Assembly: GCA_024401305.1 (NCBI GenBank)
Contig: JAKSLI010000007.1
Location: 1-64,000, forward strand
Reading direction: 5' to 3'
From: Bacteroidaceae bacterium
GTDB lineage: Bacteria > Bacteroidota > Bacteroidia > Bacteroidales > Bacteroidaceae
Length of the DNA: 64,000 bases
Shown one piece after another: positions 1 to 64,000 of the stretch. The position numbers were made by a program, and so were the translations under genes. Under the pieces are notes generated by a model that was not told the DNA's origin, did not search any database, and was given only the letters and a program-made list of their open reading frames with translations. The stretch's first letter is position 1; every line of letters begins with the position of its first letter.

Positions 1-32
1 AATTTTACTCATCTTGGAGAATCAAAGGATTG

Positions 33-311
33 TTAAATCTTGGAATTTATATAATTGTCAATATCTTCATCTGTTGGCTCCTCTTTAGGAGCATCTACAG
101 CTCTTCTTAGATTGTTAACTTCATTTTGAAGTTCCTCTATTTCTTCTTCCGCATCACCATAACGATCATTAATCTTCATGATGTCCTCTTTACTTAAAAT
201 CACAGATTTGCTCTCTGAACATTGCAGACATTCTATTTGTTCGCCAGCGATGTCAATTGAAACAGTACGTAATTCTACGTCCTCGTTCCCACAATGAAAA
301 CATTTATTCAT
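33..311 (-). CDS. Small zinc-ribbon protein with acidic coiled-coil tail
   Basis: A 92-aa protein. The N-terminus has two CxxC pairs (CFHC at residues 4-7 and CLQC at about 28-31), a zinc ribbon like the N-terminal part of MqsA/YgiT-type antitoxins. A Glu/Lys-rich segment (about 45-80) looks like a short coiled coil. MqsA-type antitoxins have a C-terminal HTH of about 50 residues; it is missing here, so this is either a stand-alone Zn-ribbon protein or a shortened relative. No toxin gene is adjacent inside the window. Downstream (left) sequence is cut by the window start. The Zn ribbon is seen in the sequence; the antitoxin relationship is inference. Confidence 0.6.
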   Translation of the reverse strand: MNKCFHCGNEDVELRTVSIDIAGEQIECLQCSESKSVILSKEDIMKINDRYGDAEEEIEELQNEVNNLRRAVDAPKEEPTDEDIDNYINSKI

Positions 312-536
312 AATATATGATTAGTTTATGTATTAATGATTCAGAATGTCTTTTTTACCTTTTAGTACCAATATCATGTAAAAGGTAAACGTGTTGTGCA
401 GGAGAAACTATCCATGACAAGATTTTTAATGCTGATACGCCATTATCGTTAATTTTTTCTTGGGGTAAATTCTCCCTGCTATGCGGCTGCTGCCTAACCG
501 TAATAGTTCTGTGATTTGTAAGATTAGTACATATAT
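312..536. other. Intergenic stretch, no convincing gene
   Basis: An inverted repeat at about 352-383 (TTTACCTTTT/AAAAGGTAAA) is the only clear structure; it lacks a U-tract in either direction. A 72-codon open frame lies on the minus strand (355-573) but overlaps the 3' end of the RNA element and has no recognisable motif, so it is not called as a gene. Confidence 0.4.
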
Positions 537-870
537 TAAAAAGACGTGGGCAGCTTGTACTACGCTTATCCACGTATTCTGGGCTCTGGTAAAGCCTTAT
601 TCCTTAGGATAAGCAACCAGAAGCCCACGTCAGAAAGTATCATAGTCCATACGACATTTGGACGTATGGATATAATACACCTGATGTGGACGCTTAGTTG
701 CGATACCTTCCAAGGAATTCGAAATTTACCAGATTTAGAATACAGAAGATAACGTTCGTAAACGTCCTTTTTTCGATAAAATGCGTCCAATGACGCCTTG
801 CGGCATCAAATGGACAGTTAAAGTCCGCGCTCGGACTTATGGTTATGTTGTTCCCAGAATGGTCTGGGAG
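537..870 (-). ncRNA. Structured RNA element, copy 1 (homologue of 37472-37847)
   Basis: Read on the minus strand, this stretch folds into the same series of hairpins as 37472-37847: TCCCAGA/TCTGGGA, AAGTCCG/CGGACTT, an ACGTT/AACGT hairpin, CCATACG/CGTATGG, GCTTATCC/GGATAAGC, and a closing GACGTGGGC/GCCCACGTC stem followed by a U-tract (TCTTTTTAAT at about 535-543) that looks like an intrinsic terminator. Sequence identity to copy 2 is patchy, but the stems persist. A -7 box (TAATTTTG, 1108-1115) and a CTTG -33 box (1136-1139, 20 bp apart) match those of copy 2, but here a decayed HTH gene lies between promoter and RNA body. I do not recognise it as RNase P, tmRNA, SRP or a group II intron. 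Confidence 0.6.
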
Positions 871-880
871 TTAGTACCTT

Positions 881-1086
881 TTATAATACAGCAAATCGCA
901 ATCTATGCCCCAAGCCATGGAATGCTCTGAGCATAGTGTCAAAGGATACTCGTGGGTTTCCACGCTCAATATTGGAGATTGTAGAACGCCCCACACCGAT
1001 TCTTTTGGCAAGTTGAACTTATGTAGAATTCTTTGAAATAGTTTTTATAAGTTTTTATCGTTCTCTTTGTTGATGAAAGAGTGGCA
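881..1086 (-). pseudogene. Remnant of XRE/HipB-like HTH gene with two stop codons
   Basis: One minus-strand frame starting at ATG 1086-1084 reads through two TAA codons (1057-1055 and 1021-1019) into a clear XRE helix-turn-helix: QLAKRIGVGRSTISNIERG, then SFDTMLRAFHGLG, ending at TAA 883-881. At the second stop the frame reads T-stop-V just before QLAKRIG, where related proteins commonly have T-Q-V, so a CAA to TAA change is the simplest explanation. Short XRE proteins of this kind are often antitoxins of HipA- or HigB-like systems; no toxin is seen next to it. The remnant lies inside the promoter-to-RNA interval of structured RNA copy 1. Confidence 0.7.
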
Positions 1087-1107
1087 TTTTGGCACTATTA
1101 TCGGTTG

Positions 1108-1139
1108 CAAAATTATGGAATTGTTTGCAACTATGCAAG
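1108..1139 (-). promoter_or_regulatory. Promoter of RNA copy 1 (minus strand)
   Basis: Minus-strand -7 box TAATTTTG (1115-1108) and -33-like CTTG (1139-1136), 20 bp apart. The 32-bp block is nearly identical to the one in front of RNA copy 2 (37853-37884). Confidence 0.55.
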
Positions 1140-1306
1140 GAAATGTGCGAAAAAGTGCGTATGCAAGATGATTACAGCTCAAATGTGCAATGGACAAAGC
1201 TATGTTTTTTGCCGTGAAACTCCCCACAGAAAGCTGGCAAAAAGGAAAAATGTGTAGGGAGAGCGAATAAAAATCGGAAATCGTGCGGAAAGTCGGCAAA
1301 AAGATG

Positions 1307-1314
1307 TAACTTTG
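1307..1314 (+). promoter_or_regulatory. -7 promoter box before the secreted hydrolase
   Basis: TAACTTTG matches the Bacteroidetes TAnnTTTG -7 box, 45 bp upstream of the hydrolase ATG. No good TTTG -33 box is visible at 19-20 bp spacing. Confidence 0.4.
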
Positions 1315-1359
1315 AAGCCAAATAATATATCCCATACAGTCATAAGATAATAAGGCAAA

Positions 1360-2544
1360 ATGAAAAAGCTCATCCCTCAATACTCATTACTCCCTACTCA
1401 TTACTCCCTACTCATTACTCTCTTTTCCCTCTTCACTTCCCTCTCTTCTTTCGCTCAGCAGAGAGAGAAGTATGAGTTTGTGCGCAACCTGCCGGCATAC
1501 GCTGACTCGCTGATTGCCGACATGACGTTTCCTCTTGCCTGGGGAAACAGCGAGATAAAGGACTTCAACGCATGGAAAAAGGCTGCACGCCAGAAGGTGT
1601 TCGACTGTATGCTCACTCCCCCACCAGCTCCTGCCAACGGCTATGAGGCGAAGGTGATCTACGAGGAGCAGCGCAAGGGCTACAAGGCACGCAAGATAGA
1701 AATCCGCCTTTCGCGCTACTACACCGTGCCGGCGTATGTGCTTATCCCCGATGGCAAGGGTCCGTTCCCTGCTGTCAACTGTCTGCACGACCACGGAGGA
1801 CATTTTTTCATAGGCAAGGAGAAGATGATCAGACCGTTGGCGTGCGAGGATTCCACGGTCATCAAGGATGCCGAGGAATGGCTTGCGGGCTATGATGGAC
1901 AGTTCTTCGGCGACTATCTGGCACAGAACGGCTACGTGGTTTTCTCTGTCGATGCGCCGATGTGGGGCGAACGTGGAGAGAAAGAAGGTACTAAACGCAG
2001 TAATTATGACATGATTGCCGGCAACATGATGATGTACGGCATTGATCTCTCTGCATACATGACCTACGACGATATTGCCGGTACGGAGTATCTCGCTTCC
2101 ATGCCAGAGGTGGATGCAAAGCGCATTGGCTGTACGGGCTGGTCGATGGGTGCCTATCGCGCTTGGATGTTGTCTGCGCTCAGCGACCGCATCAAAGTGG
2201 GGGCAGCGGTCTGCTGGATGGTGACTGCCGACGAACAGATGGGATTCAAATACAAGCGTACGGAGAACGGTGGTTTCGCCAACTGCTTCCCAGGAATGCG
2301 CCGATGGCTCGACTTCCCTCACATAGCAAGCATAGCCTGTCCGAAGCCGATGCTCTTCATAAACGGCTCGCAGGACAAGCTCTTCCCTGTGGATGGTGTC
2401 AACAAGGCTTTCCGTATCATGCACGATGTGTGGAATAGCCAGGGCGCAGGCGACAAGATTGAGACAGAGCTTTGGGATATGCCGCACAGCTGCGGCTTGC
2501 GGTCACAGCAGCGTGTGCTGGAATTCTTCAAGAAGCATCTGTAA
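1360..2544 (+). CDS. Secreted alpha/beta hydrolase (dienelactone hydrolase/acetyl-xylan-esterase-like)
   Basis: A 394-aa exported alpha/beta hydrolase, probably a periplasmic carbohydrate esterase. The N-terminus (1-33) is a signal peptide ending SSFAQ. The catalytic triad is visible: nucleophile Ser near 262 in GWSMGAYR, Asp near 338 in NGSQDKLFP, and His near 375 in MPHSCG; an oxyanion-type HDHGGH motif is near 142. The layout matches the Abhydrolase_7/acetyl xylan esterase group; the substrate cannot be read from sequence. Most of the signal-peptide hydrophobic core is encoded by a tandem heptanucleotide array (1381-1422), giving the repeat YSLLPTH-YSLL. It is monocistronic, with a terminator far downstream at 2931-2961. 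Confidence 0.8.
   Translation: MKKLIPQYSLLPTHYSLLITLFSLFTSLSSFAQQREKYEFVRNLPAYADSLIADMTFPLAWGNSEIKDFNAWKKAARQKVFDCMLTPPPAPANGYEAKVIYEEQRKGYKARKIEIRLSRYYTVPAYVLIPDGKGPFPAVNCLHDHGGHFFIGKEKMIRPLACEDSTVIKDAEEWLAGYDGQFFGDYLAQNGYVVFSVDAPMWGERGEKEGTKRSNYDMIAGNMMMYGIDLSAYMTYDDIAGTEYLASMPEVDAKRIGCTGWSMGAYRAWMLSALSDRIKVGAAVCWMVTADEQMGFKYKRTENGGFANCFPGMRRWLDFPHIASIACPKPMLFINGSQDKLFPVDGVNKAFRIMHDVWNSQGAGDKIETELWDMPHSCGLRSQQRVLEFFKKHL
1381..1422 (+). repeat. Heptanucleotide array inside signal-peptide coding region
   Basis: Six 7-nt units (TACTCAT, TACTCCC, TACTCAT, TACTCCC, TACTCAT, TACTCTC). Because 7 is not a multiple of 3, the protein period is 7 residues over 21 bases. It encodes part of the hydrolase signal peptide. 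Confidence 0.85.
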
Positions 2545-2930
2545 ATAGACTATCAATAAATCTGACTTATTATACTTATATCTAAAATAAGTCCTATAAG
2601 TTTAATTTATTGACAATTCCCGCTTTCCTTGTATAGGAAGGAAAGTTGTCATCCACGGTGGGAAAGGTTTCCTTCGTATGGAAGGAAAGTTTTCCTTGCC
2701 CTAAAGAAAGACCGAGGAAAGTTTTCCTTGGACAAAAACGAGTCGAGGAAAATCACGGCATCTTCAAAATCAATCAATAAATCGGACTCATAATACTTAT
2801 ATGCAATCAAGAGATAAGTTTTATAAGTTTAATTTATTGAAAAAATATTGAAACTATCAATAAATCTGACTTATTGTACTTATATCCAAGATAAGTTTTA
2901 TAAGTTTAATTTATTGAAAAAATATGTTCG
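2545..2930. repeat. Intergenic block of three AT-rich palindromic elements and GGAAAGTTTTCC motifs
   Basis: No gene is seen. Three copies of an element of about 62-70 bp (2551-2613, 2772-2842, 2848-2918) each run from ATCAATAAAT to ATTTATTGA with nested ACTTAT...ATAAGT arms. Between copies one and two (2620-2755) lie several GGAAAGTTTTCCTT-like palindromes. Related TCAATAAAT elements occur at 39428-39545. Confidence 0.75.
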
Positions 2931-2961
2931 GAGGAAAACTTAGCGGTTTTCCTCTTTTTTT
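2931..2961 (+). terminator. Intrinsic terminator
   Basis: GAGGAAAAC/GTTTTCCTC 9-bp stem with a 6-nt loop, followed by a run of T. Confidence 0.7.
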
Positions 2962-3033
2962 GTGTTTTTCTGCCATCCCTTGCAATATTCAGCAAACTTT
3001 CTGCGTATATATAAATAGAAGACAACATAAATA

Positions 3034-3591
3034 ATGGCAGAAACCGAGATACATATCATTGAGGGACTGAGGAAACGAAGTCCCAAGATGCAGCAGAAAA
3101 CGCTTGAGCTTTACGGCAATCTTGTCTGGGCACAGGTGGTGCGGCTGGTGACGGCTGTGCAAGATGCTGAGGAAGTGTATCAGGATGTGTTTGTGAAAGT
3201 CTTCAGTAATATAGGGATGTTTGATGCGGAAAAGTCGTCGCTGAAGACATGGATCTCCCGAATAGCCTACAACGAGTCAATATCATTCCTGCGGCGAAAA
3301 CGGCAGAAGGTGATATACTTTGAAGACCACGAAGGCAAGGCTGAGAAGTTGTCGGAAGAAGAGGTTAATGCAACATTAGGCAAACCTGACGAGGAAACAG
3401 TACAACTGATACAGACAGCTATCCACCATCTGCCGCCAGATGAACAAGCTCTCATCACAATGTTCTACTACGACGAGATGAGCTTAAAGGAGATAGCCTT
3501 CATAACGGAATCCATTCCTACAACCATCGCTTCAAAGCTCAGCAGAGCAAGAAGGAAACTTTGTAAAATCATTAAAATGCTACAATCATGA
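3034..3591 (+). CDS. ECF-type RNA polymerase sigma-70 factor
   Basis: A 185-aa ECF sigma factor. Region 2 is clear (AEEVYQDVFVKVF and a tryptophan-containing LKTWISRIAYNESISFLRRK segment, about 45-95), as is region 4 (LPPDEQALITMFYYDEMSLKEIA followed by a TTIASKLSRARRKL helix, about 130-180). It overlaps the next gene by 4 bp (ATGA), so the two are translationally coupled and almost certainly a sigma/anti-sigma pair. Target genes cannot be read from the sequence; the secreted protein at 4519 is the obvious candidate. Intergenic palindromes separate the gene from the upstream hydrolase, so it probably has its own promoter. Confidence 0.9.
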   Translation: MAETEIHIIEGLRKRSPKMQQKTLELYGNLVWAQVVRLVTAVQDAEEVYQDVFVKVFSNIGMFDAEKSSLKTWISRIAYNESISFLRRKRQKVIYFEDHEGKAEKLSEEEVNATLGKPDEETVQLIQTAIHHLPPDEQALITMFYYDEMSLKEIAFITESIPTTIASKLSRARRKLCKIIKMLQS

Positions 3592-4301
3592 CAGAGGACA
3601 GAAACATTAAGAAAAATCTCCACGAAGCGATTCGCCAGGAGGAACTGTCGCGTCCTCCGATGCCTAAAGACCTGAACGCACGACTCATGAAGCGTGTGGA
3701 GAAGGAGGTCAACAATAAGCCGGCGAAGAAACCTTTGCACCTTATATGGCCATGGGTAGCAGCGGCTTGCGTAGCAGCAATAATAGCGGTGAACTTCACT
3801 CCACCAAAGAGCCCCCTAGCCCCCAAAGGGGGGACTTCCAATAGTCTTGTGGCCAGCAAATCAATAAGTCAAGAATCCAATGACTTAGATGGTATGGAAC
3901 AACCAACATTCATTGCAAGCGTAGGGCGTGAACCGCAAGGCAAACAAGAGAAAAAGGCTTTAGTAGTTAAGGGCAATGAAACTCTTTTGGCCAAGAAAGA
4001 AATGCTATTAGCCAAGGCAGAAGCTTCTGAAGATACAAGCAATAGTTCCGAGAAAGTTGCTGTTGAGGAGAAAGCCGTTGAGCAAGAACCACTCTTGGCA
4101 GTAGCGGAAAAGCCTCAGCCTCAGCAGAAGCCGAGAGTTCTCACCGAGCGCGACATTCCAATAACCCGTCCTGAGAACTACAGACATACCGAAGAGGAAA
4201 TTGCTCTGATGAGGCGACAAGCAAATGAAGCTTACCTCAAATGGGTGGAATTGGAACTCGAAATAGCAAATCATTATTACGAACAAACCGCAGAAAAGTA
4301 A
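3588..4301 (+). CDS. Probable membrane anti-sigma factor
   Basis: A 237-aa protein with an N-terminal cytoplasmic part (1-50), one transmembrane segment (about 53-72, LIWPWVAAACVAAIIAVNF) and a Lys/Glu-rich extracytoplasmic part. The overlap with the ECF sigma gene and this topology are the basis for the anti-sigma call. Directly after the membrane segment, residues 75-92 (SPLAPKGGTSNSLVASKS) are encoded by a G/C-rich dispersed repeat also found at 4303, 7850 and 16636, so a mobile repeat has supplied part of the protein. The stop codon lies just before another copy of that repeat. No zinc-binding HxxxCxxC anti-sigma motif is seen. Confidence 0.65.
   Translation: MTEDRNIKKNLHEAIRQEELSRPPMPKDLNARLMKRVEKEVNNKPAKKPLHLIWPWVAAACVAAIIAVNFTPPKSPLAPKGGTSNSLVASKSISQESNDLDGMEQPTFIASVGREPQGKQEKKALVVKGNETLLAKKEMLLAKAEASEDTSNSSEKVAVEEKAVEQEPLLAVAEKPQPQQKPRVLTERDIPITRPENYRHTEEEIALMRRQANEAYLKWVELELEIANHYYEQTAEK
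3808..3845 (+). repeat. G/C-rich dispersed repeat inside anti-sigma gene
   Basis: The CCCCCTAGCCCCCAAAGGGG core followed by an ACTTCCAATAGTCTTG tail matches copies at 4306, 7850 and 16636; it is read in frame. Confidence 0.8.
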
Positions 4302-4302
4302 A

Positions 4303-4512
4303 AGACCCCCTAGCCCCCCAAGGGGGAACTTTTAATAGACTTGGTGGCAGGCAATAATTGTTTCATAATTTGCACGTTAGGAAAATAAAAAGATTAAAGA
4401 AACTTTTTGTCTGCCCCTTTAAAATAACATAAATTCAATATTGATTAACTTAAAAAATCCTTCTCATCAGCCGCATCGGTTCCTCCCCCTGTGGGGGAGT
4501 TAGAGGGGGTCT
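4303..4512 (+). repeat. Two G/C-rich dispersed repeats between anti-sigma gene and secreted protein gene
   Basis: One copy (4303-4345) begins right after the anti-sigma stop codon (CCCCCTAGCCCCCCAAGGGG). A second (4481-4512; CTCCCCCTGTGGGGGAGTTA) ends 6 bp before the next ATG. The bases between are AT-rich with no other feature seen. Confidence 0.8.
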
Positions 4513-4518
4513 ATAATT

Positions 4519-5973
4519 ATGAAAAAGATATTTGTAATGTTACTCATTGCTCTTGCAGCAGTTGCAACAGCCAGCGCACAGTATAAAGGAACGTACGTCA
4601 AAAATACGCACATACCGATTAATGTGATCCGTGACTTTGAGCAGATAATTAAAGACTATGGCGACAAGGAGAATCAAATCTATCGTCTCTCAAGGAATCC
4701 AAACACTGATATACTCGAATCGAAGGTGCAGATAGTGAATTTCACTTGCGGCTCAGGCAGTCCTTGTCTTGAGAAGATAGCAAGTAGTTTCATGGAAGAT
4801 GAACCAATGAGCTATCAGATTTCTCATATTACCCCTGGAAATGCTGCTACATTCTCCATCAAGGTAATAGAGGAGAATGGCAAGGTGTCCAAAGACCAGC
4901 TTATACGAACGAAGACGAGCCAAGAGATGTGGTATATGGCAACGAAGGATCCTCAGAATCCTCAGTTGCGTGATGTATATGCCATTGTCTGGCAGAAAGT
5001 ACCTGAGAATGCCTCTTATTGCAAGGGTACTATTTTCATGATATCTTCTTTACGCCCAGACATTTACCAGCAGAATCTTGAAAATTCGAGCAAGACTTTC
5101 AAGATTGAAGGCCGCATTGATGGCGAGATAAAGGATTCGCTTTACAATGTGTATATCGCCGATTCATACGAAGAACTCAACGCTCTCGCCGATGATGACT
5201 ATGTGGCTTGCGTGCCTGTCATCAACAAGCGATTTGAATACAGCGTAGAACTCGACAAGCCAAAGGCAGGACGCATCCGTTGCATCTTCCCTGACGGTTC
5301 GCTTTGCTCTGCATGGATAAACCTCGATATGGTGCCAGGCGAGACTTACCGCATCACCGTCCATAATGGCTACTACGACGAAGACCGCGACTACGAGCAG
5401 CGCGTTGGCAGATGGTCGGGTAAGAGTCTTGTTGCCGGTCACGATAATGACGATAGCTCTTCACCCGTAGTGCTTGACGAAAAAGGAAATGTGGTAGAAT
5501 TCTCTCCAGCAGTACAAACCTCAAATCCACTTGCCAATCTGACCGAGGAGCAAAAGGCTATTTTTCAGACAAAAGCTCGGGCTATAGAAGAAAGAATAAA
5601 ACTCGTAATGGATTTATGGGAAAATGGCATTACAAAAGTTCTCAACAGCACAAGCGCAGTTTATCAGAGTGGCAAGCGTAAGGAAGTAAGCGACATGGAC
5701 ACCTTCTTTGAACAAATAATAAAACATAACGAGCAGATAGACAAGCAGTTTGAAGACCTAATAAAGACACTCAACGACTACAAAGTTGAAAAGATACACA
5801 TCGTTGAATTAATCAAGGAGGGCATCCTCAATGAATTCCTGAGTAAGCAGAACAAAGCGCTTATAGGTATTTATGCCCATTTGGGTTCCCTTTCAAAGGT
5901 TGGAACTAAGTGTCAAAAGCAGGTGAACAAGCTCACCGAGAAATATCTTAATGAGATGAGCAAGCTAATGTAA
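4519..5973 (+). CDS. Secreted protein of unknown function with C-terminal coiled coil
   Basis: A 484-aa protein with a clear signal peptide (1-20, ending TASAQ). The middle (about 195-310) reads like a DUF4369-style beta domain (IEGRIDGEIKDSLYNVYIAD and a later MVPGETYRITVHNGYY segment). The C-terminal third (about 335-480) is helical and charged, probably coiled coil. It follows the ECF/anti-sigma pair and is the likely regulated gene or the sensed component; this is inference. A G/C-rich repeat lies immediately before the start. Two hairpin terminators follow. I cannot assign a function. Confidence 0.75.
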   Translation: MKKIFVMLLIALAAVATASAQYKGTYVKNTHIPINVIRDFEQIIKDYGDKENQIYRLSRNPNTDILESKVQIVNFTCGSGSPCLEKIASSFMEDEPMSYQISHITPGNAATFSIKVIEENGKVSKDQLIRTKTSQEMWYMATKDPQNPQLRDVYAIVWQKVPENASYCKGTIFMISSLRPDIYQQNLENSSKTFKIEGRIDGEIKDSLYNVYIADSYEELNALADDDYVACVPVINKRFEYSVELDKPKAGRIRCIFPDGSLCSAWINLDMVPGETYRITVHNGYYDEDRDYEQRVGRWSGKSLVAGHDNDDSSSPVVLDEKGNVVEFSPAVQTSNPLANLTEEQKAIFQTKARAIEERIKLVMDLWENGITKVLNSTSAVYQSGKRKEVSDMDTFFEQIIKHNEQIDKQFEDLIKTLNDYKVEKIHIVELIKEGILNEFLSKQNKALIGIYAHLGSLSKVGTKCQKQVNKLTEKYLNEMSKLM

Positions 5974-5980
5974 AATTCTT

Positions 5981-6007
5981 AAAAAGGTGGACTCGGTCCA
6001 CCTTTTT
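5981..6007 (+). terminator. Intrinsic terminator 1 after the secreted protein gene
   Basis: AAAAAGGTGGA/TCCACCTTTTT stem with a short CTCGG loop; A- and T-tracts allow termination from both sides. Confidence 0.75.
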
Positions 6008-6047
6008 GGGTGTACAAAAGCATAAAAATCATAGAAAATCATATTTG

Positions 6048-6088
6048 ACTCCATAAAAAGGTGGTCTTAGTCCACCTTTTTATGGAGT
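6048..6088. terminator. Long perfect hairpin, second terminator
   Basis: A 17-bp perfect stem (ACTCCATAAAAAGGTGG and its complement) with a 7-nt loop. The inner GGTGG/CCACC core repeats that of the hairpin at 5981, so the two may be a duplication. It ends just before the fic promoter. Confidence 0.7.
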
Positions 6089-6091
6089 TTA

Positions 6092-6123
6092 TTTGTTTGT
6101 TTATTATATTATGTCTAACTTTG
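6092..6123 (+). promoter_or_regulatory. Promoter of fic gene
   Basis: -33 TTTG (6092-6095), 20-bp spacer, -7 TAACTTTG (6116-6123): the canonical Bacteroidetes sigma-AB promoter. Transcription would start near 6130, about 20 nt before the ATG at 6151. Confidence 0.7.
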
Positions 6124-6150
6124 CAGCCATAAAACTACATATTAGACAAT

Positions 6151-7224
6151 ATGACATATTCGAATTTAACGGAGGCATTTAGTGCATGGCAATCATTGCA
6201 ACCACTTTCTTCCAGAGATAATGAAATGCTTAGCAGACGCTTTGCCATTGACTTTAATTACAATAGCAACCACATAGAAGGCAATACTTTGACATACGGT
6301 CAAACGGAAATACTCCTCTTATTAGGCAAGGTTATTGGAGAAGCAGAGGTAAACGATGTTATAGAAATGAAAGCAAGTAATGTAGGCTTAAAGATGATGA
6401 TGGAAGAGGTAAGAACAGAAGGTATGCCTTTAACCCAGAATTTCATTCGAACCTTACATAAAACCTTGCTTCGTGAAGATTATACCGTCTATCGCAATCT
6501 ACCTGGAGGAATGACCACAAGCTATGTAATACATGCAGGACAGTATAAGACGCGTCCTAACTCTGTCATCACTCGCTATGGCGACCGCTTTGAATACGCT
6601 TCGCCAGAAGAGACTCCTGCTCTTATGGGCGATCTTGTGGATTGGTATAATGAAGAGGAAGCAAAGGGAGAAATGTCGCCTGTAGAATTAGCTGCACTTT
6701 TCCACTATCGCTATATTAGAATACACCCATTTGAGGACGGTAATGGTCGCATTGCCCGCCTCATGGTAAACTATATTCTTGCTCGTCATGGATATCCAAT
6801 GATAGTTGTGCGCAGTAGAAAGAAAACGGATTATCTTGAAGCTTTGCACAAGGCTGACCTTCAGGTGGGTAGCACACCATCGGAAGGAGCTAATGCAAGC
6901 ATTGAAGCTATCAATGATTTCCTGAAATACTTTACCAATCTCATGAAAGAGGAAATAGAATATAACATTCGTTTCCTTACTGAAAGAGGCGAAAATGTTT
7001 GGTGGTTTGATGGCGAACGCATTAACTTCCGTTCAGAATCCACGAGCAAGATTCTAAACCTGTTCCGCAGAGAACCTTTTGTTACCATCAAGGATCTAAT
7101 GGAAGAAACTGGAATCAACAAATCTGCCATCAACAAACAATTGAAGCTTCTAAAAGAAAAGAAGTATATAACAAAGAATGAAGAAAATGGTGAATGGCGA
7201 GTTATCATCACACCATCTATATAA
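6151..7224 (+). CDS. Fic-domain protein with self-inhibitory motif and C-terminal winged helix
   Basis: A 357-aa Fic protein; the family transfers AMP or another nucleotide moiety to target proteins. The catalytic motif HPFEDGNGRIAR is intact (His near 192). The N-terminal region carries the inhibition motif (S/T)xxxE(G/N) as S39-N-H-I-E43-G44, so inhibition is built into the same chain (class II Fic arrangement). The C-terminal 70 residues form a winged-helix-like segment (NLFRREPFVTIKDLMEETGINKSAINKQ region). It has a clean promoter at 6092-6123 and is followed after 19 bp by the vsr-like gene. Stand-alone Fic proteins of this type are common in Bacteroidetes; the target is unknown. Confidence 0.9.
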   Translation: MTYSNLTEAFSAWQSLQPLSSRDNEMLSRRFAIDFNYNSNHIEGNTLTYGQTEILLLLGKVIGEAEVNDVIEMKASNVGLKMMMEEVRTEGMPLTQNFIRTLHKTLLREDYTVYRNLPGGMTTSYVIHAGQYKTRPNSVITRYGDRFEYASPEETPALMGDLVDWYNEEEAKGEMSPVELAALFHYRYIRIHPFEDGNGRIARLMVNYILARHGYPMIVVRSRKKTDYLEALHKADLQVGSTPSEGANASIEAINDFLKYFTNLMKEEIEYNIRFLTERGENVWWFDGERINFRSESTSKILNLFRREPFVTIKDLMEETGINKSAINKQLKLLKEKKYITKNEENGEWRVIITPSI

Positions 7225-7243
7225 TAAGAATTAACTTCCCCCC

Positions 7244-7858
7244 ATGCCAGACAAACTTACAGAGGAACAGCGCCACAGAGTGATGGCTGCCATTCGTGCG
7301 AAGAACACGAAGCCGGAGATCATTGTGCGCAAATATCTGTGGGCATGCGGTTTTCGATATCGGCTTAATCATCCACGGCTGCCGGGAAAACCGGATATCG
7401 TGTTGCGGAAATACAGGACTTGTGTGTTCGTGAATGGATGCTTTTGGCATGGCCATAATACGACACCGACTCAGACCCCCTCTAACTCCCCCACAGGGGG
7501 AGGACAAATCCATCCGGATGGCAATCCTACACCTGTGGGGAGGTCGGGAGGGGTTGGTGTCTTGGAAAGTTCAGAATGCTGCAAGATTCCTAAAACAAAT
7601 ACGGAGTTCTGGACGAAGAAGATAACGCGCAACCAAGAACGCGACGCGGAAGTGCAGCGGAAGTTGGCTGACATGGGTTGGAACTCCATAACAATCTGGG
7701 AATGCGAACTGAAACCTGCCGTACGCGAAAAGACGCTTGCCTCTCTCGCTTTCACCCTCAACCGCATATTCCTCAACAGTTTCAAGAAAAAGCCGAAACC
7801 GTATGAAATGCAAGAGGAGGAAACCGAATTTGCAATGGTGGCGGAGGCGACCCCCTAG
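7244..7858 (+). CDS. vsr: Very-short-patch-repair-type (Vsr) endonuclease with repeat-encoded insertion
   Basis: The family nicks DNA at T:G mismatches caused by deamination of 5-methylcytosine. Conserved elements are present: the N-terminal TEEQRHRVMAAIRAKNTKPE, the catalytic-region GKPDIVLRKYRTCVFVNGCFWHGH (about 48-70), and the later NTEFWTKKITRNQERD and MGWNSITIWECEL. Between WHGH and the NTEFW segment, about 35 residues are inserted, encoded by G/C-rich repeats (7470-7560). The last codons plus the TAG stop come from a further repeat copy (ACCCCCTAG). In other Vsr proteins the WHGH to EFW gap is short and holds a zinc-site Cys, so activity may be affected. No cytosine methyltransferase is in the window. 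Confidence 0.85.
   Translation: MPDKLTEEQRHRVMAAIRAKNTKPEIIVRKYLWACGFRYRLNHPRLPGKPDIVLRKYRTCVFVNGCFWHGHNTTPTQTPSNSPTGGGQIHPDGNPTPVGRSGGVGVLESSECCKIPKTNTEFWTKKITRNQERDAEVQRKLADMGWNSITIWECELKPAVREKTLASLAFTLNRIFLNSFKKKPKPYEMQEEETEFAMVAEATP
7470..7560 (+). repeat. G/C-rich dispersed repeats inside vsr
   Basis: GACCCCCTCTAACTCCCCC and its hairpin partner (7473-7504), then a second imperfect arm CCTGTGGGGAGGTCGGGAGG (7534-7553). Both are read in frame. Confidence 0.8.
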
Positions 7859-7986
7859 CCCCCCAAGGGGGAACTTTTAATTGACTCGTAAATATAATCA
7901 AATAATAACCCTAGAAAACGGTTAGCCTCTCGACCATTAAATCTAATTTATAAAACACTCCCCCTGGGGGGAGCAGGAGGGGGTAA
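7850..7986 (+). repeat. G/C-rich repeats between vsr and the epimerase gene
   Basis: One copy (7850-7890) supplies the vsr stop codon. Another (7957-7986) ends 3 bp before the epimerase ATG. Nothing else is seen in this gap. Confidence 0.8.
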
Positions 7987-7989
7987 TTT

Positions 7990-9009
7990 ATGAAAATCCT
8001 ATTTATCGGTGGAACCGGCACAATAAGCAGTGCCATCACCCGTCAGTTGGCGCAGAAGGCCGACACTCAACTCTATCTCATCAATCGCGGAACTTACTCA
8101 AAGGAGGTTCCGGAGAATGTTATCACCATCACTGCCGACATCAACGACGAGGCTGATGTTGCGAAGAAACTTGAGGGCATGACCTTCGACAGCGTCTGCG
8201 ACTTCATCGGTTTCGTGCCTGAACAGCTTGAGCGCGACTATCGTCTTTTCAAGGGAAAGACCAAGCAGTTCATGTATATCAGCAGCGCTTCTGCATACGC
8301 TAAGCCAGCACGCTCTTACATCATCAACGAAGGCACGGCTCTCGTCAACCCTCACTGGGAATATTCACGCAACAAGATTGCATGCGAAGAGCTCCTCATG
8401 CGTCATTATCGCGAGGAAGGTTTCCCTGTGACCATCATCCGTCCAAGCCACACATACTGCGAGCGCAGCGTACCTGTTGCCGTTCATGGACTGAAAGGCT
8501 CTTGGCAAGTGCTGAAACGAATGATGGAAGGCAAGCAGGTCATCGTTCATGGCGACGGCGAATCCCTCTGGACACTCACAAACAACGAGGACTTCGCACG
8601 CGGTTTCATCGGACTCATCGGCAATCCTCACGCCATTGGCGAGGCGTTCCAGATCATGGGTGATGAGACTCTCACTTGGAACCAGATCTACCAGACCGTG
8701 GCAGATGCTCTCGGCGTAGAGTTCAAGCCATACTATGTTTCCTCTTCATACATCAACGCCATCGCTCCTGAAGGCTATGACATGGAAGGAAACCTCATTG
8801 GCGACAAGGCTGTCAGCGTAGTTTTCGACTGCTCAAAGCTGAAGCGTGCCGTGCCGGATTTCGTCACAAAGGTCAGTTTCGCGGAAGGCTGCCGCCGTGC
8901 AGTGAAGCATATCCTCGCGCACCCGGAACTGCAGGTGGAGGACGAACAGTTCGACAATTGGTGCGATAAGGTCATCGAGGTTATGGAAGAAGCGAAGAAG
9001 AAGTTCTAG
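7990..9009 (+). CDS. NAD(P)-dependent epimerase/dehydratase (extended SDR)
   Basis: A 339-aa extended short-chain dehydrogenase/reductase. The nucleotide-binding glycine motif GGTGTISSAI lies at residues 7-16, and a substrate-side SSASAY / YSRNK pair (Ser and Tyr-x-x-x-Lys, near 97-130) supplies the catalytic residues. The length and motifs match NAD-dependent sugar epimerase/dehydratase-like proteins, including the CSP41-like subgroup; the substrate is not evident. The ATG follows a G/C-rich repeat by 3 bp, so ribosome binding must rely on repeat sequence or be leaderless-like. Confidence 0.85.
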   Translation: MKILFIGGTGTISSAITRQLAQKADTQLYLINRGTYSKEVPENVITITADINDEADVAKKLEGMTFDSVCDFIGFVPEQLERDYRLFKGKTKQFMYISSASAYAKPARSYIINEGTALVNPHWEYSRNKIACEELLMRHYREEGFPVTIIRPSHTYCERSVPVAVHGLKGSWQVLKRMMEGKQVIVHGDGESLWTLTNNEDFARGFIGLIGNPHAIGEAFQIMGDETLTWNQIYQTVADALGVEFKPYYVSSSYINAIAPEGYDMEGNLIGDKAVSVVFDCSKLKRAVPDFVTKVSFAEGCRRAVKHILAHPELQVEDEQFDNWCDKVIEVMEEAKKKF

Positions 9010-9160
9010 TTTCGCAAGCTGGGCTTGCGAAGGGTAAAGGTTAAAAGCTAAAGGGTAAAGGCTTTTGCAGCGCGTTGAACGTCAGTCTATGCCCATCCGC
9101 ATGGCTGCCTTTAGCCTTTACCCTTTAGCCTTTACCCTCAACTTGAGCCCGGCGAAAGTT
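9007..9160. repeat. Heptamer island with hairpin boundary (GGTAAAG/CTTTACC type)
   Basis: A TTCGCAAGC/GCTTGCGAA hairpin (9011-9031) leads into 7-nt units (GGTAAAG, GTTAAAA, GCTAAAG, GGTAAAG; 9033-9062), a spacer of about 45 bp, then inverted 7-nt units (TTTAGCC, TTTACCC; 9107-9140). The right border has CAACTTGAG and GGCGAAAG. It lies between convergent genes. Confidence 0.8.
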
Positions 9161-9163
9161 GAA

Positions 9164-9844
9164 CTACAGCCTATCATTAATATCATCCACCACCTGACCG
9201 TCAAACAGATTTATGATGCGGTTGGCGTAGGTGGCGTCGTGCTGGGAGTGGGTAACCATTACGATTGTTGTGCCTTCGGAATTGAGTTGGGAGAGCAGTT
9301 CCATCACCTCAAGACCGTTCTTTGAGTCGAGATTGCCGGTTGGTTCGTCGGCAAGGATTAGCTTTGGCTTGCCGATGATGGCACGTGCGATGGCTACTCG
9401 CTGCTGCTGACCGCCGGAAAGCTGCGAAGGGAAGTGCTTGCCGCGCTGCGACATGTTGAGGCGACGGAGCACTTCGAGCGTACGCTGCTTGCGCTCTTTA
9501 GAGGGAACGCCTGTATAGAGAAGTGGCAGTTCGGTGTTCTCGTTTACATTGAGTTCGTCGATAAGATTGAAACTCTGGAACACGAAGCCCATGAAACCCT
9601 TGCGAATGTCCGTGCGCTCGCTTTCGGTAAGTTGCGAAACATCCTTGCCGTTCAGCATGTAAGTGCCTTCTGTTGGCGTGTCAATGAGTCCGAGAATGTT
9701 GAGGAGAGTGGATTTTCCGCAGCCTGAAGGTCCCATGACAGCCACGAATTCACCTTCCTTCACTTCAAGGTTTACGCCGCCCAGGGCAACAGTGTCGAAT
9801 TCTTCCGAGTGGAAGATCTTGGAGATGTTCTGTAGTTGTATCAT
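9164..9844 (-). CDS. ABC transporter ATPase (MacB/LolD type)
   Basis: A 226-aa ATPase of the MacB/LolD/SalX exporter family. Walker A GPSGCGKST (38-46), Q-loop, signature LSGGQQQRVAIARA (about 136-149), Walker B LILADEPTGNLD (about 157-168) and the switch His are all present. An upstream in-frame ATG at 9871 overlaps the -7 box TATCTTTG (9876-9869), so translation must start at ATG 9844. The promoter has a CTTG -33 box (9897-9900) and, further upstream, the palindromic operator shared with the permease and response regulator genes. It probably powers the MacB/FtsX-type permease encoded at 15845-18388. Confidence 0.9.
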   Translation of the reverse strand: MIQLQNISKIFHSEEFDTVALGGVNLEVKEGEFVAVMGPSGCGKSTLLNILGLIDTPTEGTYMLNGKDVSQLTESERTDIRKGFMGFVFQSFNLIDELNVNENTELPLLYTGVPSKERKQRTLEVLRRLNMSQRGKHFPSQLSGGQQQRVAIARAIIGKPKLILADEPTGNLDSKNGLEVMELLSQLNSEGTTIVMVTHSQHDATYANRIINLFDGQVVDDINDRL

Positions 9845-9868
9845 AGCAGTGAGTTTTGTTTTGTGATG

Positions 9869-9900
9869 CAAAGATACAGCTTTCTATACATACACGCAAG
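9869..9900 (-). promoter_or_regulatory. Promoter of ABC ATPase gene
   Basis: -7 box TATCTTTG (9876-9869) and -33-like CTTG (9900-9897), 20 bp apart on the minus strand. It decides the start codon of the gene (9844 rather than 9871). Confidence 0.65.
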
Positions 9901-9925
9901 CATTCACATCCTCAAAGAGTCCCAT

Positions 9926-9966
9926 TGTATGAAAATCATACAGAAAAGTGTATGATTCCTTTACAC
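9926..9966. promoter_or_regulatory. Two-part palindromic operator, site 1
   Basis: TGTATGAAAATCATACA (9926-9942, a perfect palindrome around AAA) followed by GTGTATGATTCCTTTACAC (9949-9967). It lies directly upstream of the ATPase promoter. Sites 2 and 3 (18530-18570, 22025-22065) have the same arrangement. Confidence 0.7.
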
Positions 9967-9979
9967 AACTTTCGCAAAA

Positions 9980-10645
9980 CTAAAAAAGAGATACATATCC
10001 TTCATACAGAGTATAGTCCTTCTGCATCTCCTTTAGTTCTGTGTCGGTCATTCTTACGAACTGCGAAACTAACCAAACATCATGGTATGTTCCGTCGGGA
10101 TTCTTCCTTTTCCCGATAGTCTCAAACCAACTCATGAACCATTTGCCTGATAGTTTGTAGATTGTCCAGATGCGGAAGTTGCCACTGCCATTCAGTATGA
10201 CGCCAGTTTCAGGGTTGAAGGTGCAGTTATGCGGATAGTACACTTTCTGGTTCTGTGCATCGCTGTAGGAGTATTTTACGTATTCGGCGTCTGCACCGTC
10301 CGACTTCATATAGTAAAAGTCAGGCGGGTTAACGCCATACATGCCATCGTAGTAGCCTTCATGCTTCACATAGCCAGTCTCGAGAATCTCATTTGTCTGC
10401 ATCCATTTCCAGCCATAGCCGATGAATTCCTTCTTCAGCGTCTCCTGTATGTCTTTCGGAATGGTCGGCTGGCCGTAACGGTAAGGAATGCCCGACTCAT
10501 TGAACTGGAACATCGGGAGATGCTCGGGTTCTACTGGTAACGGCTTCTCCGGCTCATCGTTTGAGTCGAGATAGTCCCCGCATGATGCAGTGGCCATAAT
10601 CATGATTGCCATGATAACCAATTGCAGTAAAGTTCTTTTGTACAT
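9980..10645 (-). CDS. Lipoprotein of unknown function
   Basis: A 221-aa lipoprotein: signal peptide with lipobox TASC (cysteine near 22), then a Pro/Glu-rich linker and a compact domain rich in Tyr and Trp (30-221). I recognise no family. It lies behind the operator of the ABC ATPase gene, in the same orientation, and its own promoter region holds the 252-bp inverted repeat (10694-10945). Confidence 0.65.
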   Translation of the reverse strand: MYKRTLLQLVIMAIMIMATASCGDYLDSNDEPEKPLPVEPEHLPMFQFNESGIPYRYGQPTIPKDIQETLKKEFIGYGWKWMQTNEILETGYVKHEGYYDGMYGVNPPDFYYMKSDGADAEYVKYSYSDAQNQKVYYPHNCTFNPETGVILNGSGNFRIWTIYKLSGKWFMSWFETIGKRKNPDGTYHDVWLVSQFVRMTDTELKEMQKDYTLYEGYVSLF

Positions 10646-10693
10646 AGTTTATAGTCAAAGTTAAGTAAGTGAACACAATAATTCTTATAAAAA

Positions 10694-10945
10694 CGAACAC
10701 TAATCAAGTGTTATTTTTAAACACGGGTTTCACTAGTGTCACGAGTTTCTATAGTTTATAAAAGTTTCATGAGTTTTATACTTTATAACGTAAAATTACC
10801 CAAAAAACAAATCATAAAATTTTACGACAATTTTTACGTTATGCTTTTAAGAAAACTTGTGAAACTTTTAAAGACTATAAGAATTAAAGAACTCGTGTAA
10901 CTCGTGCAACTCGCGTTTGAAAAAATATTTAGTGCTTAGTGTTCG
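10694..10945. repeat. 252-bp imperfect inverted repeat (MITE-like)
   Basis: The left arm starts CGAACACTAA and the right arm ends TTAGTGTTCG. Arms of about 100 bp are complementary with mismatches and meet around the ATTTTACG / CGTAAAAT centre. Both arms contain 9-nt-periodic ACTCGTG-like units. No gene is seen in 10646-10953, and no obvious target-site duplication. Confidence 0.7.
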
Positions 10946-10953
10946 AAAAGCCC

Positions 10954-11382
10954 CTATTCTTGCTGCAAGGTTATTGAGCTGAACGCATCGCCACATTCCA
11001 CGTCAAACCTTAGGCTGCGTGACTGTGCGTCTTTCCCTTTTGGCTGGATAGCAACAACGATATTGCCAGCTTCGTCATATTGCACTTCATACCAATCCGT
11101 GGTAAGGTGGATGTTCATGTAATCACTCCAGTCAGAGCGGTCTTCTGGCCATACAACTACCCCGTTCTCCTTGACATCATTCAGCCATAGAGAACCATAG
11201 TTCTTAGAGTAAACCTTGAATTCACCTCCGTCGGTTGGCACTTTGTAAATGGATTTACATTCATGGCCATTGACGGTAATCTTGATTGGCGCCCAATCGC
11301 CATCATCATCATTCAGTTCACAACCAGTGAACACGATAGAACAGAGTAGGCTGATGGCAATGAGAAGTTTGTTCTTCAACAT
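10954..11382 (-). CDS. Lipoprotein with BACON-like domain
   Basis: The start at 11382 gives a 142-aa protein with a good lipoprotein signal (MLKNKLLIAISLLCSIVFTG, then Cys). Upstream in-frame codons would add 48 residues that do not look like a signal sequence. Residues about 55-142 read like a BACON-type beta sandwich (DGGEFKV motif near the start, DVECGDAFSSITLQQ at the end), a domain common on Bacteroidetes surface lipoproteins. The function is not known. A 258-bp divergent region separates it from the second ECF sigma gene. Confidence 0.65.
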   Translation of the reverse strand: MLKNKLLIAISLLCSIVFTGCELNDDDGDWAPIKITVNGHECKSIYKVPTDGGEFKVYSKNYGSLWLNDVKENGVVVWPEDRSDWSDYMNIHLTTDWYEVQYDEAGNIVVAIQPKGKDAQSRSLRFDVECGDAFSSITLQQE

Positions 11383-11640
11383 TGTAATGTGTTTGATTGA
11401 TAAAGATTTCATGCTGTAAATATTGACAAGCGGTTGAGTTTGATTTCTACTCATATAATGCAGTAATGTTCGGAATACTGCATCCGCAATAAGCTTTTCT
11501 GTTGCAAAAGTACGAAAAAGTAACAAGAATCAAGTTGATGGAAGTATAAATAAAGAATTTTGAAGAAAATCTCAAAAAAATCATTTTGGGGGTAATTGAA
11601 TTACCTTCTTTTACGTTATATAAGTAAACAGTCCTAAAAA

Positions 11641-12159
11641 ATGATATCAATATTCCGACATAAACGACGAAGTCCAGACGAGGAGTTTGACGAGCTTTTC
11701 CGCTCATCATACCCTAGTCTCTACCGTTATGCCTATTCGCTTCTGCGGAATGAGGACGATAGTCGGGATGTGGTGAGCGAGGTGTTTGTGAAAGTTCTGG
11801 AGAAGAAACCTAAGACAACGGTAACGACAGGTTATCTCATGGCAATGGTTCACAACAGGGCTTTGGACAAACTGAAACAGCAGAAGGTGGAGAATGAGGC
11901 TCGGCAACGGTTGCTGTTAGACTACAAGTTACTCCTCGAGATAGATGAACAGAAGGAGGAAAGGCTGAAAGCCATACTGCAATTCGTTGAGAATGAGCTT
12001 ACTCCGCAGACGCAAAGAATACTGCGAATGTGTTATGCAGAGAAGAAATCGTACAAGGAAGTGGCTGCGGAACTCGACATAAGCATTCAAGCAGTGAACA
12101 AACATATCTCGCAAGCCTTGAAGAAACTTCGGGAAAGATTCAATCCCCCAGAAAAGTGA
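11641..12159 (+). CDS. ECF-type sigma-70 factor (Bacteroidetes subgroup)
   Basis: A 172-aa ECF sigma factor. Region 2 (DELFRSSYPSLYRYAYSLL and DDSRDVVSEVFVKVLEK, 15-55) and region 4 (LTPQTQRILRMCYAEKKSYKEVA then ISIQAVNKHISQALKKLRE, about 112-168) are clear. This arrangement is typical of Bacteroidetes ECF factors. It is followed after 10 bp by a small membrane protein that is probably its anti-sigma partner, then by two exported proteins, forming a compact four-gene run to the terminator at 13943-13983. Confidence 0.9.
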   Translation: MISIFRHKRRSPDEEFDELFRSSYPSLYRYAYSLLRNEDDSRDVVSEVFVKVLEKKPKTTVTTGYLMAMVHNRALDKLKQQKVENEARQRLLLDYKLLLEIDEQKEERLKAILQFVENELTPQTQRILRMCYAEKKSYKEVAAELDISIQAVNKHISQALKKLRERFNPPEK

Positions 12160-12169
12160 AAAATGAATT

Positions 12170-12553
12170 ATGAAGAAATATAATGAATACAACATAGAGC
12201 AGGAACTGATGGAGGCTTTCGTCCTTGAAAAGACTGACGCTGAAATCTGTATGCCAGACATTGATGCTGAGCTGCGGCGGGTACATTCGCTGGCAGAAAG
12301 CAAGATCCATGCTAAGTCAAAGTCAAGGCTGCGGATAGCTTCCATTGCTGCATGTGTGGCTGTTTTGCTGGGAGTCGGTTTTGCCACTTATCAGAATCAG
12401 ACCACAAGCAAAGAGCTTTGCATAGCATACGTAGGCGGAAATCGCATCACGGACGAAACGAAAGTCATGCAACTGATGGCAGAAGACATGAGTCATCTGA
12501 ATGGCGAAAGCGATATAGTAGAAGATCAATTAAGTGTAATGTTTAACGAATAA
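12170..12553 (+). CDS. Small membrane protein, probable anti-sigma factor
   Basis: A 127-aa protein with an acidic cytoplasmic N-terminus (1-45), a basic stretch, one transmembrane segment (about 47-66, IASIAACVAVLLGVGFATY) and a short periplasmic tail. Position (10 bp after an ECF sigma gene) and topology suggest an anti-sigma role. It is much shorter than FecR-type anti-sigma factors and has no FecR domain. Confidence 0.6.
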   Translation: MKKYNEYNIEQELMEAFVLEKTDAEICMPDIDAELRRVHSLAESKIHAKSKSRLRIASIAACVAVLLGVGFATYQNQTTSKELCIAYVGGNRITDETKVMQLMAEDMSHLNGESDIVEDQLSVMFNE

Positions 12554-12584
12554 GGGCAGTTTCCAAAACTACCGATCCAAAAAT

Positions 12585-13037
12585 ATGAGAAAGTTTTTAT
12601 ATTTATTATTGTTAGTATGCTTCATTCCAATAGCGGCAATGGCGCAGAAAGACCTTCATGTAGGTCGGATTCTTGACGGTCACTACAAGAAGAATCCTGC
12701 CGTTACGGAAGTGGAAATCATGGGCGAACGACTGCGCGAGTACGGACTTACCTATTACCATAGCTTCACGGTAAAAGGCGACCAGAAGATTATGGAAGAG
12801 GTCAGAGCGGTTTTCCTTGCCGACGAACCGAAGGCTGTGGACAAGGATGTCACCAATGTTGGCGGTCGGCTTAGCACAGGCATGTATCGCTTGGAGTTTG
12901 ATGGTGTGGTAAACAGATTCCTGTTTTTCAAGGACATGAGACTGTCGCCATCAAAGAAACAAAACGCAGTCATGGTTATTTATATGGAGGGAAACATTAC
13001 CCTCAAGACATTACAACGAATATTCAAAAATAAATAA
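12585..13037 (+). CDS. Exported small protein of unknown function
   Basis: A 150-aa protein with a signal peptide (1-20, ending AMAQ). The mature part has alternating beta-like stretches (YYHSFTVKGD, GMYRLEFDGVVNRFLFFKD) and resembles small DUF6108-like exported proteins in my reading; no catalytic motif is visible. It lies in the ECF operon, 31 bp after the putative anti-sigma gene and 5 bp before the next, and is probably under control of this sigma factor. Confidence 0.65.
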   Translation: MRKFLYLLLLVCFIPIAAMAQKDLHVGRILDGHYKKNPAVTEVEIMGERLREYGLTYYHSFTVKGDQKIMEEVRAVFLADEPKAVDKDVTNVGGRLSTGMYRLEFDGVVNRFLFFKDMRLSPSKKQNAVMVIYMEGNITLKTLQRIFKNK

Positions 13038-13042
13038 ACAAT

Positions 13043-13921
13043 ATGAAAAGAATAATGTTTACATTGATAGCAGCGATGGCAATCATGCAGAATGCTGCTG
13101 CTCAGACAGATACACTTGTAGTAAAGAATGCTGATGAAGTGAAAGTCGTAACCACTGGCGATACTCTAAGCGTAAGCATCCGTGGCAAAAAGGACGAGCC
13201 AAACTATTATTTCAACAAGACTGTTGCCGTGGATTCCGATAAAGCAGACGAAACAATCTCCTCCAGTAATGTTGGTTCCCGTATTGGGTGGGACTTCAGC
13301 TTGATTGAAGAGCACAACTCTTCAGCGGAGATTGAGCTTAGATTCCAGGCACAGCTTCAGGGCGGCTATAACTTTCTTCTCGGAAAACCGTTTGATGTGA
13401 AACAGTCCAAGTCATCTAACTTAGGAATAGATGTTTTTGAAATAGCATTCTGTCCTGCAAAGAAAAAATGGTGGATGGGATTGAATTGGGGAGCTGTGTA
13501 TAACAGAATTTCCCTCGACAAATGTATGATGACTAATTTCTTGGATGGGGCTGTCGGCATTGCGGAGTATCCAGAAGGCAGTGACTCTCGCTCTTCTTTC
13601 TTCCAAACCATTGCTTCAAACCTTACGCTGATGGGGCACTATAACATAGCTAAGCATCATTCTCTTGGACTTGGTGTTTCGTGGAGTTCTACGGTATTTG
13701 AGAATAGCTACTACAAGACGAAGTACTATCTTTCCGATGGCACTAAGGTTGTGGATATGAACGAGCTTCCTTTGCGCACCAATCTTTTCTCCATCAAGGC
13801 TGAGTATATGATGGATTATCTGTTCGGTTTTTACCTTCGTTATACTCCAATGTCAATGTTCCATAAAGGCAAAGGACCCGACTTCCAACAGCTCTGCTTC
13901 GGCGGTCAAATAAGGTTCTAA
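13043..13921 (+). CDS. Outer-membrane beta-barrel-like protein
   Basis: A 292-aa protein with a signal peptide (1-20). From about residue 75 on, alternating hydrophobic/polar strands and a C-terminal aromatic residue (GGQIRF) indicate an outer-membrane beta barrel. It is the last gene of the ECF operon. No close family is recognised. Confidence 0.65.
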   Translation: MKRIMFTLIAAMAIMQNAAAQTDTLVVKNADEVKVVTTGDTLSVSIRGKKDEPNYYFNKTVAVDSDKADETISSSNVGSRIGWDFSLIEEHNSSAEIELRFQAQLQGGYNFLLGKPFDVKQSKSSNLGIDVFEIAFCPAKKKWWMGLNWGAVYNRISLDKCMMTNFLDGAVGIAEYPEGSDSRSSFFQTIASNLTLMGHYNIAKHHSLGLGVSWSSTVFENSYYKTKYYLSDGTKVVDMNELPLRTNLFSIKAEYMMDYLFGFYLRYTPMSMFHKGKGPDFQQLCFGGQIRF

Positions 13922-13942
13922 CTGACAACCAAAACATAAAGA

Positions 13943-13983
13943 ATAACCCCCGAAAGATAGACAAGATCTTTCGGGGGTTATTT
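13943..13983. terminator. Intrinsic terminator of the ECF operon
   Basis: AACCCCCGAAAGAT/ATCTTTCGGGGGTT stem with a 7-nt loop, followed by ATTTTATT. A strong hairpin. Confidence 0.85.
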
Positions 13984-14104
13984 TATTCAACTACCATCGT
14001 CAAGAAGTAAAGGCATGGCTATCTTTTTTCAGCATTTTCTTTTGAGTATTCAAAATAAAGATGTAATTTCGCACCATATTATTAACCTTTCTTCATGATA
14101 ATTT

Positions 14105-14857
14105 ATGAAAAGAATATCGCTTCTCTTATTGTTCATTAGTCTTACTATCAGTCTTTTCGCCCAAGATGATTGGGAGCGAAAGTGGGGTGTGGAGGCAACG
14201 CTCGGTGGGGGCTCTTTTTATGAGAACAAAACTCTTGTCAATGAAGATGGTTACAACGCATTTGAGGTTACGGCGGATTATTACATTACGCAACGTCTTG
14301 CCTTGAGCGCTGGCTTGTATCTGGAACAGGATGGAATCATGACAGATTATTCCAATGGCATTGGCATGAAGAGCTTCTGCATGTTTGGCCCGGAGGTGGG
14401 AGGCAAGTTCTACTTCTTCCCTAAGAAATGGATGGTGCAACCGTATGTCGGTGCCATGTTGAAGACTAATGTCCTTAATCTCGGCAAGGAGAAAGGCAAG
14501 TTCGGATACGAGAGCAATAAAGTTGATTGCTCGAAGGCTGTCGTGGATTATGATGTCCAATGTCCTGCGGCTTCGGTAGCTCCCAAGCTCGGCATTGATT
14601 TGAGACTTACAAAGAGCGTTATCCTTACCGCGAACATGGATTATCGCATTGGACTCTATGGCCATAACCGTTCGCATACGGAAGTGCTTGAAGGCTATCA
14701 TGCCGGCAATGCTTACGATATTGATGAGTCGATGGTGCGCAATGGCTATTCCATCGGCTTGAAGATTGACCTGCCGTGGCGCAAGAAGGATAATGGCAAG
14801 GTGCTCAAAGGCTTGCTTGATGTCATTTACTTCTGGATTTCCAGCAAGGCATATTAG
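14105..14857 (+). CDS. Outer-membrane beta-barrel protein
   Basis: A 250-aa protein with a signal peptide (1-19, ending LFAQ). The mature protein has repeated amphipathic strands (WGVEATLGGGSFYE, ITQRLALSAGLYLEQ, KWMVQPYVGAMLKTN) typical of the OMP_b-brl superfamily. It is followed by another small barrel protein after 77 bp; the two may be co-transcribed. The function is unknown. Confidence 0.7.
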   Translation: MKRISLLLLFISLTISLFAQDDWERKWGVEATLGGGSFYENKTLVNEDGYNAFEVTADYYITQRLALSAGLYLEQDGIMTDYSNGIGMKSFCMFGPEVGGKFYFFPKKWMVQPYVGAMLKTNVLNLGKEKGKFGYESNKVDCSKAVVDYDVQCPAASVAPKLGIDLRLTKSVILTANMDYRIGLYGHNRSHTEVLEGYHAGNAYDIDESMVRNGYSIGLKIDLPWRKKDNGKVLKGLLDVIYFWISSKAY

Positions 14858-14934
14858 TGGCATTTCGGACTGCATAATGCAATAAATCGCCTTTTCTTTC
14901 GTTTATTTTAATAGCAACAAAAACATAATTGAAC

Positions 14935-15576
14935 ATGAAAAGGATATTACTGATGATAGCCGTCATATTGATGGCGATTTCTGCTGATGCTCAGGTGCAG
15001 TTTGGCGTAAGAGGCGGTTTGAATGTTTCGAAAGAATCCGACCAGATTATTACAACCATAGTAGGAAATGGCGTCGCAACCGAAGAGATAAACTTCTCCA
15101 ACGACATGAAGTGGCGTGCGGGCGTGAATGTCGGCGGCTTCGTGAACATTCCAGAGAACGATAAGTTTGACCTTGAAATAGGCTTGTCTTATTCCATGCA
15201 AGGCTATGACGACAAGATCATTGAGATTGACGGCAGGGGCGAAAAGACGCTTGACCATAAGGTGACAAGCCATTATCTCACCATCCCGATAGCAGAGAAG
15301 TTCTATCCTACAGGCAAAGGTTTCTACATGGAACTTGGGCCACAGCTCGGCATCTTGCTATCAAAGAAGGCAACTGTTGGCGGTGGCGATTCCTATACTC
15401 CGTTCAAGGATGACAACCGCACTCTCGACTTCGGCATTCTCGGTGGCGTAGGCTATGTCTTCCCTAGCGGCATGTTCCTCAACGCCCGCTATATCCACGG
15501 CTTGACAGAAACATGCAAGGTCCTCAGCGGTGGCAAGAACAGAAACCTCCAGCTATCTCTCGGCTATCTGTTCTAA
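14935..15576 (+). CDS. Outer-membrane beta-barrel protein (OMP_b-brl_2/PorT-like)
   Basis: A 213-aa protein; ATG 14935 is preferred over a TTG two codons upstream. Signal peptide 1-19 (ADAQ), then the classic opening VQFGVRGGLNVS and later strands FDLEIGLSYSMQGY, GFYMELGPQLGILLS and a C-terminal LQLSLGYLF. This is the common small porin-like barrel family of Bacteroidetes. No specific ligand can be assigned. Confidence 0.8.
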   Translation: MKRILLMIAVILMAISADAQVQFGVRGGLNVSKESDQIITTIVGNGVATEEINFSNDMKWRAGVNVGGFVNIPENDKFDLEIGLSYSMQGYDDKIIEIDGRGEKTLDHKVTSHYLTIPIAEKFYPTGKGFYMELGPQLGILLSKKATVGGGDSYTPFKDDNRTLDFGILGGVGYVFPSGMFLNARYIHGLTETCKVLSGGKNRNLQLSLGYLF

Positions 15577-15600
15577 GCGCAAACAAATCGCCTTCTCCAC

Positions 15601-15831
15601 TGATACTATTTTGTCATCCTGAGCAGTGTTTTTCGTAACTCTATGGGTTACGGATAAAAACTCTGCGGGAAACGATCAAAAACTCATAGACTTTTTACCC
15701 AAAACTCATAGAGATATTATGCAAAACTCTATGAGTTTTTTTGTGCCTTCCTAACAGGCACATTATCAATGACTTACAAAAAGCCCCTCCTGCCCATGAA
15801 AAGGCGGGAGGGGAGTGATACTATTTTGTCA
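15601..15831. repeat. 231-bp dispersed element bounded by TGATACTATTTTGTCA
   Basis: Identical 16-bp direct repeats at 15601-15616 and 15816-15831 bound a stretch rich in AAAACTCATAG / CTATGAGTTTT motifs. A related 230-bp element is at 39556-39785 with the same borders and similar interior (CTATGG-TTACGGA-AAAAACTC). Confidence 0.8.
15784..15814 (-). terminator. Intrinsic terminator after permease gene
   Basis: CCCCTCCxGCC/GGCxGGAGGGG stem; on the minus strand it is followed by CTTTTTG. It lies inside the 231-bp element, 30 bp beyond the permease stop. Confidence 0.7.
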
Positions 15832-15844
15832 GAATCCAAGGGGT

Positions 15845-18388
15845 TTATTGGGTCAAATACTCCGCAGCATTGGTCTTTGCCACCTTGTAGATCTTATGTC
15901 CTACGGTGAGAGCAGTGATGAGAGCAACGATGACTACTGCGCCGAAGTATGGGAGTAACATGTACATCCAGTCCTCAAGGTTCGGCCAATTGTTATCGGC
16001 TATGGAGATTGCGACGATGAGGGCAAGTCCAACGCCGAGCACAAGAGCGAAGGCTACCGCCATTGTACGGATGTAATAGCGTGAGAACAGTCGGATGATG
16101 TCCTTCGTCTTTGCTCCGTTCACCTTGCGTATGGCGATTTCTTTCTGGCGACCGCGTGTCTCGAGCGATACCGAAGAATAGACGGTAAGGATGATGCAGA
16201 GGATGCTGACTGCCACGAGGAGGAAGCACAACTGACCAATCACATTGTACAATTCAAACTCTTTGCACCATCTGTCGTAGGCTGTAACGCCATTATACGT
16301 TCCCGCCAGTTCAGGGAAATGCTTGTCCCATGTCTTTGCGATTTCCTCTTGCAGTTGCTCTGTCTTGCCGTTCTTTGCCTTGATGAGCAATTCGCTGGCG
16401 TTCTTGAAACTTTCGTCAAAATGCTTGCTGAGCATGGAGTCGCTTGCCACAACGTAGTATGAGCTCATATGGTGCTGGATTATTTCCTGTGGCAATGTAC
16501 GGACAAAGCCAAGGCAGACACATTGACTGCTGTCTGGAAGAAGGACCCCCTCAATCCCCTCGACCCCCTCAATCCCCCCAAGGGGGAGGTCTTTATTACC
16601 TTTGTTGGAGGTTTTCTTATCTGCAGAGCTATTAGAAGTTCCCCCTTGGGGGGTTAGGGGGTCGTTTCCTTTTTGGTTGGTTAGGGGGTTAAGCGCCTCA
16701 GCCATCTGCTTTGCTTCTTCAGGGAAAGCAAATACAGGAGTTGTTTCTGCATCGTATGGATGCTCTGTGCGCACTTCATTTTCAACGACCTTTCTGCCAT
16801 AGATAGTGAAGATTTCAGGGTTGGCATAGAAGCCGTTATAGTGATTGACGCTATCATCCAGATTAACATCCACTACGGCTATTCGTTCGTTATTGTATTC
16901 GCCTTGTTTCAAGCCGATGCGCTGAGTAAAGAATCTTGCCGTCTTGTCGGCAGAAGGGAACGTATTGCATTCCTTCTCAAACTCAGGTATTCTATCCGCG
17001 AATTCATCAGGAACAGCGATTTGACCAGTCAGGACAATGTTCTTGAAATCGTCCACTCCATGCTCCAAACCGAGTCGTTCGTCAGCGCCCATTTCCGATA
17101 AACCATACGTAACGAACAATGCGGCGATGAGGAAGAATGTTGCCACGAAATACTGTGCCACCTGCATTGTCTTTGTGAATGCACTCTTGTGGGCATAGCT
17201 TTTGCCAACAGTTTCGCTCAAAGGCTTGCTGATCACCTTGCGCAGCGAGAACCATGAGAGGACGATGGCGAAGAGGAATGTTGCGATGAGCACCTCTGCG
17301 ATAATCCGATAGATGGCATTGAGGTTGACATACATGATGTTCGCGAAGCTGAACAAGCCAATCTTAGGCATCATGAAGTCTTGGAATGCGTAGGCTATGA
17401 TGGCAGTGACGATGGCTGTGATGACTGCCACGATAAGGATTTCTGTCATATACAACCAGAAGAGTTGGCGTATCTGGGCTCCATTGCAACGACGCAATGC
17501 CATCTCACGACTGCGCAGAGTGAAGAGCTGGAGCTGCATCTTCAGATAACCAGAAAGACCGATTATCAGCACGCTTGCACCAAGGAAGACGAGAATCATG
17601 AATCCCAACAGCACCAAAGGAACGAAAGATTTGCCAAGACTACTTTCCGAGATCTCCTCGTACGGGCGAATGGTCTTCCTCTCCTTCGCGAACTGCTTGA
17701 AGTCGGCATCATCATCATTGAGGCGAATCTGAAGGCTGTAGATCTCCGTATTGAGAATGTCCTTTATGTCGCTCTTGTGCAGGTTCTTTGCACCCTCAAC
17801 AACAACGCAAATGCCATCGAAGTGATCCATGTTTGTATCAGAGATTACCACATCGCTAATCGGAGCATAGTGCGAATCTGCTATTCGTGCACCAATAGGT
17901 TCTACTCCCTTTTCGCGAAGCACATTTCCTGCCTGCTTGCCAATCACCACTGTGCCAGGCTTCAGCGTACCGATCTTCTTGCCTGTAACGACAGAGTAGA
18001 AATTGTTCTCCTTCAACCAATCAGGGCTTATGAATGAAAGCGTCTCCCATATTTTCCCTTCCTTGCCGTTCTTTCCTCGCAACGTGAACTCCGCGTTCAA
18101 CGGCGATTCATGGAACAGCACACTCTTCACGCTTGGTAATTGCTGGAGGGAGTCGGCAAAGGCGATGGTGGTAGGTGCTATTCCGTCAAGGTCAGAGTTG
18201 ATGCTCCAACTATTGATAAACTTGCTGTCGAGCTCATGCTTCACAGTGTAATGCCACCAGGCATTGGTGAAGTAGAGAGTGATGCCGAAGCAGATAATGC
18301 CCACAGAGAGGCAGAGTATTGAAACGATGTTCTGTACCTTGTACTTCAGGATGTTTCGCCATCCGCTTTTGAGATTGTGAAGAATCAT
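15845..18388 (-). CDS. ABC transporter permease, MacB/FtsX family, with repeat-encoded insertion
   Basis: An 847-aa inner-membrane permease with two MacB_PCD/FtsX halves. The N-terminal membrane helix (about 18-40) is followed by a periplasmic domain, three helices (about 262-385), a fifth helix (about 412-432), a second periplasmic domain and three C-terminal helices (about 718-835). Proteins of this family move lipoproteins, peptides or antibiotics outwards using a LolD/MacB-type ATPase; the ATPase at 9164 is a likely partner. Residues about 566-616 (QGGTSNSS and GGIEGVEGIEGV segments) are encoded by G/C-rich repeats inserted into the second periplasmic domain. Promoter and palindromic operator are upstream (18473-18570). 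Confidence 0.9.
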   Translation of the reverse strand: MILHNLKSGWRNILKYKVQNIVSILCLSVGIICFGITLYFTNAWWHYTVKHELDSKFINSWSINSDLDGIAPTTIAFADSLQQLPSVKSVLFHESPLNAEFTLRGKNGKEGKIWETLSFISPDWLKENNFYSVVTGKKIGTLKPGTVVIGKQAGNVLREKGVEPIGARIADSHYAPISDVVISDTNMDHFDGICVVVEGAKNLHKSDIKDILNTEIYSLQIRLNDDDADFKQFAKERKTIRPYEEISESSLGKSFVPLVLLGFMILVFLGASVLIIGLSGYLKMQLQLFTLRSREMALRRCNGAQIRQLFWLYMTEILIVAVITAIVTAIIAYAFQDFMMPKIGLFSFANIMYVNLNAIYRIIAEVLIATFLFAIVLSWFSLRKVISKPLSETVGKSYAHKSAFTKTMQVAQYFVATFFLIAALFVTYGLSEMGADERLGLEHGVDDFKNIVLTGQIAVPDEFADRIPEFEKECNTFPSADKTARFFTQRIGLKQGEYNNERIAVVDVNLDDSVNHYNGFYANPEIFTIYGRKVVENEVRTEHPYDAETTPVFAFPEEAKQMAEALNPLTNQKGNDPLTPQGGTSNSSADKKTSNKGNKDLPLGGIEGVEGIEGVLLPDSSQCVCLGFVRTLPQEIIQHHMSSYYVVASDSMLSKHFDESFKNASELLIKAKNGKTEQLQEEIAKTWDKHFPELAGTYNGVTAYDRWCKEFELYNVIGQLCFLLVAVSILCIILTVYSSVSLETRGRQKEIAIRKVNGAKTKDIIRLFSRYYIRTMAVAFALVLGVGLALIVAISIADNNWPNLEDWMYMLLPYFGAVVIVALITALTVGHKIYKVAKTNAAEYLTQ
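16541..16695 (-). repeat. G/C-rich dispersed repeats inside the permease gene
   Basis: A 9-nt array (ACCCCCTCA, ATCCCCTCG, ACCCCCTCA, ATCCCCCCA; 16547-16582) and a second hairpin copy (16638-16673, CCCCCTTGGGGGGTTAGGGG) flank an 80-bp linker. All are read in frame by the permease. Confidence 0.85.
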
Positions 18389-18430
18389 GGGATGTATGAT
18401 TTTTGATGTATGATTTATGATTTACGATTT
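18389..18430 (-). repeat. Heptanucleotide array in the permease leader
   Basis: Units of TGTATGA, TTTTTGA, TGTATGA, TTTATGA, TTTACGA on the plus strand, immediately upstream of the permease ATG (18388). A closely related array precedes the response regulator (22117-22150). Confidence 0.75.
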
Positions 18431-18472
18431 TCAGGAAACTCGGAATTGCGCACTTCCTTTGTTTTCCGATTG

Positions 18473-18504
18473 CAAAGTTACAGTTTTCGTCACTTCCACG
18501 CAAG
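18473..18504 (-). promoter_or_regulatory. Promoter of permease gene
   Basis: -7 box TAACTTTG (18480-18473) with a -33-like CTTG at 18504-18501, 20 bp apart on the minus strand. Confidence 0.6.
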
Positions 18505-18529
18505 GTTTTTCTCGTTCCAAATGGCATGC

Positions 18530-18570
18530 TGTATGAAAATTAGACACAATAGTGTATGATTCTTTTACAC
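18530..18570. promoter_or_regulatory. Two-part palindromic operator, site 2
   Basis: TGTATGAAAATTAGACA (18530-18546, a degenerate left palindrome) followed by GTGTATGATTCTTTTACAC (18552-18570), which differs from the site 1 counterpart at one position. It lies upstream of the permease promoter. Confidence 0.65.
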
Positions 18571-18597
18571 TATCCTTTTGTAGCGCATAAAATAAAA

Positions 18598-18632
18598 GGC
18601 ACACAAACTTACTAAGCGTAAATCTGTGTGCC
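18598..18632 (-). terminator. Terminator of AAA ATPase gene
   Basis: GGCACACA/TGTGTGCC stem; on the minus strand it is followed by TTTTATTTTATG. Confidence 0.65.
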
Positions 18633-18653
18633 AATATTGTTATGATAAGTATT

Positions 18654-19796
18654 CTAATAATTTCGCAACCATTCCGAAAGAAAATAGTCATACACATAAT
18701 ATGCTCCTTCTGGTGTACGCGTTATGATGTCTTTTTCGAGCAATCCCTTTATTGCAGACTGAACACTACTGGCAGATGCTAAATGGTGGCGACGTATGAA
18801 AGCAGAAGAATTGACCTGAATTACCTGCCCCTCGCGAGCAATAGCCATGATTACCATTTTCTGTTTTGCAGACAGGAATGACAATAGCATCTGGTAATTA
18901 TCTTTTTGAGCGGAGAGAACATTGTCTATAGCTATAGGAATCATTGCGGCTTCGCAGTTATGCCCCGTCTCTGTCATAGCAAATAATTCATTGAGAACGG
19001 AATGTACATACCATGTGCATCCATTGTATCTGTCGTAAATCACGGGCAACACATCTGCTGATAATGTCTTGCCATAATTACTGAACATGCGCTGGGCAAA
19101 CTCGTTGTATTTGTCTTTGTCAATAGGATCAAGAGACATTGCCGTAGAACTGGCATAGAAAGGCTTTGAAGGAGAGAGGAACATCTGGGCTATGGAGTGG
19201 CGTTTGCTGCCGCAATAAATGAATGATGTATTGCGACAATGCTGTATCCTCGTTCGCAGAATTGCCTCTACGTTCTTTTCCTCGTATTCCGAAATCTGCT
19301 GAAATTCATCGAAAGCGACAATGCAGGGACGGTCAGCCTTCTCAAGATACTGGAAGATCTCATCAAGCGTAGTCTGCTCATGTTCTATGCTACCAATACT
19401 AAAGTCCATTCCAGTGTCACCGGTAATAGGGTCGAAAGATACTCCAAGGTGGACGGAACGGAAGAAATCCACAATCCTATCAAACATCTTCTCCTTATCG
19501 GAACGCAGTGTGTCAAGCACAGCCTTACCGAATAGATATACAAGTTCGCGAAGTGTATTCGTTCCGTATAGGTCTATGAAGAGCGTGTAATACTCATCTT
19601 TTATCTCCTGTTGTGCAAAGTAATGACATATTACTCCGGTTTTTCCCATACGCCTCGGAGCTGTAAAGAATACGTTACGTCCGTTGCGGATATGAGAAGA
19701 AAGCTGTTGCAATTCCGTTTCCCTGTCACAGAAATACTCTGCAGAAACATATTTCCCCACCACGAATGGGTTATCTAACACCCTGTTTTTCATCAC
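18654..19796 (-). CDS. AAA ATPase with C-terminal winged helix (archaeal-ATPase-like family)
   Basis: A 380-aa P-loop ATPase. Walker A is in APRRMGKTG (about 44-53); a hydrophobic-Asp-Glu Walker B (IVAFDEFQQI, about 160-169) and a sensor-like FIYCGSKRH follow. The C-terminus (about 305-380) is a winged-helix domain. The layout matches the archaeal_ATPase/ATPase_2 family frequent in Bacteroidetes and often exchanged between strains; its role is not established. Its own promoter (19850-19880) and terminator (18598-18632) make it an independent unit lying between the permease and the thioredoxin-fold gene. Confidence 0.75.
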   Translation of the reverse strand: MMKNRVLDNPFVVGKYVSAEYFCDRETELQQLSSHIRNGRNVFFTAPRRMGKTGVICHYFAQQEIKDEYYTLFIDLYGTNTLRELVYLFGKAVLDTLRSDKEKMFDRIVDFFRSVHLGVSFDPITGDTGMDFSIGSIEHEQTTLDEIFQYLEKADRPCIVAFDEFQQISEYEEKNVEAILRTRIQHCRNTSFIYCGSKRHSIAQMFLSPSKPFYASSTAMSLDPIDKDKYNEFAQRMFSNYGKTLSADVLPVIYDRYNGCTWYVHSVLNELFAMTETGHNCEAAMIPIAIDNVLSAQKDNYQMLLSFLSAKQKMVIMAIAREGQVIQVNSSAFIRRHHLASASSVQSAIKGLLEKDIITRTPEGAYYVYDYFLSEWLRNY

Positions 19797-19849
19797 TTTG
19801 ATGCAATTATTATATTTTCAATAATTATAAATATGATAATTTGTCAATG

Positions 19850-19880
19850 CAAAGGTAAGAAAAAGTTTTTTATTTGCAAA
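19850..19880 (-). promoter_or_regulatory. Promoter of AAA ATPase gene
   Basis: -7 TACCTTTG (19857-19850) and -33 TTTG (19880-19877) with a 19-bp spacer, minus strand. Confidence 0.65.
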
Positions 19881-19896
19881 TATTTTATGCAAAGAG

Positions 19897-21909
19897 TTAG
19901 AATCTTTCCGCGAGTTTCTTCAGCTCTTCGCTATTGAACTGACCTACATGGAAGTCGCTTTCGATGAGTTTGCCTTCCTTGTTTACGAGTGCTCCACGAG
20001 GGATGGCTGTGAAGTTTATCATCGCTTCAAGCTGCTTCCATTCGTTCTGTGTGACATAGACATGCTCGCCCTTGATGTTGTTCTCGCCCATCCATTTCTC
20101 GGCAGCAGGCTTCTGATTTTCGGTTGTGATATAGATGAACTTGACATTCTCGTCCTTCATCTCCTCTACGAGCTTTTTCTGGCTCATCATTCCTGAACGG
20201 CAAGGTCCGCAACTCATTCCCCAGAAGTCTAGGAAGAGAGTGCTGCCTTTGTACGGAGAGACGAGCTTGTTCCAAAGTACCTGCTGCTCTTCTGTCCAGT
20301 TGTTGTCATTGTCGGTAGCGGCAGCATCGGTTGCTTTCACGAATTTGCGATACATGCTTGTGACTGTCTGTGCCACATTAACATTCTGCATGCCAGCCAA
20401 TGCTTCACCCACACCCTTTGCCACAGCATCAAGTATCTCTTCACGATGCTCTGTAAAATTACCGAGTTTGTCTTCCTTCTGAATATCCTCTAAACGTCTT
20501 ACGATATCTTGTGAGAGATAGAGGTCGTTCATGAAAGTGCCTGCCATGCCATAATCATCGCGGCGACGCTGGCTATAATGGTTTTCATCAATCTTAACTG
20601 GCTCCCAAGAGAAGAGTAGAGGGCCATAGAGCGTACGGTTGACGAACACCCACTGGTTGCTTTCGCTTAGGGCAAGAGGATTGTTATATATGAGTTCCTT
20701 GTTCTTAAGCAGAGTACCATAGACGGTTTGAAGGTCGAGCTTTACATAATTGGGATTCGGTTCACTATTCCAACTTCCATCTTCATCCTGTGTATAGTTT
20801 CTTGCCTTGTAGGTATAGCTTGACACAACATCCTCTATCTCAATACACTTGTTTGTAAGGAGCGAAATCATCACGAGGTCTTTGCCACGGGTGCTGAGCG
20901 GAGAATTGATGAGAGCCTGACGGAGTTCCTCGTCGGCAATGATCTCGTTAGTCTGGTTAGCCCAACGCTCAAGGAGTGCCTGGGTGGCGTCCTTTCCTTT
21001 TTCTATAATAGCCTGAGCCTGTTCGTATTCGTATTCTTTCCTGCCATATTTCTCCATGAACTTAGGCAGAAGAGTGTTTATCATTGCCGACTCGCTATTG
21101 CTGCGGAAAGTCTTGAAACGAGGTCCCGAACCGTCAGGAGCAGAGTCTATGGCGGAGAACATCTCTATTGTGTCGCCAGGAGCGATGAAGACATTACCGA
21201 AAGGCTGGGTGAAAACAAACTGCGCATGAGGGATGTTCAGGTCGAGGGTGTAGCAGTTGTCCTCGTCCATAGACACTACGGAGTTCTCTTCCTGACGGGT
21301 TATCTGATTCTGCACACGGGCAGTAGCATTTGGAAGAATGCTTGCAAGCTCCTTTGGAATCTTTGTTACGTGAATCTTAAGCAGCGCCTTGCCGCTTTCT
21401 ATCGCTCCCTTGTAAGGCTCGTTGCTAAACTTCCATTCATTGTCAGGGGTGAAAGGTTGGCTCATATAATAGTCGTAGTTGAGCGATTCCGGGTCGAAGC
21501 CCTTAGCCTTCTTGCTCGCTTTCGCCTTTGGTTGCAGCTTTATGCCATAGTAGTTGCCCAGAGGATTATTGCCCACCTCTATATAATTGAACTCCTTGAC
21601 ATTGGCGTCGAGAGGCTCGAAATATACGGTGCAAGGCGTTTCTTTGGTAGCTTGTTCGTAAGCCTTGATGCCTTCTACGCGGAGGAACTTAAACTCCTTG
21701 CCTGTGTTGCGGTCGGCAAGCACGGTGTTGTTGATGATGGAGCAGTGTGGCATGAGCATGCCACGAACGATGGTAGCCTCCTTCGTCAGTTCAATCTCGG
21801 TGATTGTCATCCACGAAGCAGCGTATTCTATCTCAGGATTCTTGATAACCTTGCCTGCGAAAAGGTGCAGGGAGATAAAGAGTAGGATTAAGGTCAATAA
21901 GTGTTTCAT
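19897..21909 (-). CDS. Exported thioredoxin-fold protein (TlpA/ResA-like)
   Basis: A 670-aa exported protein. The signal peptide is residues 1-18. A long N-terminal region of unknown fold is followed by a C-terminal thioredoxin domain (about 545-670) with the redox motif CGPC (near 564-567) in FLDFWGMSCGPCRSG and the cis-Pro loop TAIPRGALVNKEGKLIES. Such proteins reduce periplasmic disulfides or support envelope stress responses. Promoter: -7 TAATTTTG (21954-21947) with CTTG 19 bp upstream. It is transcribed divergently from the response regulator, and the operator at 22025-22065 lies between them, so it may belong to the same regulon. Confidence 0.8.
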   Translation of the reverse strand: MKHLLTLILLFISLHLFAGKVIKNPEIEYAASWMTITEIELTKEATIVRGMLMPHCSIINNTVLADRNTGKEFKFLRVEGIKAYEQATKETPCTVYFEPLDANVKEFNYIEVGNNPLGNYYGIKLQPKAKASKKAKGFDPESLNYDYYMSQPFTPDNEWKFSNEPYKGAIESGKALLKIHVTKIPKELASILPNATARVQNQITRQEENSVVSMDEDNCYTLDLNIPHAQFVFTQPFGNVFIAPGDTIEMFSAIDSAPDGSGPRFKTFRSNSESAMINTLLPKFMEKYGRKEYEYEQAQAIIEKGKDATQALLERWANQTNEIIADEELRQALINSPLSTRGKDLVMISLLTNKCIEIEDVVSSYTYKARNYTQDEDGSWNSEPNPNYVKLDLQTVYGTLLKNKELIYNNPLALSESNQWVFVNRTLYGPLLFSWEPVKIDENHYSQRRRDDYGMAGTFMNDLYLSQDIVRRLEDIQKEDKLGNFTEHREEILDAVAKGVGEALAGMQNVNVAQTVTSMYRKFVKATDAAATDNDNNWTEEQQVLWNKLVSPYKGSTLFLDFWGMSCGPCRSGMMSQKKLVEEMKDENVKFIYITTENQKPAAEKWMGENNIKGEHVYVTQNEWKQLEAMINFTAIPRGALVNKEGKLIESDFHVGQFNSEELKKLAERF

Positions 21910-21946
21910 TTTTGTAAATAATAGGTTAATAGCTGATATCTGAGTG

Positions 21947-21977
21947 CAAAATTAACCATTTTCTTTGTTATAGCAAG
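21947..21977 (-). promoter_or_regulatory. Promoter of TlpA-like gene
   Basis: -7 TAATTTTG (21954-21947), 19-bp spacer, CTTG (21977-21974), minus strand. Confidence 0.55.
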
Positions 21978-22024
21978 TTTTTTTATCCCCATTTTCAGAT
22001 AACCCCTTATTGAAAGGCTCAAAA

Positions 22025-22065
22025 TGTATGAAAATCATACACTTTGCAGCAGTATCAGAATACAC
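22025..22065. promoter_or_regulatory. Two-part palindromic operator, site 3
   Basis: TGTATGAAAATCATACA (22025-22041) is identical to site 1; the second half (AGTATCAGAATACAC, 22051-22065) is degenerate. It lies upstream of the response regulator promoter and between divergent genes. Confidence 0.65.
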
Positions 22066-22078
22066 AGACGCACTTTTC

Positions 22079-22109
22079 TTTGGCAATTAAATAAAATGTA
22101 TTACCTTTG
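22079..22109 (+). promoter_or_regulatory. Promoter of response regulator gene
   Basis: -33 TTTG (22079-22082), 19-bp spacer, -7 TACCTTTG (22102-22109). The transcript starts near 22116 inside a heptanucleotide array (22117-22150). Confidence 0.7.
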
Positions 22110-22152
22110 CCGTCAAATCATACATCATACATCATAAATCGTAAATGATATT

Positions 22153-22683
22153 ATGGGAAACTACAACACAATACTCGTGGTGGACGACAATCCTGCCATC
22201 CTTACCGCAGCAAAGATTTGTCTTGCTGGTGTCTTTGATCGTGTCATTACGCTTTCTACGCCGGAGAACATCCTCACTACGCTTCAGCAGGAGCGTGTGG
22301 ATGTGATAATGCTCGACATGAACTTCTCGCTCGGCGTAAACTCCGGACAGGAAGGAATGATGTGGTTGCAGGCAGTAAACCGTCGTCATCCTGATACTCC
22401 TATCGTGCTCATCACGGCATACGCGGATGTAAAGCTTGCAGTTCGTGCACTGAAAGCTGGTGCTACCGACTTCGTATCAAAGCCATGGGACAACGACGAA
22501 CTCATCCGCACGCTGAAAGATGCCGTCGATAAGAACCAGGCTGTCCTGCCTTTGGAACAGTTGGAAGCAGAGCATGTCCGCATGGTTGTGGATAAATGCC
22601 ACGGCAACATGAGCAAGGCTGCCGAGATGCTTGGCATAACACGCCAGACACTTTACGCTAAACTAAAAAAGACCCACCCCTAA
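22153..22683 (+). CDS. Response regulator, receiver plus Fis-type HTH, no AAA+ domain
   Basis: A 176-aa response regulator. The receiver domain (1-125) has the acidic pair DD11-12, phospho-acceptor Asp55 (IMLDMNF), Thr/Ala in LITAYAD and Lys near 107 (VSKPWDND). The C-terminus (about 135-176) is a Fis-type HTH (HGNMSKAAEMLGITRQTLYAKLK). The sequence reads like Bacteroidetes NtrC-family regulators, which carry a central AAA+ sigma-54-activating domain of about 230 residues; here it is absent, giving a RegA/PrrA-like layout. Its stop codon (TAA) is formed by a G/C-rich repeat. The kinase gene follows. It is the likely binder of the palindromic operators at 9926, 18530 and 22025. Confidence 0.85.
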   Translation: MGNYNTILVVDDNPAILTAAKICLAGVFDRVITLSTPENILTTLQQERVDVIMLDMNFSLGVNSGQEGMMWLQAVNRRHPDTPIVLITAYADVKLAVRALKAGATDFVSKPWDNDELIRTLKDAVDKNQAVLPLEQLEAEHVRMVVDKCHGNMSKAAEMLGITRQTLYAKLKKTHP

Positions 22684-22712
22684 CCCCTCCCTTTCAAGGA
22701 GGGGAAGAGATA
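22671..22712 (+). repeat. G/C-rich repeat forming the response regulator stop codon
   Basis: ACCCACCCCTAACCCCTCCC then CAAGGAGGGGAAG; the TAA at 22681-22683 ends the response regulator. Confidence 0.8.
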
Positions 22713-22749
22713 CCTTTTATACTTTGAAACTGCTATACTCTATAAACAA

Positions 22750-23694
22750 ATGTATTATTCATTAACTAATGTTATCGTCCTACCTTGCACTGCAATACTA
22801 TCTTCTCCCCTCCTTGTAAGGGAGGGGCTGGGGGTGGGTCCGTTGGGTCCGTTGGGTCCTTTGGTTCTGTTGGCTCTGCTGTTGATAATCTGCGCTATAT
22901 TATTCTACCACCATCAGAAACTTCTTGCCGACCGAGCTCACTTGATGCGAGAAGCCATGCGCAACCGCGACTTCTCTTTCCGATTGCCAACGAAAGGACT
23001 TTTCTTCGGCGAGCGTGCACTGCAAGAGGCGCTCAACGACCTTGGCACAGACATCAATCGACTTGTGGCAAAGAACGAGGTGGAGTCGTGGCAGAAGCTC
23101 ACGCGCGTACTTACGCATGAAATAATGAACGCGACAACACCGATAAGCAGCATCAGTCAGGCGTATCTGAGCAATCCGAACATCAAGGGAACTCCATACG
23201 AAGAAGGCATTCGTGCCATTCACGACACGAGCACCGGACTATCAGTCTTCGTGGATAGCTATCGCAAACTGACGCAGCTCCAGGAGCCGGTGCCAACAAG
23301 CATACAGCTCTCCGATTTCTTGGGAGTCATCAAGAACCTTTATCCGAACATCTGTTGGCATATTGACATCCCCTCATCAGCAACCATCCGCGCCGACGAG
23401 AACCTGCTTCGACAAGTCTTCATAAACATCATAAAGAATGCTGTCGAGGCTGGTGCCGACGATGTTGATGTTCGTTTCCGTGACAACACCATCAGCATAA
23501 GCAACAATGGCAAACCGATTCCTGCCGATGTGGCCCGCGAAATCTTCATTCCGTTCTTCACGACAAAGAAGACAGGCACAGGCATCGGACTCGCCCTCTC
23601 GCGCCAAGTACTGATTATGCAAGGCGGCAACCTCACCCTCGCCGAGCGACCTGTCAATGGTTATCACGTCACTTTTGTCATCACCCTCGCATAA
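22750..23694 (+). CDS. Sensor histidine kinase with repeat-derived N-terminus
   Basis: A 314-aa histidine kinase. The H-box is RVLTHEIMNATTPISS (His near 123), the N-box INIIKNAVEAG (about 220-230), a degenerate D-box (ISISNNGKPI) and the G2 box TGTGIGLALSRQ (about 280-290). A single membrane segment (about 37-53) precedes it. Partners of NtrC-like regulators in Bacteroidetes usually have two helices and a periplasmic sensor; here residues 18-46 are encoded by a G/C-rich hairpin repeat plus a 9-nt array (GGGTCCGTT units, giving GPLGPLGPL), so the sensor region appears lost and rebuilt. Translation could also start further in. It is paired with the regulator 66 bp upstream. Confidence 0.8.
   Translation: MYYSLTNVIVLPCTAILSSPLLVREGLGVGPLGPLGPLVLLALLLIICAILFYHHQKLLADRAHLMREAMRNRDFSFRLPTKGLFFGERALQEALNDLGTDINRLVAKNEVESWQKLTRVLTHEIMNATTPISSISQAYLSNPNIKGTPYEEGIRAIHDTSTGLSVFVDSYRKLTQLQEPVPTSIQLSDFLGVIKNLYPNICWHIDIPSSATIRADENLLRQVFINIIKNAVEAGADDVDVRFRDNTISISNNGKPIPADVAREIFIPFFTTKKTGTGIGLALSRQVLIMQGGNLTLAERPVNGYHVTFVITLA
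22803..22876 (+). repeat. G/C-rich hairpin repeat and 9-nt array inside the kinase gene
   Basis: TCCCCTCCTTGTAAGGGAGG hairpin, then units GGGTCCGTT, GGGTCCGTT, GGGTCCTTT, GGTTCTGTT, GGCTCTGCT. It codes for the start of the membrane helix. Confidence 0.8.
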
Positions 23695-23907
23695 AAAAGC
23701 CACTCTTACGGATTGTAATCAAAACAAGCAAATACAATTATAACACACAAGCAAAATGTGCTTCAATATTTACAATTCGTAAGTAAACCGCCTTTATTTT
23801 CCATTTTCTGTAAGCGAAAAAGCCGAAAAATGCCGTTTTTGTGTTAATTTTGCACCGACAACCAATACAAAAACTAATAGATTTTAACACAAAAAACTGG
23901 TAAAAAG

Positions 23908-25314
23908 ATGGTAAAGAAACGTTGGATAATCCTGATGACTGCTATGGTCATCTTTGCGATTTGGGGCGCATTTGCCCCTGAACATTCTTTCGAGTGTGAG
24001 TTTGGAACTGAAGAAGGACAGATAAACCCTGCCGATGTGGCTTGGCTTATCACGGCAACAATCTTCGTGCTGATGATGACCCCTGGTCTTTCGTTCTTTT
24101 ATGGCGGTATGGTTGGCGCGAGAAATGTCATCTCAACAATGCTGCAGTCGTTCATTGCCATGGGACTCATCTCCGTCCTTTGGGTGGTAATCGGTTTCTC
24201 TCTCTGCTTCGGCGATGATGTTGGCGGTCTCGGTATTATTGGCAATCCGCTGTCGTTCCCTATGCTTAGCAATGTAGGCGGTGCTACCTATATCACGGAA
24301 AACACGGGCAAGTTCGTCGGTGGCGCTTCAATTCCGTTGGCTCTCTTCGCACTCTTCCAGATGAAGTTTGCCATCATCACTCCGTCGCTTATCACTGGTT
24401 CGTTCGCAGAGCGCGTGCGCTTCTCGGGCTATATGTGGTTCATGATATTCTTCTTCTTCGTGATCTACTGCCCATTGGCACACATGACTTGGCATCCAGA
24501 CGGACTTTTCCTCAACTGGGGCGTTGTTGACTTCGCCGGTGGTATCGTCGTTCACGCCTCTTCTGGTGTGGCTGCTCTTGCCGGAGCAATATTCCTTGGT
24601 CGCAGAAAGACAGTAAACCGCCACTCAGAACCTGCCAACATTCCTTTCGTACTCCTCGGTGCTGCGATGCTTTGGCTCGGATGGTTCGGTTTCAATGCCG
24701 GTTCAAGTCTTCATTCTGATGGCATGGCTGTGAAGGCATTCCTCAACACAAACACCGCGTCTGCCATAGCCATGATGACATGGATCTTCTTCGACTGCCT
24801 CCGTGGTCGCAAGCCTTCTGCAATGGGAGCTGCCGTAGGTTGCGTCGTTGGTCTCGTTGCCATCACGCCATCAGCAGGTTATGTTACTGTCGGACAGTCT
24901 ATTACAATCTCGTTCATCATTACTTTGATCTGTAATGTTGCAGTGAACTGGGGTAAAGGTCGTGGCGTTGACGATGCTCTCGATGTATTCCCAACACACG
25001 GTACAGGCGGTATCTTCGGTACTGTTCTCACAGGTATCTTCATTCAGGAAGGTCTCATCGCCGGCACTTGGGACGGTTTCGTAATCTTCCTTTATCACCT
25101 CCTCGCCATCGTTCTCGTCATTGCCTACACATTCGTGATGTCTTACCTCGGCTACCGACTCGTAGATCACTTCATCCCAATGCGTGTAAGTACCAAGTCA
25201 GAGCTCATCGGTCTCGACATCTCACAGCACGACGAGCACTACGGTCTCGCACATGTCGGCGAACGCGAGATTGCTGAATACGCTCAGTATGAGCAGGAAA
25301 AGAAAAAGAAATAA
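23908..25314 (+). CDS. amt: Ammonium transporter (Amt/MEP/Rh family)
   Basis: A 468-aa ammonium channel in the inner membrane. After the N-terminal helix come the family motifs DVAWLITATIFVLMMTPGLSFFYGG (split here only by position, about 40-64), FAGGIVVHASSGVAALAGA with the pore His (near 212), and the late DVFPTHGTGGIFGT with the second pore His (near 368). About eleven helices can be read. Unlike many amt loci, no P-II (glnK) gene is next to it in the window. A weak promoter with -7 TAATTTTG (23845-23852) lies upstream and a strong terminator follows. Confidence 0.95.
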   Translation: MVKKRWIILMTAMVIFAIWGAFAPEHSFECEFGTEEGQINPADVAWLITATIFVLMMTPGLSFFYGGMVGARNVISTMLQSFIAMGLISVLWVVIGFSLCFGDDVGGLGIIGNPLSFPMLSNVGGATYITENTGKFVGGASIPLALFALFQMKFAIITPSLITGSFAERVRFSGYMWFMIFFFFVIYCPLAHMTWHPDGLFLNWGVVDFAGGIVVHASSGVAALAGAIFLGRRKTVNRHSEPANIPFVLLGAAMLWLGWFGFNAGSSLHSDGMAVKAFLNTNTASAIAMMTWIFFDCLRGRKPSAMGAAVGCVVGLVAITPSAGYVTVGQSITISFIITLICNVAVNWGKGRGVDDALDVFPTHGTGGIFGTVLTGIFIQEGLIAGTWDGFVIFLYHLLAIVLVIAYTFVMSYLGYRLVDHFIPMRVSTKSELIGLDISQHDEHYGLAHVGEREIAEYAQYEQEKKKK

Positions 25315-25349
25315 AATGCGTCACGCTGTATGCGTAATGTCGTATCCTA

Positions 25350-25390
25350 GAAAGGGCTGCAACGGTAAAATTCAGTTGCAGCCCTTTTGT
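25350..25390 (+). terminator. Intrinsic terminator of amt
   Basis: AAAGGGCTGCAAC/GTTGCAGCCCTTT stem with an 11-nt loop and T-run. Confidence 0.85.
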
Positions 25391-25640
25391 TGAACCCCAT
25401 TTATTCAACTTTCGCATGTGTTCAGGTTGCTGGTTTTGAGGTTATTAGGTTGTAAGGTTATAAGGATAATACTTCCATCGTCGAAGCAATTCTCTGGTTG
25501 ATTCATGGTCTTGTTTTTATTTTTTTTGAAAAAAATTGTTTTTTTATTTGGGTTTCGACACGTTTTGTCAGTATAAGATAGATGAAGCATAACACAAACT
25601 GCTTGTATTCATAATCTTATTAACTTTAAATACTACTATT
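25391..25640. repeat. Gap holding an octanucleotide array
   Basis: A TTCAACTTTCGC boundary (25403-25415) precedes 8-nt units (GGTTATTA, GGTTGTAA, GGTTATAA, GGATAATA; about 25440-25472). The rest up to 25640 is AT-rich leader with no gene. Confidence 0.6.
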
Positions 25641-26222
25641 ATGATTGTACATTACACTTCATGCACTCACTTTGGTAACGAGAACGCTATCGCTGAACTC
25701 AACCGTCCTTTCGCTTCTGTAGAAGATATGGATGCTGAGATTATCCGTCGTTGGAATGAGAAGGTTGGGGAGAACGATACTGTCTGGCATCTTGGTGATT
25801 TCGGCGACTTCACCAAAGTGAAGCAGCTTAACGGCAAGGTAAATATCATGCTCTCTGAAGCTGATGTGGAGCGTTTGAGAGAGCGTGACGACTATGATGA
25901 AGACAACTCAGAAGAGTATATCGAGTATTATCTTCAGCAGCTAGGTTTCAATGAGGTTTACTTAGAAGGAGAGTCTGTTGGGCTTGAGGTCAATGAAGCT
26001 AGCATACCAGAAAGATATCGCGGCTATACTGTAAGCCATGAGACTCCGGAAGAGCCTTGTATTGGCGGCGGTCATAGAGTCTTTGCTGTTGTCGGTGAGA
26101 CTGTTAGCGGCAAGAATGGCGAGAACTGCATCTTGTCTGCAGCTACTGACTTGTGGAACCTTACTCCTATGGATGAGGGAGAGATGATGATATATTTTCT
26201 TGACCTTGAAGACTTGGTGTAA
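25641..26222 (+). CDS. Degenerate calcineurin-like metallophosphoesterase
   Basis: A 193-aa protein whose first 65 residues follow the small phage/bacterial metallophosphoesterase pattern (THFGNENAIAELNRPFASVE, then NDTVWHLGDFGDFTK and LNGKVNIML). Key metal ligands are lost: the usual S-D-x-H opening reads SCTHFG (Asp to Cys), and the G-N-H-D segment after the LNGK strand is replaced by an acidic stretch. It is therefore unlikely to be a working phosphoesterase. It starts a six-gene same-strand run (25641-28768) and its stop overlaps the next start (TAATG). Role unknown. Confidence 0.7.
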   Translation: MIVHYTSCTHFGNENAIAELNRPFASVEDMDAEIIRRWNEKVGENDTVWHLGDFGDFTKVKQLNGKVNIMLSEADVERLRERDDYDEDNSEEYIEYYLQQLGFNEVYLEGESVGLEVNEASIPERYRGYTVSHETPEEPCIGGGHRVFAVVGETVSGKNGENCILSAATDLWNLTPMDEGEMMIYFLDLEDLV

Positions 26223-26491
26223 TGGAGTTTAGCCAGAAAGAACAGGAGCGTATGTCGGCATATATGCTGGCATACGCTCACAAAGCGATAGAACGAGGAC
26301 TGCGAAGTCGCCTTGCTGTAAACTTTGAATCTTGCACAGCATCCGCTTTCGAGATTGAGGGTGACTTGCTTGAGATGGAAGACCTCTCAAAGTTCAAGTT
26401 TGATCCACTAGATGATTTCTCAATGGAAGAGGTTCATGGTATGCTTGACGATTACATGTCAGGGCTGAAACGCAGAAAAAGGTATAGATAA
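26222..26491 (+). CDS. Hypothetical small protein (cluster gene 2)
   Basis: An 89-aa protein, start overlapping the upstream stop (TAATG). It is acidic in the middle (residues 45-70) with a basic C-terminus (LKRRKRYR). No family is recognised. Coupling to its neighbours supports it being real. Confidence 0.6.
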   Translation: MEFSQKEQERMSAYMLAYAHKAIERGLRSRLAVNFESCTASAFEIEGDLLEMEDLSKFKFDPLDDFSMEEVHGMLDDYMSGLKRRKRYR

Positions 26492-26496
26492 AACGC

Positions 26497-26793
26497 ATGA
26501 AGAAAGTGAAACTGTATGGTAAGAATCCACAGAAGTTCATCAGAACGCACAAGAAAATGGATTCCTTGATAGAGAAATACAATCAAAAGGCTCGTAAGTG
26601 GCATTTCTCCGAACTGACATTCGACGAAAGCAAACTGCTACCGTCATTCTTTGGATTTTTGGACTCACAATCAGAACCGACCAACTTTTGGCAGTTATTA
26701 TTATACATTTTCCGCTATGATTATATGAAACATGAGTGGCAAAGGATTTATAATCAGAGCAAAAAACTCCGTCAGATGAGATTTTATGAATAA
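26497..26793 (+). CDS. Hypothetical small basic protein (cluster gene 3)
   Basis: A 98-aa protein starting 5 bp after gene 2. It is rich in Lys, Phe and Tyr with no transmembrane segment. No family is recognised. The start ATG is within an ACGCATGAAGAAAG context. Confidence 0.55.
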   Translation: MKKVKLYGKNPQKFIRTHKKMDSLIEKYNQKARKWHFSELTFDESKLLPSFFGFLDSQSEPTNFWQLLLYIFRYDYMKHEWQRIYNQSKKLRQMRFYE

Positions 26794-26815
26794 CATTTTT
26801 TAGATAAACCATGAT

Positions 26816-27208
26816 ATGAATACAGGAAACAAAGAACAATATAAGCTTTCTGATTTGGATGAGCTGATGGAATACATGTGGTTAAAGCCACAAATTAGTA
26901 AGTTGAATGTAGATATATTCGTTGATGATGGTGGTTCGTATGAAAGAAACGAACATCCGCTTCTCTTATTTGTAAGAAATGGACATGGTAGATCTGTATC
27001 GGAATTCATTCCAATTAGTATCTCCGAGAATCCCTATATAATGGATGATGAAAAGGTTCTCAAGATTTCATCTGAGGATGTATCTGCTGTAAAGTCTTTC
27101 ATACAGTTCAATATGGATTTACTAATCTCAATGGCACAATCAAAAATATCTCACGAGGTGTTTGTTTCTCAATTAGAGGAAGTTTCATCAGAACCAAACC
27201 AAGATTAA
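26816..27208 (+). CDS. Hypothetical protein (cluster gene 4)
   Basis: A 130-aa soluble protein: an ELMEYMWLKPQISKLNVDIF opening, then beta-like YERNEHPLLLFVRNG, and a helical C-terminus (VKSFIQFNMDLLISMAQ). It may be an adaptor or immunity-sized protein, but nothing in the sequence proves a role. Confidence 0.6.
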   Translation: MNTGNKEQYKLSDLDELMEYMWLKPQISKLNVDIFVDDGGSYERNEHPLLLFVRNGHGRSVSEFIPISISENPYIMDDEKVLKISSEDVSAVKSFIQFNMDLLISMAQSKISHEVFVSQLEEVSSEPNQD

Positions 27209-27248
27209 CGGACTTTCAAAAAAATCTGGAGGAAAAAGGATTAAAAAA

Positions 27249-28028
27249 ATGAACAATCATACGGAACTCTACGAGTATTTAGGTATAAACTATCTTTTGA
27301 TACCTGAGAAATATCGAGAGATAGTCTATGAATCTCGCCAAATGAAGATAGCAAACTGTAAGGAGTTGCTTCTGAAACTAGAGAACGCTATCAAGGATGT
27401 CTTTGACAGATACGCAAAAGCGGATGAAACAGGCATCACAAGAACCAGCAAAAAGGACAAGCGATGCATACAGATTCTGCTTGAGGCACGACGCCATGTA
27501 ATGAACAAGATATTTACGGAAAGTGAAAGTTCCTTCCATCAATTCCGAACAATCAACAGTACATTGATTGACCTTAGCAAAAAACTGGATAAGAAAATCC
27601 TATCGCTCTATCAATCATGGCTTGACAATGAGGAAGATGACTGGAAGAACGATTGTCAGGTGGAAGGCGTCATTATTGCAGAAGGATGGAAAGAGATGGA
27701 ATACGATGAAACAGGTTCGGACTATAACACGATGCTATGCATCATTGAAGAAACAACTGATAGGAATTTGCTCAAAATTGGGTTCTCCGGAGATCCAGAC
27801 AAGAAAACAGATGATATCTATCAGTTGTCGTGGAATGCAAAAGGCGGCAGGCTTTTCAGCCTAGGAGGATCTCATCCTTATGGCGACTTCACTATGTGTA
27901 CTGCCTTCGATCATCTGTTTTTTGATTCGCTTTATAGCCATCAAGACATTCTGCGAATAAAAATGTTCTGGGCAGATGCCACCATTACTCATCAACGAAT
28001 TGTTACACCACAAGGAGAATATCTATAG
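27249..28028 (+). CDS. Hypothetical protein (cluster gene 5)
   Basis: A 259-aa protein with a helical N-terminal half (about 1-130, Leu/Lys/Glu heptad-like) and a beta-rich C-terminal half (about 140-259, including FSLGGSHPYGDFTMCTAFDH). No family or catalytic motif is recognised. Confidence 0.6.
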   Translation: MNNHTELYEYLGINYLLIPEKYREIVYESRQMKIANCKELLLKLENAIKDVFDRYAKADETGITRTSKKDKRCIQILLEARRHVMNKIFTESESSFHQFRTINSTLIDLSKKLDKKILSLYQSWLDNEEDDWKNDCQVEGVIIAEGWKEMEYDETGSDYNTMLCIIEETTDRNLLKIGFSGDPDKKTDDIYQLSWNAKGGRLFSLGGSHPYGDFTMCTAFDHLFFDSLYSHQDILRIKMFWADATITHQRIVTPQGEYL

Positions 28029-28033
28029 ATTAT

Positions 28034-28768
28034 ATGAAACATAAAGATGCTAAAGAGTCTGTAATGATACGACGAGGACTTTACTCTACCACTATTTATG
28101 AAATGGAAGTATGGTCTTTGGCAAACAACAACGAATATTCTGAGGAAGATTATCTGGAACAGCTCAAGTTTGATGGTTATATGAGTTGTGGACTTCATAA
28201 AGAAAAGGTCGGATTGTTTGAGACCAAAGAACGAGCATTAGATTGCTTATGCATGATAAGCGAAGATCCTTGGGATTCTGACCGCGACCTCTATTGCACA
28301 TTTATACGCGAAAAGGCAATGTATTGCATGATGAATCAAAGAGATTATCTCAAGGAGTGGACATATATATACCGCCAATTGCATGATGAATCGCTCGTTA
28401 GAAACTATGCTGAAGACGAGAATCCATTCCTTGGTCGCCCTAAAGATATGGTAAGATTCAAGCATGGAGACATCGTGATGGTAGCAGACAACTACGATGG
28501 ACACTGGGGTATAGTGTATGGTAGCCCTATCACTATAGAAGAAATTAAGGATGTCAATGAGCGTATAGAAAAAGAGACTGGCATGCCAAACAACAAATAT
28601 TCCAATATGGATTGGTCGGACGATAGCTATCTGATACTAACTAATGAAAATGGTTTCAATGGTGGTCACGAACACATTCTGGCACATCATGTAATACCCC
28701 CGTTGTCAGTTCCAGAGTTTGTCCGCTCAAAACTCGAAGAAGGGTTACAAAAAACTTCCATACGATAA
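28034..28768 (+). CDS. Hypothetical protein (cluster gene 6)
   Basis: A 244-aa protein, 5 bp after gene 5, so co-expressed. An SH3/KOW-like stretch (RFKHGDIVMVADNYDGHWGI, about 143-162) suggests a small beta barrel; the rest is not recognised. It is the last gene of the run, before a weak hairpin. Confidence 0.6.
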   Translation: MKHKDAKESVMIRRGLYSTTIYEMEVWSLANNNEYSEEDYLEQLKFDGYMSCGLHKEKVGLFETKERALDCLCMISEDPWDSDRDLYCTFIREKAMYCMMNQRDYLKEWTYIYRQLHDESLVRNYAEDENPFLGRPKDMVRFKHGDIVMVADNYDGHWGIVYGSPITIEEIKDVNERIEKETGMPNNKYSNMDWSDDSYLILTNENGFNGGHEHILAHHVIPPLSVPEFVRSKLEEGLQKTSIR

Positions 28769-28797
28769 GCCGCCCTATATATAAACATAGAACGGCT
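28768..28797 (+). terminator. Weak hairpin after the six-gene cluster
   Basis: AGCCG/CGGCT stem with a 20-nt AT-rich loop and no clean T-run; a possible terminator only. Confidence 0.35.
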
Positions 28798-28843
28798 ATC
28801 ATTTATCGTTTTGGCTACTTCCTATTCTATGGACTATGGTAAG

Positions 28844-29350
28844 CTATGCACAGAGCAGCATCTCGCGAGCATGTCTGTCACGGCGGATGTCTTTCAGTGC
28901 CTGGTTGATAATCTGGCGAACACGCTCTTCTGAGAGACCGAAGTGATGTGCAATCTCACTCTTGGACAAGGATTCGCAGTCAATACCGTAATGCATCTTT
29001 ATCATCTCAAGAGCTCTTTCTTCCCTACAATTTCTCTTGAATACCTGCTCTAAGGCTATTAGGAAGTCTTCTTGTTGGAAGCCGTAGCGCGTCTCTACCG
29101 TCAAAGGCATTGTTCTGCCACGAAAGCAGCCGTCTCCCTTCTCCTCTTCACAGAAACTCTTTGTGGCTTCCTTTCCATGTCTGAACCAAGGGTTGTACTT
29201 GTCCAACGCGCTGATAATGGCTGTTTTGATACAAGTGTAAGCAAAACTCTCAAAAGCAGCCTTACTCTCTGTGGAGTAATATTTTGTAGCCTTGATGAGT
29301 CCGAGTTTTCCTTCCGACTCAAGGTCCTCAACTTCTATGCCAGAGCACAT
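28844..29350 (-). CDS. Small sigma-70-type factor, 5' end possibly damaged
   Basis: The 168-aa frame from ATG 29350 has a region 2-like segment (EVEDLESEGKLGLIKATKYY, then FESFAYTCIKTAI) and a region 4 HTH (LSKSEIAHHFGLSEERVRQIIN). It resembles the group of short primary-like sigma factors rather than ECF factors. The frame continues upstream as sensible protein (NYFSEKSFAIVKKLAKKYA) up to TAG (29413-29411), and two codons earlier there is an ATG (29419-29417). This suggests the original protein started at 29419 and a nonsense change at codon 3 forced a shorter start, or made it a pseudogene. It ends convergently with the six-gene cluster. Confidence 0.7.
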   Translation of the reverse strand: MCSGIEVEDLESEGKLGLIKATKYYSTESKAAFESFAYTCIKTAIISALDKYNPWFRHGKEATKSFCEEEKGDGCFRGRTMPLTVETRYGFQQEDFLIALEQVFKRNCREERALEMIKMHYGIDCESLSKSEIAHHFGLSEERVRQIINQALKDIRRDRHAREMLLCA

Positions 29351-29595
29351 GGCGTATTTCTTGGCAAGTTTCTTAACAATAGCGAATGACTTCTCTGAAA
29401 AATAGTTCTTCTATTTCATGTTGCACTTGGTTTTAAAAGGGTGATACTTCTTTTTTCCGGGTGCAAAGGTCGGAATAATTTTGGAATCCTAATTTTCAAA
29501 ATTGTCAAATGCGGGGGCGCAAAGTGCCGTAAAATCAGTAACTCTCTCCGTTTTTCGTGGGAAATTGGTGGAAAAAATGGACTTATAGAAATAGA

Positions 29596-29630
29596 AAATC
29601 CATCTCAATCATAAATGTTGAGATGGATTT
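29596..29630 (-). terminator. Terminator of the 394-aa hypothetical gene
   Basis: AAATCCATCTCAA/TTGAGATGGATTT stem with a 9-nt loop; A/T-rich flanks. Confidence 0.7.
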
Positions 29631-29649
29631 ATGCAATAATATAGATACT

Positions 29650-30834
29650 TTAAATTAGCGGTTCACACCAAGATAAAGGCACCCTTCCCTCATAAGAACT
29701 GTTTTCAATGATTCTATTAATATTATCCTCCAAGAAAGTTGCTTTAGGGAATTGATTCTCTATATTTATGCGAAATAACTTTCCTTTGTCCCAGAAACCT
29801 TTGTCATTGATAGGCAAATCGTTATTTGCCTTGCTATGGAGAGAATATACATATATAAGAAAAGCCCTTTTCTTCACTTGGTTTTCTTTGTACGTATTAG
29901 GCTCAAAACCAAGAAACTCCGTAATGGTATTTCTAAATGTATTGAATGAGATAGTTTCTTTCTTTATATACGCATAGAAGAGCAGTAAACAGACTGCCGC
30001 AACAAATGTTTTATCATTTGACTTGTATCCACTATCGGGCGTTTCAAAGATTTCTTTAATTCTGCTGAGCTGTCTCTTGAAGCCTTTCGAAGTTATCATA
30101 ATGTAGTTCCAACTATCAATGACGTTTTCTGATTTAATGCTAGACCTTTCTTGAAAAATAGCCTTGTGAGTAGCTCTAAGGAATGTGTCAATACGCTTGT
30201 TCTTAAAATAGTTGTCAACCAATCTTTGGAGAGTGTCCTCAGATAGTCTTTTTTGCTTTTCATCAAAATCCCATTCTATTTCTCCATGGTCTGCATAATA
30301 AGATAGTGCACGAGCAATGTTTTTGAGATATTTTTCCTTTTGTTCACGACTATTCTTAGTACTTAAATAATATGATATATATTGGGTTGTATATTTCAAG
30401 TTGCCACGTTTATCTTCAAAGTCATCATCAAAATAATCTTTTAGACTTTCTGACACCAAAGCATATGACCCCTCATCATAAAATTTATTTATGACCATTG
30501 GCTCTATGGTTAGGTTATTATTGAAGAAATCTATTTCAATCCTTTTTTGAGTGGTAGCTTCGTATTGTTTTCTGATTGCATCAATAAGTTTTTCACCCCA
30601 CTTAGACCTACCATCGATGTTATTGATAATCTGATGATTCATCATTCGTCTTTTGGGATTGGGATTACGCAAGGCGATTCTAAGAACATCAGTCACAAGG
30701 AAACTTGCGTCATAAAATGGAAACTCAAAAGATTCCAATGGGTAATCATCGTTTATGTCAAACAGATTATTACCCATTGTTTTGCTTTGGCCGTTGATAT
30801 AAACCTTATATGTGTTAATCTCTTGGATGAGCAT
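29650..30834 (-). CDS. Hypothetical 394-aa protein, AT-rich gene
   Basis: A largely helical, soluble protein rich in Asn, Lys and Ile, with coding DNA clearly more AT-rich than neighbouring genes, which suggests horizontal acquisition. There is no signal peptide and no motif I can name. The single-gene unit between a regulator and a glycosidase gene, with its own terminator, would fit an accessory or defence gene; that is inference. Confidence 0.6.
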   Translation of the reverse strand: MLIQEINTYKVYINGQSKTMGNNLFDINDDYPLESFEFPFYDASFLVTDVLRIALRNPNPKRRMMNHQIINNIDGRSKWGEKLIDAIRKQYEATTQKRIEIDFFNNNLTIEPMVINKFYDEGSYALVSESLKDYFDDDFEDKRGNLKYTTQYISYYLSTKNSREQKEKYLKNIARALSYYADHGEIEWDFDEKQKRLSEDTLQRLVDNYFKNKRIDTFLRATHKAIFQERSSIKSENVIDSWNYIMITSKGFKRQLSRIKEIFETPDSGYKSNDKTFVAAVCLLLFYAYIKKETISFNTFRNTITEFLGFEPNTYKENQVKKRAFLIYVYSLHSKANNDLPINDKGFWDKGKLFRINIENQFPKATFLEDNINRIIENSSYEGRVPLSWCEPLI

Positions 30835-30879
30835 AGAATATATGAAATCTTACATTTTAAGTAAGCGAACGAAGCTGTT

Positions 30880-32010
30880 TTACTTCTTCACTTTATACAT
30901 CTCGGCAGCGGCGAGGAGTACGCAGCCTGTGCCGTAGTCTTCGAAGTCTGGGTGAGAGTCGTAGGTTGTTGGCTGGCCGTCCTTTGGTTCCTTGCCAGTT
31001 CCTTGTACGAAACCGATGTAGCCGTTCTTGTGGATTGCATCCTTGACGATGGCATTCCATGCTTTTTCGATTACAGGGTAATACTCTGAGCGTGAGAGAA
31101 TGCCGGTGCGAATGCCGTAGCCGATGCCGTAGATGAAGAGAGCTGTACCTGATGTTTCCTTGCCACCGAAGTTGTTAGGGTCGTGGAGAGAGCAGTTCCA
31201 GAAACCGTCTTCACGCTGGCAAGCCTTGAGAGCCTTCGCCATTGCCTGAAGGTCCTTCACATAATCCTTATAATGAGCGTCGGTTTGTGGTAGATCTGAG
31301 AGTACACGGGCAAGTGCTGTTATCACCCAACCGTTGCCACGGCTCCAGTAGCAGTTCTTTCCGTTAGGTTCCTTGTAGTCGCCGTCGAAGTCGGCATCGC
31401 GCCACCAAAGTCCTTCCTTCTCATTGAACATGCCCTTCTCACCGAGCGTGTTGCGAGTGTAAGCGTAGAGATCCCACGCCTTGTCGAGATATTTCTGCTC
31501 CTTTGTTACGGCATAAAGCTTTGAGTAGATAGGCATAGCCATCTGTATGGCGTCAATCCACCACCAGTCTTCTGTACCAGGATAAGCGCACATCATGTTG
31601 ATGTTTGTGAGTGCACCCTGAATCATCTTTGGTTCACCAGCAAGGCGATACATGTCGATGTATGTCTGAAGACAGCACTGGTCGTCAGCATGATGGGTAG
31701 TGTTGCCGTTGCGAGGCTGCCATTTGTGGTAGTCAGCCCATTTGTAGGCATAGTCCCAATACTCCTGCTTTGGACAGATTTCGTAGAGAGCCATGAGTCC
31801 TTCGTAATAGACGGCGCGAGTCCACAGACTGCTCGGACGCATACGCTTCACATAAGTTGGCAGCGTAGGGTCAGGGTTCTGCTTCATGAAATACTGGTTT
31901 ACGAGAACAGCTACATCGCGGATGTCAGCGTTCATTTCGCCATGCTTCTGCTGTGCGTTGGCTGTGAGTGAGAAAAATAGGATAGTTAGGGTTAGAAAGA
32001 GTTTATTCAT
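30880..32010 (-). CDS. Exported unsaturated rhamnogalacturonyl hydrolase (GH105/GH88 type)
   Basis: A 376-aa protein with a signal peptide (1-19). It has the GH88/GH105 alpha6/alpha6-barrel pattern: HHADDQCCLQTYIDMYR (conserved Asp pair, about 105-121), WWIDAIQMAMPIYSKL (about 152-167, second key Asp), and YWSRGNGWVITALARVL (about 222-238). These enzymes cleave unsaturated uronyl residues produced by pectin lyases. The leader contains a TTCGAT-type short-unit array (32013-32046). Confidence 0.85.
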   Translation of the reverse strand: MNKLFLTLTILFFSLTANAQQKHGEMNADIRDVAVLVNQYFMKQNPDPTLPTYVKRMRPSSLWTRAVYYEGLMALYEICPKQEYWDYAYKWADYHKWQPRNGNTTHHADDQCCLQTYIDMYRLAGEPKMIQGALTNINMMCAYPGTEDWWWIDAIQMAMPIYSKLYAVTKEQKYLDKAWDLYAYTRNTLGEKGMFNEKEGLWWRDADFDGDYKEPNGKNCYWSRGNGWVITALARVLSDLPQTDAHYKDYVKDLQAMAKALKACQREDGFWNCSLHDPNNFGGKETSGTALFIYGIGYGIRTGILSRSEYYPVIEKAWNAIVKDAIHKNGYIGFVQGTGKEPKDGQPTTYDSHPDFEDYGTGCVLLAAAEMYKVKK

Positions 32011-32012
32011 AA

Positions 32013-32046
32013 TATTTTTTCGATGATTTCGATATTTCGATGTTTC
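32013..32046 (-). repeat. Short tandem array in leader of GH105 gene
   Basis: TTCGATGAT, TTCGATAT, TTCGATGT, TTCG units (8-9 nt) directly before the start codon. Confidence 0.6.
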
Positions 32047-32054
32047 GTTAACGG

Positions 32055-32858
32055 TTACAGTTTACTTTCCCCCTCCACATATTCGTGCAGGACCATGTGC
32101 TCGCCATCGAACTCAGCGTAAGTAAACTGCCATATCCAGTCGCCGAGGAGGATGAGACGCGGAGATATCGTGTCGTGCTCTTGACGGTCGGTGATCTTGT
32201 GCTTGCTGATGCTGTAGTCTATGGCAACATGGCGATGACCGAACACATAGTAGTCGATGTTAGGGTGTGTCTTTGAGTATTCAATGGCAAAATCAAGCTG
32301 AGGCTCTTTGCCATCACCCCCTAAGAACGGGTCCTCCTTGCCGTCAGGACGCTTCATTCTGCTGTGCTTTGCCCATGACTGTCCGAGCCAGAGTTGAAGG
32401 TCAGGATGAAGCAAGGCGAAGAGTCGTTGGCAGATGCGGTTGTGGAATATCCAACGGATGATGGCGAATCCGGTGGATTTCTTTCCCACGCCGTCACCAT
32501 GGCCAATGAAGAACAGCTTGCCGTTGATGTCTATCGTTTCCTCTTTTTTATGCACTATGACGCCACATTCCTTCTCCAGATAGCCATACATCCAGATGTC
32601 GTGGTTGCCTATGAAGTAGTGCACTTCCACGCCAGCATCGGTCATTTCGGATATCTTTCCCAGGAAACGCGTATATCCGCGCGGAACAACATATTTGTTT
32701 TCTACCCAGAAATCAAACATGTCGCCCAGCAGGTATATTGCCGAAGCCTTGTCCTTGATGTTATCAAGGAAGCGAACAAGGCGGCGTTCCTGAGTGCGCT
32801 GATGCTGCTCGGCCCATGAGCCGAGGTGAGCGTCGGAGAGGAAATAAACGCTGTTCAA
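32055..32858 (-). CDS. lpxH: UDP-2,3-diacylglucosamine hydrolase
   Basis: A 267-aa metallophosphoesterase that converts UDP-2,3-diacylglucosamine to lipid X plus UMP in lipid A synthesis, at the inner face of the inner membrane. Metal-binding motifs are all present: SDAHLG (8-13), LLGDMFDFW (about 45-53), FIGNHDIW (about 82-89), FIGHGDG (about 117-123) and VFGHRHVAI (about 205-213). The length is slightly above E. coli LpxH (about 240 aa), typical of Bacteroidetes versions. A heptanucleotide GTAAATC array lies right before the start codon. Confidence 0.9.
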   Translation of the reverse strand: MNSVYFLSDAHLGSWAEQHQRTQERRLVRFLDNIKDKASAIYLLGDMFDFWVENKYVVPRGYTRFLGKISEMTDAGVEVHYFIGNHDIWMYGYLEKECGVIVHKKEETIDINGKLFFIGHGDGVGKKSTGFAIIRWIFHNRICQRLFALLHPDLQLWLGQSWAKHSRMKRPDGKEDPFLGGDGKEPQLDFAIEYSKTHPNIDYYVFGHRHVAIDYSISKHKITDRQEHDTISPRLILLGDWIWQFTYAEFDGEHMVLHEYVEGESKL

Positions 32859-32859
32859 T

Positions 32860-32893
32860 TTACGATTTACGGATTTACGATTTACAATTTATT
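32860..32893 (-). repeat. Heptanucleotide array in lpxH leader
   Basis: On the plus strand, TTTACGA, TTTACGG, ATTTACGATTTACAATTT-type units right upstream of the lpxH ATG (32858). Confidence 0.7.
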
Positions 32894-32924
32894 TTTCGGA
32901 TTGAGACCTTTCATTGTGAGGGCA

Positions 32925-33245
32925 TCAATCAAAGCCAAGTTCTATGCGAGCTTCTTCGGTCATCATCGACTTGTCCCATTCAGGTTCGAACACGAGATTC
33001 ACTTTCGCAGAAGCGAGTCCTGTGAGGTTTTCCACTTTCTGTCGCACATCTTCGAGGATGAAGTCGGCAGCAGGGCATGATGGCGCAGTGAAGGTCATGT
33101 CGATTTCCGCATTGGCATCGTCGTCGATTTCGATGCGATAGATGAGTCCGAGGTCGTATATGTTTACAGGAATCTCTGGGTCATAGACGGTTTGAAGCAC
33201 CTCTACGATACGCTCCTGCAGATGTATTTTCTCTTCTTGAGTCAT
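32925..33245 (-). CDS. DUF59/MIP18-family Fe-S assembly protein (SufT-like)
   Basis: A 106-aa protein of the DUF59 fold: the signature VYDPEIPVNIYDLGLIYRI (about 18-36), and the APSCPAADFI loop (about 52-61) with the conserved Cys. Family members help mature or deliver iron-sulfur clusters. A 52-bp direct duplication with a small hairpin lies upstream (33274-33412). Confidence 0.85.
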   Translation of the reverse strand: MTQEEKIHLQERIVEVLQTVYDPEIPVNIYDLGLIYRIEIDDDANAEIDMTFTAPSCPAADFILEDVRQKVENLTGLASAKVNLVFEPEWDKSMMTEEARIELGFD

Positions 33246-33273
33246 GTTTGTTAGTATGTTTTTGGGGACAAAA

Positions 33274-33412
33274 TTACGAATAAGTGAGTGAAATACAAAA
33301 TGAAAGTCCGAAAACTTTCATTTTTATTTCCGAACGACAGTAATTTAGGCGAAGCCAATGTTACGAATAAGTGAGTGAAATACAAAATGAAAGTCCGAAA
33401 ACTTTCATTTTT
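33274..33412. repeat. 52-bp direct repeat with internal hairpin, two copies
   Basis: 33274-33325 and 33361-33412 are identical over 52 bp and contain TGAAAGT/ACTTTCA hairpins. The 35-bp spacer contains nothing else recognisable. Confidence 0.9.
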
Positions 33413-33434
33413 TTGATTTTCTCCTACACAAACA

Positions 33435-33479
33435 ACCGCCGCAGATGCAAGTAATTATCTCACAAGCATCTGCGGCGGT
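33435..33479. repeat. 45-bp palindromic element, copy 1
   Basis: ACCGCCGCAGATGC/GCATCTGCGGCGGT 14-bp stem with a 17-nt loop. It lies just beyond the stop of the AAA/DUF4143 gene. Copies 2 and 3 are at 34805 and 35468. Confidence 0.9.
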
Positions 33480-33507
33480 CTGCGTTTGGGAATGAGTTAT
33501 GTGTCTG

Positions 33508-34698
33508 TTACATGTTTAACCTGTCTCCAAGATTCTTGTGGTTTACAAGCTTTATCTCGCCAGCGGTATTCTCAAAGTCACCATTATACACGATAATCTT
33601 TTGTTTGATGGAGCCTTCTATCCATTGATCGACTTTCTTTAAAGTCTTTTCGAAAGCAGGACTATATGTCATCGACGACTTGACTTCTATAGCTGTAAAC
33701 TCGCCATCCTCTTTCAGCAATATGTCCACCTCATTTTGATTGGAATCGCGATAGAAGAACACACCACCTTCCAGTCCTTTGTTAAGACGATGTTTAATAA
33801 TCTCCATGACTATATGGTTCTCAAATATAGCACCTCGCATCTTGTCCCTATCGAGTTGGCGTTCCGATTCAATGTCCAGCAAATAGCAAGCCAAACCAGT
33901 ATCATTGAAATATAGTTTGGGAGTCTTTACAAGACGTTTGCTGATGTTCTGATAGTAAGGTGGTAGCAACGTTATGAGATATGATGCCTGCAACACAGAC
34001 AGCCAACGCGTGATTGTTTTACTGTCAACGCCAACCTCATTGGCTACTTCTGAAGCATTGAAAAGCGAACCTACTCGTGCTGCGCATAGTTTCATGAACT
34101 TCAGGAACTGCAGTTGGTCTTGAATATGCAACAAGTCCCTGACATCTTTCTCCAAATAGGTCTTGACATACGACGGATAGAAGAACTTTGCCTTGTTCTT
34201 TCCTGCGCAGATGGCAGGATAAAGCCCTTCATAAAGCAAAGTGTTCACGTTTCTGCCTTCCAACTGTTCCTTTGCCTCCACAAAGCTCATAGGCATAAGT
34301 TCGTAAACTCCTGCTCTTCCTGCCAAAGATTCACTCAAGCCACGCATCACCTCAAAGTTGGAACTGCCAGATAGCAGGAATCTCCTTTCTGAATTATCGT
34401 CAACGATACCTTGTATGTATTCCAACAATTCAGGAACTTTCTGAACTTCATCAATGAACATTCCCCCTTCCGTCTGATGCAGAAATGCTATTGGGTCATT
34501 CTTGGCAAACTCCCGTACATTAACATCCTTGAGACTGTATTTCTGAAAGTCAGGGAAAAGATGTTTAAGCAGAGTGCTCTTGCCAGATTGTCGCGGACCT
34601 GTTACGGAAATGACAGAGAAATACTCCGCAGCTTCTGTGATTACTTGCTCCAATTCTCTATGTATATAATCAATTTTTGTTGCCATAAATTTATGCAA
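33508..34698 (-). CDS. AAA_14/DUF4143 family ATPase
   Basis: A 396-aa ATPase. Walker A TGPRQSGKST (about 33-42), Walker B GGMFIDEVQKV (about 76-86) and an arginine-containing sensor LLSGSSNFEVMRG (about 107-119) are present. The C-terminal half is DUF4143, with a winged-helix segment (DSKTITRWLSVL) and a nuclease-like VDILLKEDGEFTAIEVKSS motif near 320-338. The family is widespread and mobile; its function is unclear. It is followed by a 45-bp hairpin that may terminate transcription. Confidence 0.85.
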   Translation of the reverse strand: MHKFMATKIDYIHRELEQVITEAAEYFSVISVTGPRQSGKSTLLKHLFPDFQKYSLKDVNVREFAKNDPIAFLHQTEGGMFIDEVQKVPELLEYIQGIVDDNSERRFLLSGSSNFEVMRGLSESLAGRAGVYELMPMSFVEAKEQLEGRNVNTLLYEGLYPAICAGKNKAKFFYPSYVKTYLEKDVRDLLHIQDQLQFLKFMKLCAARVGSLFNASEVANEVGVDSKTITRWLSVLQASYLITLLPPYYQNISKRLVKTPKLYFNDTGLACYLLDIESERQLDRDKMRGAIFENHIVMEIIKHRLNKGLEGGVFFYRDSNQNEVDILLKEDGEFTAIEVKSSMTYSPAFEKTLKKVDQWIEGSIKQKIIVYNGDFENTAGEIKLVNHKNLGDRLNM

Positions 34699-34804
34699 TT
34701 TCGGAATCCGATGGCAAAATTACATAAAAAATCATTATCATGCAAGGCTTTTTCTCACTTTTTTATACTTAAGATTGAAATTTGTTTCATCCTTTAATTA
34801 AACT

Positions 34805-34849
34805 ACCGCCGCAGATGCAAGTAATTATCTCACAAGCATCTGCGGCGGT
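34805..34849. repeat. 45-bp palindromic element, copy 2
   Basis: Same stem and same loop orientation as copy 1; downstream of the toxin gene. Confidence 0.9.
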
Positions 34850-34868
34850 TTGTGTTTAGGGATAACTA

Positions 34869-35186
34869 TCAGTCATTTTTTATTATGTTAAAGATGTTGT
34901 GCAATGATCTACGTGTATCCCACACAAAAGATATATTTACATTTTCATCATCCAGCCAATAAACTACTGATATCTCTTTCGTAACAACCATCTTACGATA
35001 CTCCCTGACATCGTTGCTGATTTCAGGAATTACCGGACACATTTTAGGGAAATCTGCGAGCTTGGTTATACTAGTTATGATTATTTCTTCCATAACCATC
35101 TTCTGCAGATACCCGAAAGCCTCACCACTGTAATCCAGTACGTCAGAAAGGCTATCATACGCATGCAGTGACCACCTTATCTTCAT
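34869..35186 (-). CDS. ParE/RelE-superfamily toxin
   Basis: A 105-aa basic protein of the ParE/RelE fold: IRWSLHAYDSLSDVLDYSG opening (helix pair), EYRKMVVTKEISVVYWLDDE strands, and VWDTRRS near the end (RR at about 93-94). Members block gyrase or cut mRNA on the ribosome; which applies is not evident. It overlaps the upstream 53-codon gene by 32 bp, the layout of a toxin-antitoxin pair. Confidence 0.8.
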   Translation of the reverse strand: MKIRWSLHAYDSLSDVLDYSGEAFGYLQKMVMEEIIITSITKLADFPKMCPVIPEISNDVREYRKMVVTKEISVVYWLDDENVNISFVWDTRRSLHNIFNIIKND

Positions 35187-35316
35187 TTTTGCGAGCCTTT
35201 AGCATTTCCATTACTTGTTCGTGAGTATAGAACTTGCCTTCTGCAAACTCCTTATCGCTTTTGGCAACCATTTCCTTCAAGTACCATATAGTCTCGGGAG
35301 TCATCTTTTCTTCCAT
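35155..35316 (-). CDS. Short antitoxin-like gene overlapping the toxin
   Basis: A 53-aa open frame (MEEKMTPETIWYLKE start, ending KARKNEDKVVTACV) read directly from the sequence. It lies upstream of the ParE-type toxin and overlaps its start by 32 bp in another frame. The EFAEGKFYTHEQVMEMLK stretch is like the toxin-binding tail of small Bacteroidetes antitoxins. It lacks a full DNA-binding domain, so autoregulation would need another factor. Confidence 0.65.
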   Translation of the reverse strand: MEEKMTPETIWYLKEMVAKSDKEFAEGKFYTHEQVMEMLKARKNEDKVVTACV

Positions 35317-35467
35317 AGTCGTTAAGTGTTAGTATGATGGCGCAAAATTACGATAAAAGATTCAATCAAACAAACTTTTTTGAAGAAATCAATTGTTGGG
35401 ACTTTAAATTTTAGTGAAAAGCATATAATTAGATGTGCATACAGCCTCTTCTTTTATAACAAAACTA

Positions 35468-35512
35468 ACCGCCGCAGATGCTTGTGAGATTGTCACTTGC
35501 ATCTGCGGCGGT
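35468..35512. repeat. 45-bp palindromic element, copy 3 (inverted)
   Basis: Same 14-bp stem, with the loop in reverse orientation relative to copies 1 and 2. It lies about 95 bp beyond the stop of the FISUMP gene and upstream of the antitoxin. Flanking bases (GATGAGTTATGTGTCTG) are shared with copy 1. Confidence 0.9.
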
Positions 35513-35607
35513 GGGTGTTTAAGGGATGAGTTATGTGTCTGGACATTGCTCCATGTCGTGAGCAGTACATTGACCTGTCCCCTGTCCCACTTCTAACCCT
35601 ACAGGCA

Positions 35608-37149
35608 CTACGGACAAACGGCGCGGACAGATTGACCGTCGCCGCGGCTGCCGTACCTGTCAACGTAGTCCGAATCGAAGCGCAGGTAGCACGCGTCGCT
35701 CGAGGAGCTCGTGCTGAGCGACGACGACCAGTAGTAGCCGCGGGAGCCAACATAGTCGAGCGAAATGTCGTAGCGATAGCCCGCAGCAGGGAGGAAAATG
35801 GAATTACCGTTCGTCTTAGAAGTCACCTTATATCCGTTCACGCCACTTTGGGTAGTCCAAGTCCAAGTGCAGTTTGTGCGGAGTTCATCCTGCTCAGCCT
35901 TTGTTGGCATGCGCCATGAGCCGCCCCAGTTGGCAACAGCAGCATCATCTGCGAGTTCAAGGGTAGTCTTGTCGTCAACAGTGCCATAGTTTGATGATGT
36001 GCAGTACTTGGTCATAGACGTAGAAGAGCCATTGCACCATTTGTAACTTTCCCAATTATAGCCACTCTTGCCGGTTTTCCAGTTTGTGCAAGGGCTATCC
36101 TGTGAATGGCCTTCAGTATAGTAAGGCTCTGTTTCGCCCCACGCGAAATAGTCTCCGTAGCCTTCTGGAGTACTTGCGCCGACGTTCATTGTCGCCCACT
36201 TCAAGCCGCTTGGCAAACCGAGGTCAACAAACTCGTGACCATTGACCATGTTTGCTGTTGAAGAGCCAGGATCGTCTCCTGTACTTATGCTTGCACAGTC
36301 AAGGCGCTTTGCCTTTATCTGACCGCGGCTTACGCTGATGGCATCATCGCTTGCGCCGAAACCTCTGATGTCACCGCTTGTGTCGTAGATGTTCCATTCG
36401 TATTCGTATGAGCCTACAGGAACAGGCACTATGAACAGGCGCTTGCATTCCGAGGTTGTCTCAGGGAATTTTATTGTTATCTTGTTCTCTGATTCGGATG
36501 TGGATGTGCTGTAGCTTGGTTCGCTTGCAGAGGTGTTGACAGTGAAGGTGCCAGAAATCTTCTTGTTCACTGCCTCAAACTCAAACTTGTTGCAACCAGC
36601 AGGAATCTTTGAGATTTCAAAGACAAAGTATCCACCAAGGTGCTTGAATTCAACACCACCGCCTGTGTAGTTAGCCAGCATCGGCATGTTGGCAGAGTTG
36701 ACGTTTCCTGTGATAGTGCCGAAACTTTCTGTTCCATAGGCATAATCGTACTCAGCAGGGAGATTTAGAGTCAGGGTTGAGCCTGAGAGGGAAGAGACAA
36801 GCGACTTTGGATAAACGAGTTTGTTTCCGATAGTATAGCCGGAACTGATAGAACCGATAAAGGTGCCTTTCGCCGTTCCTGCGCCCTTCGAAAGTTTGAA
36901 AGTAGAGAACTTAGTCGTGCTTCCATTTGTTTGAGAAACGCCGATACGGTCGTCTGCCATCCAGATGAATGACGCATCTGCCGCAAATGTAGCACGGCTT
37001 GCAGCATCTATCTGCGCTTGTTCGATAGTTGCGTTGATAACTTCAGGAGACTCCTGGTTGTTGACTGCCGCCTGTTCGTCGGCGACGTCACTGCTACAGC
37101 CTGCCAAAAGGGCTGCAAGCATGGAGAGTGATAATGCTTTCAGTTTCAT
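35608..37149 (-). CDS. Fimbrillin-like/FISUMP surface lipoprotein
   Basis: The start at 37149 gives 513 aa with a lipoprotein signal (LSMLAALLAGC). Upstream in-frame codons would remove the signal. Residues about 35-330 form a fimbrillin (Mfa/FimA-like) domain with IWMADDRIGVSQTNG near its start. The C-terminus (about 355-513) is a FISUMP domain (EFVDLGLPSGLKWATMNVG, then DYFAWGETEP, YYWSSS, and a GQSVRAVCP end). It is translationally coupled to the 68-aa gene just upstream (1-bp gap). The last ~150 bp are markedly GC-richer than the rest and full of NNC codons, the pattern expected of a C-type-lectin-fold variable region; see findings. Confidence 0.85.
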   Translation of the reverse strand: MKLKALSLSMLAALLAGCSSDVADEQAAVNNQESPEVINATIEQAQIDAASRATFAADASFIWMADDRIGVSQTNGSTTKFSTFKLSKGAGTAKGTFIGSISSGYTIGNKLVYPKSLVSSLSGSTLTLNLPAEYDYAYGTESFGTITGNVNSANMPMLANYTGGGVEFKHLGGYFVFEISKIPAGCNKFEFEAVNKKISGTFTVNTSASEPSYSTSTSESENKITIKFPETTSECKRLFIVPVPVGSYEYEWNIYDTSGDIRGFGASDDAISVSRGQIKAKRLDCASISTGDDPGSSTANMVNGHEFVDLGLPSGLKWATMNVGASTPEGYGDYFAWGETEPYYTEGHSQDSPCTNWKTGKSGYNWESYKWCNGSSTSMTKYCTSSNYGTVDDKTTLELADDAAVANWGGSWRMPTKAEQDELRTNCTWTWTTQSGVNGYKVTSKTNGNSIFLPAAGYRYDISLDYVGSRGYYWSSSLSTSSSSDACYLRFDSDYVDRYGSRGDGQSVRAVCP

Positions 37150-37150
37150 G

Positions 37151-37357
37151 TTATTTGTTGTTAAGTATATAAACTGAGTTGATTTGAGAAATTTCTTCGA
37201 TGTCTTCCCTACTGTCATCAATGAGTGTTTCTTTGATTTTTGGAGCACTCCAATCAATTGTTCCTGATTCTCCTGTGCCAGAGATGGTATCCAGCAGACT
37301 TTCCGCCTCGACAATGATAACTTTTGCTGATGGCTTTTTGTAATTTTTCTTTTTCAT
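37151..37357 (-). CDS. Small leader-like protein (KKxYxxP type) before the fimbrillin-FISUMP gene
   Basis: A 68-aa protein beginning MKKKNYKKPSAKVIIVEAES, then LLDTISGTGE. Very short proteins with this Lys-Lys-x-Tyr-x-x-Pro opening and a Leu-Leu...Ser-Gly middle are, to my knowledge, frequent in Bacteroidales beside surface-protein genes and have no assigned function. There is no signal peptide or Cys. It ends 1 bp before the lipoprotein ATG, so translation is coupled; it could be a translational leader, a peptide precursor or a pilin accessory. Confidence 0.65.
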   Translation of the reverse strand: MKKKNYKKPSAKVIIVEAESLLDTISGTGESGTIDWSAPKIKETLIDDSREDIEEISQINSVYILNNK

Positions 37358-37471
37358 TAGTTTATAGTGTTAATTTGATTAAACGAATTGGAACAATGGT
37401 GTAACAACATTGTTGCGTAAAACCAAGTCAGCACCCCAAACTCAGCACAAAAGTTTTTTTGATTAGTACAT

Positions 37472-37847
37472 AAATTAAAAAGACCGTGGGCAGCTGTACT
37501 ACGCTTATCCCACATTCCAGGCTCTGGTAAAACCTATGTATCAAGATAAGCAACCAGCTGCCCACATTAGAATAGTATTATATACCATACGCTCAAATGG
37601 GACGTATGGGCACAATACCAACTAATATGGACGCTTAGTTGCGATATCTTCCGATACATATTCAAATTTACCAGATTTGGAATGCAGAAGATAACGTTCG
37701 TAAACGTCCTTTTTCGATAAAGTTCGCCTAAATGACGCCTTGCGGCATCAAGTGGGCGTGAAAACCAAATGGGTTGTTATGCCATTTGGGTTAAAGTCCG
37801 CGCTCGGACTTATGATTATTTAGTTCCCAGGATTGTCTGGGATTATC
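37472..37847 (-). ncRNA. Structured RNA element, copy 2, with promoter and terminator
   Basis: A minus-strand transcript of about 375 nt. Successive hairpins: TCCCAG/CTGGGA, AAGTCCG/CGGACTT, a copy-2-specific AACCAAATGG/CCATTTGGGTT, TGACGCC/GGCATCA (one mismatch), ACGTT/AACGT, CCATACG/CGTATGG, GCTTATC/GATAAGC, and a final GTGGGCAGCTG/CAGCTGCCCAC 11-bp stem (37486-37496 with 37555-37565) enclosing the previous one and followed by GGTCTTTTTAATTT. The -7 box TAACTTTG (37860-37853) and CTTG (37884-37881) are directly upstream. No open frame covers it. Confidence 0.7.
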
Positions 37848-37852
37848 GGCTG

Positions 37853-37884
37853 CAAAGTTATGGAATTGTTTCCGACTATGCAAG
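37853..37884 (-). promoter_or_regulatory. Promoter of RNA copy 2
   Basis: TAACTTTG and CTTG with a 20-bp spacer, minus strand; near-identical to the block at 1108-1139. Confidence 0.65.
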
Positions 37885-37933
37885 GGAAAGTGTGGAAAAG
37901 TGCAGATGCTGACGATTATTTTATAGCGTCTGC

Positions 37934-38533
37934 CTAATTTTCACGCTGGGCGAAGGTTACTTCCACATTATCGTAGCCGAGGGATTTGAACAATTGCTCG
38001 GCGGCGGCTTTGCCGTTTTCTTCCGCAAGTTTTATGTTTTGCTTTGTGAGACAGCGCTTTAGCATCTTGTGTTCTGCTTTTTTGAGCAGTTGTTTGCGGG
38101 CGTTGTCGCTCCATTTTCCGCTCTCGTAATAGGAGTCGGTGTTGGCTTCGTCGATGAATTTCTTGTCAAGAAGTCCTACCTTCGGAAGTCGGACGATGAG
38201 TTTGTCGTTCTTCTTTTGGTAGGTAATCCACTTCTTCCTCATCTTTTTCATGTCAACGCCGATGCGAACTGTTCCGTGGTAGATGCGGGTCAGTACATCG
38301 TCATAGATGATGCCTTTGCGGATGGTGTCAACGATTTCGTCATCTTCGATGGCAAGAAACTCCCATTGCCCAATCTCCTGCAGCGTGCTTACCAGTATTG
38401 GAGTATGCTTTATTTCCACCTTCTCCTCCTTGGTACCCTTCACTTCGTCCTCACATTTTATGAGAACACGCAGTGCCACAACGCTGACTGCTATCACGGC
38501 AATGAGGAATATTATGTCCTTTAGTGATTTCAT
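37934..38533 (-). CDS. DUF4230 protein, membrane-anchored
   Basis: A 199-aa protein from ATG 38533 (nine residues shorter than the longest frame), chosen because MKSLKDIIFLIAVIAVSVVA is a clean N-terminal anchor. The remaining sequence fits DUF4230 (LVSTLQEIGQWEFLAIEDDE, later RIYHGTVRIGVDMKK, and a long C-terminal helix). A second, more distant DUF4230 gene follows upstream in the same orientation (38687-39379), separated by a heptamer island. Confidence 0.75.
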   Translation of the reverse strand: MKSLKDIIFLIAVIAVSVVALRVLIKCEDEVKGTKEEKVEIKHTPILVSTLQEIGQWEFLAIEDDEIVDTIRKGIIYDDVLTRIYHGTVRIGVDMKKMRKKWITYQKKNDKLIVRLPKVGLLDKKFIDEANTDSYYESGKWSDNARKQLLKKAEHKMLKRCLTKQNIKLAEENGKAAAEQLFKSLGYDNVEVTFAQREN

Positions 38534-38540
38534 TTTATGG

Positions 38541-38690
38541 TTCAAGTTTCGTTCGCTCAACTTGAGGCTACAGAGTACAAGCTACAGGCTACAGGCATTT
38601 GCCATGCGGAGTGAGGAATTCCATGCAATCGGACATGAGTCTGTAGTTTATAGTCTGTAGTTTGTAGCCTTCGCATTAGCGAAACATTAT
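38541..38690. repeat. Heptamer island (GCTACAG/CTGTAGT type)
   Basis: A TTCAAGTTTCG...CTTGAG boundary hairpin (38541-38566), then GCTACAG, AGTACAA, GCTACAG, GCTACAG units (to about 38598), a spacer, then inverted CTGTAGT, TTATAGT, CTGTAGT, TTGTAGC units (38640-38668) and a TTCGCATTAGCGAA hairpin. It lies between the two DUF4230 genes. Confidence 0.8.
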
Positions 38691-39379
38691 TTGACTATCA
38701 AGTTTTTCTTTAGGAAGTTGAATGGGTCGGAAGTCACACTATCGTCGAACACCACGCGGATGTTCTTGTCCTTGTAGCCGAGTTGCTGGAGCATAGGCAC
38801 GATGACCGCTGCTGCTCCCGATTGTGCCTTCTCAAGAACGCCGCTCTTTGGCACGGCTTTGATAATCTCCTCACGACCTTTCTTTGAATACTGCGTGATT
38901 TCCGCGTCGCTGAAATTGCTGCGGAAGAGTGACACATTCTTCTTTATTTCGTCGTGGTTGATGGTCGTTGAGGTGAGCACAACGGAAGGTTTTGGCAGTT
39001 CGACGATGATGTCGTCGCCGTCTATCTTCACATTGTCCTCAGAGAATTTCGAGAAGTCGATGTAAGCCTTTGCCACACCATCCATTGGAATAGCAATCTT
39101 TCTCTCGCCGAGAGGGATGTCGATGTTCACCTTCTTTCCGAAGACATTGCCGCCAATCTTCATCGGATCGTCAGCGACAATCACCTTGTGCATGTGGACC
39201 TCGGCAGTGTAAATCTTCGAGCAATTGCGTATTTTGTTGACGATGACAGCCTCCGCATCGGCATCTTCCTCGCTGACATTCTCCGTCATAACGACATCCT
39301 GCTCGTCATCACTGCTGCAAGAGAGCAATGTCGGGAGGGGCAGGGCAGACATTATTATTAAATATAAAAGTCGTTTCAT
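38687..39379 (-). CDS. DUF4230 lipoprotein
   Basis: A 230-aa lipoprotein: signal with lipobox LLSC (Cys near 21), then an acidic spacer and a DUF4230-like domain (IYTAEVHMHKVIVADD, KVNIDIPLGERKIAIPMDGVA, DGDDIIVELPKPSVVLTST). It is paralogous to the protein encoded at 37934-38533. The function is unknown. Confidence 0.75.
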   Translation of the reverse strand: MKRLLYLIIMSALPLPTLLSCSSDDEQDVVMTENVSEEDADAEAVIVNKIRNCSKIYTAEVHMHKVIVADDPMKIGGNVFGKKVNIDIPLGERKIAIPMDGVAKAYIDFSKFSEDNVKIDGDDIIVELPKPSVVLTSTTINHDEIKKNVSLFRSNFSDAEITQYSKKGREEIIKAVPKSGVLEKAQSGAAAVIVPMLQQLGYKDKNIRVVFDDSVTSDPFNFLKKNLIVK

Positions 39380-39555
39380 GAGTAACTGTTCATAATTAGT
39401 TTTATAATCACAAATGTGTACTATATGAAATCAATAAATTTAACTTATTTTACTTATTTCGTACATCTGCAATAAGTCTTATCAGTATAATTTATTGATA
39501 AAACATACGTTTACTGACTATCAATAAATTTAACTTATTTTACTTAAAAAATCAC
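39380..39555. repeat. AT-rich palindromic elements (TCAATAAAT type)
   Basis: One full element (39428-39500) and one half (39519-39545), related to those at 2551-2918. No gene is seen. Confidence 0.7.
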
Positions 39556-39785
39556 TGATACTATTTTGTCAATTCTTGCCTATTTTTTGAAAACCTATGG
39601 ATTACGGACAAAAACTCAGCGGATTTTGGATAAAAACTCATAGAGTTATGAGTCGTTTTCCTATGAGTTTTTGGTCGTTTTCCTATGAGTTTTTTGAGGC
39701 TTTGGTAACGGTTTGAAAGTCAATGTGTTACGAAAGCGGTAAATTTGGGATTATTAGGAAAAATGGGACTGATACTATTTTGTCA
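39556..39785. repeat. 230-bp dispersed element, second copy
   Basis: TGATACTATTTTGTCA direct repeats at 39556-39571 and 39770-39785. The interior shares CTATGGATTACGGACAAAA and AAAAACTCATAG motifs with 15601-15831. A GTCAGCCA/TGGCTGAC hairpin (39782-39801) abuts it. Confidence 0.8.
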
Positions 39786-39814
39786 GCCAATAATGGCTGA
39801 CGAATGCACATTCT

Positions 39815-39898
39815 CTATACCTTAGGGAGGCTGAGACCATTTGTTTTTTGGTATTTCTATACCTTAGGGAGACTGAGGCCAGTTATTTTCTGGTATTT
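39815..39898 (-). repeat. 42-bp tandem duplication at the 3' end of dgt
   Basis: 39815-39856 and 39857-39898 match at 37 of 42 positions. Each encodes YQK-x-x-GLSLPKV plus stop; only the right-hand copy is used. Confidence 0.85.
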
Positions 39899-41230
39899 GT
39901 CGAGTGCATAGACATCGGTCATTCCACTGATGTAATCGACCACAGCCATTATTCGCGTCTCAAGATCAGGCGAGTCGATGTCGTACTGACTGCTAACGCT
40001 GCCTATGAGTCGGCGAGAGTAGAAGCGATAAGGATTTACAACTGCCTCAATCATCACATCGAGTAGCGTGTCCATGATCTTGAAACCGCCAAATTCCACA
40101 TCGAGAACTGGTTTGCTGACATAGATGTTCTTGTAAGAGAACTCGGCGCAACGCTTGTACGCAAGTCGCTCACGCTCAGGCATATTGTCGGTCAGCGAAC
40201 CAATGAATGTGCCGTTAAGGATAGCCTCTTCGTTGGCAACGAAAGTCTCGACGCAGGCACGCTCAAGTACACCGATTACGCAAGCGCGGAAATAAGCCAC
40301 CTGTTCCGATGGATCCTCCACGCCTTCCGTGTCAAGACGCTGCTCGATGGTCTGCTGCATCTGTTCTGGAAGGAAACCGAACATCAGTTGCTTCGTATCC
40401 TCGAACGATATTATCCGGAGCTTGTGGGCATCCTCGATATCCATTATCATATAGCAGATATCGTCGGCAGCTTCCACGAGATAGACAAGCGGATAACGGC
40501 GATAGCTCAGCGCTGCCTCAAATCCCGGAAGTGCAGGCTCGGCAGAACCCGGCGTGCGAGGCTCTGAAGGCAATCCGAGTTCTTCGGCAATCTTCGCGAA
40601 AAGCTTTGCTTCCGAATGGAAGAAACCGAATTTCTGCTTCTTTTGGTCGGCAAGAACCGATGCGTAAGGATACTTCACGATGCTGGCGAGAGTGGAGTAG
40701 GTCATGGCGAAACCGCCCTCTCGTCTGCCCTTGAAGCGGTGGGCGAGGATGCGGAATGCGTTGGCATTACCCTCGAAGTGCGTGATGTCGCTCCAGAAAG
40801 TAGGCGAAACCCTGTCCTTCAGGTAGTTACCCTTGCCTTCAGTGAAGAATGTCTGTATGGCTTTTTCGCCAGAATGACCGAAAGGCGGGTTGCCCATATC
40901 GTGTGCCAAACAAGCGGCAGAAACGATGGTTCCAATCTCAGGAAAGAGCGTGTCCTGAAGTTCCGGACGCTTCTTCAGTATGGCACGAGCCACATCATTG
41001 CCGAGCGACTGTCCTACACTTGCCACTTCAAGGCTGTGTGTCAAGCGGTTATGAACGAATACACTTCCCGGAAGCGGAAAGACCTGCGTCTTGTTCTGCA
41101 TGCGACGGAAAGGCGCAGAGAATATCAAACGGTCGTAGTCGCGCTTGAATTCAGAGCGGTCGTCGTGGCGTTCTGGATGGCGTTCTTCCTGTCCGAGACG
41201 CTTGTTCGTTATGAGTTTTTCCCAATTCAT
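39857..41230 (-). CDS. dgt: Deoxyguanosinetriphosphate triphosphohydrolase (dGTPase-like, HD family)
   Basis: A 457-aa HD-domain dNTP triphosphohydrolase: RMQNKTQVFPLP, NRLTHSLEVASVG (first His), CLAHDMGNPPFGHSGE (HD pair), and the later LVYLVEAADDICYMIMDIEDA. It releases tripolyphosphate from dGTP or related dNTPs. The frame is open to 41338, but a -7 box TACTTTTG (41333-41326) lies there, so start is ATG 41230 (MNWEKLI) or ATG 41251. It is divergent from dut, giving two dNTP-control enzymes back to back. Confidence 0.9.
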   Translation of the reverse strand: MNWEKLITNKRLGQEERHPERHDDRSEFKRDYDRLIFSAPFRRMQNKTQVFPLPGSVFVHNRLTHSLEVASVGQSLGNDVARAILKKRPELQDTLFPEIGTIVSAACLAHDMGNPPFGHSGEKAIQTFFTEGKGNYLKDRVSPTFWSDITHFEGNANAFRILAHRFKGRREGGFAMTYSTLASIVKYPYASVLADQKKQKFGFFHSEAKLFAKIAEELGLPSEPRTPGSAEPALPGFEAALSYRRYPLVYLVEAADDICYMIMDIEDAHKLRIISFEDTKQLMFGFLPEQMQQTIEQRLDTEGVEDPSEQVAYFRACVIGVLERACVETFVANEEAILNGTFIGSLTDNMPERERLAYKRCAEFSYKNIYVSKPVLDVEFGGFKIMDTLLDVMIEAVVNPYRFYSRRLIGSVSSQYDIDSPDLETRIMAVVDYISGMTDVYALDKYQKITGLSLPKV

Positions 41231-41436
41231 ATTTGGTCGTTTAGGGGCCATAAGCTGACGCTTAAGGCACAGGGGCTGATATGTTTGGATTCTAACTTGG
41301 GGAGTAAAGTACTGAAATTCCTTTGCAAAAGTACACATTTATATTGATTAAGCACCACTTTTTTGATTATTTAACTAAAAATGCAAGGCAAATTCGCGGA
41401 TTTTCACTAATTTTGCCCCGAAATATGTACTTTTAA
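41231..41436. promoter_or_regulatory. Divergent dgt-dut promoter region
   Basis: Minus-strand -7 box TACTTTTG (41333-41326) for dgt; plus-strand TAATTTTG (41408-41415) for dut. Neither has a clear -33 box. Confidence 0.45.
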
Positions 41437-41597
41437 TTCAAGTTTCGCTTGGGCGAACCTTGAGGGTAAAGGCTAAAAGCTAAAGGCTAAAGGCTCTCAC
41501 AGGACAGTAGTTGTACGTATCCTGCCTTTTTACCTTAATGCTCTGGGCCTTTAGCCTTTAGCTTTTAGCCTTTAGCCTCGCTTGAAAAGCGAATAAA
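41437..41597. repeat. Heptamer island (GCTAAAG/CTTTAGC type) before dut
   Basis: TTCAAGTTTCGC...GCGAACCTTGAG boundary (41437-41464), units GGTAAAG, GCTAAAA, GCTAAAG, GCTAAAG (41465-41493), a spacer, inverted TTTAGCC/TTTAGCT units (41551-41578), then CGCTTGAAAAGCG. It ends right before the dut leader. Confidence 0.85.
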
Positions 41598-41599
41598 AT

Positions 41600-42031
41600 A
41601 TGAAAATCAACATCATAAACAAAAGCCACCATCCGCTGCCAGCATACGCTACTGAGCAGAGTGCCGGCATGGATATGCGTGCGTTCATAGAGGAGCCTAT
41701 CGTGCTTCATCCAATGGAAAGAAAACTCATCCACACGGGTCTCTATATGGCATTGCCAAAGGGTTACGAGGCGCAGGTTCGTCCTCGCAGCGGTCTTGCA
41801 CTGAAGCATGGCATCACAGTGCTCAACTCTCCTGGCACAATCGATGCAGACTATCGCGGTGAGCTTGGCGTGGTGCTCATAAACCTCTCGCAGGAAGACT
41901 TCGTGATAAACGATGGCGAGCGCATCGCACAGATGGTTATCGCCAAGCACGAGACAGCAGAATTCATTGAAGTGCAGGAACTCGACGACACTGAACGCGG
42001 TGCCGGCGGTTACGGACATACAGGTAAGTAG
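41600..42031 (+). CDS. dut: dUTP pyrophosphatase (dUTPase)
   Basis: A 143-aa trimeric dUTPase; hydrolyses dUTP to dUMP and pyrophosphate, keeping uracil out of DNA. All five motifs are present: SAGMDMRA (about 21-28), [10 protein letters not shown] (about 62-71), [13 protein letters not shown] (about 76-88), RIAQMVI (about 107-113) and the C-terminal [12 protein letters not shown]. It starts a conserved-looking run with the TPR protein, DUF4292 lipoprotein and EnvC-like protein. Confidence 0.97.
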
Positions 42032-42096
42032 TTCAAGTTTTTGCGCAAAACTCTTGAGTGATGACTTTTGAGTATTGACTCTTGAGTAATGACAGA
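42032..42096 (+). repeat. Heptanucleotide array in the TPR gene leader
   Basis: TTCAAGTTTTTGCGCAAAAC boundary then ACTCTTG, AGTGATG, ACTTTTG, AGTATTG, ACTCTTG, AGTAATG units, right between the dut stop and the TPR gene ATG (42100). There is no inverted arm. Confidence 0.8.
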
Positions 42097-42099
42097 GAA

Positions 42100-43860
42100 A
42101 TGAAAAAACTGTTATACATATTGCTCCTTCTGCCTACTTTGCTCTTTGCGCAGAAGAATGACGATGTGACGCCTTTCGACCAATCGAAAGGTTTGGGCAT
42201 GTCGTTGCTCGACTCTTTGTATGCAGACTTCGTGGGACAAGAGGTGCTGGAGAACTATGACTCGGCCTATGCCATCCTGAAGCGCTGCTATGAGATGGAG
42301 CCGGACGCTGCGGAACTGAACTTCCAGATGGCGCTCTACGAGAGAATGTTTGCCGCTGAGGATTCCACAACCACGGTGGACGACATCATGCCAGACCTCG
42401 TGGCAAAGCTGAAGAAGGCGTATGATGCTGAACCAGACAACAAGAAGTATGTTCGTATGCTCCTCAATGCCAGTGCGCAAGCTGGCGATACGCTGATTAT
42501 TGGTCCGCTGCTTGAGAAGATGATCGAACTTGACAAGACCAACGAGCAGTACATCACCATCCTTATGCGCCTTTACGACCATCAGCAGGAGTATGAGAAA
42601 GAGCTTGATCTCATCAAACACCTTGAGACTGTTGTCGGCAAATCGCCTGAGATTAATGTGGCGCGTGCAGAGGTCTTGAAGAACTGCTACGGCGACAAGA
42701 AAGCGCTGAAATATGTGAACTCGCTTATCAAGCAGTCGCCAACCCAGGGACTTTACTACCTCTATCTTGCGCAGTATTACAGCGAAAAGGACGACTTCAA
42801 GAAGGCTCTCCCTTATTACGACAAGGCTCTTAAACTGGACCCTTCCGACGGAGATACCCGCTATAGCTACATCCAGTGTCTGGAAAGAATGGGCAAGGAA
42901 GGCGATGCAAGGCAGATGAAGCTCGACATAGTCTATGACCCGAAGTCAACTCCCGACCTAAAAGTACAGATTGTGCGCGACCTTCTCGAGGAGTTTGAGA
43001 CGGAAACAAACGGCACGGCGCGTATGCTGCAGATGTTCCGCACGGCTCTCGAGCAGCCTCAGGAGAGTTCCGACATGACCGTTCTCTACATCAAGTACAT
43101 GGCTGCCCAAAAGATGGCTGCGGATTCCATCGTGAATGCGCTGGAGGATGTCCTGAAGAAAGAGCCTACGAACGAGGAGGCTTACCTGACGATACTTGGT
43201 TATTATGGCGAAAAGGACGACAAGGAGAAGGTCATCGACGTCTGCAATCGTGCCATCGGAAACGGTGTTGACAAACTTGAAATCTACTACTATCTGGGTG
43301 CTTACAACTATCAGGTAGGCAATAAGGAAGAAACATTGCGAATATTCGAGAAGGCTGTTGCCAATCGTAAGTTTGCCAATAATCCGCAGATGTATGCTGA
43401 ATGTTACGGCATGATCGGCAACATCTATTACGAGATGGACAGCTTGGCTAAGGCTTACGAGGCTTACGAGGAATGCCTGAAATGGAATCCTGACGACTAT
43501 GGTACGCTCAACAACTACGCCTACTACCTCGCCATTGAGGATCGTGACCTGGAGAAGGCAGAGCGCATGAGCAAGAGAACGGTCGTAGCAGAGCCTGACA
43601 ATGGCACTTACCTCGACACTTACGCTTGGGTTCTCTTCAAACTGGGCAGATACAAGGAAGCCGCAGACTATATCAACCGCACCATCAGTCACACTGGAGG
43701 TGTCAGTGAGGTTGAGTATGAGCATGCCGGCGATATATATTATATGTTGAAGGAAACGGATGCCGCCATTGCTTACTGGGAGCTTGCCAAGATGAGGGCT
43801 GAGGCTGCCGGCAAGGATACTACCGACATCGACCGAAAAATCCGCACTAAGAAACTCTAG
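42100..43860 (+). CDS. Exported tetratricopeptide repeat protein
   Basis: A 586-aa exported TPR protein. Signal peptide 1-18 (LLPTLLFAQ), then at least eight TPR-type helix pairs (for example YLYLAQYYSEKDDFKKALPY near 220 and YETYADAYAWVLFKLGRYKEAADY-like repeats near 510). The start was moved from a TTG in the array to ATG 42100. It lies in the dut operon, 3 bp before the DUF4292 lipoprotein gene. It probably acts as a protein scaffold in the envelope; the partner is unknown. Confidence 0.8.
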   Translation: MKKLLYILLLLPTLLFAQKNDDVTPFDQSKGLGMSLLDSLYADFVGQEVLENYDSAYAILKRCYEMEPDAAELNFQMALYERMFAAEDSTTTVDDIMPDLVAKLKKAYDAEPDNKKYVRMLLNASAQAGDTLIIGPLLEKMIELDKTNEQYITILMRLYDHQQEYEKELDLIKHLETVVGKSPEINVARAEVLKNCYGDKKALKYVNSLIKQSPTQGLYYLYLAQYYSEKDDFKKALPYYDKALKLDPSDGDTRYSYIQCLERMGKEGDARQMKLDIVYDPKSTPDLKVQIVRDLLEEFETETNGTARMLQMFRTALEQPQESSDMTVLYIKYMAAQKMAADSIVNALEDVLKKEPTNEEAYLTILGYYGEKDDKEKVIDVCNRAIGNGVDKLEIYYYLGAYNYQVGNKEETLRIFEKAVANRKFANNPQMYAECYGMIGNIYYEMDSLAKAYEAYEECLKWNPDDYGTLNNYAYYLAIEDRDLEKAERMSKRTVVAEPDNGTYLDTYAWVLFKLGRYKEAADYINRTISHTGGVSEVEYEHAGDIYYMLKETDAAIAYWELAKMRAEAAGKDTTDIDRKIRTKKL

Positions 43861-43862
43861 AA

Positions 43863-44744
43863 ATGAAAAAGATACTTCTCTCTCTCATAGCTGCCCTTGC
43901 ATTGGCCTCTTGTGGCAGCAAGAAAGACTTGGATAAAGTCACTACGACTAATCCAACAACTACCACTGTCCCTTCCGTACAACCTGTAACCACAGCCTCA
44001 ATACTTCAGAAGGTCAACAACAACGCAGTGACGCAGAATTGCATCGTTGCCGACCTCGATTTCACGATGGCTTCCGGTAGCAAGAATGTTACTGTTGGCG
44101 GTTCTCTCCGAATGAAGAAGGACGATGTCATCCGCATCCAGCTCGTTGCTTTCGGTATCATGGAGGTTGGACGACTAGAATTCACCAAGGATTATGTGCT
44201 CATCCAGGACAAGTTCCATAAGAAATATGTCCAGGAAGACTATAATCAGGTTGGTTTCCTCAAGGACAACGGTCTTGACTTCTATGCCCTTCAAGCCCTC
44301 CTTTGGAACCAACTCTATGTGCCAGGCAAGGCAAATGTGTCGCAATCTGACTTGAAGGAATTCACTGTGGAGCCTGTAAGCGGAAAGGAGCAGAGCAACA
44401 TCGTGCTCGACCGCGGCAACTTCAACTACAAATGGCTCGCAAACAATGCCACAAACCTTCTTGAGGATGTGAATGTGGACTATAAGAGCAAGTCGAGCGG
44501 AAGCACCAATGTAAACTGCAAGTACTCAAAGTTCGTGAAGATGGGCTCAAAGCAGTTCCCTTCCGACATACAGCTCTCACTGCAGACCACTGCCATAAAG
44601 TCGGCAAAGAACCTGAAACTTGGTTTTGTGCTCAGCGATCTCAGCAATTCCGAGAAGTGGGAAACTCGCACTACTCCTTCCAAGAAGTACGAGAAAATCT
44701 CTGTCAATGAAATGTTGAATCTCCTTATGAGTATTACAAAATAA
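43863..44744 (+). CDS. DUF4292 lipoprotein (LolA/LolB-like fold expected)
   Basis: A 293-aa lipoprotein with lipobox LASC (Cys near 18), a Thr-rich linker, then DUF4292: VADLDFTMASGSKNVTVGG, LRMKKDDVIRIQLVAFGIMEVGRLEFTKD. Members sit between a TPR protein and an EnvC-like gene in many Bacteroidetes; a lipid-binding role is inferred from the fold, not proven. It overlaps the next upstream frame by 1 bp. Confidence 0.85.
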   Translation: MKKILLSLIAALALASCGSKKDLDKVTTTNPTTTTVPSVQPVTTASILQKVNNNAVTQNCIVADLDFTMASGSKNVTVGGSLRMKKDDVIRIQLVAFGIMEVGRLEFTKDYVLIQDKFHKKYVQEDYNQVGFLKDNGLDFYALQALLWNQLYVPGKANVSQSDLKEFTVEPVSGKEQSNIVLDRGNFNYKWLANNATNLLEDVNVDYKSKSSGSTNVNCKYSKFVKMGSKQFPSDIQLSLQTTAIKSAKNLKLGFVLSDLSNSEKWETRTTPSKKYEKISVNEMLNLLMSITK

Positions 44745-44773
44745 TGTTCGCTCTCACGACAAAAAACTTGAAA

Positions 44774-46711
44774 ATGAAATACATTCTCTCCATACTTCTC
44801 TCATTGTCTCTTTGCTTCTCTGCTTCTGCGCAGAACAAGGCAAAGACCCAGAATGCAACCCAAACAAAGACACCCGCAAAGACTGCTACTCCCGCTAAGT
44901 CTCAGACTACCACAAAGTCTCAGGCTACTCCCGCTAAGTCTCAGACTACCACAAAGTCTCAGGCTACTCCTGCAAAGTCTAAGCAGCAGACCACTACAAA
45001 GCCTAAGACTCAGCAGAAGTCAACTACTCAGTCAAAGGGCAAGAAGACCCAGACTCAGGTGAAGTATGTGCCTTCGCAAGAGGTGAAGAACCTGCAGAAC
45101 GACCGTGCTCAGGTGCAGAAAAAGATTAATGAGGAGAAGAAGAAGCTTGACCAGAACAAGGCTGAAGTGTCAACAAAGCTCAATGAACTTAATGCCATTG
45201 GGGCAGACATCGAGGCGCATCAGGCCAATATCGACAATATCCAGAAGGATCTCTCGCACCTTGACCAGAACATCGGAACCTTGAAGAGACAGCTGCAGAC
45301 GCTCGAGGACCAGCTTTCTGAGCGCAAGCAGAAATATGCGCAGTCCATGCAGTACATGCGTAAGCACGGCAAGATCCAGGACAAGCTGATGTTCATCTTC
45401 TCAGCGAAAGACCTCACCCAAATGTATCGCCGTATGCGTTTCGTTCGCGAATATGCTGCTTACCAGAAGGCGCAGGGTGAACTTGTCAAGACAAAGCAGG
45501 CTGAGGTGGAGATAAAGAGCAATCAACTCAAGGCCGTGAAGCGTAGCAAGACCACGCTCATGAACCGCCATAAGTCGGAACAAGGCAAGCTTGAGACGAA
45601 GAAAGAGCAACAGCAGCAAATAATCCAATCGCTCAAGCAGGAGCAGGGAGCCATCCAGCAGGTTATCTCTGAACAGCAGAAGCAGAACGCTGCAATCAAC
45701 GCCCAGATAGACCGACTCGTAGCTGCCGAGATGGCAAAGATCCGCGCTGCTGCCGAAGCTGAGGCAAAGGCTCGTCGTGAAGCTGCCGCTGCCGAGAAGA
45801 AGCGCAAGCAGGAAGAGCTTGCTGCCAAGAAGAAGGCTGCTGCCGAGGCCGAGAAGGAGCGCAAGCGCAAGATAGAGGAGGCGAGAGCCCGTGAGGCAAA
45901 GGCTCGTGAGGAAGCTCGCATCGCTGCTGCTGAAGCTCGCAAGAAGGCTCAGGCAGAGGCTGCAGAAAAGGCTCGTCTCGCTGCTGAGGAGAAGGCTCGT
46001 CAGGCAGAGGAGAACCGCCGTATCGCTGCCGAAAAGAACGAGGAGGCTCGCAAGGCTGCCGAGGAAAAGGCAAAGGCCGACCGTGCCGAGCGTGCTGCAA
46101 GAGCTGAGCGTGCTGCCAAGGAACGCGAGGAGAGAATAAATCGCGAGGCTGCTGCAAAGGCTGAGGCTGCCAAGAAAGCTGAGGCAGACCGTATAGCTAT
46201 GGAGCGCAAGGCTGAGGTTGAGAAGCGCCGTTCAGAGACGGAAGTGGCTGAGGCTAAGAAGTCTGCTTCTGAGGAATCTGGCTTCATCATCAGTGCCGAC
46301 GACCGTAAGCTTTCATCTTCTTTCGCAAGCAACCGTGGACGATTGCCAATGCCTATCACCGGTAGCTATAAGATCGTGAGTCATTTCGGAACGAACACCG
46401 TTGAAGGACTCCATAATGTCCAGCTCGACAACAAGGGTATCAACATCCAGGGTCAGCCAGGTTGCCAGGCGCGTTCTATCTATAACGGCGAGGTAAGTGC
46501 TGTGTTCGGCTATGGCGGCAAGATGGCTGTTATGGTACGCCACGGCGAGTATATCTCAGTTTACTTCAACCTCTCGTCAGTAAGCGTGAGCAAGGGACAG
46601 CAGGTTACTGCAAAGCAAACACTCGGAACAGTAGGTTCTAACAACATCCTCCAGTTCCAACTTCGTAAACAAACAGGTAAACTTAACCCAGAACAGTGGC
46701 TAGGCCGCTAA
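44774..46711 (+). CDS. EnvC-like murein hydrolase activator (coiled coil plus degenerate LytM/M23)
   Basis: The start at 44774 gives 645 aa with a signal peptide (ending SASAQ). Residues about 20-115 are a low-complexity Thr/Lys/Gln linker of AKSQTTTKSQAT repeats. A long coiled coil runs from about 120 to 480, including an Ala/Glu/Arg-rich stretch. The C-terminal LytM domain (about 520-645) has the fold pattern (GSYKIVSHFGTN, GINIQGQPG, VFGYGGKMAVMVRHGEYISVYFNLSS), but catalytic His in the usual Y-x-H-L and L-H-F positions are replaced (YFNL, LQFQL). So it should not cleave murein itself, and like EnvC it probably activates an amidase at division. Confidence 0.8.
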   Translation: MKYILSILLSLSLCFSASAQNKAKTQNATQTKTPAKTATPAKSQTTTKSQATPAKSQTTTKSQATPAKSKQQTTTKPKTQQKSTTQSKGKKTQTQVKYVPSQEVKNLQNDRAQVQKKINEEKKKLDQNKAEVSTKLNELNAIGADIEAHQANIDNIQKDLSHLDQNIGTLKRQLQTLEDQLSERKQKYAQSMQYMRKHGKIQDKLMFIFSAKDLTQMYRRMRFVREYAAYQKAQGELVKTKQAEVEIKSNQLKAVKRSKTTLMNRHKSEQGKLETKKEQQQQIIQSLKQEQGAIQQVISEQQKQNAAINAQIDRLVAAEMAKIRAAAEAEAKARREAAAAEKKRKQEELAAKKKAAAEAEKERKRKIEEARAREAKAREEARIAAAEARKKAQAEAAEKARLAAEEKARQAEENRRIAAEKNEEARKAAEEKAKADRAERAARAERAAKEREERINREAAAKAEAAKKAEADRIAMERKAEVEKRRSETEVAEAKKSASEESGFIISADDRKLSSSFASNRGRLPMPITGSYKIVSHFGTNTVEGLHNVQLDNKGINIQGQPGCQARSIYNGEVSAVFGYGGKMAVMVRHGEYISVYFNLSSVSVSKGQQVTAKQTLGTVGSNNILQFQLRKQTGKLNPEQWLGR

Positions 46712-46717
46712 ATTATT

Positions 46718-47053
46718 ATGCAAGAAACAAGACAAAATAGAATAGCACGACTCCTCCAGAAGGAGCTTTCTGTAATTTTCCAACAGCAGACACGCGCAAT
46801 GCGCGGCGTTATGGTAAGCGTTACTCATGCCAAGGTCAGTCCAGACCTTAGCATCTGTACAGCGCATCTCTCGGTATTCCCTTCAGAGCGTGGTCAGGAA
46901 ATCCTCGACAACATCAACGCACAGAAGAGCCAGATTCGCTTTGAACTGGGCAATAGGATAAAGAGTCAGGTGCGCATCATCCCTGATCTCCGCTTCTTCA
47001 TCGACGACTCGCTCGATTATCTTGAGAAAATAGATGAACTTTTGAAGAAATGA
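46718..47053 (+). CDS. rbfA: Ribosome-binding factor A
   Basis: A 111-aa KH-like RbfA: opening RQNRIARLLQKELSVIFQQ, MVSVTHAKVSPDLSICTAHLSVF, and VRIIPDLRFFIDDSLDYLEKI at the end. It aids maturation of the 30S subunit. It overlaps the next gene by 4 bp (ATGA). Confidence 0.95.
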   Translation: MQETRQNRIARLLQKELSVIFQQQTRAMRGVMVSVTHAKVSPDLSICTAHLSVFPSERGQEILDNINAQKSQIRFELGNRIKSQVRIIPDLRFFIDDSLDYLEKIDELLKK

Positions 47054-47433
47054 GAAACTACATCTTTACCATACTTACCTGCATCGTGATTGCCGTGTTG
47101 AGCCTTTTCCCTGTGAAGGAACTTCATTTGGAAAACATGTCGCTATCCGACAAGACGGCACATTTCATCATGTATGGCGGTCTGACAGCTGTTGTTCTTT
47201 TCGACAAAAACTTCCAGAACCTGAAGAAAGGCATGGTTTCATTGCCACTTTGGACTGTAGTTTTCCCTATTCTCTACGGCGGTCTCATGGAACTCCTTCA
47301 GGCTTATTGCACCAACGGCAACCGCTCTGGCGACTGGCTCGACTTCATTGCCAACAGTCTCGGAGCACTCATCGTCTATGCCTTGGCATGGCTGGCGGTT
47401 TTGCTTATTGTAAATCACAACAAAAAACAATAA
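47050..47433 (+). CDS. VanZ-family membrane protein
   Basis: A 127-aa protein with four membrane segments and the VanZ-type motif (DKTAHFIMYGGL near 36-47; YGGLMELLQAYCTNGNRSGDWLD near 77-99). Stand-alone VanZ-like proteins are widespread; the biological role is not known and no resistance cluster is present. Translationally coupled to rbfA. Confidence 0.85.
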   Translation: MRNYIFTILTCIVIAVLSLFPVKELHLENMSLSDKTAHFIMYGGLTAVVLFDKNFQNLKKGMVSLPLWTVVFPILYGGLMELLQAYCTNGNRSGDWLDFIANSLGALIVYALAWLAVLLIVNHNKKQ

Positions 47434-47460
47434 TAATCACAATTAAACATCAACACGCTT

Positions 47461-47820
47461 ATGAAAAAGAATCTTGTAAAAGTTGCTTTGGCACTCGTTC
47501 TCGTTGCCTCAGCAAGCAGTTGCAGTACGGAATATCGTACGCTCTCCCGCATGGAGAAGCTCACAAACAGGGTAGAAACCCAGGGTTATCGCTACACTCC
47601 TGCCGACTGGCACAAGGTGCTTGAAGACTATAAGGAGATAGAGCGCGACGCTAAGAAGTGCAGCTTCACTTCTGCCGAACGCGAGAAGATGGGCGAGATG
47701 GAAGGTCGCGCAATGGCAAGTTTCGCCAAGTGGACAGCCGACAAGGCTACAGGAATATACAAGCAAGGCAAGGGAATCCTCAATGGAATCCTCAACGGCC
47801 TCGGCTTGGGTACTGAATAA
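47461..47820 (+). CDS. Small lipoprotein of unknown function
   Basis: A 119-aa lipoprotein with lipobox SSC (Cys near 21), a helical mature domain (WHKVLEDYKEIERDAKKC, FTSAEREKMGEMEGRAMASF) and a Gly/Ile/Leu-rich tail (GILNGILNGLGLG). The family seems common after rbfA-region genes in Prevotella, from memory only. Function unknown. Confidence 0.7.
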   Translation: MKKNLVKVALALVLVASASSCSTEYRTLSRMEKLTNRVETQGYRYTPADWHKVLEDYKEIERDAKKCSFTSAEREKMGEMEGRAMASFAKWTADKATGIYKQGKGILNGILNGLGLGTE

Positions 47821-47823
47821 GTT

Positions 47824-47912
47824 TGTTCGCAGTCGTATAAGTCTGCGAGGCTAAAGGCTAAAAACTAAAGGCTAAAAGCAACCATCCGGATGATTGCTTT
47901 TAGCCTTTCTTA
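47824..47912. repeat. Heptamer island (GCTAAAG type) between lipoprotein gene and ffh
   Basis: TTCGCAG...CTGCGAG boundary (47825-47851), units GCTAAAG, GCTAAAA, ACTAAAG, GCTAAAA, then a palindromic ATCCGGAT spacer and a TTTTAGCCTTT return arm. It lies between convergent genes and could also work as a bidirectional terminator. Confidence 0.8.
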
Positions 47913-47937
47913 TTTTTGTTTCTACAGTTTCGGAGCC

Positions 47938-49275
47938 CTATCTCATACCTGGCATCTTGCCCATCATGCCTGCCATTTTTGCCATGTTAGGACCTGTCAT
48001 CATCTTCATCATCTTGCGAGTCTGGTCGAATTGCTTGATGAGTCGGTTAACTTCCTGAATGTCAGTGCCCGAACCCTTTGCGATACGGCGGCGGCGTGAT
48101 GTGTTGAGGAGTTCTGGGTTTGTGCGCTCCTTTGGAGTCATTGAGAGGATAATAGCCTCAACGCTCTTGAATGCGCTATTGTCGATGTCAACATCCTTGA
48201 TGGCCTTGCCTACACCAGGAATCATCGAAGCGAGGTCCTTGATGTTACCCATCTTCTTGATCTGCTGGATCTGGTTGTAGAAGTCGTTGAAATCGAACTT
48301 GTTCTTCTGGATCTTCTTTGCGAGTTTCTTTGCCTCTTCCTCGTCGAACTGCTCCTGGGCACGCTCTACGAGAGAAACGATGTCACCCATACCGAGGATA
48401 CGGTCTGCCATACGCTCTGGGTGGAACACGTCGATAGCCTCCATCTTCTCGCCTGTACCGACGAACTTGATAGGCTTGTTGACTACAGAACGTACTGAAA
48501 GGGCGGCACCACCGCGAGTGTCACCGTCAAGCTTTGTGAGAATAACACCATCTATTTCAAGACGCTCGTTGAAAGTCTTTGCAGTAGCTACTGCTTCCTG
48601 ACCAATCATTGCGTCTATTACGAGGAGTGTTTCTGTAGGATTGATAGCATCCTTGATGTTACGAATCTGAACCATCAGTTCCTCATCAATGGACTGGCGA
48701 CCAGCTGTATCGACGATGACGATGTCGTTACCCTTGGTTTTAGCCTGCTGGATAGCATTGAGGGCAACCTTTACAGGATCTGTTGCACCTTCTTCTATGT
48801 AGCAAGGCACACCCACCTGATCGGCAAGCACGCGGAGCTGTTCCATGGCTGCTGGACGGAATGTATCGCAGGCAGCAAGGAGAGGATTCTTGCCTTGCTT
48901 GTTCTTAAGAAGGAGAGCGAGCTTGCCCGACATTGTGGTCTTACCAGCACCGTTGAGACCTGCCATGAGGATGATTGCTGGACGACCGTCGAGGTTAAGC
49001 TTTGCTGCCTCGCCACCCATGAGCTGTGCGAGTTCGTCGTGTACGATCTTTACCATCAACTGGCTTGGCTTAACGGCTGTAAGCACGTTCATACCGAGCG
49101 CCTTCTTCTTCACTGTGTCGGTGAAGCTCTTTGCTACCTTGTAGTTAACATCGGCGTCAAGGAGTGCACGGCGCACATCCTTAAGGGTTTCTGCTACATT
49201 GATTTCGGTGATTTTACCTTCACCTTTGAGTATCTTGAATGATCTTTCAAGTCTGTCGCTAAGATTTTCAAACAT
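47938..49275 (-). CDS. ffh: Signal recognition particle GTPase
   Basis: A 445-aa Ffh that delivers ribosome-nascent chains to the inner membrane. The start is ATG 49275 (MFENLSDRLERSF); a frame extension of 17 residues upstream is only G/C-rich repeat. NG domain: G1 GLNGAGKTTMSGKLA, G3 DTAGRQ, G4 TKLDGDTRGG. M domain with Met-rich end (MAKMAGMMGKMPGM). The repeat abutting the start (49282-49318) probably forms the leader. Confidence 0.97.
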   Translation of the reverse strand: MFENLSDRLERSFKILKGEGKITEINVAETLKDVRRALLDADVNYKVAKSFTDTVKKKALGMNVLTAVKPSQLMVKIVHDELAQLMGGEAAKLNLDGRPAIILMAGLNGAGKTTMSGKLALLLKNKQGKNPLLAACDTFRPAAMEQLRVLADQVGVPCYIEEGATDPVKVALNAIQQAKTKGNDIVIVDTAGRQSIDEELMVQIRNIKDAINPTETLLVIDAMIGQEAVATAKTFNERLEIDGVILTKLDGDTRGGAALSVRSVVNKPIKFVGTGEKMEAIDVFHPERMADRILGMGDIVSLVERAQEQFDEEEAKKLAKKIQKNKFDFNDFYNQIQQIKKMGNIKDLASMIPGVGKAIKDVDIDNSAFKSVEAIILSMTPKERTNPELLNTSRRRRIAKGSGTDIQEVNRLIKQFDQTRKMMKMMTGPNMAKMAGMMGKMPGMR

Positions 49276-49281
49276 AAAAGC

Positions 49282-49318
49282 CCCACCCCCAACCCCTCCC
49301 CCTGATGGGAGGGGAGTG
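49282..49318 (-). repeat. G/C-rich repeat upstream of ffh
   Basis: CCCCACCCCCAACCCCTCCC then TGATGGGAGGGGAG, 7 bp before the ffh start codon. Confidence 0.8.
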
Positions 49319-49447
49319 ATATGCATTTGAGCGGGATGGTTATATCACAATTGAATAATATTAATATTGATTAGCCTGTGTCCCCATAATTTCATTCTGA
49401 TAATGAAATGCGTGAGAGCTACTGAAGTTCTTTTATGGAGGCTGTTC

Positions 49448-49480
49448 TCCCCCCTGTGGGGGAGTTAGAGGGGGTCCGTC
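49448..49480 (-). repeat. G/C-rich repeat forming stop codon of the acetylesterase gene
   Basis: CCCCCTGTGGGGGAGTTAGA; the TTA at 49465-49467 is the minus-strand TAA. Confidence 0.85.
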
Positions 49481-50901
49481 CTGAATGGGAACAATGGCAG
49501 TCCGGCTGCGTTCTTCACATTGCCAAGTTGGAAGTTCTTGAAGCAGTAGCGCACATACTTTGGTTCCTTTACTTCTGGACAAGTGATGATGATGCCCTTT
49601 GTCCAATAGTGGTAAGCATCTGCCTTGTGGAACACCTTGTCGGCACCGGCGAGTTCAAAGCCCTGAATGTCTTCGAAGCGTGATATTGCGCCGTAGTCGT
49701 TCTTGATGTTCACGAAGCAAGAGTCGCCGCTGAATTCCACTGTGCTGACCTCAGGACTTTCGCACATGAAACCTTCCTGACCGTAGTTCTTCACGAGAGC
49801 GTGGTAAGCAAGACGCTCGCCCACCTGACGCTTCTGTGTAGGGTGAATCTGCTTTGTCTCCCAAGGATATACGAGGTCGTTTGTGCCTACGAGTGCAGAG
49901 TTAGGAATGATGCTCTGTGCACGCTTCTGCTGTTCGCGAAGAAGGGCACCAGCAATGCCCTGCATATCGTCGTACCAGTAAGGGGCAATCTCTACGAAAT
50001 AGAATGGGATGTCGCCCTGGCCGAACTGCTCGCGCCACTGCTTGACGAGGAGAGCGAGGTTATCGGAATACTTGTTGCCCTGGTCGCCGACATTAGAGCA
50101 GCCCTGATAGAAGAGAATACCCTTCACAGTATAGTTGAGGATAGGGTTGAAAGTGCCGTTGCCCCAAAGGAGTGGATAGTGGTAGTCCCACTCGAATTTC
50201 TTTGTAACAGCTACCGAGTCGAGTTCCTCGTCTGGACAATACTTCTGGAGATTTTCCTTTGTGAGCCAACTTTCCACGCGAGTACCACCCTTGTTTGCCA
50301 TGACCAGGCCGATAGGTATGTCAAGCGCGTTGTTGAGCATACGGGCGAAGAAGTAACCGGTAGCACTGGCGCGGCGTACGCTTTCCATTGTTGTCACTTC
50401 CCATTTGCAGTCGGCATCGTTGAGAGGTTGCTGACTCATGACGCTTGGAATCTTGCAGAAGCGGATGCCTGGATGGTTCTTTGCATCGAGCACAACATCC
50501 TGATAATCCTCTACAGGACAGTTGCCGAAGCCCTGGACAGGCATTTCCATATTGCTTTGGCCTGCACATACCCACACCTCACCGGCGAGGATGTTGTTGA
50601 GAGTGATTCTTGTGCCAGTGTCATAGATGGTGATGGAGAGTGGAGTGTAGCTGGCTTCCGGCATCCTTACCTTAGCTTGCCATTTTCCGTCCTTGTCAGC
50701 ATGTGCTACAGTGACCTTCTTTCCCGTCCATGAGGTTGTAATGTTGACAGCCTTGTTAGGGTCATCCCATCCCCAAAGAGTAACATCGGTGTTCTGCTGA
50801 AGCACCATGTTGTCAGACAGCATGTGTGGCAGCCGCAATCCCTTCGCATTGATTGACATGCAAGCCATCAATGCAAACATTAAGAGAAAAAACTTTTTCA
50901 T
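49465..50901 (-). CDS. Sialate O-acetylesterase-like exported enzyme (SASA family)
   Basis: A 478-aa exported SGNH-type esterase. Signal peptide 1-19. The catalytic motif GQSNMEMP (Ser near 117) sits in the usual VWVCAGQSNME context; a GTNDL and a HPTQKR segment (near 320-345) supply the Asn and Asp/His region. The family removes acetyl groups from sialic acid or other sugars. The last three residues (D-P-L) and the TAA stop come from a G/C-rich repeat, so the original C-terminus has been replaced. Promoter: TTTG/TACTTTTG (51014-50983). Confidence 0.85.
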   Translation of the reverse strand: MKKFFLLMFALMACMSINAKGLRLPHMLSDNMVLQQNTDVTLWGWDDPNKAVNITTSWTGKKVTVAHADKDGKWQAKVRMPEASYTPLSITIYDTGTRITLNNILAGEVWVCAGQSNMEMPVQGFGNCPVEDYQDVVLDAKNHPGIRFCKIPSVMSQQPLNDADCKWEVTTMESVRRASATGYFFARMLNNALDIPIGLVMANKGGTRVESWLTKENLQKYCPDEELDSVAVTKKFEWDYHYPLLWGNGTFNPILNYTVKGILFYQGCSNVGDQGNKYSDNLALLVKQWREQFGQGDIPFYFVEIAPYWYDDMQGIAGALLREQQKRAQSIIPNSALVGTNDLVYPWETKQIHPTQKRQVGERLAYHALVKNYGQEGFMCESPEVSTVEFSGDSCFVNIKNDYGAISRFEDIQGFELAGADKVFHKADAYHYWTKGIIITCPEVKEPKYVRYCFKNFQLGNVKNAAGLPLFPFRTDPL

Positions 50902-50982
50902 TTGTCGTTTTGGGGGAGTTCCGAATGGTCCTAAACGACCAAACGACTAATTCCCCTGTTTCCCAATTTATAATTTCGGGCG

Positions 50983-51014
50983 CAAAAGTACTAAAAATTA
51001 ATGAATTGGACAAA
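50983..51014 (-). promoter_or_regulatory. Promoter of acetylesterase gene
   Basis: -33 TTTG (51014-51011), 20-bp spacer, -7 TACTTTTG (50990-50983), minus strand. Confidence 0.65.
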
Positions 51015-51031
51015 GAAAAAGTGTTGAAAAT

Positions 51032-51217
51032 AAAAAACCTCCCGCATTTCAATGATGCGAGAGGCGTTTTGATGAATCTAAAAAATAGTCGTTGTTGTTA
51101 AAATTATGTTGCCGTTACCACAATTTTAGTATTAAAAGTCACGCTTAGTTTCGTAAATTGTTTCAAACGAAATGCTGAGTGGCTTAGGGTTATAACATAA
51201 TTTTAAGGTTACTTTTT
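51032..51217 (-). ncRNA. Candidate small RNA, about 185 nt
   Basis: A minus-strand transcription unit with no open frame: -33 TTTG (51254-51251), 19-bp spacer, -7 TAACTTTG (51231-51224), and a terminator CCTCTCGCAT/ATGCGGGAGG with one mismatch, followed by TTTTTT (51064-51032). A 13-bp perfect stem (TTAAAATTATGTT at 51098-51110 with AACATAATTTTAA at 51194-51206) closes the RNA, and an internal TTTCGT/ACGAAA hairpin lies inside. Long rod with an open middle is reminiscent of 6S RNA, but I cannot confirm that. Confidence 0.65.
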
Positions 51218-51293
51218 GCACTGCAAAGTTACAACTATTTCTTTTACTTACAAAATTTATGTCAAGAAAACAGCGATAATACTTGATTTTTGC

Positions 51294-53135
51294 TTACATT
51301 TTCAAGATCTTTTTGCCGTTGATGATTATGATGCCCTTTGCAGCCTTGTCAATCTTTTGTCCGTAGATGTTGTAGATGGCATCACTTGACTTGTCTGCAT
51401 TGACATTGCTGATGGCATCAGTAGCAGCAGGTGCGGCGCACTTCTGTGCATTGATAACCTCGCCTGTTTTCGTGTCGATGATTATGGCAACAACATGGAG
51501 CTTGTCCTTGTTCTGGACGATAGGCTGACCAGCAGTGTTGACGAGTGCATCAACATCGAAAGTGAACGAATGAACATAGTCGGTGCCTTCGCTGATTTCC
51601 GTTGGCAGAGAACCTTCAATGCCCTTGCCTTCCTTTGCAGATACGCCTACTACAACATCGTTGAAGTGGAAGTTAGGGAGGATCTGCATCTCCTGTACGT
51701 ATGGCGCTTGGTTAGGGTCGGCTGCATATTCCTCGAGGGAAGAGAGAGCATTGCCTTGTGCCCAACGGCTGCCTGTGCCAAACATGTCGTCTTCTACGAG
51801 CATGTAAGCCAACTGGAACCCTGCATTGTGAACATTGCGGATGAAGCGCGAAGTGGCAGTGGCTGTGAGCGAAGTGCGTTCGCTGTCCCATTCTGCGCTA
51901 AGTTTGATCTCTGCAAGAGCGAGCTTGTTGCATTGCTCTGTCCAGTCCTTCTCGATGCCGAAGAGGCTCTTGTTCACCGTTCCGTAATAAGGGTGAAGGG
52001 CTATCTGGCGATCCATGTAAGCAGAAGGATAGTTGAACGGTTTGCTTGGGAAGCAGTGCTCCATCATTATCTCCATCGGGTCGCCGTTGTGATAAGCCAA
52101 ACCGATGAAGTCTTCTGGATGGCGTTCGCCCATCATGTTCATGCCAATGACACCCTGGATGCACCATACACACCATGAGCCAGTGTATTCCTCGAGCAAA
52201 GGCTTGCGCTGAGGAGCAGAGCTGATGGCATAGATTGCACCTGACGACAATAACTTCTCATAGGCATCATCGTTCACTTTGACGAGGCTTATTTCCACTG
52301 GATACTCGCCTACATCCTGAATTTCCGGCATATCCAGACGGACTGTAGTGCTGTTGCCGTAATTACCTCCTTTGAGTGGAGTGTCAAGAAGAGCGAAGTC
52401 CGTGTATTTTATGCTGCCCAGGACATAGCTGAATCGGATGACGTTAATGTCCTTCCAACCGTGGTTTTCCAGAGTGAAAGATACTTTAGGAGCAGTACCA
52501 ACCTTGCAATATACATCGCCAAAGTTGCTTCCTGATACGGAAAGTTCCGCTATATCGCCACCGGTGAGGATAAGTTGCAAAGGCATAACAAGACCCTCCT
52601 CATGACCTTTGTTTGTTACGGCGCGATTTGATTTTGATGCGTGGTACCAAAGGTTTCCGCAACCGCCGATGTTGGCAAACATCATAGGCTTTGCGTCGGC
52701 ATCGCTTGCAATCTCACTAATGTTGAACGATACGCCCGCATAGAGTTCTCCTTCGCCTGTTACGCGGAAAGGCTCAGCTAGGGTAGCTGTGAGCAAGTCG
52801 TAAGGCGTAGAGTCATCTGTACGAGTGATGGTAGCCTCTGCAGAAACGAGGTCTGGCGCAGCCTTTCCACTCTTGATGAACACGTCAGTGGCAAGCCAAA
52901 GCGAGCAACTATTCAAGCTTTTTGTGCCTTTGTTTATTGGTACTTGCAACTTCACTATGTCAGTGCCTTTGAGCGATTGTGCAGGAACCTCGATAGCGCA
53001 GTTGTAATTCTCTGCTTGCTCGCCGCCGTATGCTTCAAGGTTTTCCATATCGCATGGAGAATAAGGCAGCTGCGTCTGGGCAGAGACCGTCAGAGTAAGG
53101 AAGAGAAGTATGAAAGGAAAAAAATGTTTTTTCAT
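51294..53135 (-). CDS. Omp28-related outer-membrane protein with C-terminal sorting region
   Basis: A 613-aa exported protein. Signal peptide 1-19. The central region is Omp28-like, with a thioredoxin-like EEYTGSWCVWCIQGVIGM motif (CxxC near 325-328; here CVWC) and an AYHNGDPMEI loop. The C-terminus (about 585-613: IYNIYGQKIDKAAKGIII and a final NGKKILKM) matches the type IX-like sorting pattern seen in the next two proteins. It is probably surface-exposed or secreted. Confidence 0.8.
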   Translation of the reverse strand: MKKHFFPFILLFLTLTVSAQTQLPYSPCDMENLEAYGGEQAENYNCAIEVPAQSLKGTDIVKLQVPINKGTKSLNSCSLWLATDVFIKSGKAAPDLVSAEATITRTDDSTPYDLLTATLAEPFRVTGEGELYAGVSFNISEIASDADAKPMMFANIGGCGNLWYHASKSNRAVTNKGHEEGLVMPLQLILTGGDIAELSVSGSNFGDVYCKVGTAPKVSFTLENHGWKDINVIRFSYVLGSIKYTDFALLDTPLKGGNYGNSTTVRLDMPEIQDVGEYPVEISLVKVNDDAYEKLLSSGAIYAISSAPQRKPLLEEYTGSWCVWCIQGVIGMNMMGERHPEDFIGLAYHNGDPMEIMMEHCFPSKPFNYPSAYMDRQIALHPYYGTVNKSLFGIEKDWTEQCNKLALAEIKLSAEWDSERTSLTATATSRFIRNVHNAGFQLAYMLVEDDMFGTGSRWAQGNALSSLEEYAADPNQAPYVQEMQILPNFHFNDVVVGVSAKEGKGIEGSLPTEISEGTDYVHSFTFDVDALVNTAGQPIVQNKDKLHVVAIIIDTKTGEVINAQKCAAPAATDAISNVNADKSSDAIYNIYGQKIDKAAKGIIIINGKKILKM

Positions 53136-53151
53136 AATTTCATTTAGTCAG

Positions 53152-53185
53152 TAGGGCGAAGATCCTTGTAAATCTTCGCCCTACA
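53152..53185. terminator. Hairpin downstream of the 1840-aa gene
   Basis: GTAGGGCGAAGAT/ATCTTCGCCCTAC 13-bp stem with an 8-nt loop, followed by ATTATTT on the plus strand; on the minus strand no T-run. It may be a dispersed hairpin or terminator. Confidence 0.55.
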
Positions 53186-53204
53186 TTATTTAGGTTTCAT
53201 AAGT

Positions 53205-53275
53205 TCCAGAGGTTTCAGAGATTTCAAAGGTCAAGTGAAACAATTGAAACTTCTGAAACAATTGAAACTTTATGC
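53205..53275. repeat. 9-nt array with inverted arms
   Basis: GTTCCAGAG, GTTTCAGAG, ATTTCAAAG units, then TGAAACAAT, TGAAACTTC, TGAAACAAT, TGAAACTTT. It lies right after the stop of the 1840-aa gene. Confidence 0.75.
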
Positions 53276-53277
53276 TA

Positions 53278-56200
53278 TTACTTCTTAATAACCTTCACGC
53301 CATTCTTGATCATGATGCCGCGGAATGTGCTTCCGTCAACCTTCTGACCACGAACGTTGTAAACATTACCGTTAGCCTTGTTTGCAGCAGCACCCTTGAT
53401 GCCAGTAGCCTCTGTAAACTCAGCCTTGATAACCTCGCCGTCATTACCCTTTGTGAGTTCGAAGATAGTGATGCAGTAAGTTACACCTTCCTCAACAGCG
53501 AATGTGTGATCGGCAGTGTAAGCTGTCCAGTCAGTTACCTTCTTGATCTCACCTGTATAAGCAGGACCGCCAGTGTTTACGAATGGGTCGTACCAACCGC
53601 CTTCACCAACATAGATGTCTTCATTGCTGTTAGAGATAGTGAGCTCACCATCCTTCTCTGCAGTGTAAGTGTAGTATGTTGCAGAACCAGGAACCTTTCC
53701 ATCAACACCCCAAGTCCATGTTGGAGTCTCGTTGAGGTTGATAGGGTTAGTCATAGTACCAACCTTCTCAGTTGTGTCAGCCTCAGAGAGGGCAACAGTG
53801 AATGTACCTACGCCCTGGCACATGATGTAATACTTCACGCCAGCCTTAGCGTTCCAGTAAGAAGAGATGATGAAATTACCGAAGCCTACGCCGAAGTCGT
53901 CTTCGCCACCTTCGTTGCCGATGCCATCGCCTACAGGGAGCATTTCTGTAGTAAGGTCGTCCTCACCGAGAATTACTGCGTCTGCAAAATCGTTGCCCTG
54001 ATCGTCGAACATGAAGTTGCCAGTAGAAACACCGAAGCCACCGCCAGGGTTAGTGCCAGGAGTTGTAGTGAGAGTGATCTTCACGTCTTCAGCAGACTCG
54101 AATGTGTAGTAGTTGAACTGACCGCCAGTAACGTCAGCGTTCATACCATAAGTCTTGCCGTCCTCAAGAGCGATAGGCTCTGCGTATGTACCGCAAGGAA
54201 TCTCCTCTTCGTAAGTGAATGTGTAAGTTGTGATTTCGCCATCACGAACCAATTCGTCATCACCTTCCTTAACCTCTGCAACCAATACTTCAATTTCAGT
54301 ACCTGGCTCAAGTTCCTCAAGACCGATGTACTCGAGGTAGTCCTCCATTACATTGAAAGTAGTAGCACCTGAAACAGTGATGTTCATGCCACTTGCTAGG
54401 AGATCGAAGAGGGTCTCAGAATCAGTGATGCCCATTTCCTGTGCGTAAAGTTCCTTTACTTCAGGAATAAGAATAGCGTAGCTATATACATTGTCGTTAG
54501 AAGGAGTGATTGTTACATCAAGACCTTCGTTAGAAATCTCGAATGTAGTAGGCTCCTTAACTGGCTCTGGAGTAGGAACGTAGATGTAAACGAATGCCTG
54601 CTTCTCGCCGTCTTCAGTTGTAACAACAACGGCAGCCTTGCCCTCACCAACAGCAGTTACGAGACCTTCTTCGAATGTGATGACCTCAGTATCCTGCATT
54701 ACTTCCCAAGAAACGTTCTGGTTTGTAGCGTTCTCTGGGTTGATTACAGCTGTAAGCTGGAGAGTCTCACCCTGCTTGAGAGTGTAAGTAGCGTTGTCAA
54801 GTACAGTGTTGTCTGGATCAACGATAGAAACGCTTTCTACTGGAACAACCTCGTCAATGCTCTCAGAAGTGATGATGAGAGAAGTGATGAAGAGGTTTGT
54901 AGAAACATCCTGGCGAGTCAAGTTGATAGACTTAGCGCCAGCCATTTCCTCAGTTACTACGAGTTCGATAGTTTCAGGAGCACCTGTTGGGTTCTCACCA
55001 GCTGCGTTGAGGTTAGGGAATTCAGGATCTGCACCGATAACAGCAGAAGCGCCATTGCTGAATACGAGAGCAGCAGAAGCCTTCTTGCCCATAGCGTCCT
55101 TGTTGCGGTAAGCTGTCATTGCGATAACGTCGCCAGCCTTGAGAGCCTGAGTTGGAGTAACCTTCATGTAAGTACCGTTAGTAGTACCGTCACCGAGGTT
55201 GCCCTTCTTACCGTTAAGACAGATAGTCTTGTAATTTACACCGAGTGCTGCATTTGCGTAGTTGAGGCGATCGTTCTTGTCACCACCGAGACACTCGATA
55301 GTACCAGCCTCTGCAACATAGTCGTCAGCACCAGTTACATTAGCCCACTTGAAGATAGCTGTTCCTTCTTCCTCAGGAGTAGTTTCCTCCAATGAAGCGA
55401 GAGCAGCATTAACTACAATCTTCTTGTCGTTGTTGAGAAGAAGTGCTACAACGCGGAAGTTCTGTGGGTTCTGACCCTCGAACTGGTTGATAGGAAGCTC
55501 AAGTTCGTAAGTGTAGTCAGTGCCAGCAGCGATAGTAGAAGGGATACTCTTAGAGATACCAGTAACATCTGTAGAAGCAACAACCATGTTGTTTACGGCG
55601 ATGTCCTTTGAAGAGTAAGGACTTTCGCGCCAGAACGCCATGTCGTCATCTGGATATTGTGTCTTGTAATAAGTGATGTAGTTAGAGAAGTCCTGCTTGA
55701 TGCTGTCGGCGATTACCATGAAGCCGAAACGATAAGAAGCGTCAGAGAAGTCGCCAGTGAAGTTAGCCTTAGCAGAAATCTTCACTGTAGTCTTAGCATC
55801 GTCAGCCCAAGAAGCCTGTGCACTTACAGAACCTTCTGTTACTGCATCGAGAGTTGGCTCTACGAGAGTGTTTGCAGTGAAGTGGTAAGGAGCTGCTGTT
55901 GAGTTGCCGAAGTAAGGGTCAGTCTTGAACTCGCGGTTGATTTCAGCTGTAGGGTAGCTTGTGAAACGGAGAGAACCGTCAGCATACTGCTGGTAAGCCT
56001 TGTACTCTGGAGTTACGAGTGGGCTGTCGTAAGACTGAACAACAACAGGGATAACCTTGTCGCCCATAGTCTTTGCGAGCTGCTCAGCACCAACGAGACC
56101 GCGCGCAGAGTATGGCTTAGAAGGACCAACATAGATTTCAGCAACGGCAGTGCGTGGAGCGCTTTCAGCGAGTACAGTGATGTTTACAGAAGCCTTTGTC

Positions 56201-58800
56201 TTCTTTACAGAGACGTTCTCGTTAGCTTCGCCGTTAACCTTTGTAATCTGAATTACTGATTCCTGTGTGCCGAGTTGTGTAGGAGCACCGAGTTCAATCT
56301 CGAATGTCTTCTGCTCGCCGAACATCTGACCAAATGGAGTTTCGAGGTCAATGTGACCGTCGTGAGAAGATCCGTCAAGAGTGTAAGTATAGTCAAGGCT
56401 TGAAATGCCTGCTGTACCCTGGCTTGTAACTGTAGCGTTAACCTTTATAGTAGAGCCCTTGAGAGCAACGATGTCGTCAATGTCGTCAGCGATGCTTGCA
56501 ACATTTGTCTTGAGGTCGCCGCCGCTGATGAGAATCTGTGAAGTAGAGCAACCTGTAGCTGACTTATCAGAGAATGTTGTCTCGTCTGGCTGCTTGAGGT
56601 AGAAGCCTCCGGCAACAACCTTGCTACCGCGAACGATTGGAGTATAGTCGTAGTCAGAGTACCAAGAAGCGAGTGTGAAGCTGTAACCAACGTATGCGCC
56701 TTCCTCAGGAAGTGCCACTGGTGCGTCGAACATAGCCTCAGACCAACCTGAGCTTGCAGGGTTCTCAACTACCTTCTCTGCGATGTTCTCGCCGTCAAGA
56801 GTCTTGCGCACCCAAATCTTTACGTCCTTAGCGTTAGAATAGAGACGAGTCTGCATTCTCTCGCCTGCGATGTTCACGCCCTTGAGGTCGCCATCGCCAG
56901 CAACGAACATTGCTACCTCGTAAGTACCGAGTTTGTAGTTACCTGTGAGCGATGTCTGCTGGTTTGAATAGTTACCCCACCACATTGATGGAGCAGGAGC
57001 AACATATTCAGTGATAGATGTTGGATAGAACTGAGGGTCGTAGCTGATAGAAACGAAACCTTCAACATCGTAAGTCTTCTCTGGATCGAGAGAAGCCATG
57101 TCAACAGTGAACTGGTTGTAGCAAGAAACTGTACCAGTTTCGTCTGTCATTTCGAATGTCTTGGCAACAGGTGCTGTGAGCTTAACATTTGAGAGCTTCA
57201 CATACTTGTTTACATTGGCAGCTGTGATGTCTGCTACAGTAGCCTCAACAGGCTCGACTGCAGTGCCAGCCTTGAGTTCGCCTACGCCATCGAGGTAAGC
57301 CATCTCTGGGAGCATGTTGAATTCAGCATACTTACCGAAGAAGCCACCAGGGATAACATCACCGTTATTGATGGTTGTTTCTGTGTATTTGTTGTTAGTA
57401 TCAAAGAGGAGAGCATAGCCGCTATTGTCCTTTACATAGAGGTACTTGCGGTTATGGTAGATAGCAGTAACATCGTTTGCAACGCTAACGAGAGTATTCT
57501 TGTCGAAGCCTTCCTTGCTGCCGAGAGCATTGAACTCTGCGAGGTTAGCAAGGCCAAGACCGAATGTAAGAGTAGCTGCGTCAGAAACTTCGCTGCTTTC
57601 GCCGCCCTTGAATGCGATAGCCTTGACTGTAGCGTTCTCGCTTACAGTGAATGGCTCTGCATAGAGTGTTGATGCGTCTGTAGGAGTAGTGCCGTCGAGA
57701 GTATAATGGATGTCAGCGCCTTCTGTTTCGCAGTTGATAGTAACTGTAACAGGAGCGAAATGAGTAGTAGCATCGCTGCTGAGAGTGATAACTGGCTTTG
57801 CTACGCTAGCAGCAGCCTTCTCGTAAGTCACCTTGATAGACTTTACATAGAGAGCCTTTGCATTTTCTGGAGTCTGAGTCCATGTGAGAACAACATTGCC
57901 GCCAGCAGCATCGCCCTCAAATACATAGTCTGCAGCAGAAGTAGTAAGAGTCTGTGTGCCGAAAGACTTGTCGCCTACAGCAACGCTGAGCACAGCATCG
58001 CTACCAGTAGCTGTTGAAGAGTTTACTTCAACCTTTGTAATCTTTACTGCTTTTGCGAAAGCATCTGTAGAGATGTTGACGGTAGTGTAAGGGTTGTTTG
58101 CAGAACCAAACTGCTGTCCCTTGGAAGAATTGCGTGCGAAGTACTGTTGAGTAGCACCTTCCTTAAGCTCAGCAGAAAGAGTCCAATCTACACCATTGAT
58201 AGCTTTAGTACCCTGAACATTCCATACAGCCTCAACTGTACCGAATGCGCCTGAGTCATAAACGGTAGTCTCTGACTGCTGTTCGCCACCGTTAGCAGCG
58301 TCCTCGTACTCTACTGTGATAGTCTTCACATAGAGAGCACGCTCAGTAGTCTGAGCCCAAGAAACCACAACATCGCCGCTTGCAGAACCTGTGAACTCAT
58401 AGTCTGTAGGATCTGTTGTGAGAGTCTTTGTGCCAAAGCTCTTACCGCCTACGCTTACAGTACAAGTAGCCTCAGCAGAATTGCCGGTAGAACTGTTTAC
58501 TGTAACCTTTGTCACGGTCTTTCCGGCGAAGCTGCCAGAGGTAAGTGAGAACTCGGAACATGGATTTGATGTGCTTCCGAACTGTAAAGCCTTAGTTGCA
58601 CTCCAACCGAAGAATGCACCTAAGGTGTCGAAAGCTTTCCACGTGCCGTTGTTTGTCCACGAAACGTCCCCATCATAGGTGCATGTCTGCCCCTTCTGGG
58701 TGAAGTCCGTTCGGGTGAATGTTGTGGTATGGGATGCCGCACCAACAACATTGCAGAAAGCCATTAAGGCTAAAACTGCAGTGAATAGTTTTTTAATCAT
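53278..58800 (-). CDS. Giant multidomain secreted protein (1840 aa)
   Basis: Signal peptide 1-21. Two tandem copies of a ~155-residue beta domain follow (about 25-172 and 180-335; each has KVTVNSSTG / KVEVNSSTA and ALYVKTI / ALYVKSI). Next come a chitobiase C-terminal-like domain (about 338-412, HYTLDGTTPTDASTLY), a DUF5689/OB-like domain (about 415-610), Omp28/adhesin-like beta domains, a BIG2 Ig-like domain (about 1320-1410, LKQGETLQLTAVINPENAT), further beta domains, and a C-terminal sorting region (VYNVRGQKVDGSTFRGIMI). Probably a surface adhesin or polysaccharide-binding scaffold; the substrate is unknown. It follows the 963-aa gene by 38 bp and likely shares its transcript. Confidence 0.8.
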   Translation of the reverse strand: MIKKLFTAVLALMAFCNVVGAASHTTTFTRTDFTQKGQTCTYDGDVSWTNNGTWKAFDTLGAFFGWSATKALQFGSTSNPCSEFSLTSGSFAGKTVTKVTVNSSTGNSAEATCTVSVGGKSFGTKTLTTDPTDYEFTGSASGDVVVSWAQTTERALYVKTITVEYEDAANGGEQQSETTVYDSGAFGTVEAVWNVQGTKAINGVDWTLSAELKEGATQQYFARNSSKGQQFGSANNPYTTVNISTDAFAKAVKITKVEVNSSTATGSDAVLSVAVGDKSFGTQTLTTSAADYVFEGDAAGGNVVLTWTQTPENAKALYVKSIKVTYEKAAASVAKPVITLSSDATTHFAPVTVTINCETEGADIHYTLDGTTPTDASTLYAEPFTVSENATVKAIAFKGGESSEVSDAATLTFGLGLANLAEFNALGSKEGFDKNTLVSVANDVTAIYHNRKYLYVKDNSGYALLFDTNNKYTETTINNGDVIPGGFFGKYAEFNMLPEMAYLDGVGELKAGTAVEPVEATVADITAANVNKYVKLSNVKLTAPVAKTFEMTDETGTVSCYNQFTVDMASLDPEKTYDVEGFVSISYDPQFYPTSITEYVAPAPSMWWGNYSNQQTSLTGNYKLGTYEVAMFVAGDGDLKGVNIAGERMQTRLYSNAKDVKIWVRKTLDGENIAEKVVENPASSGWSEAMFDAPVALPEEGAYVGYSFTLASWYSDYDYTPIVRGSKVVAGGFYLKQPDETTFSDKSATGCSTSQILISGGDLKTNVASIADDIDDIVALKGSTIKVNATVTSQGTAGISSLDYTYTLDGSSHDGHIDLETPFGQMFGEQKTFEIELGAPTQLGTQESVIQITKVNGEANENVSVKKTKASVNITVLAESAPRTAVAEIYVGPSKPYSARGLVGAEQLAKTMGDKVIPVVVQSYDSPLVTPEYKAYQQYADGSLRFTSYPTAEINREFKTDPYFGNSTAAPYHFTANTLVEPTLDAVTEGSVSAQASWADDAKTTVKISAKANFTGDFSDASYRFGFMVIADSIKQDFSNYITYYKTQYPDDDMAFWRESPYSSKDIAVNNMVVASTDVTGISKSIPSTIAAGTDYTYELELPINQFEGQNPQNFRVVALLLNNDKKIVVNAALASLEETTPEEEGTAIFKWANVTGADDYVAEAGTIECLGGDKNDRLNYANAALGVNYKTICLNGKKGNLGDGTTNGTYMKVTPTQALKAGDVIAMTAYRNKDAMGKKASAALVFSNGASAVIGADPEFPNLNAAGENPTGAPETIELVVTEEMAGAKSINLTRQDVSTNLFITSLIITSESIDEVVPVESVSIVDPDNTVLDNATYTLKQGETLQLTAVINPENATNQNVSWEVMQDTEVITFEEGLVTAVGEGKAAVVVTTEDGEKQAFVYIYVPTPEPVKEPTTFEISNEGLDVTITPSNDNVYSYAILIPEVKELYAQEMGITDSETLFDLLASGMNITVSGATTFNVMEDYLEYIGLEELEPGTEIEVLVAEVKEGDDELVRDGEITTYTFTYEEEIPCGTYAEPIALEDGKTYGMNADVTGGQFNYYTFESAEDVKITLTTTPGTNPGGGFGVSTGNFMFDDQGNDFADAVILGEDDLTTEMLPVGDGIGNEGGEDDFGVGFGNFIISSYWNAKAGVKYYIMCQGVGTFTVALSEADTTEKVGTMTNPINLNETPTWTWGVDGKVPGSATYYTYTAEKDGELTISNSNEDIYVGEGGWYDPFVNTGGPAYTGEIKKVTDWTAYTADHTFAVEEGVTYCITIFELTKGNDGEVIKAEFTEATGIKGAAANKANGNVYNVRGQKVDGSTFRGIMIKNGVKVIKK

Positions 58801-58838
58801 TGTTAATTATTATTAGAGAAAAATGTTTTTTGCAATTA

Positions 58839-61730
58839 TTACTTATTCAAGTATTTCTTACCATTGACGATAACGATGCCCTTGGCATCAGCGTTCACCC
58901 TTTGACCTTGCAAGTTATAAACATTCTGCATTCTGCACTCTGCATTCTGCATTGAAGAAATGCCTGTTGCCTCCTTGCCTGCGAAGAAGAATGAAACATT
59001 TGCCACAGCATCCTGGCGAGTAGCAAGCTGAGTGAAGTCGAACTTGCGAGTATCGCTGTACATCAATGTGCGTCCAGGGTGTTCGTTGCGGTCGTAAGTA
59101 ACGTAGAACATATAGCCTACAGCCTTGCGTCCGAGGTCGCTTGCAATGGTAAGTTCCACATTGCCGCCAGTGTATTCAAGAGGCTTGTCGAAAGCAATCT
59201 CTGTCTTGTTAGCAGAAGGAGTGAGCTTCATCTTGCCGTCAAACACGAGTTCGCCCTCATTGCTAAAGAAGTTGTTCATGCCATTGTTGTCAGTATTGCG
59301 AGCATAGATGCGAACAGGAACCTCCATGTCAACAGCAGTAGTAAGGGTAGTGTAATAGAATGTCACTGCCGACAACTTGTTGCCGCTATTTGCATTGAGT
59401 TCCTTTGCAAGATAGATGGTCTGTGAAGCGCTGAACGGAGTGTAGATGTCAACAGGAAGTTCCGATGTGACATTTGAGCCTGACTTGATGTCAGACCATG
59501 CGCCCTGAGGCATTACGTTCACGCTGAACATGTCAGTAGTGTTGTTGCTCTGGTAAGCGTCATCGTCTGTTTCAACCTTGCAGCAGATGTTCATCTTGCC
59601 CTCAGCAGAAGGAGTCCACTTGATGGTTACTTCCTCCTTTGCAGCAGGTGCAAGAGTCTTGTTGTACTGTTCTGATGCCAACAGATTGCCTTCCTCATCA
59701 ACAATGCTTACTGTGTATGACTTGAGTTCCATGCCACCCTTGTTAGTAACCACGGCAGTGTAAGTCTGCTCAGAGTTCTTTACTGGGAGTGATGTTCCCT
59801 TAAGGTCAGAGATGGCAGCGTCGATTGGCTGTTCCTCTACGATGCTGATGTTAGTAATCTGTGCAGGAACGCGATTGCGGAGCTGGAAGCCGATACAGTA
59901 GTCGCCAGTCTTGTCAACATGAACTGCTACCGAATGATTCTCAAAGACAATCATGTTCTCCTCGCCATCTACGACAGCAAGCTGCTGTGTCTGCGACTCA
60001 ATAGTGTTTGACTCGCCGAGAGTGATTGTGTAGTTGCAAGGGAAAAGTCCGTTGCTACTCATCAATCGGATGGCATAGCTGAGAGAATAGTACTTGTTGG
60101 CATCAAGATGAATAGGAGCGGAGATGAACCAGTCGTTGTTCTTTGCATTAGGACTGAGCATGCTCTGCGACATATACTTCATGAACCAATCGGCAGTTCC
60201 TGCGTAGTTGTTCTCGCGATACCAAGTCTCGCCGTCGCCGTCACCGTCAATGATTGTCCAAAGACGGAAATCCTCATCGTCAGAGAAGTTTGATGAATAT
60301 GGAACCTCAAGTGCAGTACCAGCCACAACGATGTTTGTCTCTGCTACAACGCCTTCGCCCTTCTGACTCTTGGCTGTTATCTGATAGCTGTAGCCCTTTG
60401 TTTGGCTGATAGTGTTGTCTGTGAATGATGTAGCTGTAATGTCTGTAGCTACCTTCACTCCGTCTGGTTGACGAACGATGCTATAGGTAAGCTTTGAATC
60501 ATCAAACCATCCGTTATTCATACCAATGACAGGCTTCTTCCATGTAATCTGCACATCATTGCCGTTGCCAGTCTTCTCTGCCTTTGCACTGACTACAGCA
60601 CCAGGGAAGTCGATGCCTACATAAGTTGGCACAGACACGGCAGCGCGTCCTTCACCTTGAGCAGACACAGGAACGAGACGATATGTCACTACGCCTTCCT
60701 CAACATTATTGTCAAGATATTCGCCTTCAGAACCCGGTTCAAGGTCTGCAAGGGTAGCTATGAGCTTGTCATTACGGTAGATCTGTATGCTGATATTGCC
60801 CTTGATAGGAGCATCATCATTGTCAACAGTAGGATTAATCCATGTGAGTGTAGCAGCCTTGATACCCATGGAAGCAGGCGCCACATTGAAGTCTGTTGGC
60901 GCTGCTGGCGCTGTAGTGGATGCTGCGTATGGGTCGGCATAGAGACCTATGATTTCTGAATGATTGCCGATGGTTCCCATGCTTTCGTGACCCACATACT
61001 CATCAGTGAAATAGAAACGGATGAGTGTAGAAGTGGCATTCTTGTCGAAAGAAGTCCAATACATGTCGCCAGTCTTCTCGTTGAATGTTGCCGACTGCAT
61101 AGAGAACGGAATGATGCCTGTCTCATCGATGATGTCACCAAGACGACCATTTCGCTTGTTGATGTCCCAGAGATTGCCTTCGCTGTCAATTCCATAGAGG
61201 TTGCCATCGTTGGCAGCAGCAATTGTTTGGATACTGATTGTCTTCTGACCGCCTAAGAAGGTAGCCACGCCTGTTTCTGGGTTGATAGCGTAGAGACCAA
61301 GTGTGTAGTCGCCTTCAGGAGTGTTTTCAAGCACATCAAGACCCAAAGCATAGAACTGGTCTGTGGTCTTGTCGTAAGTCATATCAGTGAGGATAAGACT
61401 TGTAGCCTGGTCTATATACAAATCGTAAGTGGCAATGGTCGATACTTCACCAGTGGCAAGATCGATTGCCTTCATGGCGTCGCAAGTGTATTCCGCAGCG
61501 CACATCAAGTACATCTTGCCATTACGGCAAGCAGCAGCGCGAACATTCTCGTCACCAAGATCATATTCCACCTTGACATTACCAGGATTCGCAACATCAA
61601 AGGAAACAATCTTGCATTGAGTTCCGCTTTTGTCATCATAAACTCTCACTCCATAAACTCTTGTAGATGCAAAGAGAGAGATGTTGGCAAACATAATGAA
61701 TGTTACCAACAATGTAAAAAATCTAGTCAT
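58839..61730 (-). CDS. Secreted protein with fibronectin-III and cleaved-adhesin domains (963 aa)
   Basis: Signal peptide 1-21, an N-terminal beta-propeller-like part (about 25-265), two fibronectin type III domains (about 275-370 and 375-470), a cleaved-adhesin/MAM-like domain (about 478-640, with WFISAPIHLDANKYYSLSYA), a CARDB-like domain (about 645-745), and a C-terminal sorting region (VYNLQGQRVNADAKGIVIVN). Just before that, MQNAECRMQN is encoded by a heptanucleotide array (58925-58957). -7 box TAACTTTG at 61809-61802. Probably outer-surface, working with the other two sorted proteins. Confidence 0.8.
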   Translation of the reverse strand: MTRFFTLLVTFIMFANISLFASTRVYGVRVYDDKSGTQCKIVSFDVANPGNVKVEYDLGDENVRAAACRNGKMYLMCAAEYTCDAMKAIDLATGEVSTIATYDLYIDQATSLILTDMTYDKTTDQFYALGLDVLENTPEGDYTLGLYAINPETGVATFLGGQKTISIQTIAAANDGNLYGIDSEGNLWDINKRNGRLGDIIDETGIIPFSMQSATFNEKTGDMYWTSFDKNATSTLIRFYFTDEYVGHESMGTIGNHSEIIGLYADPYAASTTAPAAPTDFNVAPASMGIKAATLTWINPTVDNDDAPIKGNISIQIYRNDKLIATLADLEPGSEGEYLDNNVEEGVVTYRLVPVSAQGEGRAAVSVPTYVGIDFPGAVVSAKAEKTGNGNDVQITWKKPVIGMNNGWFDDSKLTYSIVRQPDGVKVATDITATSFTDNTISQTKGYSYQITAKSQKGEGVVAETNIVVAGTALEVPYSSNFSDDEDFRLWTIIDGDGDGETWYRENNYAGTADWFMKYMSQSMLSPNAKNNDWFISAPIHLDANKYYSLSYAIRLMSSNGLFPCNYTITLGESNTIESQTQQLAVVDGEENMIVFENHSVAVHVDKTGDYCIGFQLRNRVPAQITNISIVEEQPIDAAISDLKGTSLPVKNSEQTYTAVVTNKGGMELKSYTVSIVDEEGNLLASEQYNKTLAPAAKEEVTIKWTPSAEGKMNICCKVETDDDAYQSNNTTDMFSVNVMPQGAWSDIKSGSNVTSELPVDIYTPFSASQTIYLAKELNANSGNKLSAVTFYYTTLTTAVDMEVPVRIYARNTDNNGMNNFFSNEGELVFDGKMKLTPSANKTEIAFDKPLEYTGGNVELTIASDLGRKAVGYMFYVTYDRNEHPGRTLMYSDTRKFDFTQLATRQDAVANVSFFFAGKEATGISSMQNAECRMQNVYNLQGQRVNADAKGIVIVNGKKYLNK
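58925..58957 (-). repeat. Heptanucleotide array inside coding region
   Basis: ATTCTGC, ATTCTGC, ACTCTGC, ATTCTGC units on the plus strand; in frame it gives MQNAECRMQN, placed exactly between the last domain and the sorting region. Confidence 0.85.
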
Positions 61731-61908
61731 TAAATAGTTGTAAATAGTTTGGGAATAATATTCTTTTTAATAGTTTTTGTGCAAAATTTGAATTTAGATT
61801 GCAAAGTTACACATTATAATATAAATTAAAGAAAATTGAGTGAAAAACTTCTCAAAATATCCAAATTTGCGAGTATATGAACGATTTTTATGAGTATGTC
61901 GAGCGGAT

Positions 61909-64000
61909 TTATTGCTTAACGAGTTCGAAGACGCGTGAGGCGAATTCGTCGTAGTCGTCAAACTTGAGCTCGATACCTGTGTTCATGAGCACGCGGCCAG
62001 AGACTGTCTTGCCGTCAAGGTATGAGCGGCGCTTCTCGTCAACGACGTTGATTTCACGAATCTTGTACTGTGCATTCTCGTCGAGACCTGCCATGCGAAC
62101 GAGAGGGAAACGCTGGATCTTGAAGCTGCGGAGCTTGTAAGCGAAGAACACTGCCTTGTCCTTGTTTTCAGAGACATACATGAGAGAAGCGAGGTCTGGG
62201 TTGTCGTATGGTGAAACGAGACGATACTGGTCGCCGAACTGCACTGTCTCGCGAATCTTCTTGTACTCGGCAATAGCCTTCTTCGCAAACTCAAACTCGT
62301 CCTTGTTCATTTCCTTTGGCTGCATCTCCATGCCAAGGCGACCGCTTGAAGCTACATCAAAGCGGAACTTGATAGGGATGTTGCGACCTGTGTTATGGTT
62401 AGGCGATGTACTGACATGCTGTCCCATAGACATCGCTGGATAGAAGTAGCTTGTACCCCACTGGATGAACACACGCTGGAGAGCGTCGGTGTTGTCCGAT
62501 ACCCAGAATTCATCGAAGTAAGGCATAGAACCGTAGTTTGTGCGACCGCCACCTGAACCGCAAGCCTGGATGACCTTGTCAGGATACTTTGCACGAACGC
62601 GCTTGAATACCTTGTCAAGACCGAGAACATAATCTACATAGAGGTTGCTCTGCTTGTCCTTTGGCAGATAAGGCGAACCGTAGTTTGCCATTGGGGTGTT
62701 GCAGTCCCACTTTATATAATAGAGGTCTGGGAAGTTACCGAAGAGGTCGTCAACAACCTTGAAGACAAAGTCCTGAACCTTAGGGTTCGTAAGGTCAAGG
62801 AGAGCCTGCGTGCCACCACGACCAAGCTGAAGAGGACGAGCACCAGCAGTCAATACCCAGTCTGGGTGCTTCTCGAAAAGTTCCGACTTGGTGTTTGTAA
62901 ACTCAGGTTCAATCCATATACCGAACTTCACGCCCGACTTCTTAGCCTGATCGAGCAGACCCTCTATGCCGTGAGGAAGCTTCTTCTTGTCAACAACCCA
63001 GTCGCCGAGAGTAGAATGGTCGTCGTTACGCTGGTACTTGTCGCCAAACCAACCATCGTCCATAACGAAGAGTTCTCCGCCGAGCGATGCGATGTCGTTC
63101 ATCATGCCCGCCATGCCTTCCTCGTTGATATTGAAATATACGCCCTCCCAAGAGTTCAAGAGAATGTCGCGCTTCTTGTCGCCATGGGCAATCATACCCT
63201 TGCGAGCCCACTTGTGGATATTGCGTGAAACACCACCAAGACCCTTGTCTGAGTAAGTGAAGGCAAGCTTTGGAGTAGTGAAGGTCTTGCCCTTGTCGAG
63301 GTGATACTGTGACGCATAGTCGTCAATACCTGCATAGAAGAGGTGGTAGTCCTGGTCGGTAGTCTCAATGCGAAGCTTGTAGTTGCCGTTCCAGCAGAGC
63401 ACGGCACCGATGCAACGACCGCTGTTTTCCTGTGGCTTTCCGTCAAGCGAGATCATGATCTCTGGGTGAGTAGTGTGGGCATTGCGTGCACCGTCAGTGT
63501 TTGCAATGTACATGCCGCCCATGTCAACCTTCTCTGTCGTTACGCGAGTCTCGTCAGCCCATGTGCCGTGAAGGTGGGAAGTCCACACATCACCGCGACG
63601 GATAGGCATGAAGCCAGAGTCGTAATGGTTGAGGATGATTTCCTTCTTCTCGTTGTTTGTTATCTCAGTCCATGTTTCGATGATGTCCTGAGCATCGTGA
63701 GTTTGGTAGAATACCGTCACGCATACAGGATAGATCTTGTCCTGCATCTCAATGCGATAGAGCTTTCCGTCGGCAGTAGCCTCTTCTGTCATGTTCTTGT
63801 ATTCAAGAGCAAGCGTTTGGTTGCCGTCAGCATGCTGCAACTGAAGGCACGAAGGATAGCTGTAAGATGTGCCGAACACAGGATAAGCGTCCATCCAAGC
63901 CTTTGGAGTTCCGTCGAAATCCTGCATCGAAATCTTGTCGCCATAATAGCGCACCTTGAGAGCATCGCCATCCATTGCGGTGAGCATCAGCGACGAATTG
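61909..64000 (-). CDS. Alpha-galactosidase, GH36 family (5' end outside window)
   Basis: At least 692 aa of a GH36 enzyme; the frame runs through the window edge, so the true start lies beyond 64000. N-terminal supersandwich, then the catalytic barrel: GIEGLLDQAKKSGVKFGIWIEPE, YYIKWDCN (nucleophile Asp), CGSGGGRTNYG, and DEFWVSDNTDALQRV (acid/base Asp). It cleaves alpha-1,6-galactose from raffinose-type sugars and galactomannan. It ends 179 bp before the surface-protein genes; this suggests a carbohydrate-use neighbourhood together with the GH105 and acetylesterase genes. Confidence 0.9.
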   Translation of the reverse strand, partial: NSSLMLTAMDGDALKVRYYGDKISMQDFDGTPKAWMDAYPVFGTSYSYPSCLQLQHADGNQTLALEYKNMTEEATADGKLYRIEMQDKIYPVCVTVFYQTHDAQDIIETWTEITNNEKKEIILNHYDSGFMPIRRGDVWTSHLHGTWADETRVTTEKVDMGGMYIANTDGARNAHTTHPEIMISLDGKPQENSGRCIGAVLCWNGNYKLRIETTDQDYHLFYAGIDDYASQYHLDKGKTFTTPKLAFTYSDKGLGGVSRNIHKWARKGMIAHGDKKRDILLNSWEGVYFNINEEGMAGMMNDIASLGGELFVMDDGWFGDKYQRNDDHSTLGDWVVDKKKLPHGIEGLLDQAKKSGVKFGIWIEPEFTNTKSELFEKHPDWVLTAGARPLQLGRGGTQALLDLTNPKVQDFVFKVVDDLFGNFPDLYYIKWDCNTPMANYGSPYLPKDKQSNLYVDYVLGLDKVFKRVRAKYPDKVIQACGSGGGRTNYGSMPYFDEFWVSDNTDALQRVFIQWGTSYFYPAMSMGQHVSTSPNHNTGRNIPIKFRFDVASSGRLGMEMQPKEMNKDEFEFAKKAIAEYKKIRETVQFGDQYRLVSPYDNPDLASLMYVSENKDKAVFFAYKLRSFKIQRFPLVRMAGLDENAQYKIREINVVDEKRRSYLDGKTVSGRVLMNTGIELKFDDYDEFASRVFELVKQ

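Follow-up and report, generated by a model that had tools for sequence, protein, structure and literature searches.

We report that a minus-strand RNA of approximately 375 nt at 37472-37847 (copy 1) and a diverged copy of it at 537-870 (copy 2) of the window, i.e. the whole stretch of 64,000 nucleotides that was analysed, belong to a structured RNA family of the class Bacteroidia that is absent from Rfam. Based on sequence comparison the RNA is very probably the leader of the next gene, and we lean towards the view that the family comprises cis-acting, riboswitch-like 5' leader RNAs that would act as a common switch for dispersed surface, secreted and defence genes. The leader part of this proposal is held firmly, the switch and its output loosely: strand exchange is a plausible mechanism for the switch about which we remain in some doubt, and termination as its output is a more tentative suggestion.

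When the 64-kb window was searched with the gathering cut-offs of Rfam 15 no match was obtained, and a search around copy 1 with E-values up to 10 gave two matches, both at chance level, in agreement with the sequence-only reading, which could not assign the RNA to a known family. Searching 20 diverged loci against Rfam 15 with E-values up to 1 gave no match on the leader RNA; matches to MIR7533 and DUF2693-FD in diverged loci lay outside it and below cut-off. With copy 1 as query, blastn matched 22 of 149 genomes including its own, all in the genus of the window. A covariance model (R1) was generated from an alignment of 23 places found by blastn; alignment A2 holds 23 of the 26 printed places, L023 and L034 (long insert) and L026 (3'-end pattern absent) being left out. 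Of 200 genomes of the genus at least 149 were matched by R1 (54 of 86 when the more complete genomes are counted), as were at least 70 of 295 genomes of the order (50 of 184 genera), where matches with E-values near 0.001-0.01 may be due to chance. A second model (R2), based on 39 members, most of them diverged, matched at least 15 of the 395 phylum genomes searched; twelve of these 15 are outside the order of the window and in the same class.

These genome counts include the window's own genome, and copy numbers as well as absences are lower bounds because only the best few candidates per genome were scored (10 for R1 in the genus, 7 for R1 in the order and 5 for R2 in the phylum). Moreover, of six genus genomes for which no match had been listed, three gained one with R2, which makes the absences soft. 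The genome of the window carries eight clear copies and two weak matches, one of which overlaps copy 2 on the opposite strand, and the other genomes in a closer look at eight genomes gave 2 to 11 matches each. The family had been described as present in two copies; that it is a structured family with compensatory changes stood, but six more clear copies, of greater divergence, are present in the genome. Scanning named genomes with a pattern gave at least 114 stretches, and among the matches listed are Prevotella, Bacteroides, Alloprevotella, Xylanibacter, Muribaculaceae, Paludibacteraceae and Odoribacter, while three listed titles (Clostridium, Clostridia and Erysipelotrichaceae) possibly represent binning errors; seven of 80 listed pattern-scan loci were checked with R2 and all seven matched. 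Leader loci include L218 of Xylanibacter rarus 109 and L200 of Bacteroides bouchesdurhonensis. In IMG/VR the pattern scan gave two stretches, in viral contigs. Removal of two duplicates from 164 hits left 162 distinct copies for the analyses below.

The two window copies are 76% identical across the aligned length and are predicted to be structured, with folding energies of z = -12.3 (copy 1) and z = -10.1 (copy 2) relative to 100 shuffles each. The hairpin CCATACG/CGTATGG is found in both, five T follow helix P4 in both, and the closing stem noticed earlier, GTGGGCAGCTG/CAGCTGCCCAC in copy 1 and GACGTGGGC/GCCCACGTC in copy 2, is one helix, P4, extended in different directions. Thus the RNA, its diverged homologue and these structural elements were found in the sequence as the sequence-only reading had described them. 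The parts of the two copies are as follows.

37853..37884, minus strand: copy 1 promoter block CTTG...TAACTTTG of Bacteroidetes type (sequence; pattern occurs four times in the genome)
37734..37841, minus strand: copy 1 5' hairpins, i.e. CCCAGACAATCCTGGG, AAGTCCGAGCGCGGACTT, one hairpin found in copy 1 only, and GATGCCGCAAGGCGTC (sequence and predicted fold)
37477..37713, minus strand: copy 1 conserved core with P1, hp1, P3, hp2, P4 and U-tract (R1 174.8 bits, copies 1 and 2 themselves being among the sequences used to build R1, which bears on their R1 scores; R2 119.6 bits)
37653..37685, minus strand: copy 1 loop 1 with segments A, B and C of the predicted loop-loop interaction (pairing tests)
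37622..37632, minus strand: copy 1 strand 1, GTCCATATTAG, which can form P3e with strand 2 (11 bp including G-U)
37585..37609, minus strand: copy 1 variable P3 hairpin CCATACG...CGTATGG (sequence; absent from minimal forms)
37555..37570, minus strand: copy 1 strand 2, CTAATGTGGGCAGCTG, with strand 1 (P3e) or strand 3 (P4) as possible partner
37512..37542, minus strand: copy 1 loop 2 with segments C', B' and A' (pairing tests)
37486..37496, minus strand: copy 1 strand 3, CAGCTGCCCAC, with strand 2 (P4, 11 bp) or strand 4 (P6) as possible partner
37477..37481, minus strand: copy 1 U-tract, 3' of P4 (sequence)
37427..37437, minus strand: copy 1 strand 4, GGGGTGCTGAC, which can form P6 with strand 3; approximately 70 nt 5' of the first downstream ATG used
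37151..37357, minus strand: copy 1 first downstream ORF, 68 aa (ORF call)
35608..37149, minus strand: copy 1 second downstream ORF, 513 aa, with a lipobox-like LLAGC (ORF call)
1108..1139, minus strand: copy 2 promoter block, same as in copy 1, approximately 240 nt 5' of the first hairpin of the RNA
537..771, minus strand: copy 2 conserved core (R1 188.6 bits, with the same bearing of its use in R1; R2 131.1 bits)
623..631, minus strand: copy 2 P4 5' strand, GACGTGGGC (strand 2; sequence)
543..551, minus strand: copy 2 P4 3' strand, GCCCACGTC (strand 3), followed by TTTTT (sequence)
489..494, minus strand: copy 2 strand 4, GGCAGC, which can pair with GCTGCC of strand 3; approximately 180 nt 5' of the next ORF of at least 60 aa
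33..311, minus strand: copy 2 first downstream ORF of at least 60 aa, 92 aa with CxxC motifs (ORF call)

The core is composed, in order, of helix P1, which in many Prevotella copies reads GGACGTTT/AAACGTCC, hairpin hp1 with a large loop, the variable hairpin P3 and hairpin hp2 with a second large loop, and the 5' hairpins upstream of it are variable among relatives. Forms of 164-182 nt with the P3 insert mostly absent and with the same loops were found at 11 of 13 diverged Bacteroidales loci and at eight loci from other orders; one minimal form, L316, has 165 nt.

Complementarity between the loops of hp1 and hp2 extends over three segments, termed A, B and C. Among the 162 distinct copies the loop-loop energy was on average -28.6 kcal/mol with the copy's own partner compared to -12.7 kcal/mol with the loops of other copies, and the own partner ranked first in 137 of 162. 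For the segment, strand and U-tract tests three copies without the needed flanks were left out (n = 159). Taken alone, segments A and C gave own-partner median ranks of 0 (A) and 1 (C) of 159, whereas the negative controls were at chance (72 and 92 for mismatched segment pairs and 78 for an upstream-downstream control, of 159); the swapped-partner tests ignore kinship, for which these negative pairings are the control. At least 6 bp were found in 150 of 159 copies for segment A (6.4% of swapped pairs), in 120 for segment C (13.3%) and in 154 for segment B (56.3%). Distinct sequences number 132 for A and 137 for C; by position, standard pairs amount to 81.2% in A and 72.6% in C against 45.6% and 41.7%, respectively, with swapped partners, and both-sided changes occur at all 13 positions of A and C. 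Variants of B include UCUCGCA/UGCGAGA, CUUCGCA/UGCGAAG, UCUGGUA/UACCAGA, UCUAGCA/UGCUAGA and others. Covariation is thus strong for the loop-loop helices. Two other pairings were tried and set aside: the 60 nt 5' of the core paired with the loops or the 5' UTR at chance level (median ranks 75-86 of 159), and an extended duplex with the hp1 and hp2 stems swapping partners, which nested folding suggested and which we retain as an idea, was less well supported, with median ranks of 59 and 45 compared to 19 and 40 of 159 for the local hairpins.

With respect to position, the motif TAnnTTTG, which according to the accessible text of PMC9723704 is a promoter motif of this phylum, is present within 320 nt upstream of 149 of 158 copies compared to 136 of 891 background windows (four of the 162 copies without 320 nt of upstream sequence were left out). 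A co-directional ORF comes next in 145 of the 151 copies with enough sequence, six having no co-directional ORF within reach and 11 of the 162 being too short for this count, and the distance from core to ORF is 40-85 nt in 111 of 145. Between core and start codon TAnnTTTG occurs in 3 of 132 gaps; this test and that for signal peptides were restricted to the early-starting first ORFs (132 of 145). Hence, the RNA lies 5' of and co-directional with a gene that lacks a promoter motif of its own. The ORFs were called mechanically (at least 60 aa), so some first ORFs are wrong, and in copy 1 the script start is later than the 68-aa ORF.

These numbers bear on the suggestion, made in the sequence-only reading, of a free-standing unit with its own promoter and terminator, i.e. 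a regulatory or architectural RNA that would be located before genes by chance or for action in trans. The upstream promoter and the terminator-like end were both borne out for the leader RNA, and the frequency of the promoter motif, P4 with a U-rich tract in 141 of 159 copies and the very stable fold are all as expected of such an RNA. However, because of the gene linkage and the missing promoters (no motif in 129 of 132 gaps), which are evidence of position, and with the 5' UTR pairing supported to some extent, we consider a free-standing RNA quite improbable. The unit as proposed was therefore not upheld: the RNA is better described as a 5' leader to a gene in the same orientation, and it appears to extend past the U-tract, with a 5' UTR segment pairing back.

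As to the promoter block itself, CTTG...TAAYTTTG was recovered in both copies but is not specific to the RNA, the 32-bp block occurring four times in the genome: in the window at 37853-37884 and 1108-1139, and elsewhere at G000:C79:13754-13780 (L330) and G000:C64:20922-20948 (L329). The C79 block is followed by a 5' hairpin and a gene, presumably a methylase as judged from its motifs, but not by an RNA core (no model match), and the contig ends right after the C64 block. By eye, the minus strand at 880-1110, between promoter block and RNA of copy 2, has the translation QLAKRIGVGRSTISNIERGNPRVSF..., which we take to resemble a truncated Xre/HipB-type DNA-binding protein. Downstream of copy 1, Pfam searches gave no match for either the 68-aa or the 513-aa ORF; the latter, whose product is presumably fimbrillin-like, has a weak NCBIfam lipoprotein match below cut-off. 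The 92-aa ORF of copy 2 likewise has a weak NCBIfam match below cut-off.

The leader RNA has four tandem strands: strand 1 (after P1), strand 2 (GGCGUGGG), strand 3 (CUCCCACGUC) and strand 4 (in the 5' UTR), with 1:2 corresponding to helix P3e, 2:3 to P4 and 3:4 to P6. In copy 1 the 1:2 pairing is GUCCAUAUUAG/CUAAUGUGGGC (11 bp, G-U counted) and the 2:3 pairing GUGGGCAGCUG/CAGCUGCCCAC (11 bp); the closing stem of the first description is therefore the 2:3 helix. It is a fact of the sequence that the predicted pairings 1:2 and 3:4 on the one hand, and 2:3 on the other, exclude each other. By rank, each of P3e, P4 and P6 has a better partner in its own copy than in other copies (own-partner median ranks of 159: 21 for the whole of P3e, 38 for its base, 31 for P4 and 28 for P6). 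In P4, standard pairs amount to 97.7% compared to 95.5% in swapped pairs, with both-sided changes in 20 of 1200 cells; this helix hardly varies and hence carries little covariation (the pair counts for P4 and P1 cover rows with 8-letter strands, 150 and 136 of 162, respectively). P6, in which a strand just before and in the 3' side of P4 pairs with the 5' UTR segment (in copy 1 CAGCUGCCC with GGGGUGCUGAC; in copy 2 GCUGCC with GGCAGC), reached at least 6 bp in 104 of 159 copies compared to 44% of swapped pairs. It overlaps P4 by approximately three bases, so both could partly coexist. At least five U within the 8 nt after P4 are present in 141 of 159 copies and fewer in 18, and the tract looks poor in several members from other orders. 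Taken together, we regard a four-strand, attenuator-like part of the leader RNA as modestly supported. In L338 and L341, two loci from other orders read by eye, a changed strand 2 is matched by both strand 1 and strand 3. A hairpin presenting strand 4 was also considered and rejected, the signal being weak (at least 4 bp in 61 of the 120 of 159 copies taken in, compared to 49% of swapped pairs).

Attenuators of the trp type also have four tandem strands, and they share with the leader RNA the exclusion of 2:3 by 1:2 plus 3:4, a U-tract after one helix and the 5' leader location. They differ in that the leader RNA has no leader peptide above chance (118 of 162 copies compared to 116 of 162 when the opposite strand is read and 76% of shuffled sequences), has its U-tract after 2:3 and not after 3:4, has a large loop-loop domain, and occurs as one class before unrelated genes. 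The conserved leader peptide that marks a ribosome-mediated attenuator was not found across the 162 copies.

Strand 4 ends 14-27 nt 5' of the start codon in 81 of 144 copies, which would suit a translational switch or ribosome landing structure in which P6, close to the start codon, would permit or prevent initiation, the U-tract serving as a flexible linker and not as a terminator. This phylum makes little use of Shine-Dalgarno pairing, and the weak U-tract in several members from other orders is in keeping with such a function. The U-rich tract that comes right after P4 in 141 of 159 Bacteroidales copies argues against it, as does the larger distance in both window copies, where strand 4 is approximately 70 (copy 1) and 180 nt (copy 2) from the next ORF and outside the 14-27 nt range, and we find translation as the controlled step rather unlikely.

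Turning to the genes served by the candidate leaders, 92 Pfam families match among the 145 first genes. The commonest among the matches listed is LRR_5 (17 of 145), followed by LRR_8, carboxypeptidase-regulatory-like, dockerin, PEGA and C10 protease. CXXX-repeat radical-SAM target peptides (TIGR04117 precursors) account for five first genes, mad2 for three, and AbiH and a type I methylase for one each. At L313 the leader is followed by BrxP and BrxC of BREX as first and next genes, and the genes upstream of this leader are presumably phage-like. No common pathway is evident among the 145 first genes, nor the link to a ligand or pathway by which a riboswitch is recognised. By a home-made rule, 69 of the 132 first genes have a start resembling a signal peptide, as do 71 of the 137 later ORFs on the downstream side, compared to 47 of the 176 ORFs upstream; with later ORFs as rich as first ones, this enrichment belongs to the downstream neighbourhood and not to the first gene alone.

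Some additional observations concern single loci. As judged by eye, L313, L314 and L220 have a similar first gene after the leader. At L010, L013, L028, L167 and L194 the leader is located before cysteine-repeat peptides with a SRREFFKKAAKG-like start, and in L010 a radical-SAM-like gene comes after the peptide. L194 has leaders at 601-850 and 1331-1581 on the same strand, approximately 480 nt apart, and the ORF of a cysteine-rich peptide is located in between. In the set L009, L053, L143, L145 and L012, L054 the leader is followed by a small membrane-protein-like gene that recurs (in L009, the only one of these tested, a Tubulin_2 protein comes next) and, in other loci, by a recurring lipoprotein-like family.

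Leaders that are 86-98% alike are often located before unrelated proteins, with the similarity stopping 5' of the start codon, and some near-identical leader pairs also share their gene. L023 and L034, on two contigs of genome G083, are identical in the 3' part of the core and have different loops 1, which breaks the loop-loop pairing of L034; from their alignment this pair looks like recent gene conversion between leader copies. Multiple dispersed copies, often before unrelated genes, apparent gene conversion and the two copies in viral contigs could also mean that the sequence is the end of a mobile element or a gene-cassette signal operating at the DNA level. Yet no match was found in phage and plasmid collections at blastn sensitivity, neither terminal repeats nor target duplication were seen in the one near-identical pair aligned and inspected (L023/L034), and the upstream promoter motif and gene orientation are nearly fixed. 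This explanation is, like the free-standing RNA, unlikely, and we give it very little credence.

Unrelated, often accessory cargo behind one conserved structure, and leaders that occur without a shared gene, are in addition compatible with processive antitermination or an mRNA-protecting leader, in which the RNA would bind RNA polymerase or shield the 5' end constitutively, sensing nothing, and allow long or foreign operons to escape premature termination or decay. The put and EAR elements are RNAs that bind RNA polymerase. Mutually exclusive strands would, however, be needless for such a leader, which seems to us fairly improbable; with regard to EAR and put elements, no Rfam family matched in the searches described above.

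Among riboswitches, those with kissing loops, of which the cobalamin riboswitches are a class, share with the leader RNA the large leader, a loop-loop contact by a possible expression platform and several copies per genome. In contrast to these, the leader RNA has no Rfam match, its first genes have no evident common pathway, unlike those of most metabolite riboswitches, and its three-segment loop pairing changes sequence from copy to copy. ROOL, GOLLD, OLE and HEARO are large structured bacterial RNAs in Rfam that resemble the leader RNA in size and complexity, but none of them appeared in the Rfam searches, and the leader RNA is located before genes and gave only two IMG/VR stretches.

Concerning published candidates, PMC8040213, in its accessible part, reports thousands of candidate RNAs from human microbiomes, including HMP2_1881, a 108-bp element of Bacteroidetes near radical SAM genes that is reported to be expressed. 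It shares with the leader RNA the taxon and, as far as that part of the paper goes, some of the neighbouring genes (five of the 145 first genes being TIGR04117 precursors); compared by description, HMP2_1881 might be a part of the leader RNA. Conserved 5' elements without Rfam hits, upstream of pheA, hisG, ftsY and others, are described for Flavobacteriaceae in the accessible text of PMC9723704. Within the accessible parts of the open-access literature, including PMC8040213, PMC7160235, PMC9723704 and PMC7366714, no paper was recognised as describing the leader RNA, and our view that it is not in print refers to that literature. We therefore regard the family as new with respect to the libraries searched, and leader RNAs with exclusive helices, the kind to which it belongs, as already known.

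To return to the proposed leader switch, the loop-loop domain would act as a sensor or a rigid scaffold that biases the choice between P3e plus P6 and P4. P3e together with P6 would then correspond to read-through with the gene on, and P4 to termination, or a changed 5' UTR, with the gene off. One signal (a metabolite, ion, second messenger, temperature or protein) could in this way set up to approximately ten unrelated genes per genome, comprising surface LRR proteins, lipoproteins, RiPP precursors, proteases and defence operons, and duplication or gene conversion may have spread the leader to new places while leaving its genes behind. A more far-reaching version, which we put forward as speculative and rather doubtful, is a hitherto unreported signal-sensing class, spread over the Bacteroidia, with the loops locked by three co-varying helices, in which the modelled lock would consist of two parallel helices bridging two four-way junctions plus a central kiss, the RNA would be a global switch for surface and phage-defence genes, and copy-specific loops would avoid cross-pairing.

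The three-segment loop-loop lock represents an unusual RNA architecture, and the covarying helices make the leader model directly testable. If the model is right, gut Bacteroidales would have in this family a common regulatory RNA, present in up to approximately ten copies per genome and serving genes that include adhesin-like LRR proteins, RiPP precursors, proteases, and BREX and other defence systems. Its signal would then tell us what these bacteria monitor before they change their surface and their defences.
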